Of a DNA stretch of 64,000 nucleotides, positions 1-64,000 are shown piece after piece. How positions within the stretch are numbered: the first letter of the stretch is position 1; each line of letters begins with the position of its first letter. Made by a program: the position numbers and the translations under genes. The stretch is from Candidatus Methylobacter favarea (GTDB lineage: Bacteria; Pseudomonadota; Gammaproteobacteria; Methylococcales; Methylomonadaceae), in the NCBI RefSeq assembly GCF_902806695.1, contig NZ_CADCXN010000080.1, forward strand, positions 1 to 64,000. The letters are read 5' to 3'. A model generated the notes under the pieces. That model was not told where the DNA came from. It was given only the letters and a program-made list of their open reading frames with translations, and did no database searches.

Positions 1-187
1 CCTCGGCAGCCTGCCGCTGCGTCTGACTGAGCGCGAAGCCTGTATTACTGACCTTGAATCAGCCCCAAGCGCAGCCCTTCCCCGCAGCAGCTTAGGGTTG
101 CCCCACCTGAATGCAGAGCCCGCCCAAGGCCAATGCCAGATGCAGCAGGGGAAAATATTTGTTAAATGGCACGGTTGGGCACTTACA
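1..187 (+). repeat. Dispersed repeat, copy A (inverted relative to 38101..38287)
   Basis: The reverse complement of this stretch matches 38101..38287 almost throughout, with scattered substitutions and a few 1-3 bp indels. The similarity stops sharply at about 187 here and at 38101 in the other copy, which suggests that this is one end of a mobile element or gene-sized repeat. The other end of copy A lies outside the window. Confidence 0.8.
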
Positions 188-274
188 ATGCCACAAGCTG
201 TAAAACTTCTCCAGAACGATTTATTTTCTTCTTATCCCAACTATCAGCTTATCAAGCTGAATAATTATGGGTAA
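2..274 (+). pseudogene. 3' fragment of an unrecognised gene, running in from outside the window
   Basis: Frame 2 is open from the window edge to a TAA at 272..274 and would encode about 90 residues with no start codon inside the window. The first 60 codons lie in the dispersed repeat; the last 30 do not. The second copy of the repeat carries a 1-bp deletion in the same frame that leads to an early stop, so at least that copy is dead. I recognise no family. It may be the end of a degraded transposase or cargo gene. Confidence 0.3.
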
Positions 275-478
275 AAGCGCTTCAATTTAATACCAGCATT
301 ATTCGTGGGCAAGCGCCAGTCGATGGATTTACCGGCTTGATATCGGCATTTCCAAGCCTTCAGGCAGACGTGCAACCTAACGCTTCTTCATTTGCAGAGC
401 TCTGAAGAGTTCTTACTGGAGTGATTCAATCCAGTAAGACACCCGTTTAGCCTCCTCATTTATCTGATAGGTAAACTG

Positions 479-865
479 CTACTTTTTAGTAAAGAAATAA
501 TAGTCTCCGAATTTTCCTTTGAGGGTCATACTCTTGTCGTCTTTTTCCACTAAGGAAAATAGCTCAAATCTGCTCCTGCCCAAAAGAGGAATTTTTAACT
601 TACCGTTTTCTATTTCGTAATCTATGGGCGCCTGATCATAATATCCCCCTTCGCGCGGAATATGTATCATCGTTACTTTGCCATCTTTAAATATCCAGGT
701 ATCTTCCCTCTGGTTGGGTTCTTTATCGGTTAAAGAGTTTTTGGTGTATTGCAGCTTCCATGTACCCTCTATTTCTTCTTTGGAATTCAGAGTGATATCA
801 GCATAAATTGAGCTTGTAAATACCGATAAACCCAATAATATTGCAGCTAGATTTATTTTTTTCAT
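479..865 (-). CDS. Small exported protein, lipocalin-like length, function unknown
   Basis: The frame is open up to 970, but the ATG at 865 is preferred: it follows AAGG-type ribosome-binding bases and begins a clean signal peptide (MKKINLAAILLGLSVF, then a likely cleavage near SIYA-D). The mature part is about 107 residues and rich in beta-type alternation, with an EIEGTWKLQY start and a Met-Thr-Leu-Lys-Gly-Lys stretch near the end. This pattern is typical of small lipocalin-like periplasmic proteins, but that is only a resemblance. It stands alone between decayed regions and has no operon partner. Confidence 0.6.
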   Translation of the reverse strand: MKKINLAAILLGLSVFTSSIYADITLNSKEEIEGTWKLQYTKNSLTDKEPNQREDTWIFKDGKVTMIHIPREGGYYDQAPIDYEIENGKLKIPLLGRSRFELFSLVEKDDKSMTLKGKFGDYYFFTKK

Positions 866-1125
866 GTTCACATACCTTACCTTAACTACGGAAATTTCCT
901 CTGCCCACGCGATTGGGAAGTACCCACGCCTTTTAGATCCCTTATCGGAACTTGACGACTGTCCAGGCACTACTGGAATACACCCGACTTAAAAACACTG
1001 TTCTATAACTCGGCATCGAAGTCGATTATGCACCGGAAATGGCTGAATAAACAATGGATTGTTTCGAATGGCCGGAAGAGTAAGTTTAAAATTTGTTTAT
1101 TCAGCCAGAAGTAAATGTGGTCTAA

Positions 1126-1682
1126 AAATTATCCTGCCTCATTAGCGCAAGACACGCTATCCGCGGACTGAGCGCCTGCCTCCAGACTGGCTACGTCAAT
1201 GCGCTGGCAAAGACCTGCGGCTCCGAAAACACGCTAAACCGCTACATTTTCGGCTTTTATCCGGATACGCGCGCTACATTGGGCTATAACGCCGGGACAG
1301 CGTCCTACGGACCGTTGAGCCTGCGCGGGGCGCCCCTGGTTCATCCCAACGTGAAGTTTTATAGCCGGCATGCCGGCGAACATGACCAAATTCATTCCGG
1401 CACACTGCGCGGCATCGCCGACTGCCGTTAAGGCGCGCTGTTTCTTGAAAGCTCCAGCATAAAAACCCAGCTAAATCTTGGCGCAGGCTTCACCGCCAGG
1501 CAGATTCATTTCAATTTCAAGACTGGAGTCCCTGTGTGCAGATGGGAGGAGATATTGATGGCTTGGGTCATTTCAAGGCAAAGAATAATAGCGGAGCAAT
1601 TATTTACCAGATGCTCAATTCAAATTGCCCTGATCTGCACTGCAAAAGCTTTTATGCAGGCGGGCCTGTAACCTCGGATTAA
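1126..1682 (+). pseudogene. Decayed coding remnants of an unrecognised protein
   Basis: An open frame without any ATG runs from 1126 to a TAA at 1429..1431, and its translation looks like real protein (TGYVNALAKTCGSENTLNRY and onwards for about 90 residues). A second piece in another frame, from about 1545 to the TAA at 1680..1682, reads GGDIDGLGHFKAKNNSGAII and ends AGGPVTSD. The two pieces are probably parts of one gene broken by frameshifts and lost starts. I cannot name the family. The codon use is GC-richer than in the flanking DNA. Confidence 0.35.
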
Positions 1683-2202
1683 AAGCTTGCCGAATGACTC
1701 CGCACTTGCTGATTTTGAGTGCGCTATCCCGCTGCCCCGTTATGCAATTTCAAATATAAATCTGACTGGCCGGTTCGGATTGGATAGGCTGCGATGGATC
1801 AGGGCCGGCTTCCATAATGACTCGTTTTGAAGCGGTCAGATCAAGCGCAGAGTTTTTACAGGTATTCGGCCTGGCGCTCCAAAGGTCCTGTTTGCTAGCT
1901 ATACGAGTCAGAGATAGGTAGGCATTTCGCCCAGGGTTCTTTATTATCCATTAACCGGTTAAAATCCGGACATCCGAATGATGTATGCTGAAAATATCAG
2001 ACATAATATGTAAGGTTTGCTGGTTTCCATCGAATGAGGTAATACCATAATTGCATTGTTATGAAGAAAAGTGATGTAATTGGATTTGAAATAGCAATTG
2101 GCTTGAATAACAGCGTCTTTCCTTCGTGTTATTTCAGCCCGGGCAAGACTATCTCTGCATAGGCTTCGGCTTCAAAAAGGTAAGGACAATCAACTTTATA
2201 TA
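1683..2202. other. Intergenic stretch, nothing recognised
   Basis: About 520 bp with frequent stops in all frames. I see no RNA gene, no strong hairpin and no clear promoter. The last 30 bases, including AAGGTAAGGA, lead into the next gene. Confidence 0.5.
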
Positions 2203-3312
2203 GTGCCTATGACGACAAGATGGCGAGGGTTGTGGCGACTGCTAACTTACCTGATCATTCTGATTATTTGCCCTTTGCTGGGCGTCTGGCTAACTGACAA
2301 GCCACTGAGTTCTTATTTGACGTTTCTCCCTGCCCCGGTGCAACCCCAATCACCTCCTTTTTCCTGGGCGGCCTTTTTTTTAATAGCCGGTTTTGTCATG
2401 TTATGCCTCAGGCCTTTTTTGAGTAAGATTATTTTTTCAAAAAAACAGCCCTTGCCTGAACAGCGGGAAAAATATCCTTTTCCTCGGTGGGGATGGCTGG
2501 GGGTAGCCCTTATGATTATTTCCTGGATACTGGCATGGAACCGCTTTGCGTGGTTCGAGCCGTTTCAGGAATTTACGTTTACCCCGCTGTGGCTAAGTTA
2601 TATTCTGGTCATTAATGCTTTGTCTTACCGCCGCACCGGGAAGTGTCTGTTGATCAATCACACGCAGCATTATTTGGCGTTATTTCTCGTGAGCGCAATT
2701 TTATGGTGGAGCTTCGAGTACCTTAATCGTTTTATTGAGAACTGGTATTATATCGGCACAGCAGACTTAGGGCCGGAACGCTATGTTATTTTTGCCACTT
2801 TACCGTTCTCAACGGTGTTACCGGCCGTGCTCGGTACGGCTGAATGGGTAAATACCTTTCCACAAATCAGCGCTGATTTGAATCGCTTTAAACCGCTGAA
2901 CATTCCGGTTTCGAAAGGTTTGGCTATGGCTTTAATAAGCGCCGGCGCGCTGGGTCTCACTGCGCTTGGCATGTGGCCTGGCAGCCTGTTTTTCCTGATG
3001 TGGCTGGTTCCGATATTATTGATTGTAGGATTACAATCCTTAACCGAAAAACCGCCTCTAGTGAGCGATATTGAAGCCGGAGACTGGCGGCGCATATGGA
3101 CTTTGGCAGTTGCCGGTTTAATGTGCGGGATATTCTGGGAAATGTGGAATTCACACAGTCTTGCCTATTGGAAATACAGCGTTCCCTATGTGCAACGTTT
3201 TGAAATTTTTGAAATGCCCTTCCTCGGCTATGCGGGTTATTTACCGTTCGGTATTGTCTGCGGTCTGTTTGCTGATTTCATTCTGGCACCTTTTCCCAAG
3301 AAAACCGTATAA
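2203..3312 (+). CDS. Multi-pass inner membrane protein of unknown function
   Basis: Encodes 369 residues with about nine hydrophobic segments, many Trp and aromatic residues, and a short cytoplasmic stretch near residues 80-95. Near the end it has GIFWEMWNSHSLAYWKYSVP followed by FEMPFLGYAGYLPFG, a conserved-looking block of charged and aromatic residues within the membrane. The frame begins with GTG at 2203; an ATG two codons later (2209) is equally possible. The best purine-rich site, AAGGTAAGGA, lies rather far upstream. I cannot assign a function. It is divergent from nothing obvious and faces the Hsp70-like gene tail to tail. Confidence 0.7.
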   Translation: MPMTTRWRGLWRLLTYLIILIICPLLGVWLTDKPLSSYLTFLPAPVQPQSPPFSWAAFFLIAGFVMLCLRPFLSKIIFSKKQPLPEQREKYPFPRWGWLGVALMIISWILAWNRFAWFEPFQEFTFTPLWLSYILVINALSYRRTGKCLLINHTQHYLALFLVSAILWWSFEYLNRFIENWYYIGTADLGPERYVIFATLPFSTVLPAVLGTAEWVNTFPQISADLNRFKPLNIPVSKGLAMALISAGALGLTALGMWPGSLFFLMWLVPILLIVGLQSLTEKPPLVSDIEAGDWRRIWTLAVAGLMCGIFWEMWNSHSLAYWKYSVPYVQRFEIFEMPFLGYAGYLPFGIVCGLFADFILAPFPKKTV

Positions 3313-3356
3313 ATGCAAGAGCAGGGTCATTCTGCAATCCTGAGCCATTGAACAGT

Positions 3357-6110
3357 TTAGGATGTCCTGATCAGCTTCAATCCTGGCGGCAAGGCTTCTC
3401 CAAAAATCTGCTTCTCTTCTTTTTCATCGAGTTCCTTAACGTGTTCAACCATATCTGTCCAGGATGACGGGGCTTTGCCCAGTTTGAGTTTTTCGATGAC
3501 TTGCCGGCGCCTTATTTCATCGATATCCCTGGCCCGGTCTCCGCTCATACGCGCTATGAGCGTCGCGGCAAATCCCGCCTGTGGTATTTTCTTCCAGTCT
3601 TCAGACAGAACCTGTTCCAGCCATTTATCGGCAATGCCGGCGGGGATCACATTATGGCTGCTGCCGTGGAAGGGAATGCGCGCGCCGATGCGGCCTACCG
3701 CCCACCAGGTTTGATCGGGTTCGCTGGCTTTTTGCAGACGTTTCAACAACCATTCCCCCAATTGTATTTTCTTATTGACAGGCAGCCGTTCCAGGACGGC
3801 CGCAAGACGAACCATGTCATCATAGCCGCGATTTTTGATTTGTTTGGACATACCAGCTTGCCTTGCTGCGGCCGGATTAATATATATGGCAATATCGGCA
3901 AAAATTTGCTCTTGCGCCTGCACATTCAGTCCCCCGGCAATGCGTCGCCACAGCGTCCACCATTCTGTCCAGTTTTGGGTTTCATTAACAAACTGTATGC
4001 CCTGCGGATAGATTTTCCAAAGCTGCTCAACGCGCCAGTCATCCACCAGGTAGCCAAAACCGGGCCGCAAGCAAAAACCGGTCAGACTCAGCCAGACGCG
4101 TTCGTGCGCATCCGAGCGGCGGCGGTATTTTAAGCCCCCCAGCAGGACGGTGAACAAAGCTCTTAATAAGGGCGTTTCCCAGTCATTTCGCGAGCTATCC
4201 AATTTTTTTTCAAGATCAGAGCGCAGGTTTTTTACCGCTTTAGGATCAATTTGCCTGGATTTTGAGCCGAAAACTGCCTGTATTTTTTCGGCGGCTGCCG
4301 GAAATTGAGCAGGCAATCCCGCCTCCGCTTGCAGAGCTCCTTTCTTTCTGATCTGAAATTCAACATCCCAGCGCTGATTGCTGTCCGCAACGGAAACACA
4401 CTGGATTTTAAGCGTGCCTGTTTCGGTCTGGGCAGCCGCCAGCTGGACTATGGCTTCCCCATTCGGCTTGTTTTCATCGCCTTCAAGAGCGACAGCCAGA
4501 GGCGGCAGGGAATGAAACAGATCGGTAATAGCTGTTACATCGCCGGCTTTGAACTCGCTGTCCCCTGACAGGGAAACCAGATGAAACCGTACCGGTATGC
4601 CTAAACGTAAGGCAAAACGCCGATCCTTCAGAATAACCTCATCACCTTCTTCACTGCCTTTGGGCAAGATGCAGACGCCTTGCTGCTGACTTGAATTACC
4701 GGTATCAATCAGCAAAAAATAACTGCGCGCCGCGCCGCCGCCGATTTTGATTTTTTTGTCGCGCCGGGCGATGGCGTAGCTTACCGCGCCCAAAGCGACG
4801 GACAGCTCCGGGTGTTTGTTTTCAAGCAATGCCGGCGCTTTGGAACGCCAGGAACTGATCAGGTCGACAACTCTTCGGGTAACAGGCCGGCTTCGGAACA
4901 CGCCGCCATTGAGCAGAAGAGCATCGGGCACTTCGCCCGCTCCCTGTAAAGCTTCACGGCATGAGTCTTTATGCAATTTCAAGAAGGCAGCCAGGTGTTT
5001 GCTGACCGCCGGTTCAGCCGCATAAGGCAAGCCAAACTCAACCATGCCGCTGCGCTTTCGATCGGGCAAATCATCAATACCGGACAAGGGGAAAAAGCCA
5101 TCCAGCGCAATGGCTTTGGCTTCCTCCCTGCTCAGGGACACGGAACGGGAGCCGCCGATAAGCCGGGAGCCGCCGCCCAGCAAGGTGACATTTAGATGCT
5201 CCGGCGCATCTTCGGCAAGCAGGCGTTCCTTGACCAGCCGGCATTGTTCAATCAGCTGCGATAAATCAGCGGCGGACAAGCGTTTTTCACCCTGAGTCAG
5301 ACGGCTTTCCGCCAGATGAGCAAGCGCCAGATCAATATTATCCCCGCCCAGCATTAAATGATCGCCGACTGCAATGCGGGTTAGTTTTGGCTCCGGCCCG
5401 CCGTGCTCAACCTTGATCAGGGTCAAATCAGTTGTGCCGCCGCCGATATCGCATATCAGCAATAGATGAACATCAGCCAGCGCCTGTTTAATATTGCCTG
5501 CATTGCGTCTTAACCAGTCATAACAAACCGCCTGGGGTTCTTCCAGCAGCCGGACATTATTGAGCCCTGCAATTCGCGCAGCCTCCAGGGTCAAGGACCG
5601 TGCCGCTTCATCAAATGAAGCGGGCACAGTAATTACGACAGGCTGCTTTTCCAAAGGCGCATCCGGAAATTGATGCCGCCAGACCGTCCGAATATGGGCC
5701 AGATAACTGGCGCTGGCGTTTACCGGCGAGACCTTGCTGACTTCTTCGCTGCCGCCCCAGGGCAGGATTTCAGCGCCATGATCAACCGACGGATGGGATA
5801 GCCAGCTTTTGGCGCTGGCAACAAACCGGCCTTTGGTTTTTGCGCCTAACAGGCGCGCAGCCTCGCCTATAACAGCGGCTTCGCCCGCTGGAGAAAAACT
5901 GACGTCCGCCGCCGATAATTCGCCTTCCGCAGGATGATAACGCACCGACGGCAGCAAAGCCCTGGCCGCGACTTGTCCCGGCGCAACCAGCTGCTCGATC
6001 TGAAAAATCTGTATTTCCGGATCAGTTTTATCGGCTCTGGCAAAAGCTACAACGGTATGGGTTGTACCCAGGTCGATGCCGACTAAATAAGAGGTGGAGT
6101 GATTTTGCAC
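3357..6110 (-). CDS. Hsp70/DnaK-family ATPase with a long C-terminal extension
   Basis: Encodes 917 residues. The N-terminal half is an actin-fold Hsp70 ATPase: phosphate-1 loop VGIDLGTTHTVVAFA near residue 10, phosphate-2 loop ICDIGGGTTDLTLI near 225 and LLNGGVFRSRPV near 400. DnaK proper is about 640 residues with a canonical substrate domain. Here residues about 450-917 are instead a beta-rich segment followed by an Arg/Trp-rich helical region of the DUF3731 type found in non-canonical bacterial Hsp70s. The genes usually next to DnaK (grpE, dnaJ) are absent. It is probably a specialised cytoplasmic chaperone or ATPase whose client is unknown. Confidence 0.85.
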   Translation of the reverse strand: MQNHSTSYLVGIDLGTTHTVVAFARADKTDPEIQIFQIEQLVAPGQVAARALLPSVRYHPAEGELSAADVSFSPAGEAAVIGEAARLLGAKTKGRFVASAKSWLSHPSVDHGAEILPWGGSEEVSKVSPVNASASYLAHIRTVWRHQFPDAPLEKQPVVITVPASFDEAARSLTLEAARIAGLNNVRLLEEPQAVCYDWLRRNAGNIKQALADVHLLLICDIGGGTTDLTLIKVEHGGPEPKLTRIAVGDHLMLGGDNIDLALAHLAESRLTQGEKRLSAADLSQLIEQCRLVKERLLAEDAPEHLNVTLLGGGSRLIGGSRSVSLSREEAKAIALDGFFPLSGIDDLPDRKRSGMVEFGLPYAAEPAVSKHLAAFLKLHKDSCREALQGAGEVPDALLLNGGVFRSRPVTRRVVDLISSWRSKAPALLENKHPELSVALGAVSYAIARRDKKIKIGGGAARSYFLLIDTGNSSQQQGVCILPKGSEEGDEVILKDRRFALRLGIPVRFHLVSLSGDSEFKAGDVTAITDLFHSLPPLAVALEGDENKPNGEAIVQLAAAQTETGTLKIQCVSVADSNQRWDVEFQIRKKGALQAEAGLPAQFPAAAEKIQAVFGSKSRQIDPKAVKNLRSDLEKKLDSSRNDWETPLLRALFTVLLGGLKYRRRSDAHERVWLSLTGFCLRPGFGYLVDDWRVEQLWKIYPQGIQFVNETQNWTEWWTLWRRIAGGLNVQAQEQIFADIAIYINPAAARQAGMSKQIKNRGYDDMVRLAAVLERLPVNKKIQLGEWLLKRLQKASEPDQTWWAVGRIGARIPFHGSSHNVIPAGIADKWLEQVLSEDWKKIPQAGFAATLIARMSGDRARDIDEIRRRQVIEKLKLGKAPSSWTDMVEHVKELDEKEEKQIFGEALPPGLKLIRTS

Positions 6111-6242
6111 GAAGTATTTTCTTCTCTATTAATTTATGAGGCCGGAAAACTTTGGAGATTTGCGGTATTCAGAAGATGAATCAGGCATTGATTTTAAATT
6201 TTCAGCGAACCGGCAAGATACATCCTTTCCCGGTTATTATCT

Positions 6243-6569
6243 TCAAGCCAGTTCATTGCCCCGCTCGCCCGTACAGATACGCCCGCCTTCATCAACGTTA
6301 ATAACGAAAACCTTGCCGGCGCCATGCTGATGGGTATTGGCGATAGTCATAACGGCATCGAAAATGCTTTCCACCAGTTCATCGGGAGCGAAAATTTCGA
6401 TACGTTTTTTCGGTACGAACGGCGTATAGTCCTGTTTGTCGATAACCTTTGCACGCCCGAAGCCTTCACAATCGGATACGCTCATGCCTGGAAAATTCGG
6501 TATCTCGAGCAGTGTCTGGGTGAGCTTGGACAGCATGAAGGGCTGGATATAGGCGCGAATTTCTTTCAT
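6243..6569 (-). CDS. PII-like regulatory protein linked to metal efflux
   Basis: Encodes 108 residues, the length of PII signalling proteins, and starts MKEIRAYIQPFMLSKLTQTL as PII proteins do. GFGRAK and the C-terminal GKVFVINVDEGGRICTGERG match the PII-like fold, but the classical T-loop uridylylation Tyr context is not conserved. It begins 9 bp after the czcA stop with GAGG upstream, so it is the last gene of the czcCBA operon. PII-like proteins next to CusA/CzcA pumps are a known association. It probably binds a small ligand or metal and tunes the pump rather than nitrogen metabolism. Confidence 0.85.
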   Translation of the reverse strand: MKEIRAYIQPFMLSKLTQTLLEIPNFPGMSVSDCEGFGRAKVIDKQDYTPFVPKKRIEIFAPDELVESIFDAVMTIANTHQHGAGKVFVINVDEGGRICTGERGNELA

Positions 6570-6578
6570 GGCGAGGCC

Positions 6579-9500
6579 TCAGGTTTCGTGTTGCTCTTCA
6601 AAATTGCGGTAGAGTGCCGGCAACATGGTCAAGGTTAATAAGGTTGCGGTAATAAGTCCACCGATTATAACGACCGCGAAAGGTTTGGCCGTTTCCGAGC
6701 CGACGCCGGTGGAAAGCGCCGCCGGCAACAGCCCCAGTATCGCCATCAGCGCTGTCATCACTACCGGCCGCAAGCGGCTGACGGAACCCTGCAGAATGGC
6801 TTCGTGCAATGGAATGCCTTCGCGCCGAAGATGATTAATCTGGGTCAGCAGAATGACCCCGTTCTGCACGGCGATGCCGAACAAGGCGATAAATCCGACC
6901 GCCGCTGACACGCTCAAATGGATGCCGGTCAGCAGAAGAGCCACCAATCCGCCGATCATCGCAAAAGGCACATTCATCACAATCAATGCTGCGCTCTTGA
7001 TAGACTGGAAGGCCCAGAATAGCAGGACGAAAATCAGGATCAGGCTGACCGGGACAATAAATGAAAGCCTTTTCATCGCCCGCTGCTGATTTTCAAACTG
7101 GCCGCTCCAGACTATCCTGTAGCCCGGCGGCAGTACAATCTGTTGAGCGACTTTTTTCTGCGCTTCGGCGACGAAACTGCCCTGATCGCGGCCTATCAGG
7201 TTGCACTTGATCGCAATGCGGCGCATGTTATCCTCGCGGCTGATTCGGGAAGCGCCCTGATTGACCTTGATTGCCGCCAACTCAGCCAAGGGAATGCGGC
7301 TGCCGGCCGCGGATAATACCGTCAGGTCTTCAATCGCTCCCACCGAGTCGCGCGCTGCACCGGTCAAGCGCACGGTAATGTCGAAACGGCGCTCGCCTTC
7401 CAGCATTTGCGAAGCAGCCTGACCGCCTACCGCCATCGATATCACGTCTTCAACATCGGCAACATTGATGCCGTAGCGGGCAATTTTGGCCCGGTCTATA
7501 TTAACAACCACCTGGGCCAGCCCGGATTGCTGCTCCGCCGCCACATCGGTAGCGCCTTCCGTGGAGCGCAAAATACGGGTGATCTGATTGGCTTTTTCCT
7601 GGAGAACTTTAAGATCCTCGCCGAAAATCTTGATGGCGATTTCGCCTTTGACGCCGGAAATGGCCTCTTCCACGTTATCCTGAATCACCTGGGAGAAATT
7701 GAACTGCAGGCCCGGAAATACCGCCAGCCGCTTTTGCATCGCTTCCACCAGTTCGTCCTTATCGCCGAAACGCCAGGTATCTTTCGGCTTGAGATCAATC
7801 AGGATTTCCAGGTTATTAAAGCCTTTGGGATCGGTGCCGTCCTCGGGACGCCCCAATTGCGTCAGAATCGACCTGGCTTCGCTGAACTCCCGCAAGCGCC
7901 CGCGCACGTCCCGTTCCAGCGCCTTGGCCTTGGTCAGGGAAATCGGCGTGGGCAAGGTAATCGTCAGCCAGATATTGCCTTCATCCAGCTTGGGCATGAA
8001 CTCGGTGCCGATTAAGGAAGTAGAGGCTAGCGATAAAGCCAGCAGCACGCCTGCGCCCATGAATAATTTGCGGGGATGGCGCAAAACGGCCTCCAGCAGG
8101 CCCAGGTACCGCCGCTCCATTCCCTGCACCAGAGGATTGTGCGACTCGGTGAGCCGGGGGCCGAGCAGGTAGCTCAACAGCACCGGCACCAAAGTCAAAG
8201 TGAGAATAAGCGAACCCAGCAGGGCGAAGCTCAGGGTAAAAGCCATGGGCGAAAATATTTTCGCCTCGACGCGCTGAAAGGTGAAAATGGGCAGGAAAGC
8301 GATAATTATAATCGCTTTGGAGAACAGGATAGGCCGCCCAAGCTCAACCGTCGTGCTCAGCAGCGACTGGCGCATATGCGCAACGCTGGCCTGCCGGCTG
8401 ATTTCCAGCGTCACTTTGACCATGATCGCCTCCACCAGCACAACCGCGCTATCCACAATAATGCCGAAGTCGATCGCGCCGAGAGAAATCAGGTTGGCAG
8501 AAACATGCTCGGCATCAATAAGCATAAAAGCGAACAGCAGCGACAACGGTATGACCAGAATAACTACCATCGAAGCCCACATTCTGCGCAGGAAAATAAT
8601 CAGAATCACTAAAATCAGCGCCGCGCCTTCGAGCATGTTGTGTTCCACGGTATGGACGGTGTGCCGCACCAGCTCCGTGCGGTCATAAATGGGGAAGATT
8701 TTAACGCCTTCGGGCAAGCCGTGGTCATTGAGGTATTCTATTTTCTCCTTTACGCCGCTTAACACCTCTAGCGCATCCCTGCCTTTAATAAGCAATACTA
8801 CGCCTTCGACGATATCGTCCCGGTTGTTGTAACCGACAATGCCGTTGCGCGGCTGGGGACCAATCACCACCTCGGCGATATTTTTGATAAATACGGGTAC
8901 GCCATCCCTGCTGGCGACGACAATGTCGCCGATTTCATCAGCGGACTTCAGTAAACCGGCGCCCCGGACTACCAAGGCTTCATAGCCATGCTCGATATAA
9001 CCGCCGCCGGTATTGGCGTTATTGGCGGCGATTGCCTGATAGATTTCCGGCAGCGTCAGTTTGAAGTCTTTCAGTTTGTCCGGATCGACCTGCACCTGGT
9101 ATTGCTTGATCCCGCCGCCGAACGCCACCACGTCAGCCACGCCCTGGACAGAACGCAAGGTGCGTTCGATCAGCCAATCCTGCAAGGCTCGCTGCTCGAC
9201 CAGCGGAACAGTCGGCGCTTTGATACGGTAGCGGTAAATCTCGCCCACGCCGGTCGTCAATGGGCCCAGCAAGGGGGCGACATTGGCCGGCAGGCTGGCA
9301 GCCCGTAAACGCTCCAGCACTTGTTGCCTGGAAAAATAATCCTCGGCGTCATCATCAAAGGTCAGCGTTACCACAGACAAGCCGAAAATGGAGACTGACC
9401 GCATATTGATCAAATGCGGCAAGCCGTTCATTTCCTTTTCAATGGGCAGGCTGACCAGTTTTTCCACTTCTTCCGGCGCCTGGCCCGGATATTGAGTCAC

Positions 9501-9647
9501 TACTTGCACGAAAACATTCTGCACATCGGGGAAGGCCTGTATCGACAGACGTTCGAAGGATAACACGCCGGCGACGGCCAGCAGCACGCCTGCGCCGATA
9601 ACCAGCAGACGCTGTTGCAGGCAGAAGGCGATTATTTTTTGAATCAC
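6579..9647 (-). CDS. czcA: Heavy-metal efflux RND transporter, CzcA type
   Basis: Encodes 1022 residues, the normal length for HME-RND pumps. The N-terminal TM helix is followed by the porter-domain signature AFPDVQNVFVQVVTQYPG. The fourth TM segment has DFGIIVDSAVVLVEA, whose DFG...D pattern is typical of CzcA-like divalent cation exporters rather than CusA copper/silver pumps. It would sit in the inner membrane as a trimer and drive cation export with protons. The start overlaps the czcB stop by 4 bp (ATGA). The metal (Co, Zn, Cd or Ni) cannot be told from sequence. Confidence 0.93.
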   Translation of the reverse strand: MIQKIIAFCLQQRLLVIGAGVLLAVAGVLSFERLSIQAFPDVQNVFVQVVTQYPGQAPEEVEKLVSLPIEKEMNGLPHLINMRSVSIFGLSVVTLTFDDDAEDYFSRQQVLERLRAASLPANVAPLLGPLTTGVGEIYRYRIKAPTVPLVEQRALQDWLIERTLRSVQGVADVVAFGGGIKQYQVQVDPDKLKDFKLTLPEIYQAIAANNANTGGGYIEHGYEALVVRGAGLLKSADEIGDIVVASRDGVPVFIKNIAEVVIGPQPRNGIVGYNNRDDIVEGVVLLIKGRDALEVLSGVKEKIEYLNDHGLPEGVKIFPIYDRTELVRHTVHTVEHNMLEGAALILVILIIFLRRMWASMVVILVIPLSLLFAFMLIDAEHVSANLISLGAIDFGIIVDSAVVLVEAIMVKVTLEISRQASVAHMRQSLLSTTVELGRPILFSKAIIIIAFLPIFTFQRVEAKIFSPMAFTLSFALLGSLILTLTLVPVLLSYLLGPRLTESHNPLVQGMERRYLGLLEAVLRHPRKLFMGAGVLLALSLASTSLIGTEFMPKLDEGNIWLTITLPTPISLTKAKALERDVRGRLREFSEARSILTQLGRPEDGTDPKGFNNLEILIDLKPKDTWRFGDKDELVEAMQKRLAVFPGLQFNFSQVIQDNVEEAISGVKGEIAIKIFGEDLKVLQEKANQITRILRSTEGATDVAAEQQSGLAQVVVNIDRAKIARYGINVADVEDVISMAVGGQAASQMLEGERRFDITVRLTGAARDSVGAIEDLTVLSAAGSRIPLAELAAIKVNQGASRISREDNMRRIAIKCNLIGRDQGSFVAEAQKKVAQQIVLPPGYRIVWSGQFENQQRAMKRLSFIVPVSLILIFVLLFWAFQSIKSAALIVMNVPFAMIGGLVALLLTGIHLSVSAAVGFIALFGIAVQNGVILLTQINHLRREGIPLHEAILQGSVSRLRPVVMTALMAILGLLPAALSTGVGSETAKPFAVVIIGGLITATLLTLTMLPALYRNFEEQHET

Positions 9648-10801
9648 GACTGATCTTCCCCGGTCTGCTGCTCGGAATCCTGTTCGGTGCGCAGCAGCAG
9701 CGCGCCGTCAACCACCAGACGCTCGCCGGGCTTTATGCCTTCCAGAATCACGGCTCTGCCCTTGAGACGCAAACCTGCTTTGACCAGCCGCTTTTGGTAA
9801 TGATAATCGCCGGCATCGATGTATACCCAGTCGGATTCATCTTCAGTAAACAGCGCGGTCAAAGGCACAACCACAGCCAGATCATTCGGGGTGCTTTGCA
9901 GTTCGACCGAGGCATACATGGAAGGCAGCAGCCGCATATCGGCATTGGCCAAGACGCAGCGCACTTTCACCGTGCGCGTGGTTTCATCCACTATCTGGCC
10001 AATATAGGCGACTGTCGCCTGAAAGCTTTCACCAGGATAGGCCGGCACCTGAACGAGCACTTGCGCGCCTTTATGAATCAGGCTGATGTCCTTTTCGAAA
10101 ATATCCATTTGTAGCCACAGACTACTCAGATCAGAGATAACGTATAGTGGCGCTGGCAGATCGGGCCTGACTTCCATGCCAGGATTAATATTGCTTTCGG
10201 TGATTGTCCCGGCAAGAGGCGCATGCAGCACGAAACGGTTATCCATGCGTCCGCTCCGGACACCGAGATTCGCTAATTTAAGATGGGCCCGTTCGGCCTC
10301 GCTGCGAGCACGCGTCAAATTATCCCGTGCTTGTTCCTGATCCTTGCGCGGCGCGATTCCGTGCAAATAGAGTTCCTGCATGCGCTGGAAAGCATGCTTG
10401 GCCAACTCCAGATCCGACAAGGCATCCGTATAGGCCGACTGCGCCTGCCCCAATTCCGGACTGTCCAGTTCCGCCAGGGTGTCGCCTGCCTGAACAAGAA
10501 CGCCCGTCTTTGCGATGGAACCTATCACTCGTCCGGCCACAGGCGAAGAAACTCTGGCGGTTCGTAATGCGTCATAAGCGATCTTGCCCGCTACCGGGTC
10601 CATAAGCGGGCGCGGAGTCAATTCCACGACAGCTTCCTTGATATAGCCGCGCTTGGGCGATTCAGGACCGAGCACCACCTCATTCGTGGAAAGCGCTTTG
10701 GCTGGCCGCGCCGGTATATTATGTTGGGGTTGACAGGCCAGCAGAAACATACCCATAAGGCTGGCGGCCAGCCGGATTGAATTGATAAACCGCATACTCA
10801 T
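9644..10801 (-). CDS. czcB: Periplasmic adaptor (membrane fusion) lipoprotein, CzcB type
   Basis: Encodes 385 residues. The N-terminal signal MSMRFINSIRLAASLMGMFLLAC ends in a lipobox (LLAC), so it is probably a lipoprotein. The order is typical of adaptor proteins: barrel-sandwich start (DALRTARVSSPVAGRVIGSI), helical hairpin with coiled coil (residues about 125-180), then lipoyl half (LHAPLAGTITESNINPG) and beta barrel. It would link CzcA to the outer-membrane channel CzcC. It overlaps both neighbours by 4 bp, so the three are translationally coupled. No His-rich metal-binding extension is visible. Confidence 0.92.
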   Translation of the reverse strand: MSMRFINSIRLAASLMGMFLLACQPQHNIPARPAKALSTNEVVLGPESPKRGYIKEAVVELTPRPLMDPVAGKIAYDALRTARVSSPVAGRVIGSIAKTGVLVQAGDTLAELDSPELGQAQSAYTDALSDLELAKHAFQRMQELYLHGIAPRKDQEQARDNLTRARSEAERAHLKLANLGVRSGRMDNRFVLHAPLAGTITESNINPGMEVRPDLPAPLYVISDLSSLWLQMDIFEKDISLIHKGAQVLVQVPAYPGESFQATVAYIGQIVDETTRTVKVRCVLANADMRLLPSMYASVELQSTPNDLAVVVPLTALFTEDESDWVYIDAGDYHYQKRLVKAGLRLKGRAVILEGIKPGERLVVDGALLLRTEQDSEQQTGEDQS

Positions 10802-12096
10802 AATTTGATTTCTTCTCCATAAGCCATCAACAAATCCGCCCAGGCGTTGCTGCGATTTGCCAGGGCCGTGTAATAATCCAGCATCATCGCTTTGTAGCTG
10901 CGCTCGGCATCGATCAAGTCCAGCAAGCCCACGGCGCCTTTTTGATAGGCGAACTCCTGCGCTTTGCGTAATGCCTCGATGCGCTTAAGCACCGATTCCT
11001 CAAAGCGTTGAACGATGGCGTTCGCGCTGCGCCAGGCCGACAAGTCTTTCATGACTTCCGCCTGCACATTCAGCTCGATTTGCCTTAACGCCAGTTCGGC
11101 AGAATTCAATCCGACCCGAGCCTTGGAAATCTCGCCTTCCTGTTTGTAAAACAAGGGCAGCGGCACGCTGATGCCGATTCCGCCGCTGTTGGTGAAGAAA
11201 TTACCGGGATCGCGCTGGTAAAAGCCGCTAACTGTAACATCGGGAATGACCAACCGCTGAGCCAGAGTGAGCATTTTCCCGGCCTGCTGAATGCGTAGCC
11301 GCGCGGCTTGCAGATCGGGCCGCCGCTCCAGGGCTTGTCTGACTAATTGTTCCTGCCCCGCTTGCGCAATTTGTGGCTTCGCCTCAGGCCAAGACTCCAT
11401 AGCGAAAATTTCCAGACTGTTTTCAGGCCAGCCCAGCAGCAGCAGCAGATCGGCGCGCGCGCGGTTCAAGGCTGACTGAGCCTGATCCAGATCGCCTTGC
11501 GCTTTCAGGCTTTCGACCTCTATGCGGGTAAAGCCGGTCTCGGCAATATCGCCGACTTTGAGCCTGACGGCATTGACACGCAGGATTTCCCGGTACCGGT
11601 CAAGATTATTACTTGCCACTTCGGCAGTTTTTTGCGCCAGCAGCAGATTGTAATAAGCGCGCCGCACCGCATTGGTAAGTACCCGCAATATATCCTGCAG
11701 GTCAAGATTTACCGCTTCAGTAGCCAGTTCGCTGCTTTCTATGCGCAAGTGGCGCTTGCCCGCTGTCTCGATGAGTTGTTCAATCTGCGGCGATACCGCA
11801 GGCAGCGGCTGATGGCTGTTTTCCTTTTTAAACATTTCACTGCTCAGTGAGGAAATGGTAAAACTGAGCTTCGGGTTTGGAATTGCGGCGGCGATAATCT
11901 CTTGAGCCAGAGCGGTGTCAATATTGAAACTAGCCGCAATCAGATCGAGATTGCGCTGATAAAACAACGCAATGGCCTGCTGTTCAGTAAGAGCTAAACG
12001 ACTTTCTGCAACTGGAGTAATTTCCGCTCGAAGTGCCAGCGTCCATAGAGCTAAAACCAGGCAAACTAAAGTTTTTAAATAGAATTGTAAGTGCAT
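10798..12096 (-). CDS. czcC: TolC-family outer membrane channel, CzcC type
   Basis: Encodes 432 residues with an N-terminal signal (LVCLVLALWTLALRAEI). Two repeated outer-membrane-efflux-protein modules are present, each with long amphipathic helices (for example NAVRRAYYNLLLAQKTAEVA and KDLSAWRSANAIVQRFEESV). The QIEQLIETAGKRHLRIES segment is typical of CzcC/CusC. It is the first gene of the czcCBA-PII operon. The only purine-rich site just upstream is the AGGAAGG in the 40 bp before the ATG. It forms the outer-membrane duct of the tripartite pump. Confidence 0.92.
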   Translation of the reverse strand: MHLQFYLKTLVCLVLALWTLALRAEITPVAESRLALTEQQAIALFYQRNLDLIAASFNIDTALAQEIIAAAIPNPKLSFTISSLSSEMFKKENSHQPLPAVSPQIEQLIETAGKRHLRIESSELATEAVNLDLQDILRVLTNAVRRAYYNLLLAQKTAEVASNNLDRYREILRVNAVRLKVGDIAETGFTRIEVESLKAQGDLDQAQSALNRARADLLLLLGWPENSLEIFAMESWPEAKPQIAQAGQEQLVRQALERRPDLQAARLRIQQAGKMLTLAQRLVIPDVTVSGFYQRDPGNFFTNSGGIGISVPLPLFYKQEGEISKARVGLNSAELALRQIELNVQAEVMKDLSAWRSANAIVQRFEESVLKRIEALRKAQEFAYQKGAVGLLDLIDAERSYKAMMLDYYTALANRSNAWADLLMAYGEEIKL

Positions 12097-12134
12097 TTCT
12101 CTTTACGCCCAGGAAGGAGGCGGGAAAGTCAAAA

Positions 12135-12776
12135 TTAACGTATTTCCATCATTATTTTTTGAATCTTATTCAGCACTTGCTGTTGCTGCTCTGTTGAAAG
12201 TTTACTGAAGTCCTGCTCAAAATCGGCCAGGCTATAGGCTGTCTCATCAGCATTTTTCTCTGACAGTTCAATACCGCAATCGGTAAATACCCGCTTAATC
12301 GGCGTTGCAGCATTTGTCAGCGGCATTGATCCGGATAAGACCCTTCCGATCAGGGTATTGATACGAATAAAAATGGCTTGTCCGGTCAATATATCATCAG
12401 CGATGCGTTTGGCGTATTCTTTGGTATAGGCGCGGCGCTTGGAATCCTTGAAAGTCCGCATTTGAATCGTAACAGCGGGGTTTTTATCGATCTGATATTC
12501 CAGATTAAAGGTTCTGTCCTGCGAAGTGATCAAGGTTTCGGTATCAATGACAGCTTGTAATTTGTTTTCCTTGCAAACGATTTCCAGCCGGATCTCGTCG
12601 TAAAGATCATGCCGCGGTAGAGGCGATCTGGCAAAGCTGTAAGCCGCATTGGTTGCTCTGTCCCTGTCCTGGTGATAGATCCAGTCTTCATCTGCCGGTG
12701 TGTTAATGGCATAGAAAACCAGGAGCGCCAAGATGATTTGTTGAATGATTGTGGCGAAGAAACGGCTGTATTTCAT
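12135..12776 (-). CDS. Hypothetical protein with one N-terminal membrane segment or signal
   Basis: Encodes 213 residues. MKYSRFFATIIQQIILALLVFYAINTPA is a signal peptide or anchor, followed by a soluble region rich in charged residues and ending in a Gln-rich helix (LSTEQQQQVLNKIQKIMMEI). A single Cys pair candidate (C68, C174) could be noted, but no catalytic motif is seen. It lies 38 bp upstream of czcC on the same strand and could be the first gene of the efflux operon. Its function is unknown. Confidence 0.65.
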   Translation of the reverse strand: MKYSRFFATIIQQIILALLVFYAINTPADEDWIYHQDRDRATNAAYSFARSPLPRHDLYDEIRLEIVCKENKLQAVIDTETLITSQDRTFNLEYQIDKNPAVTIQMRTFKDSKRRAYTKEYAKRIADDILTGQAIFIRINTLIGRVLSGSMPLTNAATPIKRVFTDCGIELSEKNADETAYSLADFEQDFSKLSTEQQQQVLNKIQKIMMEIR

Positions 12777-13035
12777 CTTGATGGAGGCCTTGAAAAATTT
12801 GAATGATTGTCAGTAGATAGAGAATTATGACAGAAGCGGGGCGATGATAAAAAACGGAAGCCTTTAATCGTCAGCAAAAACTAAAAACGGACGACGCTCC
12901 CTGCAAATATATTCAATAGCCCAGCAAATTCCGTATTTTAATCTCATCTTTCAGGCACAAATCAAAACAAGACATAAACAGCAGAAGTTTGATAACAGCT
13001 TGCGATGCTAACCGGACATAACAACAGATTGCCAT

Positions 13036-13084
13036 CATGGCGCCTGGTCTGCTTCTCCTCAAGTGGAGCAGACCAGGCGCCATG
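13036..13084. repeat. Perfect 18-bp inverted repeat (strong hairpin)
   Basis: CATGGCGCCTGGTCTGCT and its exact reverse complement are separated by 13 bases. No T-run follows on either strand, so it is not a textbook terminator. It lies in the 420-bp gap 12777..13196, where I see nothing else. Confidence 0.85.
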
Positions 13085-13196
13085 ACGGCCTTACCGGACT
13101 TTTGGATAAACTAACTCATGCTCCAGCAAAATAATCCCTATGGCAATCCGGCCAGGGTGATTGATACTCTACGGATAGCCAAAAGCTTATTTCTTA

Positions 13197-13580
13197 TTAT
13201 TCAGCAATTTTAACCAGCCAGCCGCCGCTGCCTTTGCATTTATTGTGACCCTCGGCGTTTATATTGATTCTGGCATAGCCCCCCTTTAATTTATCGGGAA
13301 GCGTGCCGCTTACCTGAAAACCCTGAGCTTTAGGCGTGACTTTAACATCCACGGGCTGGTCTTTTATCGCAACCTTAATGCTATCAGGATTAGTATTGGG
13401 CGATGCTGTAAAAGAAAAAGCCGATTGCGCCGCCATCTCTGCTTTTTCAGCCGGGACAAATTCGGTAAATCGCGGTTTGGCGCAGGCTTTTTGGCTGCTA
13501 CTGCTGCTGCCGCCATAAGCCCAAATATTGCTGTTGATAATCGTCAAAACAAGTATCCAGAACAGTTTATGTGCTTTCAT
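13197..13580 (-). CDS. Small secreted protein, Ser-rich after the signal peptide
   Basis: The ATG at 13580 is chosen because GAGAGG precedes it and it starts a clear signal peptide (MKAHKLFWILVLTIINSNIWA). The frame extends further upstream, but that part looks non-coding. The mature protein begins YGGSSSSSQKACAKPRF and has about 105 residues with a beta-sandwich-like pattern (SAFSFTASPNTNPDSIKVAI ... GGYARININAEGHNKC) and two Cys that could pair. It resembles small periplasmic proteins with an Ig-like fold, but I do not recognise a named family. It appears monocistronic. Confidence 0.65.
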   Translation of the reverse strand: MKAHKLFWILVLTIINSNIWAYGGSSSSSQKACAKPRFTEFVPAEKAEMAAQSAFSFTASPNTNPDSIKVAIKDQPVDVKVTPKAQGFQVSGTLPDKLKGGYARININAEGHNKCKGSGGWLVKIAE

Positions 13581-14077
13581 CGTTAAACCTCTCGTGCAGT
13601 TATTTTTTATGAATAGGTTCGGAAAAATCCCTCCTCCCCGAATCATTGTTCAGCAACTCCTCCAGCCGGTGTTGCCTGGCCGGATGCCCGGATGAATTTT
13701 CAGGGCTAATTCATTTAAAATCGCTATTTAATTGCTATCCTTAACGTTTTAAAGAGTAGTAATTAAAAAATTGCGATAGCTTCAGCTTGCTGATCTACCA
13801 ACGATTTTTTCAATCCGGCTCAGGCGAGGACTATAAAATCATCCGGGCAAATCCCCGCTTATTCTGACATCTCGGGACTTTTCTATCATATCGCGAAAAA
13901 TGCCGGCAGTTGAAAAGCATTATGAATAATTTTTTTATGACCGATCAGGAACTCGAACAATTTTTTTAGCAAGCTACAGTACAAAGAGCGGATGGACACA
14001 CTCGACAGTGAAGATTCCTGTGCCGTTTGATTTTAGTAATCACTTGATGCTCATCAAATCTTCTGACAGCTAATACG
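13581..14077. other. Intergenic stretch, AT-rich, no gene
   Basis: Stops in all frames. A 15-codon reading piece at about 13922..13969 (MNNFFMTDQELEQFF) resembles the start of a lost gene, but nothing follows it in frame for long. No RNA gene is seen. Confidence 0.4.
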
Positions 14078-14766
14078 ATGACCAAATATTATGCGCATAG
14101 CGCAAACAAGAAAAGCAGGCAATGGCATTTGCTTAAAAACCATTTAGAAAGTGTTTCTGAATTGGCTGGACAGTATGTTTTCGGCTGGCATGGAGAAGAA
14201 GAAAGCAAGCTTGCGGGGCTTCTGCACGATTTAGGTAAATATGGTGATAAATTTCAAAACCGCTTAAAAGGTTTGGATAATGGCTTGGACCACTGGTCAC
14301 AAGGCACTTTCTTAGCCATCAAAAAAGCTGGAGCTTGTGCCGCAGCTATCGCAATACAAGGTCATCATATTGGTTTACAAAGTCTGCAAAAAGAAGACCT
14401 ACAAAAATTGAATCCAAAATCGTTAGTCACATATCACCCCCAAGGCTTGACCCTAAGCGAAACCAATATAGCGCTGCTAGAGGAGCGATTAAATCATGAC
14501 GGTTTTTTTGTGAAAAACCGCAAACGCGACTTTTCAACTCGCTTTTAGGCGAGTCCGAAGCACGTGTGGACAATATGCTAGATGTACGGGGCTTATTTTC
14601 AGCCTTAGTCAATGCTGATTTTATCGTCACGGGGGCACATTTTAACGGTGATGAACAAGGCAAAATAACGCGTAAACAAAGCTTAAAACTTAATGTACTG
14701 GCGTTGCTGGCGGAGTGCTGGAGAATTTTGCGGCAGTGGCGTGAGAGGAGCCACATAATCATCTGA
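14078..14766 (+). pseudogene. cas3: Orphan Cas3 HD-nuclease (Cas3'') fragment, frameshifted
   Basis: Residues 1-150 carry the Cas3 HD nuclease pattern: YAHSANKKSRQWHLLKNHLE, AGLLHDLGKYGDKFQNRL (HD metal-binding pair), LDHWSQGTFLAI and AIQGHHIG. Near 14530 the frame breaks. Shifting the frame restores NSLLGESEARVDNMLDVRGL and FSALVNADFIVTGAHF, which is typical of Cas3 just before the helicase. The sequence then ends at 14766 without any helicase motifs. No other cas gene and no CRISPR array is found nearby. This is a remnant of a type I system. Confidence 0.8.
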
Positions 14767-14992
14767 AAGCCGCTATATTAAAGGATTGTTGAATTTCATT
14801 TTTCAAATATAGCCCACATAAATCCCCCATTGATACGCTGTTGCTCTGCCTTATGCGTATTTGGCTAATGCTTTTTATCGGGCTATAGCTTATCTAATTC
14901 AGTGATAGTAAACGCCACTCATGCCGATAAATATCATAACCAAGCCCTCAGCCGTGACTATAGTTTTTCTTTTCACTAAAAGAATAACTGCC

Positions 14993-15145
14993 ATGACGAA
15001 CAGCGACAGAAAAGACTTATACCGTTTCCTTGAACAGTCCGGGTGCGGAATTTATCAAAACTCTCAGCACTCCGCCGACTACGATAGTCATCACGTGTTT
15101 TTTGCAAGGCTGCTTCGTAAACATCTGCAAAAGCAGAAAGACTAG
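14993..15145 (+). CDS. Possible small protein (50 aa), weakly supported
   Basis: ATG at 14993 encodes MTNSDRKDLYRFLEQSGCGI and ends LLRKHLQKQKD. The composition looks protein-like and includes HH and Cys residues, but there is no good ribosome-binding site and no recognised family. It could equally be gene debris next to the cas3 remnant. The rest of 14767..15394 holds nothing recognisable apart from an imperfect palindrome centred on CAATTG at about 15333..15358. Confidence 0.25.
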   Translation: MTNSDRKDLYRFLEQSGCGIYQNSQHSADYDSHHVFFARLLRKHLQKQKD

Positions 15146-15394
15146 GTGAACAAGTAAGAAATTATATGCGTCAATACCCCCCTGCCTATGACAAAAAGTT
15201 TTGCTCACAAAAGTTTTGCTCAAAAACGCCATAAATAGCATATTTGCCAGGCTCAAAAGCGAACTCAGAGTTCTTATTTGATACCGGCTTGCCTATTAGT
15301 ATCAATGGCTTAAGGTTGGTTGGGTGACTTCCAAAGGTTCTACAATTGTGGAACTTTTAGGCGTTTTATTCTGTTTTGAATTACCGGTTTTTGC

Positions 15395-15600
15395 AGGTTG
15401 TATGACTTCGCTTAAGCCAAGGTGCTGCGTCTGGAGGCACGGCAGCGCAACCTTTTACAGCCTTTTTTTTATTTCAAATGTGAGGTTTTCTTAGGTTGTA
15501 TGACTTCGCTTAAACCGAGGTTGCGCCTGTACCCCCGGCTTGGCAACTTTTTACGGCTTTTTTTATTTCAAATGTTAACTTTTAACAACCTGTATGACTT
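15395..15600. repeat. Tandem ~98-bp repeats sharing TGTATGACTTCGCTT
   Basis: The block TTGTATGACTTCGCTTAA recurs at about 15398 and 15496, and TGTATGACTTCGCTTTT at 15591, a spacing of 98 and 94 bp. Each full unit also carries a T-rich tract (TTTTTTTATTTCAAATGT) about 75 bp later. The third unit begins inside the 3' end of the HGG-STGP gene, so the repeats look like duplicated copies of that gene's tail and downstream region. Confidence 0.75.
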
Positions 15601-15896
15601 CGCTTTTTCTTGGGGCAGCGGCCATTCATTGCGGAGCGTTTCTTTCCTGCTTCCGTTTTAGGCCCCGTGCTGCACCCGCCGTGCCATTTACAGCGGCCAT
15701 TGTCATAAACCCCTTTCTGTTTGCACGGCGTCCCGGCCTGAGTTTTTACGCCGCATACTAGGTCAGCCAGATCGTTAGGCAGGGGATCGTGTTTTGGCGG
15801 TGGATAATCATCATCGCGTTCCCACCATTCGGCAAAGGCAGCCTGTGATCGCAGACGATGTTCTTTTAGCCGTTTTCGTTGTTCTGGGGTACTCAT
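15582..15896 (-). CDS. HGGxSTGP-motif protein of the mobile element
   Basis: Encodes 104 residues with the motif CKWHGGCSTGPKTEAGKKR near the C-terminus and a Cys pattern VCGVKTQAGTPCKQKGVYDN that suggests a small zinc-binding fold. HGG-STGP proteins are small accessory proteins common in phages and genomic islands; their role is unknown. The start ATG is at 15896. The C-terminus (RCPKKKRSHTGC) overlaps the third copy of the tandem repeat downstream. It is probably part of the P4-like element. Confidence 0.7.
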   Translation of the reverse strand: MSTPEQRKRLKEHRLRSQAAFAEWWERDDDYPPPKHDPLPNDLADLVCGVKTQAGTPCKQKGVYDNGRCKWHGGCSTGPKTEAGKKRSAMNGRCPKKKRSHTGC

Positions 15897-15926
15897 GACC
15901 TGGATATTTGCTTGATGGATGCTATC

Positions 15927-16061
15927 TCATGCCATTTTAGCGTACTCACTGGCTCGGCTGATTTCTATAATTTCCGTTTTAAAAATTCTTTGGGCAAAAA
16001 CCATGCATGGCAGGCTTTCGGACTTTATCAGGGCTTCGGGCTTATTTGGGGCCTTAATTGG
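15927..16061 (-). pseudogene. Remnant of a small unrecognised gene
   Basis: An open frame without an upstream start reads ALIKSESLPCMVFAQRIFKT and ends SRASEYAKMA at a TGA 30 bp upstream of the HGG-STGP start. The sequence is clearly protein-like, but the 5' end is missing. No family was recognised. The rest of 15897..16229 shows nothing further. Confidence 0.35.
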
Positions 16062-16229
16062 CTAATTTTGCATATGAGAAAAAAGACTTGGGGCGCGCAA
16101 AGGCCATTCAGTTCTGTAGGGTTCTGACCCGCCCCTGCCGCTGTGGGCTTTTAGTATTAAAAATTTTACCGGTAAGAATAAACCTGGAGGCGGACAAAGG
16201 TAGCCATTAACAGCCAGGTTTTGACCCCC

Positions 16230-16459
16230 CTATTGGCTGTCCATCACTAATGCCTTCAGACCTTCGCTAAAGACCTCGCAATTGTGCAGCGCCTCGCCCA
16301 AGCCAAGCGAACCGTTTTGCGTCAAGATCGTATGAAGCATTAACGCCAGGATACCAACGAAGTCGTCAGTTGTTGCGCCTGGCCCCAGCTCACGCGCCAG
16401 GGCATACGGCAGCCGTAAAAAGCGGCCTTGGTGGTTTCAATTTCGGTTCGGGTTTTCAT
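16230..16459 (-). pseudogene. Small element gene with one frameshift
   Basis: ATG at 16459 begins MKTRTEIETTKAA. After a 1-base shift the frame continues LRLPYALARELGPGATTDDF, then VGILALMLHTILTQNGSLGL and ends at a TAG at 16230..16232. The total length (230 bp) is not a multiple of three, which agrees with one indel. The product would be about 75 residues. It belongs to the minus-strand gene series of the integrative element; function unknown. Confidence 0.5.
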
Positions 16460-16751
16460 AATGTTATCTCAATCATGCATAGTCATTTAATTGAAGTAAT
16501 CTGTGCGGCTTGGTTAATAATGCCTATATCACTTATTATGCCGCTCTGTACGCCTTGGTAGGCGTGGCTTATCGTGAATTGGTATGAAATTACGCTAGGC
16601 ATTTGATTGTTTCTTTTTTGTTGCGAATGTTAAGTTTTCTGAAGTTTTCGGCTGATTGATTTTGCGCGTTGAAAGTCCCGACTATACAGCAGTATGGCCG
16701 GGCATGTGGTTACTTTTGCTCCTTTGCCATTTCCTTTTGACGCCATGCCGA

Positions 16752-17264
16752 TTATTCATTTACCGAAATGAAGGTACTGCAAAACCGCCTTCGCAGACTG
16801 GACTCGGCTTCCTGCAAGGTGGTGTTAGGCATGATGATGATTAACTCATGACCGGGCTTCTCGGTGTTCTGATATGTATAAGCACGAATGTTGGCTTGCA
16901 GCTCAGCGGCTTCCTGCTCGGCTGCTTCCTTTGCCCTTGTCAGGAAGTATTACCGCGCGGCAGGATCCTCATGGCATTGCGTTGTGGTTTCATTGATGAT
17001 TGTTTGATCGGTTTCCTCGATACTGGCAAGCCAAGCCAGGATTTCCTTTTCATCTGCCAGGCTGAGTCTGTTGGCTGCAAGCTCATTTTTTATTTTGTTT
17101 GCAGTATTTCGCGGGCTACCGGTGCTACTCGTGCTACCGTCAGCAATGACGCGGCCTGTAGCGGTAGCACCTTGTTTTTTTGACGTGCTACCGGTGCTAC
17201 CAATTGGCGTTGAAGTTGTTATTTCAGGTGGCTGGTATCGCTGAAACAATTCAATTAGGCTCAT
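16752..17264 (-). pseudogene. Element gene with Gly-Ser-Thr-rich region and an internal stop
   Basis: ATG at 17264 overlaps the stop of the upstream DUF927 gene (ATGA). The first 104 codons encode MSLIELFQRYQPP, a low-complexity GST-rich stretch and a charged segment ending HEDPAAR. A TAA at 16950..16952 then interrupts. The same frame stays open beyond it as AKEAAEQEAAELQANIRAYT and PGHELIIIMPNTTLQ to a TAA at 16752..16754. The 170-codon frame therefore probably was one protein, now truncated by a nonsense mutation. The product is not recognised. Confidence 0.55.
17115..17201. repeat. Iteron-like GGTGCTACC / GGTAGCACC repeats, block 1
   Basis: Five copies or near copies of the 9-mer GGTGCTACC occur in both orientations between 17115 and 17201, inside the GST-rich part of the gene above. 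A second block occurs at 18763..18853. In P4-like elements, short iterons mark the replication origin; whether these do is not known. Confidence 0.6.
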
Positions 17265-19089
17265 TGGCGCGACTCAACCGGCGTAATTTCATACAGCCGG
17301 ATATTGCTGCCCTGTATTTTATGCTGACGTTGGTTTTTGCCCGCTTCAGTGTCGCGGCTCAACCAGCCCGCCTTGATCAAGGCTTCGATCACGCGCTTTT
17401 GATCATAGCCGACGGTGGCGTCCTTCAGGCCAGCCGGTTATCCCGTATTCCGTCGCCAGCTCGCCCGCCACAGCGACCAGGGCAAACGCCCGCGCCACCC
17501 ATAGCTCTTGCGGTTGCAGCCCGTCAGTAACAAATGCTTTCTGAGACTCTTCTAGCAAAGCGCCGAAGTCTTGCGGATCAGCAACCAGTCTTTTCAAAAA
17601 AGCAATGCCCGCCACGCCGTAAAAGTCAGTTGCGTTTTTCTGTAAGGTATCAGAAAACAGCCGCCCGTCCGCCATGCCATGCAGATCGTCAAACGCGCCA
17701 TAGCGCCCGAATACGGGGATCTGCAACAAGCGTACGGACTGCCCGGCTTTAAAACCGGCAAGCCTTTCTCTTGAAAATGACTCTCTAAGGTTTTTTCGCC
17801 ATTTGACAATAAAACAATGCGCCACTTGTGGACATGCCGCGCCGTCCCCCGCACGTTAGCCCGCTGCTTACCTGTGCCATTGCCCAAGGCATAAATAACC
17901 TGGTTGACTTCACGCGCGTCAGAGTCGCCCATTTCGTCTAACGCCAGTAGGTTGTCGTTATATAAAACAGCTGCGGCTTCCAGGCCGTTGCTGGTAGCCC
18001 GCCAGGACTTGCGAAAACCTTCCCCGCCCCAGATCGACCCGGCTATTTTATGCCCGGTGCTTTTGCCTTGAAAGCTATCGCCCCAGATATGAAAACCGGC
18101 ATAGTCGATATGGCATTTATACAGTAATGGCCCGGCAAAGCCGACACTGGCCTGAAACAGAAGCATTGCGTTACCCGTGCAATACCGGCTGATATGCTGC
18201 TGCCAGTCCTTCAGGCTGCCGCGCTGTGCATATTCAGCGGTGACGGCATGATCGGTTTGGAAAAAAATATCGTCGCGCCTGCCGATGACCTGATCAGGCA
18301 AAACAAATACATTGCCATGCCAGCCCACTTTTAACGCACACTCAAGGCGCTTTTTAGGCCGCTGCGACTGCAAGTAATTCGGCAAATGCCCGCGCTTATG
18401 GTGATCGATCTTTAAGCCTTGCCCTAGCAATTCAGCCCGCAATTCTTCACAGCCTCCGGCCAGCATATCCAGCGGCATAAGCCATTTTGCCCAGCGCCTG
18501 CGCTGGTTGATAAAGCGTAACAACAGACCGAAGTTTTTATCGCTACTGTCGCAACTGCCCGCGTCAATATAAAGCGGATCGCAGATATACTCGTCAAAGA
18601 GCATTTCTTCGCCTTTACTATTCACTTTCAGGCCGTGATAGTAAACGCCCCGGCGCTTTTTATCTTCACTACCTTGAAACGCTACAAACGACTCATAAAC
18701 GCCATAGCAAGGCCGCTGCGGTATTTCTATAACTTCAAGTTTTGCCCCGGACTCTTTGCCGCCGGTAGCACTGGTAGCACCTTCATTTTTATTGGTGCTA
18801 CCGCTACAGACCCCGCCAGCATTGGCGGTAGCCACGGTAGCCTCGGTAGCACCGTGAATATCAGAAGCTGGCTGTTTTTCATTTTTTGCGCTTTTCTTCT
18901 TTTCGCGCGGTTTGCCGCCTGCGCAAAGATATAGCCAAGCGCTTCTTCAGCTTGGCCAGAGCTAACCTGAGCGTCGCTCTCGGTTGTTTTGTAAGTTGAT
19001 ACTTTCGGTTTTTTGGCTTTTTTGGCGCGAATCTCTTTTAATGTAGCGTCGCGGATGGCATCCAGCTTACTAAAGTTTGGGTGTCTCAT
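17261..19089 (-). pseudogene. DUF927 (helicase-like) element protein, broken by frameshifts
   Basis: DUF927 proteins are ATPases of P4-like elements and ICEs. The core is in one frame from GTG 18835: HIWGDSFQGKSTGHKIAGSI (Walker A-like), LYNDNLLALDEMGDSDAREV (Walker B-like) and WRIVLLSNGEKTLE. Near 17770 the frame shifts by one to read LAGFKAGQSVRLLQIPVFG and ...LATEYGITGW, and near 17430 it shifts back to KDATVGYDQKRVIEALIKAG and ends ITPVESRQ at a TGA at 17261..17263. Upstream, the ATG at 19089 (overlapping the previous stop) opens MRHPNFSKLDAIRDATLKEI and seems to join the core through another shift near 18925. It is therefore probably a pseudogene, or the assembly has indel errors here. 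Confidence 0.75.
18763..18853. repeat. Iteron-like GGTAGCACC repeats, block 2
   Basis: GGTAGCAC(C) or its reverse complement occurs at 18763, 18773, 18794 and 18845, with shorter GGTAGCC variants at 18827 and 18836. The block lies in the linker near the N-terminus of the DUF927 protein, where it encodes Gly-Ser-Thr and Gly-Ala-Thr repeats. Confidence 0.6.
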
Positions 19090-19235
19090 ATTCCGCACTC
19101 CACTGCCAGGTTGCTAATGATATCTTCGGCCTGCTCAATGCGGCTCAAGTCGTCCGGGCTGAGAATGTCGCCATTAACTAGTTGACGAACCGCTGCCGAT
19201 AGAATGAGGGACTCAAATACGGCCAGATCGAAGAG
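19086..19235 (-). CDS. Small element protein between primase and DUF927 genes
   Basis: A clean reading frame of about 49 codons reads LFDLAVFESLILSAAVRQLV then NGDILSPDDLSRIEQAEDII and ends ECGI at a TGA that overlaps the next ATG (ATGA, 19086..19089). It has no ATG of its own. The preceding primase gene ends exactly here, so a non-ATG start coupled to that stop, or a 1-base loss at the ATGTG just upstream, is likely. Function unknown. Confidence 0.45.
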   Translation of the reverse strand, partial: LFDLAVFESLILSAAVRQLVNGDILSPDDLSRIEQAEDIISNLAVECGI

Positions 19236-19236
19236 T

Positions 19237-19602
19237 TCACATTTTGAGAATTTGGGGCATTAACTTTCTGCCGACTGTAGCCCTCTGCGGCGTTTCAGGC
19301 ATCAGATCAGCCAGCGTTAGCCCAACTGAAGCAACAATGTCGGCAACGCTGCACCCCGCGAAGCAGTGTAGTAAAACCTTGTCGGTATCGGCCAGCTTAA
19401 TCGCTAGCGAGGGGCTTTTGTCGTTGTGAGCTGGACAACATGAGAGCCACTTGTTGGCGCCCGTCTTGTGGACTTTCTCCAGGCGTGACAGTAGGGTATC
19501 TATTTTGACATTTGGCAATTTCCTCGCCGGGGGTGCAATCCATTTATCTGGTGTTATAATACGCACGGTTTTCTGATATTTTGAATTGCAATCCCCGGTC
19601 AT
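19237..19602 (-). CDS. CHC2-type zinc-finger primase fragment (P4-like)
   Basis: Encodes about 121 residues from the ATG at 19602 (the frame is open to 19671). WLSCCPAHNDKSPSLAIKL followed by LLHCFAGCSVADIVASVGL is the Cys-His-Cys zinc finger of phage/P4 primases. The Toprim and helicase parts are absent, so it is a stand-alone zinc-finger protein as in many satellite elements, or a truncated primase. It overlaps or abuts alpA upstream and the small 49-codon gene downstream. It probably takes part in element replication. Confidence 0.75.
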   Translation of the reverse strand: MTGDCNSKYQKTVRIITPDKWIAPPARKLPNVKIDTLLSRLEKVHKTGANKWLSCCPAHNDKSPSLAIKLADTDKVLLHCFAGCSVADIVASVGLTLADLMPETPQRATVGRKLMPQILKM

Positions 19603-19624
19603 GATAGTGATAACCGGGCTTTTT

Positions 19625-19822
19625 TTATTTACGTTCAGCGGCTTTGGCGTCGATCCGGTCGTCAAGCTCATATTCCAAAAAGCCGACGCTCTTCTCTGAG
19701 AATCGAATGGGCTTGGGGTATTTATCGGCTTTTACCAGGGCGTAGAGGGTGTTGCGTCCGATTCCCATTTTTTTACATGTTGCGGGGATGCGTAATACGT
19801 TTTTATTTCTTGATGATTGCAT
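19625..19822 (-). CDS. AlpA-like helix-turn-helix regulator
   Basis: Encodes 65 residues: LRIPATCKKMGIGRNTLYALV is the winged-HTH/MerR-like AlpA motif and KYPKPIRFSEKSVGFLEYEL the usual continuation. AlpA-family proteins regulate excision or integrase genes of P4-like elements. The start ATG at 19822 is preceded by a short GGA. It is the first gene of the replication block of the element and lies downstream of the integrase with terminators in between. Confidence 0.85.
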   Translation of the reverse strand: MQSSRNKNVLRIPATCKKMGIGRNTLYALVKADKYPKPIRFSEKSVGFLEYELDDRIDAKAAERK

Positions 19823-19995
19823 AATCCAAAATTCTTAAAAATTATGCACATTGGGCGGGTTTTATTGCGGCGGAGAAATCTAGCAACTGTGCAATGTTGT
19901 TCAAAATAATACGATAGCGTATACATTTTGTTTGCATTACTGAGTTATATGCTAGGTTAATCTAACAGGATCCTTTAGTACTGGAGCCTGTTGCA

Positions 19996-20021
19996 ATAAA
20001 AAACCACCGTAGTGCGGAGGT
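19996..20021 (-). terminator. Rho-independent terminator, minus strand
   Basis: On the minus strand ACCTCCG-CACTA-CGGTGGT forms a hairpin with one mismatch, followed by TTTTTTATT. It would end transcripts coming from the integrase gene. Confidence 0.6.
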
Positions 20022-20084
20022 CATGGTGCAATTAAACCGCGTCCTAAGCGCGGGAAATGTTGGTGTTGTAAATTGTTGAAAATG

Positions 20085-20118
20085 GCCTGCCATGATGGGT
20101 GTCGTGGCGGGCTTTTTT
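20085..20118 (+). terminator. Rho-independent terminator, plus strand
   Basis: GCCTGCCA and TGGCGGGC form an 8-bp stem (one G-T pair) around a 12-base loop, followed immediately by TTTTTT. It would end the short plus-strand transcript carrying the putative leader peptide. Confidence 0.7.
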
Positions 20119-20415
20119 ATGCTTATCGCAAAATTCAATAGCACTCAAAGCTTGGCACACGGACAGCTATGTATAAAGACGTATCGCTCAAATTACGCAA
20201 ATAAATAGTCTCTACAATGCGTTTGCGTACTGAATTTATTCTGTATCCTACTATGGGTTACCAATAAACGCGGCTCAAATCGCATCTATTTCAGCCTTGG
20301 CTTTTGCGATCAATGACTTGGCGATCTTATCCACAAGGGATAGTGGCCTGTACGCATTGACTGACCAGTATCTTGTGTTTCATGTTTGTTGACAATGTAT
20401 TTCACAATTTCGGCA

Positions 20416-21443
20416 TCAGTTGTTTTTCTTGAACGTGACGATCACGCCGCCAGCCTTGAGAGCGTCCAGATAATCCGCCCAGGCTTGCATCATCCGATGA
20501 CGCTCAACTAAATGGGCCGTGCGGTTGTAGTCCCTGCCATTGGGGTCTTTCACGGTATGGGCCAGTTGGTGCTCGATAAAATCAACACGGAAGCCTAATA
20601 TTTCATCCAAAATCGTTCTTGCCATAGCCCTAAAGCCATGCGCCGTCATAACGTCCTTACCATAGCCCAGGCGTTTCAAGGCCCCATTCAGAGTATTCTC
20701 ACTCATGCACCTGTCGCCGCTGTGCGTACGCTCTGACTGGAAAACAAACTTGCCGCGCCCGGTCAAGGGCTGCAGCTCGGCAAGGATGTCAGCCGCTTGT
20801 TTTGATAAAGGCACAATATGATCCAGCCTCATTTTCATCTTCCCGCCAGGAATACGCCATTCTCTGGGATCCAAATCAATATGCTGCCACTCTGCCGAGC
20901 GCAGTTCGCCAGGGCGCACAAACACCAGGGGCGCAAGTTTCAGGGCGCAAACGGCTGGAAATGAGCCTTCATAGCCATCTATCGCGCGAAGCAGCCCGGC
21001 AACCTGTTTCGGCTCGGTGAGGGCGGCGAAATGCTCTTTATTCGCTGTACCTAATGCGCCCTTCAAGTCCTGAGTAATATCACGGTCACACCGCCCAGTG
21101 GCCACAGCATAGCGCCACACCTGGCCGCAAGCCTGTAAGGATTTATGCGCTGAGTAAGCCGTTCCGCGATCTTCAACGCGCCGCAAGCACGTCAAAATAT
21201 CTCTTGGCATAATGTCCGCTATGGGCCGTTGCCCCAGCCAGGGCAAAACATAACCTAGCAAGCGCGTGGGCCTGTCGCTTTTGTCATTGCATTTTTTATC
21301 CAGCCATTCCTTAGCAATCGCATCAAAAGTGTTTTCAATGCTGCCGGCCTTTTGAATCTTGCGGAGTATGCTGGGATCTCGCCCTTCGGCAATCTGGTTT
21401 CTTGCCGTGTCCCGTTGATCTCTGGCCGCTTTCAGTCCGGTTT
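20416..21443 (-). pseudogene. int: P4-type tyrosine integrase, C-terminal part, cut off by IS21
   Basis: From the IS junction the frame reads KTGLKAARDQRDTARNQIAEG and continues through the catalytic domain: FVRPGELRSAEWQHIDL (Arg of box I), MTAHGFRAMARTILDE (His-x-x-Arg) and HQLAHTVKDPNGRDYNRT (final His and Tyr). It ends ITFKKNN-like at 20416. The N-terminal 58 codons lie at 24108..24281 on the other side of the insertion sequence. Joined, they give a full-length P4-type integrase of about 400 residues. The insertion inactivates it. Confidence 0.9.
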
Positions 21444-21523
21444 TGCATATTCTGATTAATTTGAACACTGATTCTGGCCGAACTTGAACACCTAAAACCT
21501 AACGCATCGGTGGAAGTGAATTT

Positions 21524-22279
21524 TTACTCCAAGTGTTCAACTTGGGTCAAGGAATTCATTTTTTTTCGCATCGATTCGCCTTTCAAATTAATCCGGTGGG
21601 CGTTGTGCATCAGCCGATCTAAAATGGCGTCGGCTAAGGTATTGTCACCAATAGCTTGATACCATTGTTCTGTTGGTAACTGACTGATAATGACAGTTGC
21701 CGATTGCTCATAGCGATCATCCATAATTTCCATCAAGTCATTTCGGGTGGCGGCATTTAAAGGTTCCAGGCCCCAGTCATCAATGATCAGTAAATCCAGA
21801 CTGGCGATGGCTTTTAGCAATTTACTGTAGCTGCCATCCGCCTTGGCTTGTGTCAATGCGAGGATAAGACGCGGAAGGCGGTAATATCGGGTGCTGTAAC
21901 CTTTCAGACAGGCTTGATGACCGAGTGCGCAAGCAATAAAGGTTTTGCCCGTGCCGCAAGGGCCGGTCAGCAACAGGTTCTGGGCTTTTTTTAGCCAATC
22001 ACACATCAGCAGCGACGCCATTTGTGACGGCTGTAAGCCTCTGGCGGGCTGATAATCAAGGTCTTTGGCATGCGCCTTGAGTTTAAATTTAGCAGTTCCT
22101 ATCAAGCGTTCCTGTTTACGCTGATTGCGCTCCTGATCTTCGTGATCGACTAATAATTGCAGACGTTCGGCAAAGGCTAAACCTTCATAAGTGCCAGGCT
22201 GTTCCAGTTGGGTTTGCAGCGCCGAGGTCATGCCGCTTAGTTTTAGTTGCCGTAGTTGGCTGAGAGTATGTTCAATCAT
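21524..22279 (-). CDS. istB: IS21-family helper ATPase IstB
   Basis: Encodes 251 residues, the normal IstB length. Walker A LLTGPCGTGKTFIACALGHQ near residue 105, Walker B LDLLIIDDWGLEPLN, and the DnaC-like RYEQSATVIISQLPTEQWYQ. It assembles on DNA and activates the IstA transposase. It is separated from istA by about 85 bp, where most IS21 members overlap or nearly so. Confidence 0.95.
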   Translation of the reverse strand: MIEHTLSQLRQLKLSGMTSALQTQLEQPGTYEGLAFAERLQLLVDHEDQERNQRKQERLIGTAKFKLKAHAKDLDYQPARGLQPSQMASLLMCDWLKKAQNLLLTGPCGTGKTFIACALGHQACLKGYSTRYYRLPRLILALTQAKADGSYSKLLKAIASLDLLIIDDWGLEPLNAATRNDLMEIMDDRYEQSATVIISQLPTEQWYQAIGDNTLADAILDRLMHNAHRINLKGESMRKKMNSLTQVEHLE

Positions 22280-22363
22280 GTTAAAGTCCTGTATTTAAAA
22301 TTGAGCATTCAGTGCCTTCAAAATCAAGGTGATGCAGACCCTGTTTGCTCAACTCTTTAGGGG

Positions 22364-23890
22364 TTAGTGGAAACTCTTGGCGCCACGAATGTTTTCATGG
22401 TCCTGAGGCAATAACGAAAACTGCACTGGCGAAGCTGTTGGCAGCTTATCCCGGTTGCTTTGCAAAATGGCTTTCACGTTTTTCAACTTGAACAGGGCTT
22501 CCTTGTTGGCAATTGCACAGGCTTGATTCAAGCGGTCAGCTGGATAGGTTCGGTTGAGATTCAATAAGCCCAGACAGATGCGGTACGCTTGTTCAGGATG
22601 CGCTTTACGCTGTAATTGGGCCTTCACCCACTTGAGTACTTCAGGCCCTATCGATTGTGCCCAGTTCATTAAGCGTCCGGGCGTCCATTGCTGATGCAGG
22701 GCATGCTGTTCCGGCATGTGCCCTGGCTCTGTAGTCATGCCGGGATAGAACTTGCGGACATGAGTGGCGATACGCTTGTTAAGAAAGTAGACCTCAATCA
22801 GTTTATCGCCGGCATGCAGCTCAACCTGTTCGCCCACGCAGTGGTGCGGCACCGAGTAGAGGTGCTGGTCGTAGATAAGGTGATAATCGATATTCACACG
22901 GGCGGTTTTGATGTCCGTGTATTGATAAGCATGCTTGGGTAACGGTGACAAGGCCGGTTGATCGAGTTTTTCAAACCACTGCTGACGGTTGCCTGGCATT
23001 TGCTTGAAAGGCTTCTGATTCAGTTCGGTCAATAAGGCGCGGATACACTGATTCAGCTCCGCCAAAGAAAAGAAAGCGTGATGGCGCAGTTTGGCCATAA
23101 TCCAGCGCTCAACGAGTTGGACACCGGCCTCAGCCTTGGCTTTATCCTTGGGTTTATAAGGTCTGGCAGGCATCACGGCAACGGCATAATGAGCTGCCAA
23201 CTGCTGATAACCGGGATTGAGTTCGGGTTCGTAGCGACAGGCTTTATTCACCCCGCTTTTTAAATTATCCGGAACCAGCATCACGGGTGTACCGCCGAAA
23301 AATTCAAAGGCCCGCACGTGACTGCCTAACCAATCCGGCAGACTCTGACTCCAGGTCGCCTCGGCAAAAGTGTAATTGGAGGCGCCTAACACCGCCACAA
23401 AGATTTGCGCCGTGCGTATGTCACCGGTTGCGGCACAGATTACTGACATTGTGGGTCCGGCGTAATCGATAAACAACTTTTCACCGGCACGATGGGTCTG
23501 CCGCATGGAGCGTTTTTGCTTCTTCAGCCAGTCGGCATAACGGGCGCAGAACTGTGAGTAGCTATAGCAACGATTCGGATAGTGCCGGGTATATTCCTCC
23601 CAGAGCAACTGTTTGGTCAGGCCTTTTTTCTTCAGCTCCAGATGAACGTCTGTCCATACCGGTTCCTGGAATTTGGCTGAAGGCAGGACATCCGAACGAG
23701 GATAAAACTTCAGGGCTAAAGTCTGATCATTCCAATCCTCCGGTAGCGGCCAGGATATATTCAGCTGTTCGGCCCGTTTTAAGATGTTTTGAATGCTGCC
23801 GACGCTGATTTTCCGGATACTTAATCCGGCGCTGTAGCTGAGTCTGAGTACTTCTCTTAATTTTCGCATTGCTGTTCTCTTCGCTGACAT
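22364..23890 (-). CDS. istA: IS21-family transposase IstA
   Basis: Encodes 508 residues. An N-terminal HTH (LREVLRLSYSAGLSIRKIS) is followed by an rve-type DDE core: LFIDYAGPTMSVICAATGDI (first D), TPVMLVPDNLKSGV (second D) and KPKDKAKAEAGVQLVERWIM (catalytic E). The C-terminal part has the Mu-transposase-like beta barrel (YSVPHHCVGEQVELHAGDKL). Length and order are as expected for IstA. It cuts and joins the IS ends together with IstB. Confidence 0.95.
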   Translation of the reverse strand: MSAKRTAMRKLREVLRLSYSAGLSIRKISVGSIQNILKRAEQLNISWPLPEDWNDQTLALKFYPRSDVLPSAKFQEPVWTDVHLELKKKGLTKQLLWEEYTRHYPNRCYSYSQFCARYADWLKKQKRSMRQTHRAGEKLFIDYAGPTMSVICAATGDIRTAQIFVAVLGASNYTFAEATWSQSLPDWLGSHVRAFEFFGGTPVMLVPDNLKSGVNKACRYEPELNPGYQQLAAHYAVAVMPARPYKPKDKAKAEAGVQLVERWIMAKLRHHAFFSLAELNQCIRALLTELNQKPFKQMPGNRQQWFEKLDQPALSPLPKHAYQYTDIKTARVNIDYHLIYDQHLYSVPHHCVGEQVELHAGDKLIEVYFLNKRIATHVRKFYPGMTTEPGHMPEQHALHQQWTPGRLMNWAQSIGPEVLKWVKAQLQRKAHPEQAYRICLGLLNLNRTYPADRLNQACAIANKEALFKLKNVKAILQSNRDKLPTASPVQFSLLPQDHENIRGAKSFH

Positions 23891-23954
23891 ATCTTTCCCA
23901 CAAAAAGCGGCAAGGATAGTCTGGTTTGATAAACAATGCGTTAGATGGGATTCT

Positions 23955-24107
23955 GGTAACTTGAACAGTCATTCCGGCAACTTGAACACCGATTCTGGAA
24001 AATCCAGAAAAGTGTTCAGCTTGAAACCAGAATCAGTGTTCAAGTTAAATCAGAATAGGTGTTCAGATTGGTTCAGAATGGGTGTTCAGGTTGCGCCAGA
24101 ATATGCA
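23955..24107. repeat. Multiple transposase-binding repeats at the right IS21 end
   Basis: GAACA(C/G)-(N)-ATTCTGG-like units recur: CTTGAACACCGATTCTGG, then GTGTTCAGCTTGAAACCAG, CAGTGTTCAAGTTAAATCAG, GGTGTTCAGATTGG and GGTGTTCAGGTTGCGCCAG. The left end (21444..21500) has two such units. IS21 elements typically have more copies at one end. Confidence 0.75.
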
Positions 24108-24281
24108 GGTTTCAGGATAGACGCCCAAGGCCAGGGTTTTCTCTTTACCCCCAAACCGGTATTTAAACCTAAAGTATTTTGAGCCGTTGGGATTAATCAG
24201 AAGAAACAGGCCTTTGCCAACGGACTTTTTATACGGTTTGTCTTTCGGCTTGGCATTCTTGATGGCGATATCTGAGAGCAT
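24108..24281 (-). pseudogene. int: P4-type integrase, N-terminal part, cut off by IS21
   Basis: ATG at 24281 begins MLSDIAIKNAKPKDKPYKKS and continues GKGLFLLINPNGSKYFRFKY and LALGVYPE, the typical N-terminal arm-binding domain of P4-type integrases (DUF4102). The frame then runs into IS21 sequence. The ATG follows GGAGAT. It lies 165 bp from the 3' end of tRNA-Arg, the expected place for an integrase next to its attachment site. Confidence 0.9.
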
Positions 24282-24378
24282 TTTGGGGTATCTCCTTTCG
24301 GTTAATGGCATATACCCCTGAAATATACCCCTGTAATAGGCGGATGTCAATGTACCCTATCGCACTATGCCGGACAAT

Positions 24379-24412
24379 AAAAAACCCGCTAAGCCTTGTA
24401 ACTTACGGGTTT
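24379..24412 (-). terminator. Rho-independent terminator downstream of tRNA-Arg
   Basis: On the minus strand AACCCG pairs with CGGGTT around a 19-base loop, followed by TTTTT. It lies 34 bp beyond the tRNA 3' end and would end the tRNA transcript. Confidence 0.65.
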
Positions 24413-24445
24413 GTGGACGTAGTTGAATCTGTTTGAATCGACTGG

Positions 24446-24522
24446 TGGCGCGCCCGAGAGGATTCGAACCTCTGACCTCAGCCTCCGGAGGGCTGCGCTC
24501 TATCCAGCTGAGCTACGGGCGC
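24446..24522 (-). tRNA. tRNA-Arg (anticodon CCG)
   Basis: 77 nt with a 7-bp acceptor stem (GCGCCCG / CGGGCGC), D arm AGCTCAGCTGGATAGAGC, anticodon arm CAGCC-CTCCGGA-GGCTG giving anticodon CCG, T arm with GGTTCGAATCC, and an encoded CCA. The P4-like integrase next to it indicates that this tRNA's 3' end is the probable attachment site. I found no second copy of the 3' end in the window. Confidence 0.95.
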
Positions 24523-24554
24523 GTGGCGCGTATTTTAACCGATCAGCCCGGCAA

Positions 24555-26558
24555 TTACGATAACATTGTTCTCAAACTCGCCAGGCTTGCTTTGCCTCGC
24601 TCTTTTTTAACTTCCGGGTCCAGCTGTTTTTTGTTGACCCATTCCAGGTCATCGGCAGGCAATTCGTTTAAAAACCGGCTGGGTTCGCATTCGGAGACTT
24701 CGCCGTAGCGTTTGCGGTGCGTGCAATAGCTGAATGTGCAGGTGCGCTGGGCGCGGGTGATGCCGACATAGGCGAGGCGGCGTTCTTCTTCTATGTTGCC
24801 GGTTTCTATGCTGTTTTGATGCGGCAGGAGGTTTTCTTCCATGCCGATCAGGAATACATGCGGAAATTCCAGGCCTTTTGCCGCGTGCAAGGTCATCAGG
24901 CTGACCTGATCGCTGGCTTCTTCCTGCCGGCTTCTTTCCAGGACATCCATGAGCATGATTTTGGCGACAATTTCAGCCAGGGGTTTTTCTCCGTTCGTGT
25001 CCTTGGCGGCAATGCGTTTAAGCCAGTCGATCAGCTCGACTACATTCTTCATTTTGCGCTCGGCTGATTCCCTGGTTTTGCTGTTTTCCCTTAACCACTG
25101 TTGATAATCGATTTGATCGATGACCTGTTCGATAACGCCAAAGGTATCGCCGCGCTCAATACGGTCTGCCGTATCAACTATCCAGTTGCTGAATTTCCTG
25201 AGACGCTGTATTGATTTTTCCGAGAGCTTTTGGCTCAGCCCCAACTCGGTGCTGGCGGCAAACAGGCTGATATGCCGTTCGTTGGCATACGCGCCGAGCT
25301 TTTCCAGAGTGCGCGGGCCGATTTCCCGCTTCGGGGTGTTGATAATGCGTAAAAATGCCGCATCATCGTCCTGATTAACAAATAATCGCAGATAACCCAG
25401 AATATCCTTGATTTCCGAATAGGCGAAAAACGACGTGCTGCCGCTGATAAAATAAGGAATATTGTTTTCGCGAAGGCCTTTTTCGAACAACCGGGACTGG
25501 TGGTTGCCGCGGTATAAAATCGCATAATCCTGATAGTTGCTGCCGGTTTTGAATTTATGATGAATGATTTCGGATACGATTTGCTGGGCTTCAATCAGAT
25601 CATCCTTGTGGCTTAAAACCCGTAGCGCATCGCCGTAGCCCAGCTCGCTCCACAGCCGTTTTTCAAAGGCATGGGGATTGTTGGCGATGAGCCGATTGGC
25701 GGCCTTGAGGATGCGGCCGGTGGAGCGGTAATTCTGCTCCAGCTTGATGACTTGCAGGCGGGGGTAGTCTTTTTGCAGTTGCGCCAGATTTTCCGGCTGC
25801 GCGCCGCGCCAGGCATAAATAGACTGATCATCATCGCCAACTACGGTAAACCGGCCCAGACTTCCGGCAATTAATCTGATCAGCTGGTATTGGGTGATAT
25901 TGGTGTCCTGGTATTCATCCACCAGCAAATAGCGGATTTTGTTCTGCCATTTTTCCAGAATCGGGGGATGTTGTTGAAACAGCAGCACCGGCAACAGAAT
26001 CAGATCGTCAAAATCAACAGCGTTATAGGCTTTCAGGCTGCGGGTATAGTCCGCGTAAAGATGCGCCGCCGGATATTGCTCGGCTGCTGCCAGGGCCAAG
26101 GATTGTTCCGGCGTAACAAAGGCATTTTTCCATTGCCCGATTTGCCGGGCATAGCCGTCAAGATTATCGATATCGCAATCCTTGGTGCCGTGGCTGATCA
26201 GGTTGCGCAGCAGCGTATGTTTGTCCTGCTCGTCAAACAGCGTAAGACCGGACTTATAGCTCAGTGTTTTATATTCCGCCCGCAGTATATCCAGCCCCAA
26301 CGCATGAAAAGTCGATATCCGCAACCCGCGGCTTTGCCGGTCGTCCAGCAGTCTTGAGACGCGGCTTTTCATTTCCCGGGCGGCTTTATTGGTAAACGTT
26401 ACGGCGGCAATATTGCGCGCCGGCACGCCCTGTTTTACCAGGTAGGCAATTTTTTCGGTAATAACCCGCGTTTTGCCGCTGCCGGCTCCGGCCAGCACCA
26501 ATAGCGGATGATCAATCATCTTCACGGCGGCTTGTTGTTGGGGATTTAATTGGGACAT
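24555..26558 (-). CDS. rep: ATP-dependent DNA helicase Rep (UvrD/Rep superfamily 1)
   Basis: Encodes 667 residues, close to E. coli Rep (673). Q motif and Walker A LNPQQQAAVKMIDHP then VLAGAGSGKTRVITEKI; motif Ia AVTFTNKAAREMKSR; Walker B LLVDEYQDTN; motif III VVGDDDQSIYAWRGA; motif IV KLEQNYRSTGRILKAAN; motif V SLMTLHAAKGLEFPHVFLIG; motif VI EERRLAYVGITRAQ. A 3'-5' helicase that removes proteins ahead of replication forks. It is single-copy core sequence upstream of tRNA-Arg on the same strand. Confidence 0.95.
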   Translation of the reverse strand: MSQLNPQQQAAVKMIDHPLLVLAGAGSGKTRVITEKIAYLVKQGVPARNIAAVTFTNKAAREMKSRVSRLLDDRQSRGLRISTFHALGLDILRAEYKTLSYKSGLTLFDEQDKHTLLRNLISHGTKDCDIDNLDGYARQIGQWKNAFVTPEQSLALAAAEQYPAAHLYADYTRSLKAYNAVDFDDLILLPVLLFQQHPPILEKWQNKIRYLLVDEYQDTNITQYQLIRLIAGSLGRFTVVGDDDQSIYAWRGAQPENLAQLQKDYPRLQVIKLEQNYRSTGRILKAANRLIANNPHAFEKRLWSELGYGDALRVLSHKDDLIEAQQIVSEIIHHKFKTGSNYQDYAILYRGNHQSRLFEKGLRENNIPYFISGSTSFFAYSEIKDILGYLRLFVNQDDDAAFLRIINTPKREIGPRTLEKLGAYANERHISLFAASTELGLSQKLSEKSIQRLRKFSNWIVDTADRIERGDTFGVIEQVIDQIDYQQWLRENSKTRESAERKMKNVVELIDWLKRIAAKDTNGEKPLAEIVAKIMLMDVLERSRQEEASDQVSLMTLHAAKGLEFPHVFLIGMEENLLPHQNSIETGNIEEERRLAYVGITRAQRTCTFSYCTHRKRYGEVSECEPSRFLNELPADDLEWVNKKQLDPEVKKERGKASLASLRTMLS

Positions 26559-26688
26559 TAATAGGTTATTAAATTGATAAGCTTATGGAGATGTTAAGCC
26601 GGTTTCTTGTTGTCCCGGAGTCCTCGCTACGAGTGAGCGGAAGTACACAGACTTGCAGGAGCTCCGGACTTATTGCGGTTGCCCTGCT

Positions 26689-27093
26689 TTAAGCTGCGCC
26701 AATTTGTTCGGCAGAAAGTAATTCTAAACCTTCAATTCTTGCAAAATGCCGGGTATTAGCAGATACCAGTTTTAAGCTGTGCTGTAATGCAGTCGCGCCG
26801 ATCAATAAATCTTCGGCCTCTATTAACAGCCCTTTTTGCTTCAAGTCCTGGTAGATCTTGGCGGCTTGCCGGGCACAAGCCGCATCGAAAGACAAGATAT
26901 TCATATTTGCAAACATCATCTTCCAATATTGATCTTCGTCCTGATTATCTCCCCGCAATAGCTCATAGACGGTAATGCTGGAAACAGCAAAACGGTAAGA
27001 TTGCTAGGTAAGCTGATATAGAACCGTTTTATTTTTGTCAGCTTTCCTGGCTCGCTTATGGGCAATCAGCACATTCGTATCCAGGCAAATCAT
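26689..27093 (-). pseudogene. vapC: VapC-type PIN toxin interrupted by an amber stop
   Basis: ATG at 27093 overlaps the antitoxin stop (ATGA) and begins MICLDTNVLIAHKRARKADK, the first PIN-domain acidic motif. A TAG at 27004..27006 interrupts after codon 29. The same frame then continues FAVSSITVYELLRGDNQDED (Glu motif), LLIEAEDLLIGATALQHSLK (Asp motif) and LVSANTRHFARIEGLELL to 26689. All catalytic residues would be present without the stop, so the toxin was probably inactivated by one point mutation. Confidence 0.8.
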
Positions 27094-27329
27094 TTCCATT
27101 TTTTAAAATGTTGTCGTTTTTCTTCTATTGCCTGATATTCATCATCTGACATTTCCGGATTATCAAGCAAAAATTGCTCAAAGTCAGAAGCATTCTGATA
27201 TCCGGGTAAAGGCGGCTCTTCGTCAGCGGGTAAAATAATTAACTCTACCCGTTTTGCAATAAAGTCTTTAGGCAGATCAATCCGGATACTGCCGTTTATT
27301 ACGTCGGTATATTGTTTGATGGCTTGCAT
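27090..27329 (-). CDS. vapB: VapB-like antitoxin
   Basis: Encodes 79 residues. The N-terminal half, MQAIKQYTDVINGSIRIDLP and AKRVELIILPADEE, looks like a swapped-hairpin DNA-binding domain; the acidic C-terminal half, FEQFLLDNPEMSDDEYQAI, would wrap around the toxin. It overlaps the broken vapC by 4 bp. In a working pair it would neutralise the PIN ribonuclease and repress the operon. It remains intact although its toxin is interrupted. Confidence 0.7.
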   Translation of the reverse strand: MQAIKQYTDVINGSIRIDLPKDFIAKRVELIILPADEEPPLPGYQNASDFEQFLLDNPEMSDDEYQAIEEKRQHFKKWK

Positions 27330-27413
27330 AGTTTTATTCTCCGTTTACGCGCTAGTGCAGTTTATTGCATTTGATATCTCAGGTGTATTGAATAAAACAT
27401 ACCCTGTCTGAAA

Positions 27414-28922
27414 TTACGTTTTCCTGTCCAGTTTACGGTAACCAATCGCTTCGCTTAAATGGGATATTTCAATGGATTCCGATTGCGCCAGATCAGCGAT
27501 TGTCCGCGCCAGCTTTAAAATCCGGTGATAGGCTCGATGCGACAGGCCGAATTTGTCCATGGCCTGCTCTAACAGCCGGTGGCCTTGCTCGGACAGCAAA
27601 CAGAGTTGTTTAACTTCCTTGGCGGTTAACGCTGAGTTGGCTTTGCCGCTGCGCGATACGGCGATGCTTCTTGAGGCCACCACGCGAGCCCTGATTTTCT
27701 CGCTGCTTTCTTCGCCGTTGGGCGAGCCTTTGCGCAATACTTCATGAGATACTCTGGGCACGTCCAGATGCATGTCAATGCGGTCCAGCAATGGCCCGGA
27801 CACTCTGGCCCGATAACGCATGACTTGTTCCGAGGTGCAATGGCAGCGGCCCGATGCATCGCCCAGATAGCCGCAAGGGCAAGGGTTCATGGCCGCGATC
27901 AGTTGAAACCGGGCCGGAAAATCAGCCTGCCGGTTGGCGCGTGAAATGGTGATATGACCGGTCTCCAGCGGCTCGCGCAATACTTCCAGCACTTTCCGGT
28001 CAAATTCCGGCAGTTCATCGAGAAATAAAGCGCCGTTATGCGCCAGCGATATTTCACCGGGTCGCGGGTTGCTGCCGCCGCCGACCAGGGCCGCTGCCGA
28101 GGCCGTGTGATGCGGGGCTCGATAGGGCGGCTTCAGCCAGTTGGCCACATCCAGTCCCTGATCGCTGATCGATGCGATGGCGGCCGTTTCCTGGGCCTGT
28201 TGCTCCGATAACAGCGGCAATATGGTCGGCAGACGCGCAGCTATCATGGATTTACCGGTGCCGGGCGGACCAAGCATCAATAAATTATGCGCCCCGGCTG
28301 CGGCAATTTCGAAAGCTCTTTTAACATGATATTGCCCGTGCACGTCGGCAAAATCTATATCGGCTGTTTGGCTGCTTTGTTCGGCTTGCTGAAACTCGGT
28401 CTGGATCAGCTTCTGCCCGCCAAGATGGGCGCACACTTCCAGTAAGTGCGCGGCGGGAATAATTTCAATTCCTTTAACTAATGCCGCTTCAGCGGTATTC
28501 TCTCTGGGCAGAATAAGTTTTCTCCGGTTATTCCTGGCCTGTATGGCGATGGGCAAAACGCCAATGACAGGGCGTAATTCTCCGCCTAGTGAAAGCTCGC
28601 CAATACACTCATAGTGATCAAGATTAGCCGTAGGAATCTGCCCCGATGCAGCCAGAATCCCCAAGGCAATAGCCAAGTCAAAACGGCCGCCTTCCTTGGG
28701 CAAGTCAGCAGGCGCCAGATTGATGGTAATGCGTTGTGCCGGAAATTCGAAACGCGAATTTAACAGCGCGCCGCGTACCCGATCCTTGCTTTCTTTAACC
28801 GCAGTTTCAGGCAAGCCGACAATATTCATCGAAGGCAAGCCGTTAGCCACGTGAACTTCGACGGTCACTAAGGGAGCATCTACACCGGAGCGGCCGCGGC
28901 TATAAACAACAGCTAAAGCCAT
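27414..28922 (-). CDS. comM: ComM/YifB AAA+ helicase (Mg-chelatase-like)
   Basis: Encodes 502 residues. The N-terminal Lon-protease-like domain (LVTVEVHVANGLPSMNIVGL, NLAPADLPKEGGRFDLAIAL) precedes an AAA+ core with Walker A LMLGPPGTGKSMIAARL, Walker B GALFLDELPEFDRKVLEVL and a conserved MNPCPCGYLGD zinc-binding Cys cluster. ComM is a branch-migration helicase that promotes integration of DNA during natural transformation. Core gene; its neighbour ubiK is also typical for gammaproteobacteria. Confidence 0.95.
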   Translation of the reverse strand: MALAVVYSRGRSGVDAPLVTVEVHVANGLPSMNIVGLPETAVKESKDRVRGALLNSRFEFPAQRITINLAPADLPKEGGRFDLAIALGILAASGQIPTANLDHYECIGELSLGGELRPVIGVLPIAIQARNNRRKLILPRENTAEAALVKGIEIIPAAHLLEVCAHLGGQKLIQTEFQQAEQSSQTADIDFADVHGQYHVKRAFEIAAAGAHNLLMLGPPGTGKSMIAARLPTILPLLSEQQAQETAAIASISDQGLDVANWLKPPYRAPHHTASAAALVGGGSNPRPGEISLAHNGALFLDELPEFDRKVLEVLREPLETGHITISRANRQADFPARFQLIAAMNPCPCGYLGDASGRCHCTSEQVMRYRARVSGPLLDRIDMHLDVPRVSHEVLRKGSPNGEESSEKIRARVVASRSIAVSRSGKANSALTAKEVKQLCLLSEQGHRLLEQAMDKFGLSHRAYHRILKLARTIADLAQSESIEISHLSEAIGYRKLDRKT

Positions 28923-28990
28923 TGCATTTCGGGGTCGGCGTCTGGCAATATATTTAAGCGAATGTCATTGCCTCAACAATAAACCAGGCT

Positions 28991-29251
28991 TTACATTTCA
29001 GTTTTATTAAGCATCTGCCGCTCGATATCGCTAACGCGATTCTCAAGGTCTTCCAGTTTTGAACGGGTTTTGGCTAAAACCAGTTTTTGTACTTCAAATT
29101 CCTCGCGCGTCACCAAGTCCAGTTTGCCTAAGGCACTCTGCAAAATGGCATGGAAGTTTTTCTCAACTTCTTCTTTCAGGCTATTCAGACTTGGCGGAAG
29201 AGCACCGGCCAGGCGATTGGCAATATCATCAATAGATTTAGGATCAAACAT
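28991..29251 (-). CDS. ubiK: Ubiquinone biosynthesis accessory factor UbiK (YqiC/BMFP)
   Basis: Encodes 86 residues. MFDPKSIDDIANRLAGALPP starts an amphipathic region, and the C-terminal half (FEVQKLVLAKTRSKLEDLEN, RVSDIERQML) is a coiled coil, as in the trimeric UbiK. It helps the aerobic ubiquinone pathway by bridging UbiJ and lipids. The start ATG is preceded by AGTGAG. The protein has the family's usual length. Confidence 0.9.
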   Translation of the reverse strand: MFDPKSIDDIANRLAGALPPSLNSLKEEVEKNFHAILQSALGKLDLVTREEFEVQKLVLAKTRSKLEDLENRVSDIERQMLNKTEM

Positions 29252-29373
29252 GGCAATCTCACTTTATTAAACAGTTGTAAACTAGGTTAGTGTAGCGCAA
29301 CCCATCAACCGTAGCTACGGGATTTTAGTGGGGCGACCTCCTGCCTCAGGCGATAATTTGCTAAAAATAATGC

Positions 29374-30225
29374 TTATTTTGAAGCAAACGCCTTTTTGAA
29401 AAACTCAGGCTGCGCCAAAGAAGCCTTATGGATATCAACATTATAATAAGCCGTATCAAACGATTTATTAGCCGAATCCTGCTCCCTGAAGTGGGTCAGG
29501 TCAACTTTACCGGCGATGGTGGTGCTCCACCAGCCGGAAGGATACAGGCATTGCGGGAAAAACAAGGTCTGCAAATGCCCAAAACTAGCCGCGCTCATGG
29601 CCTTGCGCATCTCGCTGATCAATTTCATATGATATAAAGGCGATTCGCTTTGTTGAACGACCATGCCGTTTTCCGACAGGCAGTTGTAACAATCCCGGTA
29701 AAACGCCTCGCTAAATAAGCCTTCAGCCGGACCGACTGGATCGGTGCTGTCAACGATAATAATATCGACCGAATTAGGTTTCGCCTCTTTAACCCATTTA
29801 ATGCCGTCAATAAATTTTAGCGCGGCTCTGGGATCATGATTGGACTCGCATAATTCCGGGAAATAAATCTCGGACAAGCGTGTGACGCGCTCATCAATAT
29901 CAATCTGCACGGCCTGTTCAACCGATGGATGCTTTAAGACTTCCTTTAAAGTGCCGCAATCGCCGCCGCCGATAATCCAGATTCTTTTCGGATCAGCATG
30001 CGTATACAAAACCGGATGACTCATCATCTCGTGGTAAAAAAAGTTATCACGGGTTGATAGCATCGTGCAGCCGTCAATTACCATCAAATTACCGAACCCC
30101 TCGGTTTCATAGATTTCGATAAACTGGTAATCCGACTGCTCCTCGTGCAGCTTTTGTTTAAATTTTAACGAAAAAGCTGATTCAGCCTCTGGGACTTTCT
30201 CGGTAAACCACTGCGTCGGATTCAT
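29374..30225 (-). CDS. speE: Spermidine synthase
   Basis: Encodes 283 residues. FYHEMMSHPVLYTHADPKRI, then the glycine-rich cofactor loop IIGGGDCGTLKEVLKH, IDIDERVTRLSEIYFP and IIIVDSTDPVGPAEGLF, which contains the catalytic Asp of the aminopropyl transferase family. It transfers aminopropyl from decarboxylated S-adenosylmethionine to putrescine in the cytosol. speD is not in the window. The ATG at 30225 is preceded by CAGGAACAC. Confidence 0.95.
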   Translation of the reverse strand: MNPTQWFTEKVPEAESAFSLKFKQKLHEEQSDYQFIEIYETEGFGNLMVIDGCTMLSTRDNFFYHEMMSHPVLYTHADPKRIWIIGGGDCGTLKEVLKHPSVEQAVQIDIDERVTRLSEIYFPELCESNHDPRAALKFIDGIKWVKEAKPNSVDIIIVDSTDPVGPAEGLFSEAFYRDCYNCLSENGMVVQQSESPLYHMKLISEMRKAMSAASFGHLQTLFFPQCLYPSGWWSTTIAGKVDLTHFREQDSANKSFDTAYYNVDIHKASLAQPEFFKKAFASK

Positions 30226-31975
30226 TAGTGTGTTCCTGAAAATAAATGAATAAAAAATGAAACCATTATATTAGACTTCGGCGTTTGACGGCATAGAGGA
30301 AGAAATTATTTTTTTCGTCTCCACAGAAAAGTCCAGAGTAATGTAGCTACCTTATTTCGGACTCATTGCTCAAAATACTTGTAAACAAAGAGCGAGTCCC
30401 GATGAGTCATGAAAAACCAAAGGTCTACAACGGCTAATTCAGAGAGTCAGTGATTCCGCTCGCCAAGACTCAGGCAAGCCCCTTGTCCAACAGCCAATCA
30501 ATGCTACCTATTTAAAAAGCCAGCCGCGAGCTTTGCCAGGGAACAGCGGTGAAGGTCGCATGGGTCAAGCACCACTTTATGAAAGTTATTCCAGACCTAT
30601 ACCAAACCTGAGACATCCCTGGCGGAAATTTAAAGCAACCCAGCCATTCCTTGCTGAATTAGCCTAGGAATAAGCCGCGCTCGAGCCTTATCCGACTTAT
30701 CTTTTCCGGCAACAAGCCCGCGGTCGACGGTTGAATAAAGCAAAGTCTTTTATAAGCGCGAGCCGCGGCATTCGGTTAAAGGTTAAAAATTACCGTGGAT
30801 TTTAAATTGCATAATACTGCTTAACCTTAAGATTGGCTGAGTCGGAGTTAGCGGGGCGACAAATGGATGGGCTGGTTTTTGAACAAAAAGCGTGTTTTTT
30901 ATGCACTTGAAAACACCAGTATCAGCTGTTATGGCCGGGACCATAAAACTTAGGCCGCCTGGCTTGGCTGCGCTGAAGCCAGGCGGCCTCGGGCCACTGC
31001 CGCAACCGGGGCGATTAGGCCGATGCCGGGTTAATCTCAGCCTCTGCGCCTGGTGCACGGGTGGGGTTGCCAGCGGCGACTGGGACAAAACCCTTGGGGG
31101 TTTGCCTGCGCTTCAGGAAACCCGCCGTGTGCCGGTAATGGCGTATTGCCGATGACCGTCAAACACTCCCTTAATCCCTGTTATGTACAAAGCTCTTCTT
31201 GTAAATTGAACAGCTGTTCTACAAACTTGAGCACCATTTTTGAAATTAAAAAAAGGGTTCAGTGAAATAAGAACAGATCTTCAGGTTTAGACAAGATAAG
31301 CATGGCTATAAAAACATAGCTATGAGAAACGTATTCATCAATAGGTATGCAGAGTCAATAGCAACCGTGATGCCAAACAGATTGCCATATTGTATTAAAA
31401 ATTGTTTTATTGCGCTAAAAATGCGGTAGTGAACATCTATCTCAAAAAAAACTGATCTGCATTTGCGTCGTGAAAGTAAAATTTCTACTGCTAAAGCGAT
31501 TGACGTGCTGGATATTGATTTGCTCTCATTGAGGAAAAAGTTGGCATGCTAACACTGACTACGAGATTTAGAGAATTAACTCGACTTTTAATTAATTGCG
31601 AATTATGTAAAGTATGATTTATGCACTCTTCGCTCAAAGCCGAATATTACATTTTAACTAATTTAAATTTTAAGCTAACAACTCCTAATATTCATTAAGT
31701 TCTTTCAGTGACGATGCACTTTTTAAAAGTGTCTACAATTGGGTAATTTATAAGTATATTTAAAATAATTTTTCGCTGAACTTGAGCCAGATAACTTATT
31801 TCCCAGGAAGTTATAGTACTTTTTTAAATTTATGTCAGTAGTTAATAAGACATGAGATTGTCAATTCGTAATATTTTTCTGTCTAGGAAAAATGTCGAGT
31901 CATATTTCTGGGGTATCCGTTTCTAATATTGTTGAGGTAACTTAACAATTAAATCAGATTATGTTTAATAAAAAA
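30226..31975. other. 1.75-kb gene desert upstream of the pmo terminator
   Basis: Only short shadow frames occur. 30300..31200 has scattered GC-rich bits and one strong hairpin, and may be decayed DNA. 31200..31970 is AT-rich with stops in all frames. I see no tRNA, rRNA or convincing small gene. A small RNA cannot be excluded. Confidence 0.5.
30953..30988. repeat. Perfect 13-bp inverted repeat (GC-rich hairpin)
   Basis: GGCCGCCTGGCTT and AAGCCAGGCGGCC are separated by 10 bases. No T-run follows, so it is not a simple terminator. It could be a REP-like element. Confidence 0.85.
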
Positions 31976-32005
31976 AACCCCCATTACCGGATGGTAATGA
32001 GGGTT
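31976..32005 (-). terminator. Rho-independent terminator of the pmoCAB operon
   Basis: On the minus strand AACCCTCATTACC and GGTAATGGGGGTT form a 13-base stem (one G-T or mismatch) around ATCC, followed by TTTTTTT. It lies 47 bp after the pmoB stop. Confidence 0.92.
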
Positions 32006-32051
32006 ACAATTCCAATAACTGATACTAAAAGATATCAGTTGTGCACTTAAT

Positions 32052-33296
32052 TTAGGTAAATGTTGGAATTAATGAAGAATCTACCATAACCATTTGACGA
32101 TTGCCAGCTTCATCATAGAAGAACAACAAACCAGCAAAACGGCTGTCTGGATCATAAATCAAGTCAGCTAAACGGTAAACTTCCCATGCAGCATCAGATG
32201 CAGTTACTTGGATCGTTCTTGTTTGGCCTGGAGCAAGTGGGCTGTTATCACTAACAGTCAACCCTTCTTCAGCCAATAAGTCATCCGGATATCCAGTTGT
32301 ATCTTCAGCAACCTTAGAATCCAGGAAACGAACACCGGCAGTATTGAACTCACCCAAACGAACAGCTGAATCACCATTATTAGTAACGGTCAGCGTCATT
32401 TGCATAGCACGACCTGGTACTCGATAAGTAGCATCATCAACTTTCACAGCAATTGTAGTAGCTGGCATTTCGATAGGCTTCATACCGCGCAACAAACCAG
32501 CTTGCAGAGGTGTTGTTACAGGATACCGCTGATTAGTTGTGCTCATTGACATTGCAACGATCGCGATAGCACCTACTCCGAAAGCTAATGCCACTTTCTT
32601 GTCTGTAGGAGTAATCAACGAATCAGCTTTACCTGATTCTACAGCGATTAAACGTGGAATGAACATTGGTTTACGAGCCCAATATGCTAACCAAGCCAGA
32701 CCAAGCGCATACCAGAAAGCATGCCAGAAGTAAACATTGCTAAGATTATATGTTTCCAAGTCAATGGTTTCACCGGTCAATGTGGTAATCGGGTTTGTAA
32801 ATGAACTCATTGAGCCAGTTACAGTTACCCATTTTCCGGGACCGATGATTGGACCACCACCTTTAACATTCATCATCGTGTGAACATGCCAGTCACCGGG
32901 ACGACGTGCTTTTAGCAATACTTTGAACTCATAAGTTTCACCCAGTTCCAGCGATACTGAACGAGGAACCAACTGACCACCGATCCAGGAGCCTGCACGA
33001 ATAAATACAGGGCCAGGAATGCCGATATTCAGGAATGATATATCTGGCTTATCAACGGTTTCTGGCCATCCAGCGAAAACGTGGAATTTACCTGAAATGG
33101 TCATAGTATCATTAACAGCTAATACTTCTTTTGACCAGTTTAAGTCAAACCAGTGAATCGTCCGCATACGCATGAAAGCGGCTTGAGACTTTTCGCCATG
33201 AGCAGATGCCGTTGGTGTGTAAACCATCGCTGCTGTAACAGCCATCAGCAGTGCGACAAAGGATAATTTAGTAACCTTGTCTTTTAATATTTTCAT
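32052..33296 (-). CDS. pmoB: Particulate methane monooxygenase subunit B
   Basis: Encodes 414 residues, the normal PmoB length. The signal peptide ends TPTASA and the mature protein begins with His33 (AHGEKSQ), one of the known copper ligands of the periplasmic site. The other two lie in GDWHVHTMMNVKGGG. Two cupredoxin-like domains flank two TM helices (YFWHAFWYALGLAWLAYW; VALAFGVGAIAIVAMSM). The start is supported by GAGGAGG. It is the last gene of pmoCAB. The protein binds copper on the periplasmic side of the methane-oxidising trimer. Confidence 0.98.
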   Translation of the reverse strand: MKILKDKVTKLSFVALLMAVTAAMVYTPTASAHGEKSQAAFMRMRTIHWFDLNWSKEVLAVNDTMTISGKFHVFAGWPETVDKPDISFLNIGIPGPVFIRAGSWIGGQLVPRSVSLELGETYEFKVLLKARRPGDWHVHTMMNVKGGGPIIGPGKWVTVTGSMSSFTNPITTLTGETIDLETYNLSNVYFWHAFWYALGLAWLAYWARKPMFIPRLIAVESGKADSLITPTDKKVALAFGVGAIAIVAMSMSTTNQRYPVTTPLQAGLLRGMKPIEMPATTIAVKVDDATYRVPGRAMQMTLTVTNNGDSAVRLGEFNTAGVRFLDSKVAEDTTGYPDDLLAEEGLTVSDNSPLAPGQTRTIQVTASDAAWEVYRLADLIYDPDSRFAGLLFFYDEAGNRQMVMVDSSLIPTFT

Positions 33297-33406
33297 ATAT
33301 CCTCCTCTATAATAGAGAATCTATAGTTTTTTGAGTATCGAGCGGTGACTTTATACTTTAGTTAGCCACCACCAGTCTTTTTATTTTTGTAAAACCAATT
33401 TAGTTC

Positions 33407-34150
33407 TTATGCGGCCTTTACGAAAGCAGTGCTTCCAAACCATCTGCCAAAGAAATGCCACAAGAAATAAATTATGATACTCACAAAACCTGAGAAGAAC
33501 GCTGACACTGGAGCAACGTCTTTACCGAATGTTCTTAGTGTACCTTTTTCCACCATTCTGATATATTCAGGTGTACCCGTTCTTACATAGTGGTAACCTT
33601 GTAAATCTGCTAATGTCATCATCATACCATTGTATTCAACAGGAACATGTAATGGCGCTATAATAGGCCAGTTTCCAGGATAGAATAACAAACCATAAGC
33701 CAGACCCCCTAGCACTGCTGTTAATACCATACTGTTTGACAGCATTAGAATAACATCAAGAACAATAGCGCCAGGCATGAAGTTTGATGGGAATACAAAA
33801 TTAACCGGGAAATATGTCCAGCCCCAGAAATTCAGGTATCTGTTGACCCATTCACCAAAGAGCAGACCTAAAACCGCAAGAATCGCTCCAAAAGGCAGGC
33901 GATAACGATACCACAGAATTGATTGAACAGCGGCCGGGAAAGTGATACCCACGATTGGAAGTACAGTTACCCATAGACGTCTGTCTTTCCAGTCGGTCCA
34001 GAAATCCCAGTCTCCACCAGTTAACATGAAATGAACATGATAACCACCCAATATAACGAAGAACAATGTAAAAGTAATCATCCAGTCAAATGTGCGTGAA
34101 ACCTTGACGGCTTCAGCTCGTGACCTTACAGCTGATTGAGATGCGCTCAT
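33407..34150 (-). CDS. pmoA: Particulate methane monooxygenase subunit A
   Basis: Encodes 247 residues, the usual length. GGDWDFWTDWKDRRLWVTVL and the WVNRYLNFWGWTYFPVNFVF block are diagnostic for type I methanotroph PmoA and are used as markers in ecology. Several membrane helices; it sits between PmoB and PmoC in the enzyme. AGGAGG precedes the ATG. 110 bp to pmoB, 128 bp from pmoC. The sequence clearly differs from ammonia monooxygenase AmoA at the tested motif positions, as far as I can judge by eye. Confidence 0.98.
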   Translation of the reverse strand: MSASQSAVRSRAEAVKVSRTFDWMITFTLFFVILGGYHVHFMLTGGDWDFWTDWKDRRLWVTVLPIVGITFPAAVQSILWYRYRLPFGAILAVLGLLFGEWVNRYLNFWGWTYFPVNFVFPSNFMPGAIVLDVILMLSNSMVLTAVLGGLAYGLLFYPGNWPIIAPLHVPVEYNGMMMTLADLQGYHYVRTGTPEYIRMVEKGTLRTFGKDVAPVSAFFSGFVSIIIYFLWHFFGRWFGSTAFVKAA

Positions 34151-34208
34151 TAGCTTACCTCCTAAAGGATTTAAATTATTTTTATTAATTACTAATCTTC
34201 CTGCTTTA

Positions 34209-34238
34209 CTGCCTCGTCGTAAAAAACAGACGAAGCAG
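34209..34238. promoter_or_regulatory. Stem-loop in the pmoC-pmoA intergenic region
   Basis: CTGCCTCGTC and GACGAAGCAG form a 10-bp stem with one mismatch around a 10-base loop. On the transcript strand it lies between pmoC and pmoA and may be a processing or mRNA-stability element. The run of T in the loop is not after the stem, so it is not a terminator. Confidence 0.55.
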
Positions 34239-34278
34239 AGAGGAGATAGTTATTATACAGTCAACTTTCTTGTTTTAT

Positions 34279-35031
34279 TTAAGCCAAGTCTTTTTTCAGA
34301 AGCTTAGCTATTGCCTGGCATTCTATGTTCAGAACACCCAATACACCTAAAGCTGCCCATCCGAAGAATACGAAGCCATAGTGTAAAGGAGCAACGAACA
34401 ACTCTTCCATAAACCAGAAAGTGTGACCCCATTCATTCAAGCCCACGTTCGGCAGAATCATGAAAGGACCCACTATGGCTACCAAATACTGAAGAGCCAG
34501 ACCTTGTTGGTAAGTAGGCAATCTTGTTTTTGCATATAATAGAGCTGCACCACCAGTAATGATGTAGATAGGATAGCTCAAATAGAATTCGATAATATGA
34601 CTTGGTGTAAAGTCAGTATCACGAACGATTGTTTGATGCCATGTTCCATCTTGCTCTGTAAAGTAGCTAGCACCGTAATAAATAGCGATGCCGTACATTA
34701 TCAGCCAAATCCAGTGAGTGAAGTGCCTTCTTAACTCTTCTCTTGGAGTGATTGACATCACTTTACGATCCCGGCTCTTCCAGAGATATCCCCACAAAAT
34801 ACCGGCAGTTGAAACTTCCAAAACAAACTCAATATAAAGAAAGTTCATCCAGTATGTTTCAAATTCGGGTGCAAACGAGTCTAGACCAGCTGACCAGCCA
34901 TAGACACCTTCATACCAGCGAACCCAAGCGTAAAACACTATGTAGAGTGCTGCGCCCAGAAACATATTTCTTTTATTTAACAGCGGTGCTTCCGCAGCAT
35001 CAGCTTTCACTGATTCAGTTGTAGCTGCCAT
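34279..35031 (-). CDS. pmoC: Particulate methane monooxygenase subunit C
   Basis: Encodes 250 residues. The conserved block RDTDFTPSHIIEFYLSYPIY holds the Asp and His residues known to bind metal in PmoC, and further on NVGLNEWGHTFWFMEELFVA and PLHYGFVFFGWAALG carry the second conserved Asn/His group of the membrane copper site. Six or seven TM helices. It is the first gene of pmoCAB, preceded by AGGAGG. The promoter region with its inverted repeat is 100-160 bp upstream. Confidence 0.98.
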   Translation of the reverse strand: MAATTESVKADAAEAPLLNKRNMFLGAALYIVFYAWVRWYEGVYGWSAGLDSFAPEFETYWMNFLYIEFVLEVSTAGILWGYLWKSRDRKVMSITPREELRRHFTHWIWLIMYGIAIYYGASYFTEQDGTWHQTIVRDTDFTPSHIIEFYLSYPIYIITGGAALLYAKTRLPTYQQGLALQYLVAIVGPFMILPNVGLNEWGHTFWFMEELFVAPLHYGFVFFGWAALGVLGVLNIECQAIAKLLKKDLA

Positions 35032-35128
35032 TTCTACCTCCTAAAAATTATCAAATCCCCAACCAAATCTGGCCAGGAGTTTATAGTTACAAATCCGTTT
35101 TATTTATTCTTCTTAATGAATTTTAAGA

Positions 35129-35166
35129 ACTGAATACTCACTAAGTCTATTTAGTGAGTATTCAGT
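35129..35166. promoter_or_regulatory. Perfect 16-bp inverted repeat upstream of pmoC (possible operator)
   Basis: ACTGAATACTCACTAA and its exact reverse complement are separated by six bases (GTCTAT). It overlaps the right edge of the predicted pmoC -10 box. It may be an operator for a dimeric regulator, or may fold at the 5' end of the pmo mRNA. Confidence 0.85.
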
Positions 35167-35191
35167 CTACCAGTTCAATTTACCTTGTCAA
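35164..35191 (-). promoter_or_regulatory. Predicted sigma-70 promoter of pmoCAB
   Basis: On the minus strand TTGACA (35186..35191) and TAGACT (35164..35169) are spaced by 16 bp; the -35 is perfect and the -10 matches at four of six. The start site would fall in the inverted repeat, roughly 120 bp before the pmoC ATG. Sigma-70-like promoters before pmoC are known in methanotrophs. Confidence 0.6.
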
Positions 35192-35326
35192 GTCAAAATC
35201 CTCCTTCCTTTAAATATTTTTTAACCCCTGCTTTGACGGCCAAAATTAACTACATTTAAAAGATTGATTCTGTTATTATTAATTGCTAAATTTTCCATTT
35301 TTTTATGTTGTGTCCCACCTTTGTAT

Positions 35327-35770
35327 ATGAAGAAATATTCACTCTTAATATTGATTGCAGGCTTTGCTATTGTAATTTTGTTAACTCAAAAGATCATAAT
35401 GCCTCTGGTTCTGGACGTTATTAAATCAGATTTATTTCTTGTTGATAGTAAAGATCAGGGAAGCCAGTTACCCGTATCTACTCCCCTAACTGACTTGGCT
35501 TTCATGCACTGCAATAATTATATTAAATCCGAACTGGGTTCAAATCTAGCAGTTAGTTTCCATGAAAAACCCATTAAAGCCTGGAGCCTGGGAAATTATC
35601 AATATGTGATAAATGCAGAAATTGACATTACCGATGACCTTAATAATAAGGTAAATACTAAAAAATATGTATGCCGAATTACGTATCACAATGGGGACGA
35701 TGAAAAGGGAGTTGCTGATTTTGATAATTGGTCAATAGAAGGGTTATCCGGGTTAGATAACATAAACTGA
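35327..35770 (+). CDS. Hypothetical single-pass membrane protein
   Basis: The frame is open from 35264, but ATG 35327 starts a typical anchor (MKKYSLLILIAGFAIVILLT). The soluble part of about 115 residues has a FMHCNNYIKSEL and a KKYVCRITYHNGDDE segment whose two Cys could pair outside the membrane. No family recognised. It is divergent from pmoC and its 5' region shares the same intergenic space, so it might be co-regulated, but that is only inferred from position. Confidence 0.6.
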   Translation: MKKYSLLILIAGFAIVILLTQKIIMPLVLDVIKSDLFLVDSKDQGSQLPVSTPLTDLAFMHCNNYIKSELGSNLAVSFHEKPIKAWSLGNYQYVINAEIDITDDLNNKVNTKKYVCRITYHNGDDEKGVADFDNWSIEGLSGLDNIN

Positions 35771-35876
35771 TCTTTATTTAAAGATACTCCGCCCTCTAAT
35801 GTTCGATAGCAGAACTGCTTTTTTCTGTGAAAAGAATCAATCAATAATTACGTGACCTTCCTTCCGGTTTAATTGC

Positions 35877-36068
35877 TCATAGAATCAAAGCTGCATTTGC
35901 CTTCCTGCAAAACAGTTTAATATCCGTATTATCGGTTCGGCGGTATACATGCTGCCAACTGCTATTTCCTCCGCCAATAACCCAAGACTGATTCTTACTG
36001 CTCATGCCTGTCATAAATAGTGTACCTTGAGCAACAGTTATTTTTAGCCCGGGGACAACAATGGGCAC
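35877..36068 (-). CDS. Short open frame of uncertain reality (63 aa)
   Basis: Encodes MPIVVPGLKITVAQGTLF and later SWVIGGGNSSWQHVYRRTDN. The composition is plausible for a fragment of a secreted or surface protein, but no ribosome-binding site or family is seen. It may be debris. The next stretch, 36069..36824, has no recognisable gene. Confidence 0.2.
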   Translation of the reverse strand: MPIVVPGLKITVAQGTLFMTGMSSKNQSWVIGGGNSSWQHVYRRTDNTDIKLFCRKANAALIL

Positions 36069-36824
36069 TAACCATGCAGAAATGCTGCATTTAAATATAC
36101 CAATCTCTCCATTAAGGTTAAAAACAGCAGTAAGATTTAATGTTATCGAAATAATTCGCTATTTACCGAGAAGTGGGAAAATACGCCGCCATTAACTGCT
36201 TTTACAACTGCTTCTCTTCTTAAATTCCTATTTACTCTTTCAGGGCTTAACCACTACATATTCTTAAATAAATATTACTATATAACCAAGCTCGAAAAAA
36301 TGTCCCGTTTCCGGAGTTTCTGTCAGTATGCTTTTGTTCGGCACCGCACCGACGGTAATATTAAATTTTACGTATTATAATTTTGTATTTTTCTCGTCGA
36401 CTCCCTTAATAGAGTTTTTATACACGGCTGAGAAAATAGTAGCTTACGGAATAAAAGCAAGCTGCATTACTTGCGGGTAGTCCTTAAGCTGTAAGAAGCT
36501 GAAGGAGATAACGATAGGGTTCATAAAAACCAGGCCTTGTTTTTAAGCATTATCTCGTTTTCAAGCATTATTTGATGATAACTTACTCCCTTGCCAAATA
36601 ACTGGATTTTCATGGTGAAGGGAATTTATATGAATCACTTATTATCCCTAAACAGTTAGAAATTACTTACAGGACTATTTCAACACGAAGAAACCGGTAA
36701 ATATACTTTATAAATCATTGCTTGAGCGGAGTTATGGTACAGCCGATCTCAGCTTCGTCATGGCGGATAATTTTCATAAACTCCACTTTTCAGCTAACAG
36801 TTCTACCCTTGTTCAATTAGCCAG

Positions 36825-37079
36825 AGCGGTGCCGGGATTGGAGGACTAATAGGTAACATGATTGGAGGTGGTAAGGTAACATTCATCCTTTGTCCGCAGG
36901 GAATTTGATAATGGCGTATAGGAACCACAGGTGGAAGTGTGAGAGGGGTGAGAGGATTGCGCCTGCTGGCATTGCCTAAGAACGTGTTAAATATAGAGGA
37001 GGGCCTTAAAAATGGTGGAATTTTAATGAGCGTAAATACTCGCTCTGAAGAAGATGTAAAATATTTTGAGCATCAATGA
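36825..37079 (+). pseudogene. Remnant of a glycine-zipper stress-type protein
   Basis: SGAGIGGLIGNMIGGGKVT (from 36825) is a glycine-zipper membrane motif. Further on, in a shifted frame, VLNIEEGLKNGGILMSVNTR then SEEDVKYFEHQ ends at a TGA at 37077..37079. The two pieces resemble the middle and end of a general-stress protein of the DUF1269/YflT kind. The start is missing and the frame is broken. It lies just upstream of GlsB and hemerythrin genes, so all three may once have formed one stress locus. Confidence 0.45.
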
Positions 37080-37184
37080 CTGGACAATTTCGGCGTGCTG
37101 ATAAACCCCGTACTTAAGTACGCAGATCGACGAAAAAGTTTTGATTTATACTCAGCCTTTAAAATTTAAGAAAAGGAGCATGAA

Positions 37185-37454
37185 ATGAACTTTATTATTT
37201 GGATCCTAGTGGGCGGAATCATAGGTTGGCTGGCAAGCATTGTTATGAAAACGGATGCGCAGCAAGGCTATTTTCTAAATATTGTTGTCGGCATAGTGGG
37301 CGCCTTGGTCGGAGGATGGCTTGTTTCACCTCTCGTGGGGTCAAGCACTATTAACCAGGATAATTTTAGTCTCTCATCATTAATCGTTTCTTTTATTGGA
37401 GCCATCCTTTTACTGGGTATTATAAATCTCATCCGGCGCGGTAGAGCGCGCTAG
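37185..37454 (+). CDS. GlsB/YeaQ/YmgE-family stress membrane protein
   Basis: Encodes 89 residues with three hydrophobic segments. IGWLASIVMKTDAQQGYFLN followed by IVVGIVGALVGGWLV and a C-terminal FIGAILLLGIINLIRRGRAR is the 'transglycosylase-associated protein' family signature. AAGGAG precedes the ATG. These small inner membrane proteins are induced by stress in many bacteria; their exact job is unknown. The next gene starts 25 bp later, so they are likely co-transcribed. Confidence 0.9.
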   Translation: MNFIIWILVGGIIGWLASIVMKTDAQQGYFLNIVVGIVGALVGGWLVSPLVGSSTINQDNFSLSSLIVSFIGAILLLGIINLIRRGRAR

Positions 37455-37479
37455 TTACTTTTATTATTGAGGAATAAAG

Positions 37480-37983
37480 ATGACAACGACATCAAAAGCA
37501 AAACCGGAAACAAATGCCATTGACCTACTGACAACGGACCATAAGAAAGTAAAAAACCTGTTTAAAGAGTACGAAAAACTGAAAGATGGAGAAGATACAG
37601 AAACAAAAAAAGCTGTCGCTATTGAAATCTGCAATGAGCTTACGGTGCATGCAAAAGTTGAAGAAGAACTGTTCTATCCGGCCGCCCGTAAAGCAATCGG
37701 GGATGATGATCTGATCAATGAAGCAAATGTCGAGCATGCCACCGCTAAGGATCTTATTGCCCAAATCCAATCAATGGATGTCGAAGATCCTATGTATGAC
37801 GCCAAGGTGAAAGTTCTTGGTGAATATGTAAATCACCATGTAGGGGAAGAGCAGAATGAAATATTTACGAAAGTAAAAAAAGCTAAATTTGATACCGATG
37901 CATTAGGCGCTGAAATTGCCGAACTCAAAGAGATGTTGATGACTAAAATGCTAAAGAAAAAAAATAAAACTCAAGAACATTAG
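37480..37983 (+). CDS. Hemerythrin HHE domain protein
   Basis: Encodes 167 residues. The di-iron ligand pattern of a hemerythrin-like four-helix bundle is visible: LLTTDHKKVKNLFKEYE, LTVHAKVEEELFYPA, ANVEHATAKDLIAQI and YVNHHVGEEQNEIFTKV. Such proteins bind O2, NO or iron and are common in methanotrophs. The C-terminal tail is Lys-rich. GAGGAATAAAG precedes the ATG. It follows GlsB by 25 bp. Confidence 0.92.
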   Translation: MTTTSKAKPETNAIDLLTTDHKKVKNLFKEYEKLKDGEDTETKKAVAIEICNELTVHAKVEEELFYPAARKAIGDDDLINEANVEHATAKDLIAQIQSMDVEDPMYDAKVKVLGEYVNHHVGEEQNEIFTKVKKAKFDTDALGAEIAELKEMLMTKMLKKKNKTQEH

Positions 37984-38100
37984 CTATATGGTCTAAAGAT
38001 TTTTAAAGTAAAAATAGGAAAGTAAAAATAGAAGATAAAATCAGAAAAACGATATTTATTGTATTGAAAAAGACCAGATACACATGCACTATTAGTTAAT

Positions 38101-38287
38101 GTAAGTGCCCAACCGTGCCATTTAACAAATATTTTCCCCCTGCTGCACCTGTCCTTGGCATTGGGCTAGATCTGCATTCAGGTTGGGCAACCCTAAGCTG
38201 CTGCGGGGAAGGGCGGAGCTTGGGCTGATTCAAGGTCAGTAATACTGGGTTTGCGCTCAGTCAGACTCAGCGGCAGGCTGCCGAGGT
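38101..38287 (-). repeat. Dispersed repeat, copy B (inverted relative to 1..187)
   Basis: Matches copy A with scattered changes; the outer border at 38101 is shared. Relative to copy A a single base is missing in the reading frame (CAGCCCAAG for CAGCCCCAAG), which stops the frame at a TAG. Protein-like but broken reading continues to about 38450 on the minus strand. Confidence 0.8.
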
Positions 38288-39462
38288 CGACTGACTGCAG
38301 CGCTTCGCTAGGCCTTCTGAGGATTGATGATGAGCAGAGTGCTCGATCTTCTGCCGTAAGTTGACAGCCATCGGCCTTGAGACCACATGAATCTGTCCTG
38401 TTTCACCCTGGCCCAGGGCGGGCATTGCCAGGTTCAACGGCCTTTATCCGGCTGAGCGGGCTGAAAGACAGGCTGGAAAAACTCCCCACCTGGGCCAATA
38501 GAAGCAGTGACCAATTATTGCCGTTGCCCTGGAGTTTATTGAAACGCTAAAGCAGAAATAGCGCCAGCTGTCGCTATTGGGCCCTGACTTGCAATCATTT
38601 AATCAGGTATAAAGAGTGAAATTCTAAAAATTGTAGTATAGATGCCCATTACTTTACCCAACAACAATAATGATGATTAAAATACACACAGGCTTAATAT
38701 AAGGCATCAACTTTAAGGTCTTAACTTATTGCTCTGAAAGAACTTTAATAATCGAGGCTGGATTTAAGAAGTGGGATAACGGCTTATATCCATTAATAAA
38801 GACTTCATGCTTCCACATCCCGATTTAGATGCACGCGTGACGAGGGTTTTAACTTCTAGTAGATAAGGCGCCCTTAACACTGCCATCGAGTCGTCCACTG
38901 TAAGCACTTAATCTTGCCGCATAAGTTCTAGTATCATTGGTTTTTCAGAAAGTGATATCGTTAGCAATCCATTTATGGTTTTCCCACTGTGTTCTATCTC
39001 TATCCTGATAAACATGTATTATTTATTCTTTAGCGAAACATTATGAGGATGTAGTGCAAAATGCGACTCCCAGAAGGCCTAATACTGAAATAAATAATTT
39101 CTTTATAACATAACACTGAGTGGATTTATTCAAAAAGAAAACTTCCAATATAAACCATTATTCTTAAAACCTAATGTTGATAGCTGAAACCGTGGAATTC
39201 CAGCCATACATTTCAGCTTCCTTTTGTAATAAAGCCCCTAAGAGAAGACATGTTATATTACCTGAGAAAATACTCATATAGCCTAAAAATTCCATAGATT
39301 TCTAGCGTATAAAGACGCCATGAGTTAAAATTATATTATTAACTTGTACTGACAATTTCGTAGCATAACTAAAATAATAAAGAGGAACTTAGCCTCGTCT
39401 TGAAATTTTTACAAGATCAAATGTACAGAAGAGTTTATAACTACTACCGAAGAGGCTGCTCC
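38288..39462. other. Degraded DNA and AT-rich upstream region of coxB
   Basis: 38288..38600 continues the interior of repeat copy B and has no intact frame. 38600..39462 is AT-rich with no gene; it must hold the cox promoter, but I cannot choose one with confidence. Confidence 0.5.
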
Positions 39463-41031
39463 GTGAAGAAAACCAAGCAACTGCTCGCATGTCTGTTCTT
39501 GATGGCTTTAGGCTTAAAGACAGCTAATGCGGAATATACGCTAAATTTAACTAAAGGAATCACTCAAGCCAGTAATGAGGTTTATAACCTGCATATGCTG
39601 ATTTTATGGGTTTGTGTGTTCGTGGGCCTCAGCGTGTTCGGTACTATGTTTTATTCGATATATCATCATCGCAAATCGAAAGGACATGAAGCTGCGCAGT
39701 TTCATGAACATACCACCGTTGAAGTTATCTGGACAATCATTCCCACCTTAATCCTGGTCGGTATGGCTGTCCCGGCAACCAAAGCGATGATTGACCTGAA
39801 TAATGTGCAAGATTCTGACATGTCTATCAAGGTAACCGGCTGGCAATGGAAATGGGAATATGATTATCTTGATAGCGGGATTCATTTTTTCAGTAATCTT
39901 GATGAGGCCAGTAACAAAGCGCGTCAGATAAATTCGGGTATTGATCCGCGTTCAGTGCCTCATTATTTACTGAATGTTGATAAACCATTAGTCATTCCCA
40001 TAAAAAAGAAAATCCGTTTTGTATTTACTGCATCTGATGTAATTCATTCCTGGTGGGTTCCCGCGTTAGGCTGGAAAAAAGATGCCATCCCAGGCTTTAT
40101 AAATGAGTCATGGACTTCAGTTGATAAGCCGGGTACTTATCGTGGTCAGTGCACAGAGCTTTGCGGCAAGGATCATGGTTTTATGCCTATCGTGGTTGTG
40201 GCAATGGATCAGCCTGACTTCGATGCCTGGGTGAAAAAGGCCAAGGAAGAAGCAAAAAAAGGAGCTGATTTAAGCGCTCAAAGCCATGAGGAATTAGTCT
40301 CCAAGGGAGCTGCTGTGTATGCCACAAATTGTGCTTCCTGTCATATGCCTAATGGCGAAGGGGTGCCAGGAGCATTTCCAGCTTTAAAAGGCAGCCCTGT
40401 AGTAACGGGTGACATTAATGCGCAGGCAAATTTTGTCCTGCATGGCAAAGGCATAATGCCGGCATTTGGTAAAATATTGAAAGCGGATGAATTGGCTCAA
40501 GTTATTACCTATACCAGGAATGCGTTAGGTAATCAGCTGGGCGATGAAATACAGTCTAAGGAGATTGCAAAACTGCTGCCTGAAGGAAAAGCAGATGTTT
40601 CAACTCCGCCGCCGGCGCCTGCTAAAGTAACTCCCGTAACACCCGCTCCAGCAAAACCAACTTTGCCGGAAGCTAAGATAACTCCTGTTGCAGAGTTATC
40701 TAAAGAGGAGCTGATTACTAAAGGAGAAGCCGTGTATGCCAAAAATTGCGTTTCGTGTCATCAACCTGGAGGCGGAGGCATGCCGCCTATGTTTCCTGCG
40801 TTGACAGGAAGCCCGGTAGTTACCGGCGACATTAATGCTCAGGTAAATCTGGTCTTGAAAGGGAAAGGCATGATGCCGGCATTTGGCGAGGTGTTAAATC
40901 CCACTGATTTTGCGGCTGTCATAACCTATACCCGTAATAGACTGGGTAATTCAATGAATGATGCTATACAGCCTTCAGCAATTCAAGCTCTGCAAGAAGA
41001 CTTGCCTACTGCAAAGGATGATGGCGATTAA
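39463..41031 (+). CDS. coxB: Cytochrome c oxidase subunit II with two C-terminal cytochrome c domains
   Basis: The frame opens at TTG 39400, but GTG 39463 is preferred: GAAGAGG lies 7 bases upstream and it starts a signal peptide (MKKTKQLLACLFLMALGL..ANA). Two TM helices and a CuA cupredoxin domain follow, with ligands in SDVIHSWWVPALGW and YRGQCTELCGKDHGFMP. Two tandem cytochrome c domains then carry NCASCHMPNGEG and NCVSCHQPGGGG, with Met ligands in GIMPAFG and GMMPAFG. A Pro/Ala-rich linker separates them. The two repeats are about 70 percent alike by eye. Usual caa3 subunit II has one such domain. Confidence 0.95.
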   Translation: MKKTKQLLACLFLMALGLKTANAEYTLNLTKGITQASNEVYNLHMLILWVCVFVGLSVFGTMFYSIYHHRKSKGHEAAQFHEHTTVEVIWTIIPTLILVGMAVPATKAMIDLNNVQDSDMSIKVTGWQWKWEYDYLDSGIHFFSNLDEASNKARQINSGIDPRSVPHYLLNVDKPLVIPIKKKIRFVFTASDVIHSWWVPALGWKKDAIPGFINESWTSVDKPGTYRGQCTELCGKDHGFMPIVVVAMDQPDFDAWVKKAKEEAKKGADLSAQSHEELVSKGAAVYATNCASCHMPNGEGVPGAFPALKGSPVVTGDINAQANFVLHGKGIMPAFGKILKADELAQVITYTRNALGNQLGDEIQSKEIAKLLPEGKADVSTPPPAPAKVTPVTPAPAKPTLPEAKITPVAELSKEELITKGEAVYAKNCVSCHQPGGGGMPPMFPALTGSPVVTGDINAQVNLVLKGKGMMPAFGEVLNPTDFAAVITYTRNRLGNSMNDAIQPSAIQALQEDLPTAKDDGD

Positions 41032-41096
41032 TAATTATGTATTAAATTTTTCTTTAATTAAGCATTTAATCATTTCTCTATTTTGAGGTATAAAGT

Positions 41097-42707
41097 ATGT
41101 CTGCTATTGTAGTTGAGCATGAGCATGATCATCACGAACACGGACCTGCCAAGGGCTTACTAAGATGGGTTATTACCACCAATCATAAAGACATTGGTAC
41201 GTTATATTTGGTATTTGGGCTGGCAATGTTTTTTGTTGGCGGCGCGATGGCATTGATTATACGTGCTGAATTATTTGAACCTGGATTGCAATTTGTCAAT
41301 CCCCAGTTTTTCAATTCCATGACTACCATGCATGCCTTGGTGATGGTATTCGGCGCTGTCATGCCGGCATTCGTGGGCTTGGCCAACTGGATGATACCGA
41401 TAATGATTGGCGGCCCCGATATGGCGTTGCCGCGCATGAACAACATGAGTTTCTGGATGCTCGTAGCCGGCATTCTATTACTGGCCAGCACATTATTCAT
41501 GGAAGGGGGTTCGCCTGCTGCCGGCTGGACTATGTATCCTCCTCTGATGCTGCAAACGGGCACGGCATTACCTTTTGCAATTTTCGCGGTGCATTTGCTG
41601 GGTATCTCGTCAATTATGGGCGCCATTAACATCATCGCAACCATTTTTAATATGCGCGCGCCCGGCATGACCTTAATGAAAATGCCACTGTTTGTCTGGA
41701 CCTGGCTGATCACTGCATTCCTGTTGATTGCCGTTATGCCGTCTTTAGCAGGCGCAGTGACGATGTTGTTAACCGATAAATTCTTCAATACCAGCTTTTT
41801 CGATGCCGCCGGCGGTGGTGATCCGGTGTTATACCAGCACATTTTCTGGTTTTTTGGTCACCCGGAAGTCTACATCATGATTTTGCCAACTTTCGGAGTG
41901 GCTTCTACCATCATACCGGTATTTGCTCGCAAGCCTTTGTTTGGCTATAGCTCAATGGTCTATGCGACTGCTTCAATTGCATTTTTGTCATTTATTGTTT
42001 GGGCGCACCACATGTTTACGGTCGGGATGCCTATTGCAGGCGAACTCTTTTTCATGTACGCCACTATGATAATTGCCGTTCCTACAGGCGTAAAAGTATT
42101 TAACTGGACAGCGACTATGTGGAAAGGGGCACTGACCTTCGAAACGCCGATGCTGTTTTCAATTGCTTTCGTCGTATTGTTCACGATAGGCGGTTTTACG
42201 GGTTTGATGATGTCTATTGCACCTTCTGATTTCCAATACCACGATACTTATTTTATTGTTGCCCATTTTCATTACACCCTGGTTCCCGCCTCGGTATTCA
42301 TATTGATGGCTGCCGGCTATTTCTGGCTGCCCAAGTGGACGGGTCATATGTATAACGAAAGAATCGGCCGGTTGCACTTCTGGTTGTCGGCGGTATCAGT
42401 AAATATTTTGTTTTTCCCCCAGCACTTTCTAGGATTGGCAGGTATGCCCAGAAGAATTCCTGATTATGCTGTTCAATTTGCTGACTGGAACATGATCTCA
42501 AGTATTGGCGGCTTTATATTCGGAGCCAGTCAATTGCTGTTCCTGTATATCGTTATCGATACAATTAAAGGAGGAACAGGTGAAAAAGTAACGAATGAAG
42601 TATGGGAAGATGCCGCCAAACATAGCCTGGAGTGGACATTATCCTCACCGCCTCCATACCATAGTTTTACCACTCCGCCCACAGTCATACCGACTGAACA
42701 TATTTAA
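41097..42707 (+). CDS. coxA: Cytochrome c oxidase subunit I
   Basis: Encodes 536 residues with about 12 TM helices. Heme a ligand region TTMHALVMVFGAVMPAFVG; CuB and cross-linked Tyr FFGHPEVYIMILPTFG; WAHHMFTVGM; and the heme a3/a ligand block FQYHDTYFIVAHFHYTLVPA. The N-terminus is His-rich (EHEHDHHEHG). Glu at the D-channel end is within PEVY-type context only. 65 bp after coxB. The catalytic subunit that reduces O2 to water and pumps protons. Confidence 0.98.
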   Translation: MSAIVVEHEHDHHEHGPAKGLLRWVITTNHKDIGTLYLVFGLAMFFVGGAMALIIRAELFEPGLQFVNPQFFNSMTTMHALVMVFGAVMPAFVGLANWMIPIMIGGPDMALPRMNNMSFWMLVAGILLLASTLFMEGGSPAAGWTMYPPLMLQTGTALPFAIFAVHLLGISSIMGAINIIATIFNMRAPGMTLMKMPLFVWTWLITAFLLIAVMPSLAGAVTMLLTDKFFNTSFFDAAGGGDPVLYQHIFWFFGHPEVYIMILPTFGVASTIIPVFARKPLFGYSSMVYATASIAFLSFIVWAHHMFTVGMPIAGELFFMYATMIIAVPTGVKVFNWTATMWKGALTFETPMLFSIAFVVLFTIGGFTGLMMSIAPSDFQYHDTYFIVAHFHYTLVPASVFILMAAGYFWLPKWTGHMYNERIGRLHFWLSAVSVNILFFPQHFLGLAGMPRRIPDYAVQFADWNMISSIGGFIFGASQLLFLYIVIDTIKGGTGEKVTNEVWEDAAKHSLEWTLSSPPPYHSFTTPPTVIPTEHI

Positions 42708-42790
42708 GAGAGTTATACAGGTACTGGATAAGGAAATAAAACACTCAAAGGTACCTTAGCTGCGCAGCCGTCAAGGTATCGGAAATAGGA

Positions 42791-42889
42791 ATGAACTTAA
42801 AACAGAAAAACATACTGACAGCCGTAATTCTGGTGATTATAGCAATCATAATTTATATATTTGCAGTAATAAGAGCGGTTTCTCAATGA
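42791..42889 (+). CDS. 32-aa single-pass membrane protein in the cox operon
   Basis: MNLKQKNILTAVILVIIAII then YIFAVIRAVSQ: one TM helix, positively charged N-terminus inside. GGAAATAGGA precedes the ATG, and its TGA overlaps the ctaG ATG (ATGA), which strongly suggests real translation. Small membrane proteins at this place before ctaG/cox11 are known in many proteobacterial oxidase clusters and are thought to help assembly or stability. Too short for usual gene callers. Confidence 0.8.
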   Translation: MNLKQKNILTAVILVIIAIIIYIFAVIRAVSQ

Positions 42890-43431
42890 GCCGAAGTGTT
42901 AGTCAAAAAAATACCAGGCTGGCTCGTAAACTGGTGATGATTGCGCTCCTAATGTTTGGTTTTGGTTACGCGCTCGTTCCACTTTATGATGTATTGTGTA
43001 ACCTGACAGGACTTAACGGAAAGACTGACTCCGCGGCCGTCAATGAGGTTATTTATCCTGTCGATAAAAGCAGGGAAATAACTGTTGAATTTGTGACATC
43101 GCTGAATAATTCAGCACCTATGGAGTTTCGTGCAGAAACGAAAAAAATGAAAATTCATCCGGGCGAATATTATACCGTGAATTTTTATGCAGAAAACAGG
43201 ACTGATAAGAGTATGGTGTCTCAGGCTATTCCAAGTATTTCTCCCGGAGTAGCCGCCGAATATTTTAGAAAGACCGAGTGTTTTTGCTTTACAGAGCAGA
43301 AATTTAAAGCACGGGAAGGTAAAACCATGCCCGTGCGTTTCGTGGTGCATCCTGATTTACCGAAACAATATAAAACAATTACGCTCGCCTATACGTTTTT
43401 TGACAATACTGAAAGATCAGTGAAAAAATAA
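42886..43431 (+). CDS. ctaG: Cytochrome c oxidase assembly protein CtaG (Cox11)
   Basis: Encodes 181 residues: one N-terminal TM helix (LARKLVMIALLMFGFGYALV), then an Ig-like periplasmic domain with the copper-binding motif ECFCFTEQKF and upstream PLYDVLCNLTGLNGKT. Cox11 delivers copper to the CuB site of subunit I. It overlaps the small membrane protein by 4 bp and is 14 bp from coxC. Normal length. Confidence 0.96.
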   Translation: MSRSVSQKNTRLARKLVMIALLMFGFGYALVPLYDVLCNLTGLNGKTDSAAVNEVIYPVDKSREITVEFVTSLNNSAPMEFRAETKKMKIHPGEYYTVNFYAENRTDKSMVSQAIPSISPGVAAEYFRKTECFCFTEQKFKAREGKTMPVRFVVHPDLPKQYKTITLAYTFFDNTERSVKK

Positions 43432-43445
43432 TTAAGAGGAAGGTT

Positions 43446-44297
43446 ATGTCTACAAATGAAACTTACTACATTCCGCCTAAAGCCACCTGGCCAATCATTG
43501 GAACCGGTGGTTTAGTAATACTGTTGGCTGGATTTGCCAATTATTTAAATGGTTCATCCGCGGGTACAACCATGATGATTACTGGCCTGATAATATTTGT
43601 GATTATGCTGGCCGGATGGTTCTCGCTGCAATCAACTGAAAGTGAGTCCGGTATGTACAATGCTCAAGTCGGTGTTTCCTACCGTATGGGCATGTTATGG
43701 TTCATTTTTTCCGAAATCATGTTTTTTGGCATCTTCTTTGGCACACTTTGGTATACGCGGACTTATTCGGTGCCATGGCTGGGCGGCGGCGCCACTAAAG
43801 AGTTGTTATGGCCTGCGTTTGATGCAACCTGGCCCACTAATGGGCCCGGCAAGGTAGGCGGTGATTTTGAGCCTATGGGAGCATGGGGCATACCCTTTCT
43901 GAACACCTTAATCCTGCTCAGCAGCGGTGTTACAGTTACTTGGGCGCATCATGGCTTGCTTGCCAATAAACGTGATCAATTAATTAAAGGATTAATTGCG
44001 ACGGTAATATTGGGCTTTTTGTTCGTATCTTTTCAGGCCTATGAGTATCATGAAGCTTATACGGAAATGGGCCTGACTTTAGGTTCCGGTATTTATGGAT
44101 CTACGTTCTTTATGCTAACCGGCTTCCATGGCTTTCATGTCTGTGTAGGAGCTATAATTCTCAGTGTTATTCTATTCCGCAGCTGGAAAGGTCACTTTAA
44201 ACCGGAAAACCATTTTGCCTTTGAAGCGGCAACCTGGTACTGGCATTTTGTTGACGTAGTATGGTTAGGCTTGTTTATTTTTGTTTATATAATGTAA
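43446..44297 (+). CDS. coxC: Cytochrome c oxidase subunit III
   Basis: Encodes 283 residues with seven TM helices. YRMGMLWFIFSEIMFFGIFF, EPMGAWGIPFLNTLILLSSG, TVTWAHHGLLANKRDQLI and GFHGFHVCVGAIILSV are signature blocks of subunit III, and it ends WYWHFVDVVWLGLFIFVYIM. AGAGGAAGG precedes the ATG. Stabilises the oxidase and its proton uptake. A strong terminator follows directly. Confidence 0.97.
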   Translation: MSTNETYYIPPKATWPIIGTGGLVILLAGFANYLNGSSAGTTMMITGLIIFVIMLAGWFSLQSTESESGMYNAQVGVSYRMGMLWFIFSEIMFFGIFFGTLWYTRTYSVPWLGGGATKELLWPAFDATWPTNGPGKVGGDFEPMGAWGIPFLNTLILLSSGVTVTWAHHGLLANKRDQLIKGLIATVILGFLFVSFQAYEYHEAYTEMGLTLGSGIYGSTFFMLTGFHGFHVCVGAIILSVILFRSWKGHFKPENHFAFEAATWYWHFVDVVWLGLFIFVYIM

Positions 44298-44314
44298 ACT
44301 TTTAAGTAATTCCC

Positions 44315-44350
44315 AAAAAAGCGCTGCCTGACAGGCAGCGCTTTTTTTTT
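44315..44350. terminator. Bidirectional rho-independent terminator after coxC
   Basis: GCGCTGCC and GGCAGCGC form a very strong stem around TGACA with six A before and nine T after. It can end both the plus-strand cox transcript and the minus-strand twin-TM gene. Confidence 0.95.
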
Positions 44351-44374
44351 GTCACTGTGCAGCATAATTCCAAG

Positions 44375-44626
44375 TTATTTAGTCCTGTCAGTGGATACTG
44401 GTCTTTGCATATGCACACCCAGCCCATGAGGTTTAAGAAGCCCCGTAGCCAATGCAATAATAATAAAAATAAATAAAAGAAGGGAGAGAGTGATACGCAA
44501 AGTCAGCGCCTTGACTGTTTTTTCAGAGTGCTCCTGACTCTTGTGTTTTACCAGATGAAACAGCGCCGAGCCAAGGCTGATAATTATCAGAAAAAAAGTA
44601 ATAATAACGATGATTTTAACTATCAT
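44375..44626 (-). CDS. Twin transmembrane protein (DUF2909 type)
   Basis: The frame is open up to 44710, but ATG 44626 gives the family's usual length and start (MIVKIIVIITFFLIIISLGS). Two TM helices surround a short charged loop (HLVKHKSQEHSEKTVKALTL). DUF2909 genes occur between coxC and surf1, on the opposite strand, in many gammaproteobacteria. Function unknown, perhaps oxidase assembly. The ribosome-binding site is weak. Confidence 0.75.
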   Translation of the reverse strand: MIVKIIVIITFFLIIISLGSALFHLVKHKSQEHSEKTVKALTLRITLSLLLFIFIIIALATGLLKPHGLGVHMQRPVSTDRTK

Positions 44627-44736
44627 GAAAAATAAGCGTAAAAGAAGATTTTCTCTGTATTCTCGGTTATTCATGCCGTTGTGCCAAGAGATTAAAGAAA
44701 AAAAATGCATACTTTATTAAATTCACACACTGCCTT

Positions 44737-45447
44737 ATGAAATTTCAATTAGTTCCAACTGTAGCTTATCTGTGCCTACTGCCTTTGCTGATCGCCTTGG
44801 GAATCTGGCAGTTGGGACGTTCGGAAGAAAAGCGTGAATTTCTGGAACTGGAACAGCGGCAGGCTGCATCTGAAGTCTTACATTTATCGCCGGTTTCTGA
44901 AGATAATCCCGAAACGCTAAGATATAGAAAAGTAGAAGTTAAGGGACATTATGATAATGCCCATCAGTTTTTAATAGACAACCAGGTCAGCGAAGGAAAG
45001 CCTGGCTATTTTGTTATGACGCCTTTGGTATTGGAGGGCGCAGACAAGGCAGTTCTGGTGAACAGAGGCTGGATTCCTTTAAACCGGGATCGATCGGTTT
45101 TACCAAATGTGGAGGTAAAAAAGTTGCAAGCAACTATCACCGGAAGAATTAATAGTTTTCCTCGCGTAGGTATTAAATTGGCAGGGGCTGGAATACCAAC
45201 CTCTACCTGGCCGTCAGTAGTACAGGTAGTTGACAGTAATATTCTGGCCCGTAAGTTGGGTTACCCCTTATTTCAATTTCAGGTTGAGCTTGACAAACAC
45301 TTGCCCAACGGCTTTAAACGCGAATGGCGCACAACCACCCTCATGCTGCCGGAACAACATATTGCCTATGCGATTCAATGGTTTGCATTGGCTTTGACGC
45401 TAACGATAATTTTTATTTGGTACAGTTTTAAAAAGAAAGATGGCTAA
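44737..45447 (+). CDS. surf1: SURF1-family oxidase assembly protein
   Basis: Encodes 236 residues with TM helices at both ends (VAYLCLLPLLIALGIWQLGR; HIAYAIQWFALALTLTIIFI) and a periplasmic domain with RYRKVEVKGHYDNAHQFLID and VLVNRGWIPLNRDR. These are classic SURF1 motifs, including the NRGW. It helps insert heme a into subunit I. It overlaps the next gene by 8 bp. Confidence 0.95.
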   Translation: MKFQLVPTVAYLCLLPLLIALGIWQLGRSEEKREFLELEQRQAASEVLHLSPVSEDNPETLRYRKVEVKGHYDNAHQFLIDNQVSEGKPGYFVMTPLVLEGADKAVLVNRGWIPLNRDRSVLPNVEVKKLQATITGRINSFPRVGIKLAGAGIPTSTWPSVVQVVDSNILARKLGYPLFQFQVELDKHLPNGFKREWRTTTLMLPEQHIAYAIQWFALALTLTIIFIWYSFKKKDG

Positions 45448-46036
45448 TCAACAGAAAAAAAACCGCCTATTGATTCTGGGTATTTTTGGCATGTCCATTA
45501 TCCCTTTTCTAATTGCCTGGGGTATAAGACAAAACCCTGAAATTTTAACAGGCAGAACCAATAAGGGACAGCTAATAACACCGCCGGTGCCTACTGAGCG
45601 TAATGATTTAACAGGTTTTGATCAATTTTCAGCCGATAATATGGCTGAACTTTTCGGACACTGGCTGATAGTCAATGTGATAACTGATACTGATTGTAAT
45701 GATAAATGCCAGGAAGCCATTTATAAAACCAGACAATTGCAATTAATGATGAGCAAGGATTTAACCAGGACTCGCCGTATAGTCTTAATTTTCAAAGAGG
45801 TTGACCCTGAAATTGCAGATCACTGGTGGCCAGAAGACAGATTCTTATTGAAAGTAAAGCCCAGTGACGCGCTGGTTGAAAAAATAACTGAAATAAGACA
45901 AGGAGCTATCCCTGACGGAATGCTTTTTCTAATGGACCCGTTGGGCAATTTAATGATGCAGTATGAATCGGGGTTCGATCCTTATAAAGTTAAAAGCGAC
46001 CTTACGCATCTGCTGAGAGTTTCACAAATCGGATAA
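45440..46036 (+). CDS. Thioredoxin-fold, SCO-like membrane-anchored protein
   Basis: Encodes 198 residues. One N-terminal TM helix (RLLILGIFGMSIIPFLIAWG), then HWLIVNVITDTDCNDKCQEA, a CxxxC pair as in SCO copper chaperones, and LMDPLGNLMMQYESGFDPYK near the end, typical of the thioredoxin fold. The usual SCO His near the end is not obvious (a candidate is in DLTHLL). Genes of this kind lie between surf1 and ctaA in many gammaproteobacteria. Probably a copper or redox assembly factor. It overlaps the neighbours on both sides. Confidence 0.75.
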   Translation: MANQQKKNRLLILGIFGMSIIPFLIAWGIRQNPEILTGRTNKGQLITPPVPTERNDLTGFDQFSADNMAELFGHWLIVNVITDTDCNDKCQEAIYKTRQLQLMMSKDLTRTRRIVLIFKEVDPEIADHWWPEDRFLLKVKPSDALVEKITEIRQGAIPDGMLFLMDPLGNLMMQYESGFDPYKVKSDLTHLLRVSQIG

Positions 46037-48069
46037 TGGAAAAAATGTTTAGGAAAATAACTCTCTTTAGTGTTGTTTTAGCGTTCATCGTTGTCGTGTT
46101 CGGTTCCTATGTCCGTTTATCAGGAGCCGGAGCAGGCTGTCCTGATTGGCCAGGTTGTTATGGTCAGCTTATTATTACTGATAACGCAGACTTTAGAACT
46201 CATGCTGCTTTGGCATTTCCTGATCAGCCTTTCGATATTGCCAAAGCCTGGAAGCAGATGAGCTACCGGTATTTGAGGGCGCTCCTGGCTATATTTGTCC
46301 TATTGCTGGGCTTGCTTTCATGGCGGCAAAAACAATTCCGCGGCGCGGCAATAACCGCTACTTTGAGCTTGGTTATATTAATCGGTTTGCAGGCTGTTTT
46401 GAGTATGTTAGCAGTGAAAACCAATCTCATGCCTGTCATCGTAACCGGTCATTTTTTAGCTGGAATGGCTATTTTCTGGCTGCTTTTCCGGCTATTTCTG
46501 TTGCCTGGTCAGAAAGTTGCAGGCAGTGACATAAATCGGCAGACTACAGGCCTCAAAAATTTCACTGTTTTTGCCATACTGATTTTATTCTTACAAATAG
46601 CCTTGGGGATTTGGGTCAGCACAAACCATGCCGGCCTGGCATGTTCAGGCTTTCCCCAATGCAATGGCATGTGGTGGCCTGAAGCCGATTATCAAAGCGC
46701 CCTGGATTTATTTCATGGATTGATCACGGGCTACACTGGCGTATTATCCTTCGACGCTCAGGTTGCGGCAAATTCGCTGCATAGAGTCGGAGCCCTGGCC
46801 AGCTTTATTCTGCTGGGACTGGTGATGCTGAACGCAAGCTCGGCAAACTATTCAAAACCTGTACGAAAAGCCGGTTTATGGTTAAGCATCCTGTTGTTTT
46901 TACAGGTAGCCATCAGTGTTATCAGCATCAAACTGGATATGCCGTTATGGGCTGTAGTAGCGCATAGTGCCGTTTCAGCATTGTTAATGCTGCCATTGAT
47001 TGCCATCAGTTTTTATAGCCGATATGCCGGTATCGAGATACAACAGCCTGCCATACGGGTTGAACCGGCCCAGGAAATTTTTAAATCCGGCACAGTAACA
47101 GCGCCAGTCAGTACAGTTGCAGAAGAAATCTATGTTGAGCCAACGGCCGAATCTCTTTACTTACGCCTTAAATCGCAGCTAAAGCGGACCCGCTCAGGGC
47201 TTGGTGCTGCACTTGCTGCTATTCCTTTAGGTCAAAAGGAAATTAAAAAGGACTTGCTGGAGGAAATTGAAGCCAGTCTGCTAATGGCTGATATCGGTTT
47301 GGAAGCGACTACTGAAATAATCAGGCGCCTGACCCAAAATGTAGAGCGGCAGCAACTGAATGACAGGGCAGCTTTAACAAATGCCTTAAAGCAGGAATTG
47401 TTGAGTATACTCAAGCCCTGCAGCAAGCCTTTGCTGATTCCAAGGCAGGACAAGCCTTTTGTAATCTTGGTGGTCGGTGTTAACGGGGCAGGTAAAACAA
47501 CAACCATAGGTAAATTGGCCAAACGCTTGCAGGCGCAAGGATATAAGGTCATGCTGGCCGCCGGCGACACTTTCAGAGCGGCGGCGGTGGAGCAATTGCA
47601 GGTCTGGGGTGAACGCAACAATATTCATGTAGTAGCCCAGCATACCGGCGCCGATTCGGCATCGGTTATTTATGACGGCATACAGTCTGCGCAGGCAAAA
47701 GGCGCAGATGTCCTGATTGCCGATACAGCCGGACGCCTGCACACAAAATCCAGCCTGATGGATGAATTGAGAAAAATAAAGCGGATCATGGGCAAACTGG
47801 ATGAAACTGCGCCCCATGAAGTGTTGCTGGTATTAGATGCCGGTACGGGACAAAATGCGTTGTCCCAGGCAAAGCTGTTTAATGAAGCCGTAACGTTAAC
47901 AGGGCTGGTAGTAACCAAGCTCGACGGCACGGCAAAAGGCGGCGTCATTTTTGCCTTGGCCAAACAGTTCGGCATTCCCATTCGTTACATAGGCGTTGGC
48001 GAAAGTATTGATGATTTGCAGGATTTTGATGCAGAAACCTTTATAGACGCCTTATTTGTCAAAGACTAA
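46036..48069 (+). CDS. ftsY: Fusion of COX15/CtaA heme A synthase-like domain with FtsY (SRP receptor)
   Basis: One uninterrupted 677-codon frame. Residues 1-330 form an 8-TM COX15-like domain with GSYVRLSGAGAGCPDWPGC near the start, H139, H249 (NSLHR) and H310 at the expected places. The usual WxEMxHR motif reads AWKQMSYRYL (Q74, Y77), so the catalytic Glu and one heme-binding His are missing. Residues 331-372 are a hydrophilic, acidic linker. From about 375 a complete FtsY NG domain follows: Walker A VVGVNGAGKTTTIGKLAK, AAGDTFRAAAVEQL, IADTAGRLH, VVTKLDGTAKGG, GVGESIDDLQDFD. ftsE and ftsX follow directly. The COX15 part may serve as membrane anchor for the receptor. Confidence 0.9.
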   Translation: MEKMFRKITLFSVVLAFIVVVFGSYVRLSGAGAGCPDWPGCYGQLIITDNADFRTHAALAFPDQPFDIAKAWKQMSYRYLRALLAIFVLLLGLLSWRQKQFRGAAITATLSLVILIGLQAVLSMLAVKTNLMPVIVTGHFLAGMAIFWLLFRLFLLPGQKVAGSDINRQTTGLKNFTVFAILILFLQIALGIWVSTNHAGLACSGFPQCNGMWWPEADYQSALDLFHGLITGYTGVLSFDAQVAANSLHRVGALASFILLGLVMLNASSANYSKPVRKAGLWLSILLFLQVAISVISIKLDMPLWAVVAHSAVSALLMLPLIAISFYSRYAGIEIQQPAIRVEPAQEIFKSGTVTAPVSTVAEEIYVEPTAESLYLRLKSQLKRTRSGLGAALAAIPLGQKEIKKDLLEEIEASLLMADIGLEATTEIIRRLTQNVERQQLNDRAALTNALKQELLSILKPCSKPLLIPRQDKPFVILVVGVNGAGKTTTIGKLAKRLQAQGYKVMLAAGDTFRAAAVEQLQVWGERNNIHVVAQHTGADSASVIYDGIQSAQAKGADVLIADTAGRLHTKSSLMDELRKIKRIMGKLDETAPHEVLLVLDAGTGQNALSQAKLFNEAVTLTGLVVTKLDGTAKGGVIFALAKQFGIPIRYIGVGESIDDLQDFDAETFIDALFVKD

Positions 48070-48076
48070 AAACCTG

Positions 48077-48733
48077 ATGTTAAAGTTTGAAAATGTCAGC
48101 AAGTATTATCCGGATGCAGGCGATGTATTGCTCAATGTCAGCTTTTATCTGAAACATGGCGAAATGGCCTTTGTTACGGGACATTCCGGGGCTGGAAAAA
48201 GCACCTTATTGAAACTGATAGCTATCATTGAGCGTTGCAGTCGCGGTCAGATATGGTTGGATGGTCAAAATCTGAACCAGGCCAAAGAAAGACAGATACC
48301 TTTTCTAAGAAGAAAAGTCGGGTTAATTTTTCAGGACTATAAACTGCTTCAGGATAGAACCGTTTTCGATAATATAGCACTGCCTTTAGTGATAGCAGGC
48401 TACGGGCATCCGGAAATCGCTCGCAGAGTACGGGCATCCCTCGATAAAGTCGGCTTGTTAGGCAAGGAAAAAAAATATCCTCCGTCGTTATCAGGCGGCG
48501 AGCAGCAGCGCGTCGGCATTGCCAGAGCCGTAGTTAACAAGCCGCCGATGATTCTGGCTGATGAACCTACCGGCAATCTCGATCCCGAGCTGTCAGCAGA
48601 AATAATGCTTTTGTTTGAACAGTTCCAGCAGGTTGGTGTGACGGTATTAATCGCATCTCACGACATCTTGCTAGTTACCAAAATGAATCGTAGAGTCCTA
48701 AAGCTTGATCATGGTCAACTGGTGGCCAGCTAA
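48077..48733 (+). CDS. ftsE: Cell division ATP-binding protein FtsE
   Basis: Encodes 218 residues from ATG 48077 (a TTG at 48056 inside ftsY is less likely). Starts [20 protein letters not shown] like FtsE. Walker [17 protein letters not shown], signature [15 protein letters not shown], Walker [17 protein letters not shown]. With FtsX it controls periplasmic cell-wall hydrolysis at division. 7 bp from the ftsY stop; the ftsYEX order is standard. Confidence 0.96.
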
Positions 48734-48735
48734 CT

Positions 48736-49728
48736 ATGAGACAGATTAAAAAAACTCCAGCCAGACAGGAGGTCCGGCAAACCCAGACCTCAGGAGGTGA
48801 TTTTGTTGATAAGCTGCATGCCTATCGGGATTTACATGCCCATGCCTTGTTTTCAAGCCTTGGCCGATTAGCAGCATCGAAATTCACCTCGATAATGACC
48901 ATAACCGTGCTGGCGATTGCAATTTCCCTGGCCAGCGGTTTTTATCTTCTGGTGGCAAATCTTCAGCAATTGACCGGCAACTTGGAAACCAGCAACCGGA
49001 TATCCCTGTTTCTCAAGGATAATGTATCTGCTGCAAAAGCCAGTAAATTTGCAGACAGTATCAGAAAGAAGGCAGATGTTCAGGAAGTCAAATTAATTAC
49101 CAAAGACCAGGCCTTGAAAGAATTTCAGACATACAGTGGATTCGGCTCAGCAATTAATGCACTGGAAAAAAATCCTCTGCCCATCGTCCTAGAGGTTATT
49201 CCGCAAAATATCCTGGAAGACCGGCAGGAGTTTGAAAACCTGCTTGAAAATTTCAGACAGGAACCTGATGTTGATTTTGCCCAAATGGACATGCAGTGGG
49301 TTAAACGCCTGCAATCCTTTATGGATATGGCAAGGCGCGGCGGTATGTTATTGAGTGTATTGCTGGGTGTGGGAGTACTGTTTATTACCGGCAATACCAT
49401 CCGGCTTGAATTGTATAATCGCCGCGAGGAAGTAGTGATTGCCAAACTGGTAGGCGCTACAAACGCATTTATCCGGAGACCTTTTTTATATAGCGGTTTT
49501 TGGATAGGCTTTTTCTCGGGCGTAGCAGCATGGTTTATTGTCACAATAATGATGCTGATTTTAAGGCAATCTGTAGAAAAACTTTCCGAGCTTTATGACG
49601 GCGCATTCCATATGCTGTTTTTAAGTTTTACCGAAACGCTGGCAATGTTATTCATTTCATCCTTATTGAGTATATCGGGTTCATGGATTGTGGTTAGTTT
49701 TCAGCTCCAGCAGTTAAAACCAGAGTAA
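48736..49728 (+). CDS. ftsX: Cell division protein FtsX
   Basis: Encodes 330 residues with four TM helices: AASKFTSIMTITVLAIAIS, LLSVLLGVGVLFITGNTIRL, YSGFWIGFFSGVAAWFIVTI and LAMLFISSLLSISGSWIVVS. The periplasmic loop contains NRISLFLKDNVSAAKASKFA as usual. LYNRREEVVIAKLVGATNAF IRRPF-type cytoplasmic coupling segment is present. Two bases after the ftsE stop. rpoH, which often follows, is not here. Confidence 0.96.
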   Translation: MRQIKKTPARQEVRQTQTSGGDFVDKLHAYRDLHAHALFSSLGRLAASKFTSIMTITVLAIAISLASGFYLLVANLQQLTGNLETSNRISLFLKDNVSAAKASKFADSIRKKADVQEVKLITKDQALKEFQTYSGFGSAINALEKNPLPIVLEVIPQNILEDRQEFENLLENFRQEPDVDFAQMDMQWVKRLQSFMDMARRGGMLLSVLLGVGVLFITGNTIRLELYNRREEVVIAKLVGATNAFIRRPFLYSGFWIGFFSGVAAWFIVTIMMLILRQSVEKLSELYDGAFHMLFLSFTETLAMLFISSLLSISGSWIVVSFQLQQLKPE

Positions 49729-49968
49729 ATGTTTGCTATTTAAACAGAGTTGTGTAAATTATTTAGTGAAGTATTAGAAACACCTTATTAAATCTAATAG
49801 ACTTGAAATAGCGCCGTATCATAGTGAATGCGGAAACAGGCTTTGGTTAGTGATCAGTTACTGCGGCTTTCCCGGTAAAAATAAATGTAACATGCGTTGT
49901 GATTAAAGCCGCGGCTAATCAGAAGCAGAGCCTTAAATTTTCTATTTTATTTTCCGGGAGATACTTTT

Positions 49969-50445
49969 ATGGCTAACACCAACATATTTAAGACGCTTCC
50001 AACATCGGCTCTGTTTGAGGGTTTTGCCGCCGGTTTTCTTGCCACGCTGATTTTTCATCAGTTGACGCTGGCTTTACTCTGGAACGCCGGCATAGCGCCA
50101 TTTGCACCTTTTTCACTTGCAGCTACGCAGCCATTCGGCGTGCCGGCAGTATTCTCGCTGGCATTCTGGGGCGGAATCTGGGGTATCCTGTTCGCAGTAG
50201 TCGACGATAATTTTCCACGCGGCAATAGCTACTGGATAACAGCATTTCTATTCGGCGCAATCCTGCCGTCGCTGGTCGCGCTTTTGATAGTCTTGCCGCT
50301 CAAAGGCAAGCCCATTGGCGGTAACTGGCAGCCTACTCTGCTACTGACCGCCTTCCTGATTAATGGCGCTTGGGGTGTTGGGACCGGGCTGTTTTTAAAA
50401 ACTTTGTCGGGCTGGTATGATAAGTCATCTGACTCGACGCCATGA
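49969..50445 (+). CDS. Four-TM hypothetical membrane protein
   Basis: Encodes 158 residues with four hydrophobic segments: ALFEGFAAGFLATLIFHQLT, FSLAFWGGIWGILFAVVDDN, ITAFLFGAILPSLVALLIVL and TLLLTAFLINGAWGVGTGLF. Small conserved-type membrane protein found in several proteobacteria; I cannot name a function. CGGGAGATACTTTT precedes the ATG. The gap 49729..49968 holds nothing else; 50446..50566 is empty. Confidence 0.7.
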   Translation: MANTNIFKTLPTSALFEGFAAGFLATLIFHQLTLALLWNAGIAPFAPFSLAATQPFGVPAVFSLAFWGGIWGILFAVVDDNFPRGNSYWITAFLFGAILPSLVALLIVLPLKGKPIGGNWQPTLLLTAFLINGAWGVGTGLFLKTLSGWYDKSSDSTP

Positions 50446-50566
50446 ATCATTAATGCACTCAATTTCAACTGTAAAACAGCCTCAAAAGTTTTGAATAGCT
50501 ATAGTCGGTCAAGAACAACTATTCAACTAGCCGCAAGGTAACTTTTTTAGTTCTCTAATCAATGCC

Positions 50567-50936
50567 TCATGCGGAATCAAAAACAAGCGCACTCTTAGCC
50601 TGCTTAATAGTAACACTTTGCACGGTATGGGTATAAATCATCGTTGTTCTTAAATCGCTGTGGCCCAACAACTCCTGAATCGTGCGAATATAATAATTTG
50701 CCTGCAATATATGACTTGCAAAGGAATGCCGGAATGAATGCGCCGAAGCGCGTTTGGTAAGCTTGGCATGGTTTACCGCTTGTTTGATCGCTTTTTGCCC
50801 TACCGATGCGTGAATATGGTAGCGTTTATATTCCTGCGGTTCCCGCAGAAAAGTCAGCGATTGAGCAGGGAAAAACCACTGCCAGATAAATTTCCTTGGC
50901 GGCGTTCTTATATTTGCGATCTAACTGGTCCGGCAG
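50567..50936 (-). pseudogene. intI: Integron integrase (IntI-like) C-terminal fragment
   Basis: On the minus strand the frame reads [15 protein letters not shown], then after a 1-base shift [40 protein letters not shown] and [20 protein letters not shown], and ends [40 protein letters not shown]. The catalytic H-x-x-R, the LLGH His and the Tyr (MIYTH) are those of tyrosine recombinases. The extra block between box I and the HxLR motif fits integron integrases. The N-terminal two thirds is gone, so it is dead. It is oriented away from the cassettes, as expected. Confidence 0.85.
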
Positions 50937-50943
50937 CCCAGTG

Positions 50944-51014
50944 GGTGGGCAGCGCTAAGCTACCCACCGGCTTTGATTCAAACGGTGGGCAAACGATGAG
51001 GCTGTTTGCCCACC
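50944..51014. repeat. Two GGTGGG hairpins (dispersed MITE-like repeat)
   Basis: GGTGGGCAGC pairs with GCTACCCACC (50944..50968), and GGTGGGCAAAC with GTTTGCCCACC (50984..51014, perfect 11-bp arms). Such GGTGGGCA hairpins occur as dispersed repeats in many proteobacterial genomes. Here the block replaces the missing N-terminal part of intI. Confidence 0.7.
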
Positions 51015-51203
51015 CTACCCGGCTGATCTGATGAGCTAACTCCTTAGGTAGTAGGAGCACGAGATGCGTTATCCCTATCTGTTTATCATGTCAAAAATGT
51101 ATGTTATCCCGCCTAGTCAATCAAGTTCTTCGTCTATTTCACTATATTTTAGTTTGCAACCAAGACAGTTCAAGTGTAAATATACAGACCTGGATAATAA
51201 TTT

Positions 51204-51210
51204 GTTAGGC
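51204..51210 (+). other. Integron core recombination site (attI side)
   Basis: GTTAGGC is a G^TTRRRY core site directly before the first cassette. It is exactly complementary to the GCCTAAC that starts the attC at 51679, which shows that the first cassette spans 51205..51732. Confidence 0.75.
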
Positions 51211-51226
51211 CTCGGAGGAAAGTTCC

Positions 51227-51490
51227 ATGAGATTCCCCCCTGAAAGAACCGCGGTTGCAGCAGTTCTGGTAGTCGCCGCTCTTACCGTTGTGTTTTCTGG
51301 CGCAACACGGCTGTCAAATCGCTTGGCGGCAGCAGAGAGTACGGCGTCCGAAGCATTCGATGTTGCAAGGGATGTAGATGGCCGGCTATCTGACGCAGAA
51401 AGCACAATTAATGATTTGTCAGACACATCCGAAGATCACGAGAACCGACTGGACAATGTTGAATCTCAACAACTAAAGAGGTCCTGGTGA
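51227..51490 (+). CDS. Cassette protein 1a: membrane-anchored coiled-coil protein
   Basis: Encodes 87 residues. One TM helix (TAVAAVLVVAALTVVFSGAT) followed by a heptad-rich region (LAAAESTASEAFDVARDVDG, RLSDAESTINDLSDTSEDHE) predicted to form a coiled coil. GGAGGAAAGTTCC precedes the ATG. It lies in the first integron cassette and overlaps the next gene (GTGA). No named family; typical of cassette genes of unknown function. Confidence 0.7.
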   Translation: MRFPPERTAVAAVLVVAALTVVFSGATRLSNRLAAAESTASEAFDVARDVDGRLSDAESTINDLSDTSEDHENRLDNVESQQLKRSW

Positions 51491-51684
51491 AAACTTTCAT
51501 CAATAATTTCTTCCGCGCCATACCACTTGCTCTTGGCTTGGTGCTGACAATCCTGAGCGTGGTTTCAGCTATGAACATCGCAGAGGATAAGGACTACATT
51601 GTCGGAGCCCTATTCTGCGGCCTACTTGGGGTACCACTACTCTTCGCCTCAGTGGTTTTGCTTGCTCGGCCGCACGAAGCCTAA
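51487..51684 (+). CDS. Cassette protein 1b: two-TM membrane protein
   Basis: Encodes 65 residues from GTG 51487, which overlaps the previous stop (GTGA). Two TM helices: IPLALGLVLTILSVVSAMNI and YIVGALFCGLLGVPLLFASV. GAGG lies just upstream. Its stop falls inside the attC of the cassette. Function unknown; translationally coupled to the coiled-coil protein, so the two may act together. Confidence 0.7.
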   Translation: MKTFINNFFRAIPLALGLVLTILSVVSAMNIAEDKDYIVGALFCGLLGVPLLFASVVLLARPHEA

Positions 51685-51738
51685 CAATTCATTCAAGCCG
51701 AAGCCGCTTCGCGGCTCGGCTTAATTCAGGCGTTATGC
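51679..51738 (+). other. Integron attC site 1 (60 bp)
   Basis: Starts GCCTAAC and ends GTTATGC. The inner part AAGCCGAAGCCGCTTCGCGG folds back on CTCGGCTT, giving the typical attC hairpin with near-perfect arms (CAATTCATTCAAGCCG / CGGCTTAATTCAGGCG). Confidence 0.95.
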
Positions 51739-52147
51739 ATAATGGAGGATTTGTACATGAAGCCACGAGTACTGTTACCACGGTCTGTGTTGATGACTTG
51801 GAAAAATCAGTCAGGTTCTACGAAGAAGGTCTTGAACTCAAGACCGAGGGCATTATCGGAAAAGAATTCGCGCATGGTACGGTTGCTTTCTTTGAGCTAC
51901 AAGCCGGACTCAAGCTTGCTATCTGGCCACGCAAAAGTCTTGCTCATGATTCCGGCCTTCCTCTTGGCAAGCCGGGTGCTACTGAGCTACCACTTGGACA
52001 TAATGTTTCTTCCAAGGTCGAGGTCGATGCGGTCATAGTAAAACCTGCTCAAGATACTTTCTGGGAGGCTACGCGGGTTACTTTCAAGACCCTGACCAAC
52101 ACCTCTGGGAGGTCGTATGGAACCCACAGTGGGAAATCAAGGAGTGA
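51735..52147 (+). pseudogene. Cassette 2: VOC-family (glyoxalase/bleomycin-resistance-like) protein, frameshifted
   Basis: TSTVTTVCVDDLEKSVRFYE, EGLELKTEGIIGKEFAHGTV and FFELQAGLKLAIWPRKSLAH are the vicinal-oxygen-chelate fold. Near 52068 one base is missing. Beyond it the other frame reads GGYAGYFQDPDQHLWEVVWN and PQWEIKE before a TGA at 52145..52147, the standard VOC ending with its metal-binding Glu. The start at 51735 overlaps the attC core; a nearby ATG with GGAGG (51756) would need another shift. The substrate is unknown. Confidence 0.8.
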
Positions 52148-52148
52148 G

Positions 52149-52211
52149 GCATAACCCTACGCTCAAGCGGGACTGCGCAAAAGCGCGCAGCTCCTTTGCT
52201 CCACGTTAGGT
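52149..52211 (+). other. Integron attC site 2 (63 bp)
   Basis: Starts GCATAAC and ends GTTAGGT. GCATAAC is the exact complement of the GTTATGC at the start of its cassette, as expected for an intact cassette (51733..52205). The inner part contains GGGACTGCGC and GCGCGCAGCTCC, which pair. Confidence 0.9.
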
Positions 52212-52240
52212 CGCGATACGAAGTTGCCGGAGTAACTATT

Positions 52241-53962
52241 ATGGCTGTGATAACAAAAAGTAGCACATATATGGACGGGAATTACTGGTTTCTCGACGAG
52301 GCCCGGGGTGGAAATTTCACTGAATTTCGCACAGAGGTCACCGTCCGTGCTGAGAGCTTCACCTGCCATCCCAGCTTTGCTAAGTGGCTGGCAGACAAAC
52401 AGTGGCGGCGAATCGCTAATGAGCATGTGAAGACGCTCGTCAAGATGCCCGCCAATTTTTTCGGCCCTGACCCAAGCTACCATAAAGTACGACAGGCATT
52501 TGTGTACAAGCGACCGGCTCCGGATTCGGTGTGTCCGGATCGCGGACAAAGGTTTCACGGGGCGCTGCATGCATTCAATAAGGCCCTGCACAGTACTACC
52601 CTCGCAACGTTGATGCTTTCAGTTCTGTCTCTCAGACTAACTGGCTGCCAGTCCCTGGAACCTAATGAAGCCAATTCCCTTGAGCCTGTTCAATCGGCCA
52701 CTGCGGCGTCAGCTCGTGAGCCAATAACGCCTCTCAAAACACTTGAGGTGCGCGCCGTCGACCTCGCCTTCCAGGCGAGTACCCTGACCGTTGCCAAGCC
52801 AGGGCGCTACCTCATCAAACTCATCAATACTGGGAGCATGCCCCACAACATGACCTTCCCGGACGGCAAGGTCATCCTGGCGGCTCCAGGCGAGACCGCC
52901 TCAGCCGAGATCGAGGTGCCGGCGGACGGGATGAGCTTCATCTGTTCGGTGCCAGGCCATTTCCCCTCAGGGATGAAGGGGGAGATCTGGGTTGCAGGCA
53001 GCGGGTCAAAGGAGGCTCATAGCGGCCCGGCCGCAGCCATTAGCGTCGAGCCTGATCCCAAGGCGCCGCCCTACAGTCCCTCCGAGGTTACTGCACCTGA
53101 GGCGCTCCCCGGCAATGTCCACGACATTGATCTCGTAGTCCAAGAGAAGATGATGACGGTGGCCACGGGTTTCGTCCAGAATGTCTGGACTTACAACGGC
53201 ACGGTGCCTGCGCCGGTCATCCGGGTGCGGGTCGGGGATACCATCCGTGCCCACCTCAAGAATCCATCTACAAATAAGTTGGGACATTCAATCGATTTCC
53301 ATGCGAGTCAGACGGCCTGGAACGACCAAATGACCACGATCAGCCCCGGTGAGGAGAAGCTCTATGAATGGCATGCGGATTATGCCGGGGTCTGGATGTA
53401 CCACTGTGGCAGCAATCCAGCCCTGCATCATATCGCCAATGGGCTGTACGGCATGGTCATCGTCGAACCCAAAGAGGGATTGCCGAAAGCAGATCACGAG
53501 TTTGCCCTGGTCCAGAGCGAATGGTATCTCGGACCCCAGGGACAACCCACTGACCTTGCCAAAGCCGCGGCCGGTGCGCCTGCCCCTGACTTCGTCGTCT
53601 TCAATGGCGTGGCCAATCAATACAAGGATCACCCGCTTCAGGTCGACACCGGTAAAAGGGTACGGCTCTTTGTGCTGAACACCGGCCCCAACGTCGATAG
53701 CTCATTCCACATTGTCGGCACCATCTTCGATACGGTGATCAAAGAAGGGGTTCTCCTTACCCCGCATAACCGTGGGCACTATGGTGCTCAGGCGGTTGAT
53801 CTAGCGCCCGCGCAAGGAGCAATCATCGAATTCACCACAGCCGAAGACGGTCTCTATCCTATCGTCACTCATGCCTTCAACTTCGTGGGCCGTGGAGCAC
53901 TTGGCCTGGTCGAGGCAGGGGATGGCGACCCGAAAGGGGATGGTCTTGCTAAAAAGCGGTAG
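52241..53962 (+). CDS. NirK-like multicopper oxidase with N-terminal cupredoxin, fused to an unknown N-terminal piece
   Basis: Encodes 573 residues from ATG 52241 (GGAG 10 bases upstream). Residues 1-100 are an unrecognised segment (NYWFLDEARGGNFTEFRTEV). About residue 125 a lipoprotein-like signal follows (TLATLMLSVLSLRLTGC), which suggests that the true oxidase starts near there. Next is a type-1 copper cupredoxin (SMPHNMTFPD, FICSVPGHFPSGM), then two NirK-like domains: LGHSIDFHASQTAWN, VWMYHCGSNPALHHIANGL (Leu in place of the usual Met ligand), NVDSSFHIVGTIFDTV and YPIVTHAFNFVGRGALGL. Probably a periplasmic copper nitrite reductase or related oxidase. Codon use is GC-richer than its neighbours. 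Confidence 0.75.
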   Translation: MAVITKSSTYMDGNYWFLDEARGGNFTEFRTEVTVRAESFTCHPSFAKWLADKQWRRIANEHVKTLVKMPANFFGPDPSYHKVRQAFVYKRPAPDSVCPDRGQRFHGALHAFNKALHSTTLATLMLSVLSLRLTGCQSLEPNEANSLEPVQSATAASAREPITPLKTLEVRAVDLAFQASTLTVAKPGRYLIKLINTGSMPHNMTFPDGKVILAAPGETASAEIEVPADGMSFICSVPGHFPSGMKGEIWVAGSGSKEAHSGPAAAISVEPDPKAPPYSPSEVTAPEALPGNVHDIDLVVQEKMMTVATGFVQNVWTYNGTVPAPVIRVRVGDTIRAHLKNPSTNKLGHSIDFHASQTAWNDQMTTISPGEEKLYEWHADYAGVWMYHCGSNPALHHIANGLYGMVIVEPKEGLPKADHEFALVQSEWYLGPQGQPTDLAKAAAGAPAPDFVVFNGVANQYKDHPLQVDTGKRVRLFVLNTGPNVDSSFHIVGTIFDTVIKEGVLLTPHNRGHYGAQAVDLAPAQGAIIEFTTAEDGLYPIVTHAFNFVGRGALGLVEAGDGDPKGDGLAKKR

Positions 53963-54077
53963 AAAATCGGGGTCGAGTCAAATTCCCGGCAAAGATGGGC
54001 TTTTGCTCTGGCCAAAATGCGGCGCGGCGGAGCGCTAGATCTATGCGGCTGAAAAGGGAGTTCCATGTCTCTGCCGC

Positions 54078-54093
54078 GCCTAACAATTCGGTG
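54078..54093 (+). other. attC-like half site
   Basis: GCCTAACAATTCGGTG resembles the left end of attC 1 (GCCTAACAATTCATTC). The rest of an attC is missing. Its core does not complement the GTTAGGT before the oxidase gene, so it probably belonged to another cassette. Confidence 0.5.
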
Positions 54094-54214
54094 GAGAGGG
54101 GTGTAAGCCTTGTTAAACTTTGTTACAAATTCAAACATTACGCCCTAATCCAATCAAGCAGACGCACGCGCGCTCCTTATCTGAGCCATTATGCATCCTT
54201 AAGAGGTTCGATTG

Positions 54215-54655
54215 TGTACAGATGATGTGTCCCGCTTCCAGGAAGCAGCCAAGCTGTACGACGAGGCTTTGCATTTTGTCGACGCCTCGGTCGGCTCAAT
54301 GGAGAACAAACCACGCATTATTTTCTGGAATTCTGACACCTGCTTTCAATCCTTCGGATTAGGAAAACATGCGGGCGCGACTATCGGCACTTTTGGCATT
54401 GTTATCAGTCCTCGCGCATGGCAACCCTACTATGTGCGCCATAAATGATTCACCACCTTCAGAATGAAAAACTGGGCATGATAAAAGCATGGCGTGAACC
54501 AAAATGACTCATGGAGGGGATGGCGTATTCTCTCAGGGAAGATCCCCTCCAAAGCTACCCGAGCCTTTTGAGGGTACCGCTCTCAATTTGAAAGTTGGTA
54601 TAGGCTGGCGGGCAAAGAACGGCTATGGACAGAAGCCCGTAACACAGATCTCTGG
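54215..54655 (+). pseudogene. Decayed hypothetical protein (His-motif, hydrolase-like)
   Basis: Reads RFQEAAKLYDEALHFVDASV, NKPRIIFWNSDTCFQSFGLG and KHAGATIGTFGIVISPRAWQ, PYYVRH, then a 1-base shift to MIHHLQNEKLGMIKAWREPK, an in-frame TGA where Trp is expected, then LMEGMAYSLREDP. A further shift gives YRSQFESWYRLAGKERLWTE. The HExIHH-like block suggests a metal-dependent hydrolase fold. At least three inactivating changes. It lies just after the integron and before the Tn3 remnant. Confidence 0.6.
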
Positions 54656-54912
54656 CTAGGAGTGGGGTATGAGAGACTCGGCAGCGCCCTAGTAACTGCT
54701 TTTTTTATCATCGGTTAAATATTTGGGGAGTACTGGTACAAACTATTATTCTACTCCCCCAAGCATGGTGTACGGCTTAGCGGGACGGGCACTCGGATTT
54801 TCGGCCTAAATGGCAAATCTTTAGCCACCGGTACCGGAACCATTGAAAATCTCGGAGCGCTATTTTCTAGACCGGCAGTCACCGCCGGGCAGTTAGGTGT
54901 AGCAGATCACAG

Positions 54913-55234
54913 ATGTTGGCCTTCAAACCAAGAGAAACAAAGACGCACTTCTCAGGTGCGACATACCTCGGACCGCAAATCAGAGACCGTAGAAAGGAAA
55001 GCTGCGTGGCCGGGGAAAATATTTTCCGAAAGGAGACGACAGTATTTTCATGGGATATGTTTATCTGGTATGTGAGGGAAAGGCAACCTCCGCTATGCAA
55101 AAGAAACCTGGAGAGTCACATATACACTCCGCTCTAAGCCGGGCTTTGATAGCTGGGACGGGTTCTGGGTAATGATTGACAGCTACGACGCTGGTAAGAC
55201 CAATTTTGGGCGTATCGACTTTTCGATCCCGTGA
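54913..55234 (+). pseudogene. Remnant of an unrecognised protein, frameshifted
   Basis: Reads RETKTHFSGATYLGPQIRDR, ESCVAGENIFRKETTVFSWD and MFIWYVRE, then after a 1-base shift GNLRYAKETWRVTYTLRSKP and GFDSWDGFWVMIDSYDAGKT, ending RIDFSIP at a TGA at 55232..55234. The sequence is clearly protein-like. No family recognised. It abuts the Tn3 remnant, which runs the other way. Confidence 0.5.
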
Positions 55235-55239
55235 TGGCC

Positions 55240-56260
55240 ATAGCACATTAAGTTTATGTAAAGTGCCCAGCGTAAAGCTCAGCCGATCGCTTTTCACGAG
55301 AGGAATGGCAATGACTGAAGCACTTTCATCGACATTGCTGCCCGCTTCGTACTGGGTCAGCAGTCGCGACAAAATCGCCGAGTTGTAGTAGATGATCGCA
55401 TTGGCAATCAACCGCGCCGTGGTTACTGCTTTCGATTTCGTTGGCGGTGTGTCCAGTCAATTCCTTTTTGCCCCCGACTTACGAGATGGCAGCGCTTAGC
55501 TGGATAGGATTCAATACGGTTTTGGGAGCGGTGAACTTTGCGTTCCATTTGCGGAGCGCAGATAACCCCGTGTATAGATGCTGCGTATTAGCTTGTCGAA
55601 CTCAAAGATTGCACGCCGCATCGGATTTGGTGGGATATAAATGCATAACTTAGCTATCAATCTACCTTGTATCCTTTCTTTCAAACCAAGCGTAGCGGCG
55701 ACCTGATCGATATTCGGTTTTTGGTTGGCAATGCCTTCAATTTCGATTTCGCTGCTCGGTTTAATCAAAAACTTCTCGTACAAGGCCGGATTATCGGGGC
55801 AATACAGTACTTGCAATTGATCTTTAAGGTCGGTAAATCACGATTCAAAACCTAATCCAAACCATTGCAGAATAGCGAGGTTCGCCTTGTTAATACTGTG
55901 CATATCGCCAGTCATCGCGGTCGGCACCATATCGGATATGTTACGATACCAGATATCGAAAATGCTGGGCTTCCTCATACAGTATTTCCGCAAGTAGTCC
56001 GCCAAGTCGCGGGCGTTCGGCGGATAGCGTTTTGCTGATCAATTCTTGCAGAGTGGTGTAGCCTAGCCGAATGATTTTGTGACCGTTAAGCCATGCGAGC
56101 AGCTCGACGGCAACAAATCCCGGCGAGACGTCACGCCGCACAATAGACCCGGCCTGACGCGCGAACTGCGGCAGAAAGTCAAAAGTCCACAGCCGATAGC
56201 CAAACCTTTGGAAATTCCCCGGCATAGCCGAGGGATTACCTTATTTAATAACGCGCCTTG
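55240..56260 (-). pseudogene. tnpA: Tn3-family transposase with large internal deletion
   Basis: From the right: FVAVELLAWLNGHKIIRLGY and TTLQELISKTLSAERPRLGG (N-terminal DUF4158-like part), then a jump to AMTGDMHSINKANLAILQWF (DDE catalytic region), KPNIDQVAATLGLKERIQGR, RRAIFEFDKLIRSIYTRGYL, VGGKKELTGHTANEIESSNH and ARLIANAIIYYNSAILSRLL. Several frameshifts and a stop (FES-stop-FTDL) are present. Full Tn3 transposases have about 980 residues; here some 450 in the middle are missing. Non-functional. No clear Tn3 terminal repeats were found by eye. Confidence 0.85.
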
Positions 56261-56340
56261 AGTTAACATCAGTTGCGGAAATTATGATAAAAAGTCACCT
56301 GCAACCATACATAAATATCCATTGAATCAAGGGAAATCAG

Positions 56341-57930
56341 ATGAAAACGACGACTAATTTGCAACGCCGAAAACTATTAAAATATGCCGCATTGGGTATC
56401 GCCGGAGCGGTCACGTCTCCGGCCTCGGCGAAGCCAGGCGGATTTGTCAGGGTCAATGCGCCCTCTGCCGGTTTTTATCCTGACGTTGAGATTGATCTGA
56501 TCCAGAACACGGCTGAAGCAGCCATTTTCCCGGGTGAAACAACACGCATTTGGAAAATTACCGGCAAGGTCATAAAAGGTCCTTCAGGCGTGCTTGATAA
56601 TAATGAAGGCACTTATCTGGCCCCTACCCTGCGCTTTAAAAAAGGCCAGAAAGTCAGGCTAACTCTTAATAATAATTTACCGGCGCAATCGATTCTGCAC
56701 TGGCATGGCTTGCATGTACCCGCCAACATGGATGGCAATCCCATGTATGCAATCAATCAAGGCGAAACCTATGTCTATGAATTTGAGATACTCAACCGGG
56801 CCGGCACCTACTTTTATCACGCCCATACTCACAGCGTTACCGCCAGACAGGTCTATTCCGGTCTGGCGGGTCTGTTGATCGTCAGCGATGATCAGGAGCA
56901 GGCGCTGAATTTACCGAGCGGCGACCTTGACGTTCCGCTGGTAATTCAGGATCGCAGTTTTGACGATCAAAACCAACTGCTCTATTCGGCTCACATGATG
57001 CAGCGCATGCAAGGCTTTCTGGGCGACCGGATCATGGTCAATGGGCGGCCTGATTATGTCCTGCCGGTGGCCACGCGCGCTTATCGGCTTCGGCTGGTAA
57101 ACGGGTCTAATTCCCGCATTTATAAACTCGCCTGGGATGACGATACGCCCCTTACCGTAATAGGCGTTGACGGCGGCTTGCTGGAAAAGCCCGAGCAACA
57201 TGCGTATGTGATGCTGGCTCCGGGAGAGCGCCTGGAAGTATGGATGGACTTTAGCAAACGGGCGCCAGGAGCCGAGCTGAGCTTGCGCAGTCTAAAGTTT
57301 GATATTGCCGCACATGGCGGCATGGGTATGATGGGCATGGGCATGATGCGGGGCGGAATGATGGCTGTCAGCAGCCTGCCGTCAGGATCGGACTATCCCC
57401 TCTTAAAAATCCGCGTCGCCAAAAAGGAGCAAGGCCACAACATCTTGCCGGAGGTTCTGACCCCAATCACTGCACTGCAGGTCAAGCATGCGGAAAATGC
57501 AGCTAATCCCAGAACCATCGCCTTATCCATGCAGCACATGTCAGCCTTGCTAAATGGCCGTTCTTATAAAATGAACGATATTCAGCCGGATGAAATTATT
57601 CCGGTCAACAGCCTGCAATTAATCGAATTCGATAATGGTTTTGACGGCGGCATGCAGGGCATGATGATGTCCATGCCGCACCCGATGCATGTACATGGCG
57701 AACAGTTTCAGATCGTCAAGCGGGAAGTTAACTTGCGTTTCAACGATAGCCGCGCCAGCGTCGCCTCAGGCTTTATACAAAGCGGCTGGAAAGATACGGT
57801 TCTGGTGATGCCGGGTGAGAAAGTCACGATATTAAAACCGTTTAACGATTTTAAAGGCCTGTTCATGTATCACTGCCATAATCTCGAGCATGAGGATTTG
57901 GGAATGATGCGGGATTTTCTTATTAAATAG
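56341..57930 (+). CDS. TAT-exported multicopper oxidase (CueO/CumA-like)
   Basis: Encodes 529 residues. Twin-arginine signal LQRRKLLKYAALGIAGAVTS. All four copper clusters are present: ILHWHGLHVPANMDG, TYFYHAHTHSVTARQ, HPMHVHGEQFQIVKR and LFMYHCHNLEHEDLGMMRD, the last ending in a type-1 site with Met. A Met-rich segment (HGGMGMMGMGMMRGGMM near residue 330) resembles CueO's copper-binding insert and suggests cuprous oxidase activity. Intact, just outside the Tn3 remnant. It probably protects the periplasm of this copper-dependent methanotroph. Confidence 0.92.
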   Translation: MKTTTNLQRRKLLKYAALGIAGAVTSPASAKPGGFVRVNAPSAGFYPDVEIDLIQNTAEAAIFPGETTRIWKITGKVIKGPSGVLDNNEGTYLAPTLRFKKGQKVRLTLNNNLPAQSILHWHGLHVPANMDGNPMYAINQGETYVYEFEILNRAGTYFYHAHTHSVTARQVYSGLAGLLIVSDDQEQALNLPSGDLDVPLVIQDRSFDDQNQLLYSAHMMQRMQGFLGDRIMVNGRPDYVLPVATRAYRLRLVNGSNSRIYKLAWDDDTPLTVIGVDGGLLEKPEQHAYVMLAPGERLEVWMDFSKRAPGAELSLRSLKFDIAAHGGMGMMGMGMMRGGMMAVSSLPSGSDYPLLKIRVAKKEQGHNILPEVLTPITALQVKHAENAANPRTIALSMQHMSALLNGRSYKMNDIQPDEIIPVNSLQLIEFDNGFDGGMQGMMMSMPHPMHVHGEQFQIVKREVNLRFNDSRASVASGFIQSGWKDTVLVMPGEKVTILKPFNDFKGLFMYHCHNLEHEDLGMMRDFLIK

Positions 57931-58227
57931 CGCAGCCTACACAGGCATTGCAAGACAAGCCTTAAGTAGTCTTCCAAAGCGATTATGCAGCAGGCTGTCC
58001 TTTCATCGCGTTGAGTTATTGGAATGAAGTGAGCCATATCTGAGAATGGCAAACAAGAGACTCAGAGACGGTTCTGAGCGTAGCCATAAGAAACGGCGGG
58101 GGTGCCCCAGGCCTTGAACGGCTGCGTGCAATTGCCAGCGAATTTGCAGACTGGGGCGCCCATAAAAGCTTTCGCTAAAATAGCGACACCCCATCCTGTG
58201 GTTCTAACCTTATATTGATGACCTGAA
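57931..58227. other. Intergenic stretch, nothing assigned
   Basis: About 300 bp between the multicopper oxidase and the coiled-coil gene. It has short overlapping frames without ribosome-binding sites. No RNA gene or terminator stands out. Confidence 0.4.
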
Positions 58228-58455
58228 TCAGCCGCCGTCTCCGATGTTCTCCCAAGCACTTCCGCTGGGCTCTTCCAGCTCTTTTAGCTTTTTTGTGGTA
58301 TCTCGCTGTTTGGCGCGCCACTCTTCGAGTTCGTGATCGATATTCAGCTTCATATCCGCTGCTTGCCGGGATTTCGCTATCAATAAATCTATCCGGGCAC
58401 TCTGTTCAACAAGTTCAGCCATCAGCTTTTCTCTGTATTCATTGGTCGCTTTCAT
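58228..58455 (-). CDS. Small coiled-coil protein
   Basis: Encodes 75 residues, charged and helical throughout: NEYREKLMAELVEQSARIDL, AKSRQAADMKLNIDHELEEW and RAKQRDTTKKLKELEEPSGS. GGGAGAATTAAACC precedes the ATG. No Cys, no TM helix. Small coiled-coil proteins of this kind occur near envelope or stress genes in several gammaproteobacteria. Function unknown. Upstream is dbpA in the same direction. Confidence 0.7.
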   Translation of the reverse strand: MKATNEYREKLMAELVEQSARIDLLIAKSRQAADMKLNIDHELEEWRAKQRDTTKKLKELEEPSGSAWENIGDGG

Positions 58456-58564
58456 GGTTTAATTCTCCCAGTCGTTTATTTTATGTTTAATAAAAATAAT
58501 AGTGTCGACTTTATGGTCCTGCTCTTGTCCGAAATCATACGCCGCATAGTAAATTAAATCTAAG

Positions 58565-59950
58565 CTATCCCCACGGTTTGCGGATATTAAAACTGCGTCC
58601 CTTTATTTTACCGGTTCTCAAGCAGGTTAGCGCCCTATCAACATGGTTACGTTTGATCGCCACATAAGCATGATTATCGAAGATATCAATTTTGCCCACT
58701 TCATTGCCGTCAATACCGGCATCGCCTGTTAGAGCGCCCAATATATCGCCGGGGCGCACTTTATCCTTGCGCCCGTCGGCAATCCATAACGTTACCATCG
58801 GCGGCTCGAACCGGTGCTCCTGGCGCATTTGAAAAGGCGCTGTTTCGTCCCACTTAACCGGGTTATTTTGATACTCTTCAATGGCTTTAACCCTGGTCAG
58901 TTCCTGTTGAGTGCACAAACTGAGCGCCAGTCCTTTTTTCCCGGCGCGACCTGTGCGTCCGATTCTGTGCACATACCCTTCCGGATCCCAGGGCAATTGG
59001 TAATTAATCACCGCCTGCAAGTCCTTGATATCCAGGCCGCGCGCCGCGACATCGGTTGCGACCAGCATGGAACAGCTTTTGTTGGCAAAACGCACCAGCA
59101 CCTGATCACGCTCTTTTTGTTCCAGATCGCCGTGCAAGGACTGAACTGAAAAACCATAGTTCTCAAGCGCATTCGCTATTTCGCTGCAATCCCGTTTGGT
59201 ATTGCAGAATACTACTGTCGATTCGGGCTGATAATAAGCCAACAGGTAGCCCAACGCGTTTATTCTCTGGCCTTTTTCTATCTGATAAAAATGCTGCTCG
59301 ATAACGTCATTGTGATGGCATGTCTCACTGCTGACGGTAACCGGCTTATACTGGAATTTTTCGCTCATTTCCCGAATCGGATCGGCATAAGTCGCTGAAA
59401 ACAGCAGGGTTTGCCGGTGCGTCGGCGCATAGGATATGACTTCGGAAACGGCCTCCTCAAAGCCCATGTCCAGCATGCGGTCTGCCTCATCCAGCACCAG
59501 TGTTTTTAAATGACTCAAGCGTAAACTGCGCTTGCGCAGATGCTCCTGTAATCGTCCCGGCGTGCCGACCACAATATGAACGCCATGCTCCAGAGAACCG
59601 GCTTGCGGGCCGAAAGGCACGCCGCCGCATAAAGCCAGGACCTTGATATTCGGTGTAAAACGCGCCAGCCGGCGGATTTCCTTGCAGACCTGGTCGGCAA
59701 GTTCGCGGGTTGGACAAATCACCATCGCCTGAACTCTGAAACTGCTTAAATCCAGGCGGGATAACAAACCTATTGCAAAAGCTGCGGTTTTACCGCTGCC
59801 GGTTTTGGCCTGCGCAATAACATCCCTGCCCTCAAGGATAGGCGGCAAACTTTCGGCCTGGATGGGGGTTAGGCGGGTATAACCCAAGGATTCTATATTT
59901 TCCAGCAGCGCGGGTTTTAACGGTAAAGATGAAAATTCAGTAGTGTTCAC
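58565..59950 (-). CDS. dbpA: ATP-dependent RNA helicase DbpA
   Basis: The frame opens at 59998; the GTG at 59950 gives the family's usual N-terminus (MNTTEFSSLPLKPALLENIE) and about 461 residues. DEAD-box motifs: Q motif TRLTPIQAESLPPIL, Walker A AQAKTGSGKTAAFAIGLL, PTRELADQV, DEAD as VLDEADRMLDMGFE, SAT in LLFSATYADPI, and YVHRIGRTGRAGKKG. The C-terminal RNA-binding domain (VTLWIADGRKDKVRPGDILG, ALTGDAGIDGNEVGKI) is DbpA-specific and targets hairpin 92 of 23S rRNA. It helps large-subunit assembly. Confidence 0.93.
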   Translation of the reverse strand: MNTTEFSSLPLKPALLENIESLGYTRLTPIQAESLPPILEGRDVIAQAKTGSGKTAAFAIGLLSRLDLSSFRVQAMVICPTRELADQVCKEIRRLARFTPNIKVLALCGGVPFGPQAGSLEHGVHIVVGTPGRLQEHLRKRSLRLSHLKTLVLDEADRMLDMGFEEAVSEVISYAPTHRQTLLFSATYADPIREMSEKFQYKPVTVSSETCHHNDVIEQHFYQIEKGQRINALGYLLAYYQPESTVVFCNTKRDCSEIANALENYGFSVQSLHGDLEQKERDQVLVRFANKSCSMLVATDVAARGLDIKDLQAVINYQLPWDPEGYVHRIGRTGRAGKKGLALSLCTQQELTRVKAIEEYQNNPVKWDETAPFQMRQEHRFEPPMVTLWIADGRKDKVRPGDILGALTGDAGIDGNEVGKIDIFDNHAYVAIKRNHVDRALTCLRTGKIKGRSFNIRKPWG

Positions 59951-60080
59951 AAAAGACTCGTAATACAAAGCGAATGCCGGCGAACTGCCTTCATTCAATC
60001 CTTTATGATACCAGATTGCGGATGCTTTAAGACGGGATTATCAAGACAAGATACGGGGCTTCAAGATAAAGCAACTACAA

Positions 60081-61700
60081 TCAACTGGTCAGCATTCGCG
60101 TTAAGGGAGTATTGCTGCCAGTAGGCAGTTGCCGGGTGGAATCCGTAACTTCACAGTGTTTCATAATGGCGGAAATCTGCTTTACCTGTTCGGCGTGTTC
60201 ATGCCTGGTATTTTCCAGCACCTGTGTTACTTCACTGTCGATCAGGCTCATTGCATTGGTTAGCCCTTTATGAAGTCCGCGCAAGGCGCTTTTTTCCAGC
60301 GATGGCTTTAACTTCTTCAGAATAAAATAAGGTGTAAGCCAGGTGATTGCAATTAATAATGTGCTGTGGATCGCAAAATCTGCGCCTAAATAATTCACAT
60401 TCGACATATTGCTTCTGTAATACCCTATAAAAACCTGATAGCCAACCCAGCAAATTGCCGCGAAAGGCAGAACGATTTCACATAAGCGAACAAATTTTAA
60501 AAAGCCGCGATGCAAGACATTGCCGGGGTTCACCAGGGCTTGCCTGGCAGCCAGTTCACTTTGTGTCTGAATAATTTTGGCGGCTTTCCTGCGTAGCGGG
60601 GCTAACTGATTTTTAAGCGGTGCGACCGGGATATCGAGCTGGCCGGCACTGATAATAAATTCATCCAGGGCATCGTCAAAACGGGCTTGAGCCCACTCAT
60701 CCCACAATCCCGCCTCTGTTTTAGCCGATGAATATCTGGAAGTAGAGGGAATGGTTACCAAGTCCGCGGCATGTTCCGCATAATAGCTCGCCAATTGCTG
60801 AATCGGCCAGGCGAAACCCTGCTGCAACTGGTTAGCGGCATGCTGCCATTGCTCATGCCAAAGCCCCGGCATTTGTTGAAGCGCCGGTTCAGAACCCAGT
60901 AAGCGGCGGTAACTTTGCAGTTTTTGCTTTAATTCATTCTTGCGTATTTCCAAGCTCCTTTGCTCCAGTTCCATAATAGTGTTTTTTGTCGCCAGAGATA
61001 AAATAGTGGCTTGTAAAGCTGCAAATTCATCGGCTTGTCCGCCTTCAATGCAGGCTGTCCTGAAGATTATCGGCTCTACAAAGCCGGCTTTGTGCAGTTG
61101 CAGTTTAAAGTCTTCATATTGTTCCGCTTGTCCCAAATCCCATTGATTTAACACAAACAGCCAGGCATGCCGCGCTCCCTCCGCCAGCAATAGGCGCCAC
61201 GCCTTTTCATCTTTATAGCGTTCGGGACTCACTACATAAATCAGTACATCTATATGCGGCAGCCATTGCAAAACCAGCTGCTTGTTGCTTTGCTCGATAC
61301 TGTCAAAATCCGGCATATCAATCCAGATAATATTTTTTTTCGCCTCGTCATCATGCTGCGCTATGGTAATGCTGGCCAGAGGTAAATTTGCCGGCAAGTG
61401 TTGTATCGCCACACTGCGGTGATGAAATAAGGTGACTTCGCGCGAGGTTGGCCGCTCTATGCCTGTTCTGGCAATAGCTTTTCCGGCCAAACGGTTTAGC
61501 AAAGAGCTCTTGCCGACGCCGGTGCCGCCCATAAAAGCAACAATAAGCGGCCTGGCGTCACTATGATTAAACAAATCATTCGGCGTTCTGGCATCCAGAT
61601 TTTCCAGTTGCCCGGATTCCTTATTAAGCCAGCCTGAGTTACATGCCTGTGCAGCCCAGCGTTTGGTTTTTTCTACTAAATCAGAGTAATCGTAAGCCAT
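60081..61700 (-). CDS. Membrane-associated GTPase 2 of a pair
   Basis: Encodes 539 residues. G1 VAFMGGTGVGKSSLLNRLAG near residue 52, G3 IWIDMPDFDSIEQS and G4 LFVLNQWDLGQ. A long helical middle region, then two TM helices (LCEIVLPFAAICWVGYQVFI; FAIHSTLLIAITWLTPYFIL). It resembles dynamin-like or YfjP/DUF697-like bacterial GTPases. Its start overlaps the end of the previous GTPase gene by 20 bp, so they are co-translated and probably work together on membranes. Exact role unknown. Confidence 0.8.
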   Translation of the reverse strand: MAYDYSDLVEKTKRWAAQACNSGWLNKESGQLENLDARTPNDLFNHSDARPLIVAFMGGTGVGKSSLLNRLAGKAIARTGIERPTSREVTLFHHRSVAIQHLPANLPLASITIAQHDDEAKKNIIWIDMPDFDSIEQSNKQLVLQWLPHIDVLIYVVSPERYKDEKAWRLLLAEGARHAWLFVLNQWDLGQAEQYEDFKLQLHKAGFVEPIIFRTACIEGGQADEFAALQATILSLATKNTIMELEQRSLEIRKNELKQKLQSYRRLLGSEPALQQMPGLWHEQWQHAANQLQQGFAWPIQQLASYYAEHAADLVTIPSTSRYSSAKTEAGLWDEWAQARFDDALDEFIISAGQLDIPVAPLKNQLAPLRRKAAKIIQTQSELAARQALVNPGNVLHRGFLKFVRLCEIVLPFAAICWVGYQVFIGYYRSNMSNVNYLGADFAIHSTLLIAITWLTPYFILKKLKPSLEKSALRGLHKGLTNAMSLIDSEVTQVLENTRHEHAEQVKQISAIMKHCEVTDSTRQLPTGSNTPLTRMLTS

Positions 61701-63420
61701 GGCGCTTTTCTACAAGTTGTGATTCTGCCGCCTGTAACTGCTCGGGAGAGATATTAAAATAGGTTGTATGCGATAATTGTTCGGGCAATTTCAAGAGCTT
61801 TTTTCGCAGGACATCGTTAAAGAGCGTCTGTTTCACCGTGCCCAGTTGCTGTTGCTTTAATTCAGCTTCTACTTTGTTCATATAGCCGCCCATAGCACTT
61901 TCAGCCAGCAAGGAAGTTACCGTTAGCAACGCAGGCGCAATAATCAAATCATGCACGCCGATGCCGCCGGTATGCAAGGTCAGGGCAATGGCGGCGGCGT
62001 CGGCGGTTACCCGGGTGGCGCGCAGACTATTCAAAACTACCGGCTGTTCCTGCAATTTGTGATATAAACGATAGGCCGTATGTTCCACTTCCTGTTCAAA
62101 CGAGACATGATAATTTTTTGCCGCATGGCTGAATTCCTGCAAAATATCCTGCCGTTGACTGCGCAGCAAGCTGCTGAATTCTTTCCACCATTGACCTTGT
62201 TTCCCCTGTTCCGCCTTATCCATAAGCTTGTCGGCCAGCTGGATCAACATATGCTCGGCTATCTGGTTTAATAAAGCTGTTTCATGGCTACTGTCGGCGC
62301 TGTAAAGGCTTTTACGCCCCAGTTTCATTAACTGTCTGACCGGCCAGGTCAGAATTTTACGGGTATTGGCCAGAATATTGGCCAAGCCGGGTATTTCCAG
62401 CAACAGCAGCAATTCCGCCAACGCGCATTTAAAGGTTTCATAATGATGAGGATGATTCAGGTAATCGCGCTGATAATCTTCCAGCGCCTGTTTGCCCGTT
62501 TGATCAATTAATGCATGCCAGTTATTCAGTGCCTCATGTTCTGCAATAACCGGTTCCAGCCAACTCTGCCAGTACTTTTGCAGTAAATCCTGTTGAGTGC
62601 GCGGGTGTTTTTCAGGGTTGACTTTATGCGCCAGTTGAACAAGCATCTGCTGCCTGGATTCAGGCCAGGCCGGCAAGCCTGCCTGTTTTTGATAATACAG
62701 CGGCACCACTTCAGGAAAAGGGTCATTTCGAGCCTGCCGCCACTTCTCTTTTAAGGAATTAATAATCAATGCTTCCGATCCTTCCCCAAGCTTGTTCAGG
62801 CAAATTATGGTCGGCTGACGTAATGCTTCCACAATAGACATGATGTCCCAGACCGATTGATCCGCATATTTTTCCTTGCTAATCATGAGAATAATGATGT
62901 CAGCCAGAGCAATAGCCCTGATAACGCCTTCCCGGTAATTTGCCGAGTCTATCGAATCAAAATCAGGCGTGTCCCATAGTACGCAAGGCGGCAGGTACGC
63001 TGAATCAGCAATATTTTCAGTTAATGAATAGCAATCATGGCGGTCTTTGCTTAGCTGGGCTTGCGGCAATTGCTGGAAACGTCCGAAATAACGCTGCAAG
63101 CCGCTACACTGCGAAAGCTTGACGCCATTACAAAAACCCTGCGGATGAATAGTGTAGCCTGCCAGGGGACTGACCGCGGCGGCGCTACTATTTAACAACG
63201 CGTTTACCAGCGAACTCTTGCCTGCCTGAGTCGGACCGACCACGGTGAGCTGTAAGGGCAGTTCTGGCGAACAAGCAAGGAGTTGACCTTTGCGAATAAA
63301 TGCCTCAGCCAAAATCAGCTGGTCTATCCGCTGTTGATAGACAGTCTTGATCGAATCATTTCCTAATTGACTTAAAATTGACTGATAACGCTGCTTTAAT
63401 AATTGGATAAATTCCAGCAT
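61681..63420 (-). CDS. Membrane-associated GTPase 1 of a pair
   Basis: Encodes 579 residues. G1 LTVVGPTQAGKSSLVNALLN near residue 58, G3 VLWDTPDFDSIDSANY, and G4 IICLNKLGEGSEAL (NKxG where NKxD is usual). A helical region follows, with a weakly hydrophobic segment near the end (TGGIGVHDLIIAPALLTVTS) that may bind membrane. Shares length, motifs and DxPDFDS with the partner gene, so the two look like ancient duplicates. First gene of the pair. Confidence 0.8.
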   Translation of the reverse strand: MLEFIQLLKQRYQSILSQLGNDSIKTVYQQRIDQLILAEAFIRKGQLLACSPELPLQLTVVGPTQAGKSSLVNALLNSSAAAVSPLAGYTIHPQGFCNGVKLSQCSGLQRYFGRFQQLPQAQLSKDRHDCYSLTENIADSAYLPPCVLWDTPDFDSIDSANYREGVIRAIALADIIILMISKEKYADQSVWDIMSIVEALRQPTIICLNKLGEGSEALIINSLKEKWRQARNDPFPEVVPLYYQKQAGLPAWPESRQQMLVQLAHKVNPEKHPRTQQDLLQKYWQSWLEPVIAEHEALNNWHALIDQTGKQALEDYQRDYLNHPHHYETFKCALAELLLLLEIPGLANILANTRKILTWPVRQLMKLGRKSLYSADSSHETALLNQIAEHMLIQLADKLMDKAEQGKQGQWWKEFSSLLRSQRQDILQEFSHAAKNYHVSFEQEVEHTAYRLYHKLQEQPVVLNSLRATRVTADAAAIALTLHTGGIGVHDLIIAPALLTVTSLLAESAMGGYMNKVEAELKQQQLGTVKQTLFNDVLRKKLLKLPEQLSHTTYFNISPEQLQAAESQLVEKRHGLRLL

Positions 63421-63550
63421 AAAAAATTAGCTTGGGTTTATAATTGATTGGCCATTTTACTTCGTTTGAGAATATGGCGTTATATAATACCAATGACAAT
63501 AACTATAATTACCATAACATGGACGGGTACATCATTTCGAGGATATCTTA

Positions 63551-63982
63551 ATGAAAAAACTATCACCTCTTCTGCTCATTTTGTGCTGTTCGTTTCTAAT
63601 CGCCTGCGGTACAGGACAAGAAATAAACGGTCATAGCACCCGAACAGCTTACCGCTCTGTAAAAGGATTAAAGGAGCGCCTATCCCCTGAAAATCGCATC
63701 GAATTTGAAGTGGCTTTCTGGACAATTCGTGATGCTAAAAAAAATGACGACGAATTTCTGGATACTGTTGACGGCAAAACTCCTACGGAAATCATTGCCT
63801 TAGGCAAGGAAATTTACCAGCAGCGTAAAAATGAAGGGTTTGAAGCCTATTCTCAGTATTCAAGCTGGGAAGACATGATTGCCAAATTTGGCCAGGAAAG
63901 AACAGATCCGGACATTCGGAAAGGCAAGAATGCCAGCAAGGATGCCAAAGATAAAGCCAATAACGTTTTATATAAGCTATAA
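63551..63982 (+). CDS. Small lipoprotein (DUF6694-like)
   Basis: Encodes 143 residues. The signal MKKLSPLLLILCCSFLIAC ends in a lipobox (LIAC) and is followed by GTGQEINGHSTRTAYRSVKG. A charged helical domain follows (RIEFEVAFWTIRDAKKNDDE) and it ends with a Lys-rich tail. This is like the DUF6694 lipoprotein family. CGAGGATATCTTA precedes the ATG. Divergent from the GTPase pair. Function unknown. Confidence 0.75.
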   Translation: MKKLSPLLLILCCSFLIACGTGQEINGHSTRTAYRSVKGLKERLSPENRIEFEVAFWTIRDAKKNDDEFLDTVDGKTPTEIIALGKEIYQQRKNEGFEAYSQYSSWEDMIAKFGQERTDPDIRKGKNASKDAKDKANNVLYKL

Positions 63983-64000
63983 AAAGCTTATACCGTTACC

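Follow-up and report, generated by a model that had tools for sequence, protein, structure and literature searches.

What does a perfect inverted repeat do when it lies between the promoter and the first gene of a methane monooxygenase operon? pMMO ranks among the main enzymes by which methane is removed biologically, and to our knowledge little is known of how its level is controlled beyond a strong promoter. The window (the whole 64,000-nucleotide stretch analyzed here) carries pmoC on the minus strand (34279..35031, starting at 35031) at the head of the operon, with pmoA and pmoB behind it, all three named by reading the proteins. Between the predicted promoter and pmoC sits a repeat with two 16-nucleotide arms, 35129-35144 and 35151-35166, separated by a 6-nucleotide spacer; the arms, ACTGAATACTCACTAA / TTAGTGAGTATTCAGT, match exactly and are 100% complementary. 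The initial annotation proposed that it is the operator of a repressor or copper-responsive regulator or, alternatively, a hairpin at the 5' end of the mRNA. The message itself can be very abundant: in Methylosinus trichosporium, pmoCAB accounts for about 14% of all coding reads (PMC3615186). In the portions of the open-licence literature covered, including PMC3615186, PMC9241951, PMC13108547, PMC11133525 and PMC10909576, we found no description of the hairpin or of a link between CsrA and pmo, and an earlier account may exist elsewhere.

The position of the repeat is best understood relative to the promoter, a sigma-70-like TTGACA-16-tgTAGACT at 35191-35164 on the minus strand with 10 of 12 matches. 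Its -35 element TTGACA (35186..35191, minus) is conserved in the family and recurs in 25 of the 60 regions chosen at order level, and its -10 element TAGACT (35164..35169, minus) follows after a 16-nt spacer with TGG in front. The prediction that this is the pmoC promoter is strongly backed by such conservation among relatives. In the pmoC2 promoter of M. capsulatus, the C of the -35 element is numbered -31 and that of the -10 element -9 (PMC10909576); with the equal 16-nt spacing, this numbering puts +1 eight bases past the -10 hexamer, at the first stem base, 35156 (minus strand, to within about 1–2 nt). The start of the stem is at a fixed distance from the conserved promoter, and it is from the M. 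capsulatus numbering that we infer the start site in the window species. The M. capsulatus Bath amplicon, sought by its published primers, was absent from the order-level regions retrieved, which leaves the numbering of PMC10909576 as the basis for the start site. The same paper describes the -10 box as differing from that of a synthetic promoter at three positions, a small mismatch with the two differences between TAGACT and TATAAT. It also reports random mutagenesis of PpmoC2 from -113 to +37, read out in E. coli from 24 picked colonies, where, per the authors, no mutation lay outside the core promoter except in the reporter start codon; they themselves point out that colony selection was biased (PMC10909576). 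That outcome counts against any element here, albeit as a small, colony-picked set in E. coli. On the two sides of this region lie the Shine-Dalgarno sequence AGGAGG of pmoC (35038..35043, minus) and an IHF-consensus-like site, AATCAATCTTTTA (35257..35269, minus), at -113 from the predicted start. The latter, WATCAANNNNTTR at 35257-35269 (-), resembles the IHF consensus; a strict IHF-like motif occurs in 36 of 142 family sequences, 31 of these at -113 or -114, and in 0.8% of shuffles.

As a sequence feature, the repeat is as the initial annotation had it, exact over 16 bp with a 6-base gap. It is beyond anything in shuffled sequence (when the entire window was dinucleotide-shuffled 40 times, the longest perfect arm was at most 13, with loops of up to 12) and, as a palindrome with 14 bp per arm and a gap of 4-8, is present at a single place in the 4.07-Mb genome. 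Its edge does lie inside the predicted -10 box, overlapping the last three bases. The repeat also covers the start region as described, whereas its center (35147.5) is displaced from the start point that had been assigned to it, the predicted start at about 35156 being some 9 nt upstream. The 14-base half-site has one further exact genome match, alone and inside an open reading frame, and two more at one mismatch; these matches are taken as chance. A scan of the genome with model R1 for other genes with promoter and hairpin finds pmoC only (2.1e-8; next E 4.6) among the 150 of 939 first-look candidates scored. An interspersed repeat or REP-like element was rejected, the palindrome being at one genome place only. 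The Rfam sRNA psRNA14 (RF02351) was likewise rejected: the long hairpin scores 34 bits with a gathering score of 60, the second hairpin of psRNA14 barely pairs, and the sub-threshold similarity is treated as a chance likeness between long stems. Two other inverted repeats were seen in the window. A second pair of perfect 16-bp arms, at 44315-44347 with a 1-nt spacer and a T run at its end, is an ordinary-looking intrinsic terminator; a GC-rich 14-bp repeat with a 10-nt loop lies at 30952-30989, between a speE-like gene (named by reading) and pmoB.

Whether any of this has been retained by selection can be judged from relatives. A search with the window's PmoC gave positives at 1e-40 in 171 of 201 family genomes, and 148 upstream regions were gathered, 130 from matched places and 18 new ones from 80 loci of named genome records. 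Dropping two whose contigs lack the promoter (L003, L169) and removing four duplicates left 142 distinct sequences. Each of 29 genera was represented by its first listed genome, except where that genome was unfetched (g3, g20, g26). Three further sets are to be read with their selection in mind. Alignment A1 holds 56 of 111 distinct promoters chosen for a visible stem of 6 pairs with a 6-base loop, and its 100% core pairing is therefore partly by construction; the selection-free pairing count instead uses all 142 sequences with columns set by the promoter. Alignment A2 holds 18 of the 29 representatives, picked for alignability. The 60 order-level regions are our choice among the listed matches, several being paralogous copies within one genome, and the promoter is missing in 35 of them, including all 8 from family f7. 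Of the relatives found, the nearest is L132 (JAQUQM010000129.1), whose PmoC is 97% identical to that of the window; the contig is assigned to a Dehalococcoidia MAG, which probably reflects misbinning. In the sole other available genome of the window's own genus (G001, rated 100% complete), there is no pmoC match at 1e-40.

The relatives divide the palindrome into two parts. The inner six pairs, CACTAA–ATAGAC–TTAGTG, are common to relatives, at a fixed distance from the promoter, and correspond in RNA to a 5'-terminal hairpin CACUAA-AUAGAC-UUAGUG (35139..35156, minus); in the clade of the window, the consensus after the promoter is roughly GAnnnnTCACyAAATwGAyTTrGTG. The outer arms show no such constancy. 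In the 36 nt after the -10 element, the longest Watson-Crick arm measures 13 in the window and never exceeds 9 among the other 141 sequences, and the ten outer pairs have standard pairing in 38% of the cells of the 56-sequence alignment A1, random bases giving 37.5% (6/16). On this comparison, the middle of the palindrome is old and its outer parts are not, such that the expectation of finding the same palindrome in related species holds for the inner six pairs and fails for the full repeat. The outer 5' arm (35157..35166, minus) lies upstream of the predicted start, over the -10 box; the outer 3' arm (35129..35138, minus) is transcribed and is fully complementary in the window species only, and partly in L132.

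The L132 sequence also offers a glimpse of how the outer arms may have come about. Its outer pairing is imperfect, and by hand reading it differs from the window at five arm positions spread over both arms, each being a mismatch or wobble that is a Watson-Crick pair in the window. The 16-bp extension appears to be a lineage-specific enlargement of a small hairpin common in relatives, perhaps made perfect by template-switch correction of an imperfect palindrome. The outer arms could be wholly neutral, a by-product of template switching on a quasi-palindrome that adds nothing to the function of the core hairpin. With an imperfect version in L132, five differences that all perfect the pairing in the window, and outer pairs otherwise at chance level in A1, this reading comes close to an even bet; it is held back in that one close relative cannot fix the polarity of changes that lie on both arms, and that a longer stem under selection would look alike.

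For the inner pairs, the pattern of substitution bears on whether DNA or RNA is what selection sees. All six core pairs form at the promoter-fixed columns in 80 of the 142 distinct family promoters (sequence counts and not independent events); 23 of these are fully Watson-Crick and 57 include a G·U in the sense strand, whereas A·C in place of G·U, a combination that a DNA dyad would tolerate equally, occurs in 0 of 142. Since 57 cores need a G·U of mRNA sense and none needs A·C, selection in the conserved core appears to work at the level of RNA. A stricter search for symmetric stems gave G·U over A·C by 10 to 2 among the 29 representatives and 75 to 10 among the 142, while a looser scoring that rewards any extension left the two unseparated (20 versus 18 by genus, 133 versus 99 overall). 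The stems themselves change with pairing kept, as in CACTAA/TTRGTG, CACCGA/TCGGTG, CATCAA/TTGATG and CACTGA/TCAGTG, and further in CACTCT/AGAGTG, CCCCACA/TGTGGGG and AATACAG/CTGTATT. Taken one by one, 13 of the 29 representatives have a stem better than shuffles at p<0.05 (controls: 3/29 downstream, 2/29 upstream), and the other 16 fall short of significance; pooling gives a p of 7e-15, a value made too small by the relatedness of the representatives, and the downstream control itself pools to 7e-4.

The consensus fold of the 18 chosen leaders in A2 has two helices, the 5' hairpin and a hairpin before the ribosome site, with changes on both sides in 8 of 11 pairs; the second of these, at 35057..35078 (minus, coordinates by hand) in the window, lies upstream of the ribosome site and shows compensatory changes among the 18 leaders. 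Taken from the predicted start, the window leader does not fold more stably overall than its shuffles (z -1.1), and z reaches -4.9 solely when the untranscribed outer arm is included. The promoter, the position of the stem, its pairing and the conservation of its loop can be read directly from the compared sequences. Pairing of the core across relatives supports the alternative raised in the initial annotation, and we judge it very probable that the pmoCAB message carries an RNA hairpin at its 5' end.

The explanation that we favor, with moderate confidence, is that this is a 5'-terminal hairpin stabilizing the pmoCAB message, ancestrally a CsrA-type site, which was enlarged in the lineage of the window. 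Transcription would start on the first base of CACTAA or on its neighbor, so that the message opens inside a stem of about 6 pairs with a loop of about 6 bases; if +1 is 35156, the outer 5' arm is untranscribed, and hence only the inner hairpin can form in RNA. We infer that such a structured 5' end most likely guards a very abundant mRNA from 5'-end-dependent decay. A parallel may be drawn with the ompA-type stabilizers of E. coli, in which an abundant mRNA begins with a stem-loop and has at most a short single-stranded tail ahead of it, as would be the case here; unlike in these, the loop sequence of the pmo hairpin is conserved. Stabilizing 5' stem-loops have been described (PMC7509114).

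The loop is what suggests a link between the hairpin and the Csr/Rsm system. A GGA starting 14-16 nt after the -10 element occurs in 62 of the 142 sequences and an AUWGA in 75, with 5 having neither; by genus representative, 15 of 29 are of the GGA type, 12 (that of the window included) are AUWGA and 2 are neither. Among the 25 order-level regions with the promoter, 22 have GGA 13-16 nt after the -10 element, e.g., CCCG-AAGGAA-CGGG. In g10, g13, g21 and g27, GGA is present with an enclosing stem that is short or not significant. An exact ANGGAN hexaloop with at least 3 closing pairs was found in 18 of 142 sequences, as opposed to 12 times in 2840 shuffles, and likewise in 8 of the 25 order-level regions; 10 of the 18 come from the single genus g13, on stems of just 3 bp. 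Farther down the leader, a second ANGGA is present at mid-leader in 133 of 142 sequences, shuffles giving 47.5%, and all but one of the 29 representatives have it, with ACGGA in the window at 35094..35098 (minus, coordinates by hand); the total count of ANGGA in the 29 representative leaders is mildly raised, at 40 versus 30.5 (sd 5) when shuffled. The idea that GGA is the ribosome site of a leader peptide was set aside, as by eye there is no consistent start codon.

These features recall known CsrA sites. The SELEX consensus of CsrA is RUACARGGAUGU, an ANGGAN hexaloop has been determined by NMR for RsmE, and the stems of SELEX hairpins are mostly of 4 pairs or fewer (PMC7652899). As in CsrA/RsmA hairpins, many relatives have a short stem, a GGA in a loop of about 6 bases, a second GGA site and csrA; unlike in these, the pmo hairpin is at the first mRNA base, the clade of the window has AUWGA, and some stems are longer. 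In E. coli, CsrA protects the 5' end of flhDC from RNase E (PMC7652899), and the flhDC leader resembles those of the relatives in having a GGA-type site at the 5' end and a second one besides, differing in that the first pmo site is a conserved 5'-terminal hairpin whose protection is our supposition. The window's own genome encodes csrA (PF02599 at 1.5e-25, an open, 66-aa protein), as do 112 of 121 order genomes, 111 above the curated cut-off; no CsrB-like sRNA was found in it above the gathering score, in a search that gives weak signals in unrelated controls as well. Substrate limitation of M. album lowers the transcripts of both csrA and pmoA (PMC9241951), which fits but proves nothing. In the GGA-loop genera, the hairpin would serve, or would ancestrally have served, as a dock for CsrA/RsmA with the second site in mid-leader, a reading that we hold as plausible though somewhat doubtful. 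The window's own 5' loop, AUAGAC (35145..35150, minus), is of the AUWGA type of its clade and lacks the GGA of ANGGA, and direct binding of CsrA there is accordingly not predicted and is unlikely; in this clade, the contact at the loop was probably weakened or replaced, with the stem and the mid-leader ANGGA remaining.

A simpler form of the same idea is a purely structural 5' stabilizer with no dedicated RNA-binding protein, in which the loop is kept for folding or early transcription. The stem does persist across both the AUWGA and the GGA lineages, and two genomes of family f8 with no csrA match (L300 and L301, one of them 99% and the other 87% complete) nevertheless have a hairpin in front of pmoC, by eye CCACC/GGTGG with a loop without GGA; on the other hand, G225 has no csrA match yet has the GGA, against a tidy rule. 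A bare stem would also not be expected to keep the GGA in register with the promoter when its own sequence changes, or to be accompanied by a conserved second ANGGA in mid-leader. We regard it as a tentative alternative to the CsrA-type ancestry.

The operator reading, in which a dimeric repressor or copper-responsive regulator bound to the palindrome blocks RNA polymerase at the -10 element and start, draws its appeal from a perfect 38-bp dyad over the -10 box, far above chance, and from an inner dyad that holds a fixed place in relatives. Against it, the full dyad is confined to the window species (longest arm 13, and at most 9 in the other 141), the outer pairs are at chance level, and the core retains RNA pairing, often without DNA symmetry; with just 23 of the 80 paired cores fully Watson-Crick, DNA symmetry is not conserved. 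The half-site, moreover, recurs exactly at one other genome place, alone and within an ORF. The operator proposed in the initial annotation is thus improbable, G·U pairs breaking the very symmetry that it would need. Less probable still is that a copy of the -10 hexamer in the loop region causes sigma-dependent promoter-proximal pausing: TAGACT at 35148-35143 is identical to the window's -10 hexamer, but it occurs in the AUAGAC branch only, others having UUGAC or GGA, and pausing leaves the paired stem unexplained.

Taken as a stabilizing hairpin of CsrA-type ancestry, a conserved RNA element at the very start of the message offers a precise, mutable target, and a testable link between methane oxidation genes and the Csr carbon-storage system; expression constructs built on the pmo promoter either include the hairpin or cut through it. 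More speculatively, and as a conjecture that we would put forward rather than defend, the pmoCAB mRNA of Methylococcales may be a direct Csr/Rsm target, with one CsrA dimer bridging the 5' and mid-leader ANGGA sites and setting the stability of the message by the carbon and energy state of the cell, in which case the switch of the loop to AUWGA in the Methylobacter-Methylovulum group, to which the window belongs, would mark a changed partner or a lost contact.
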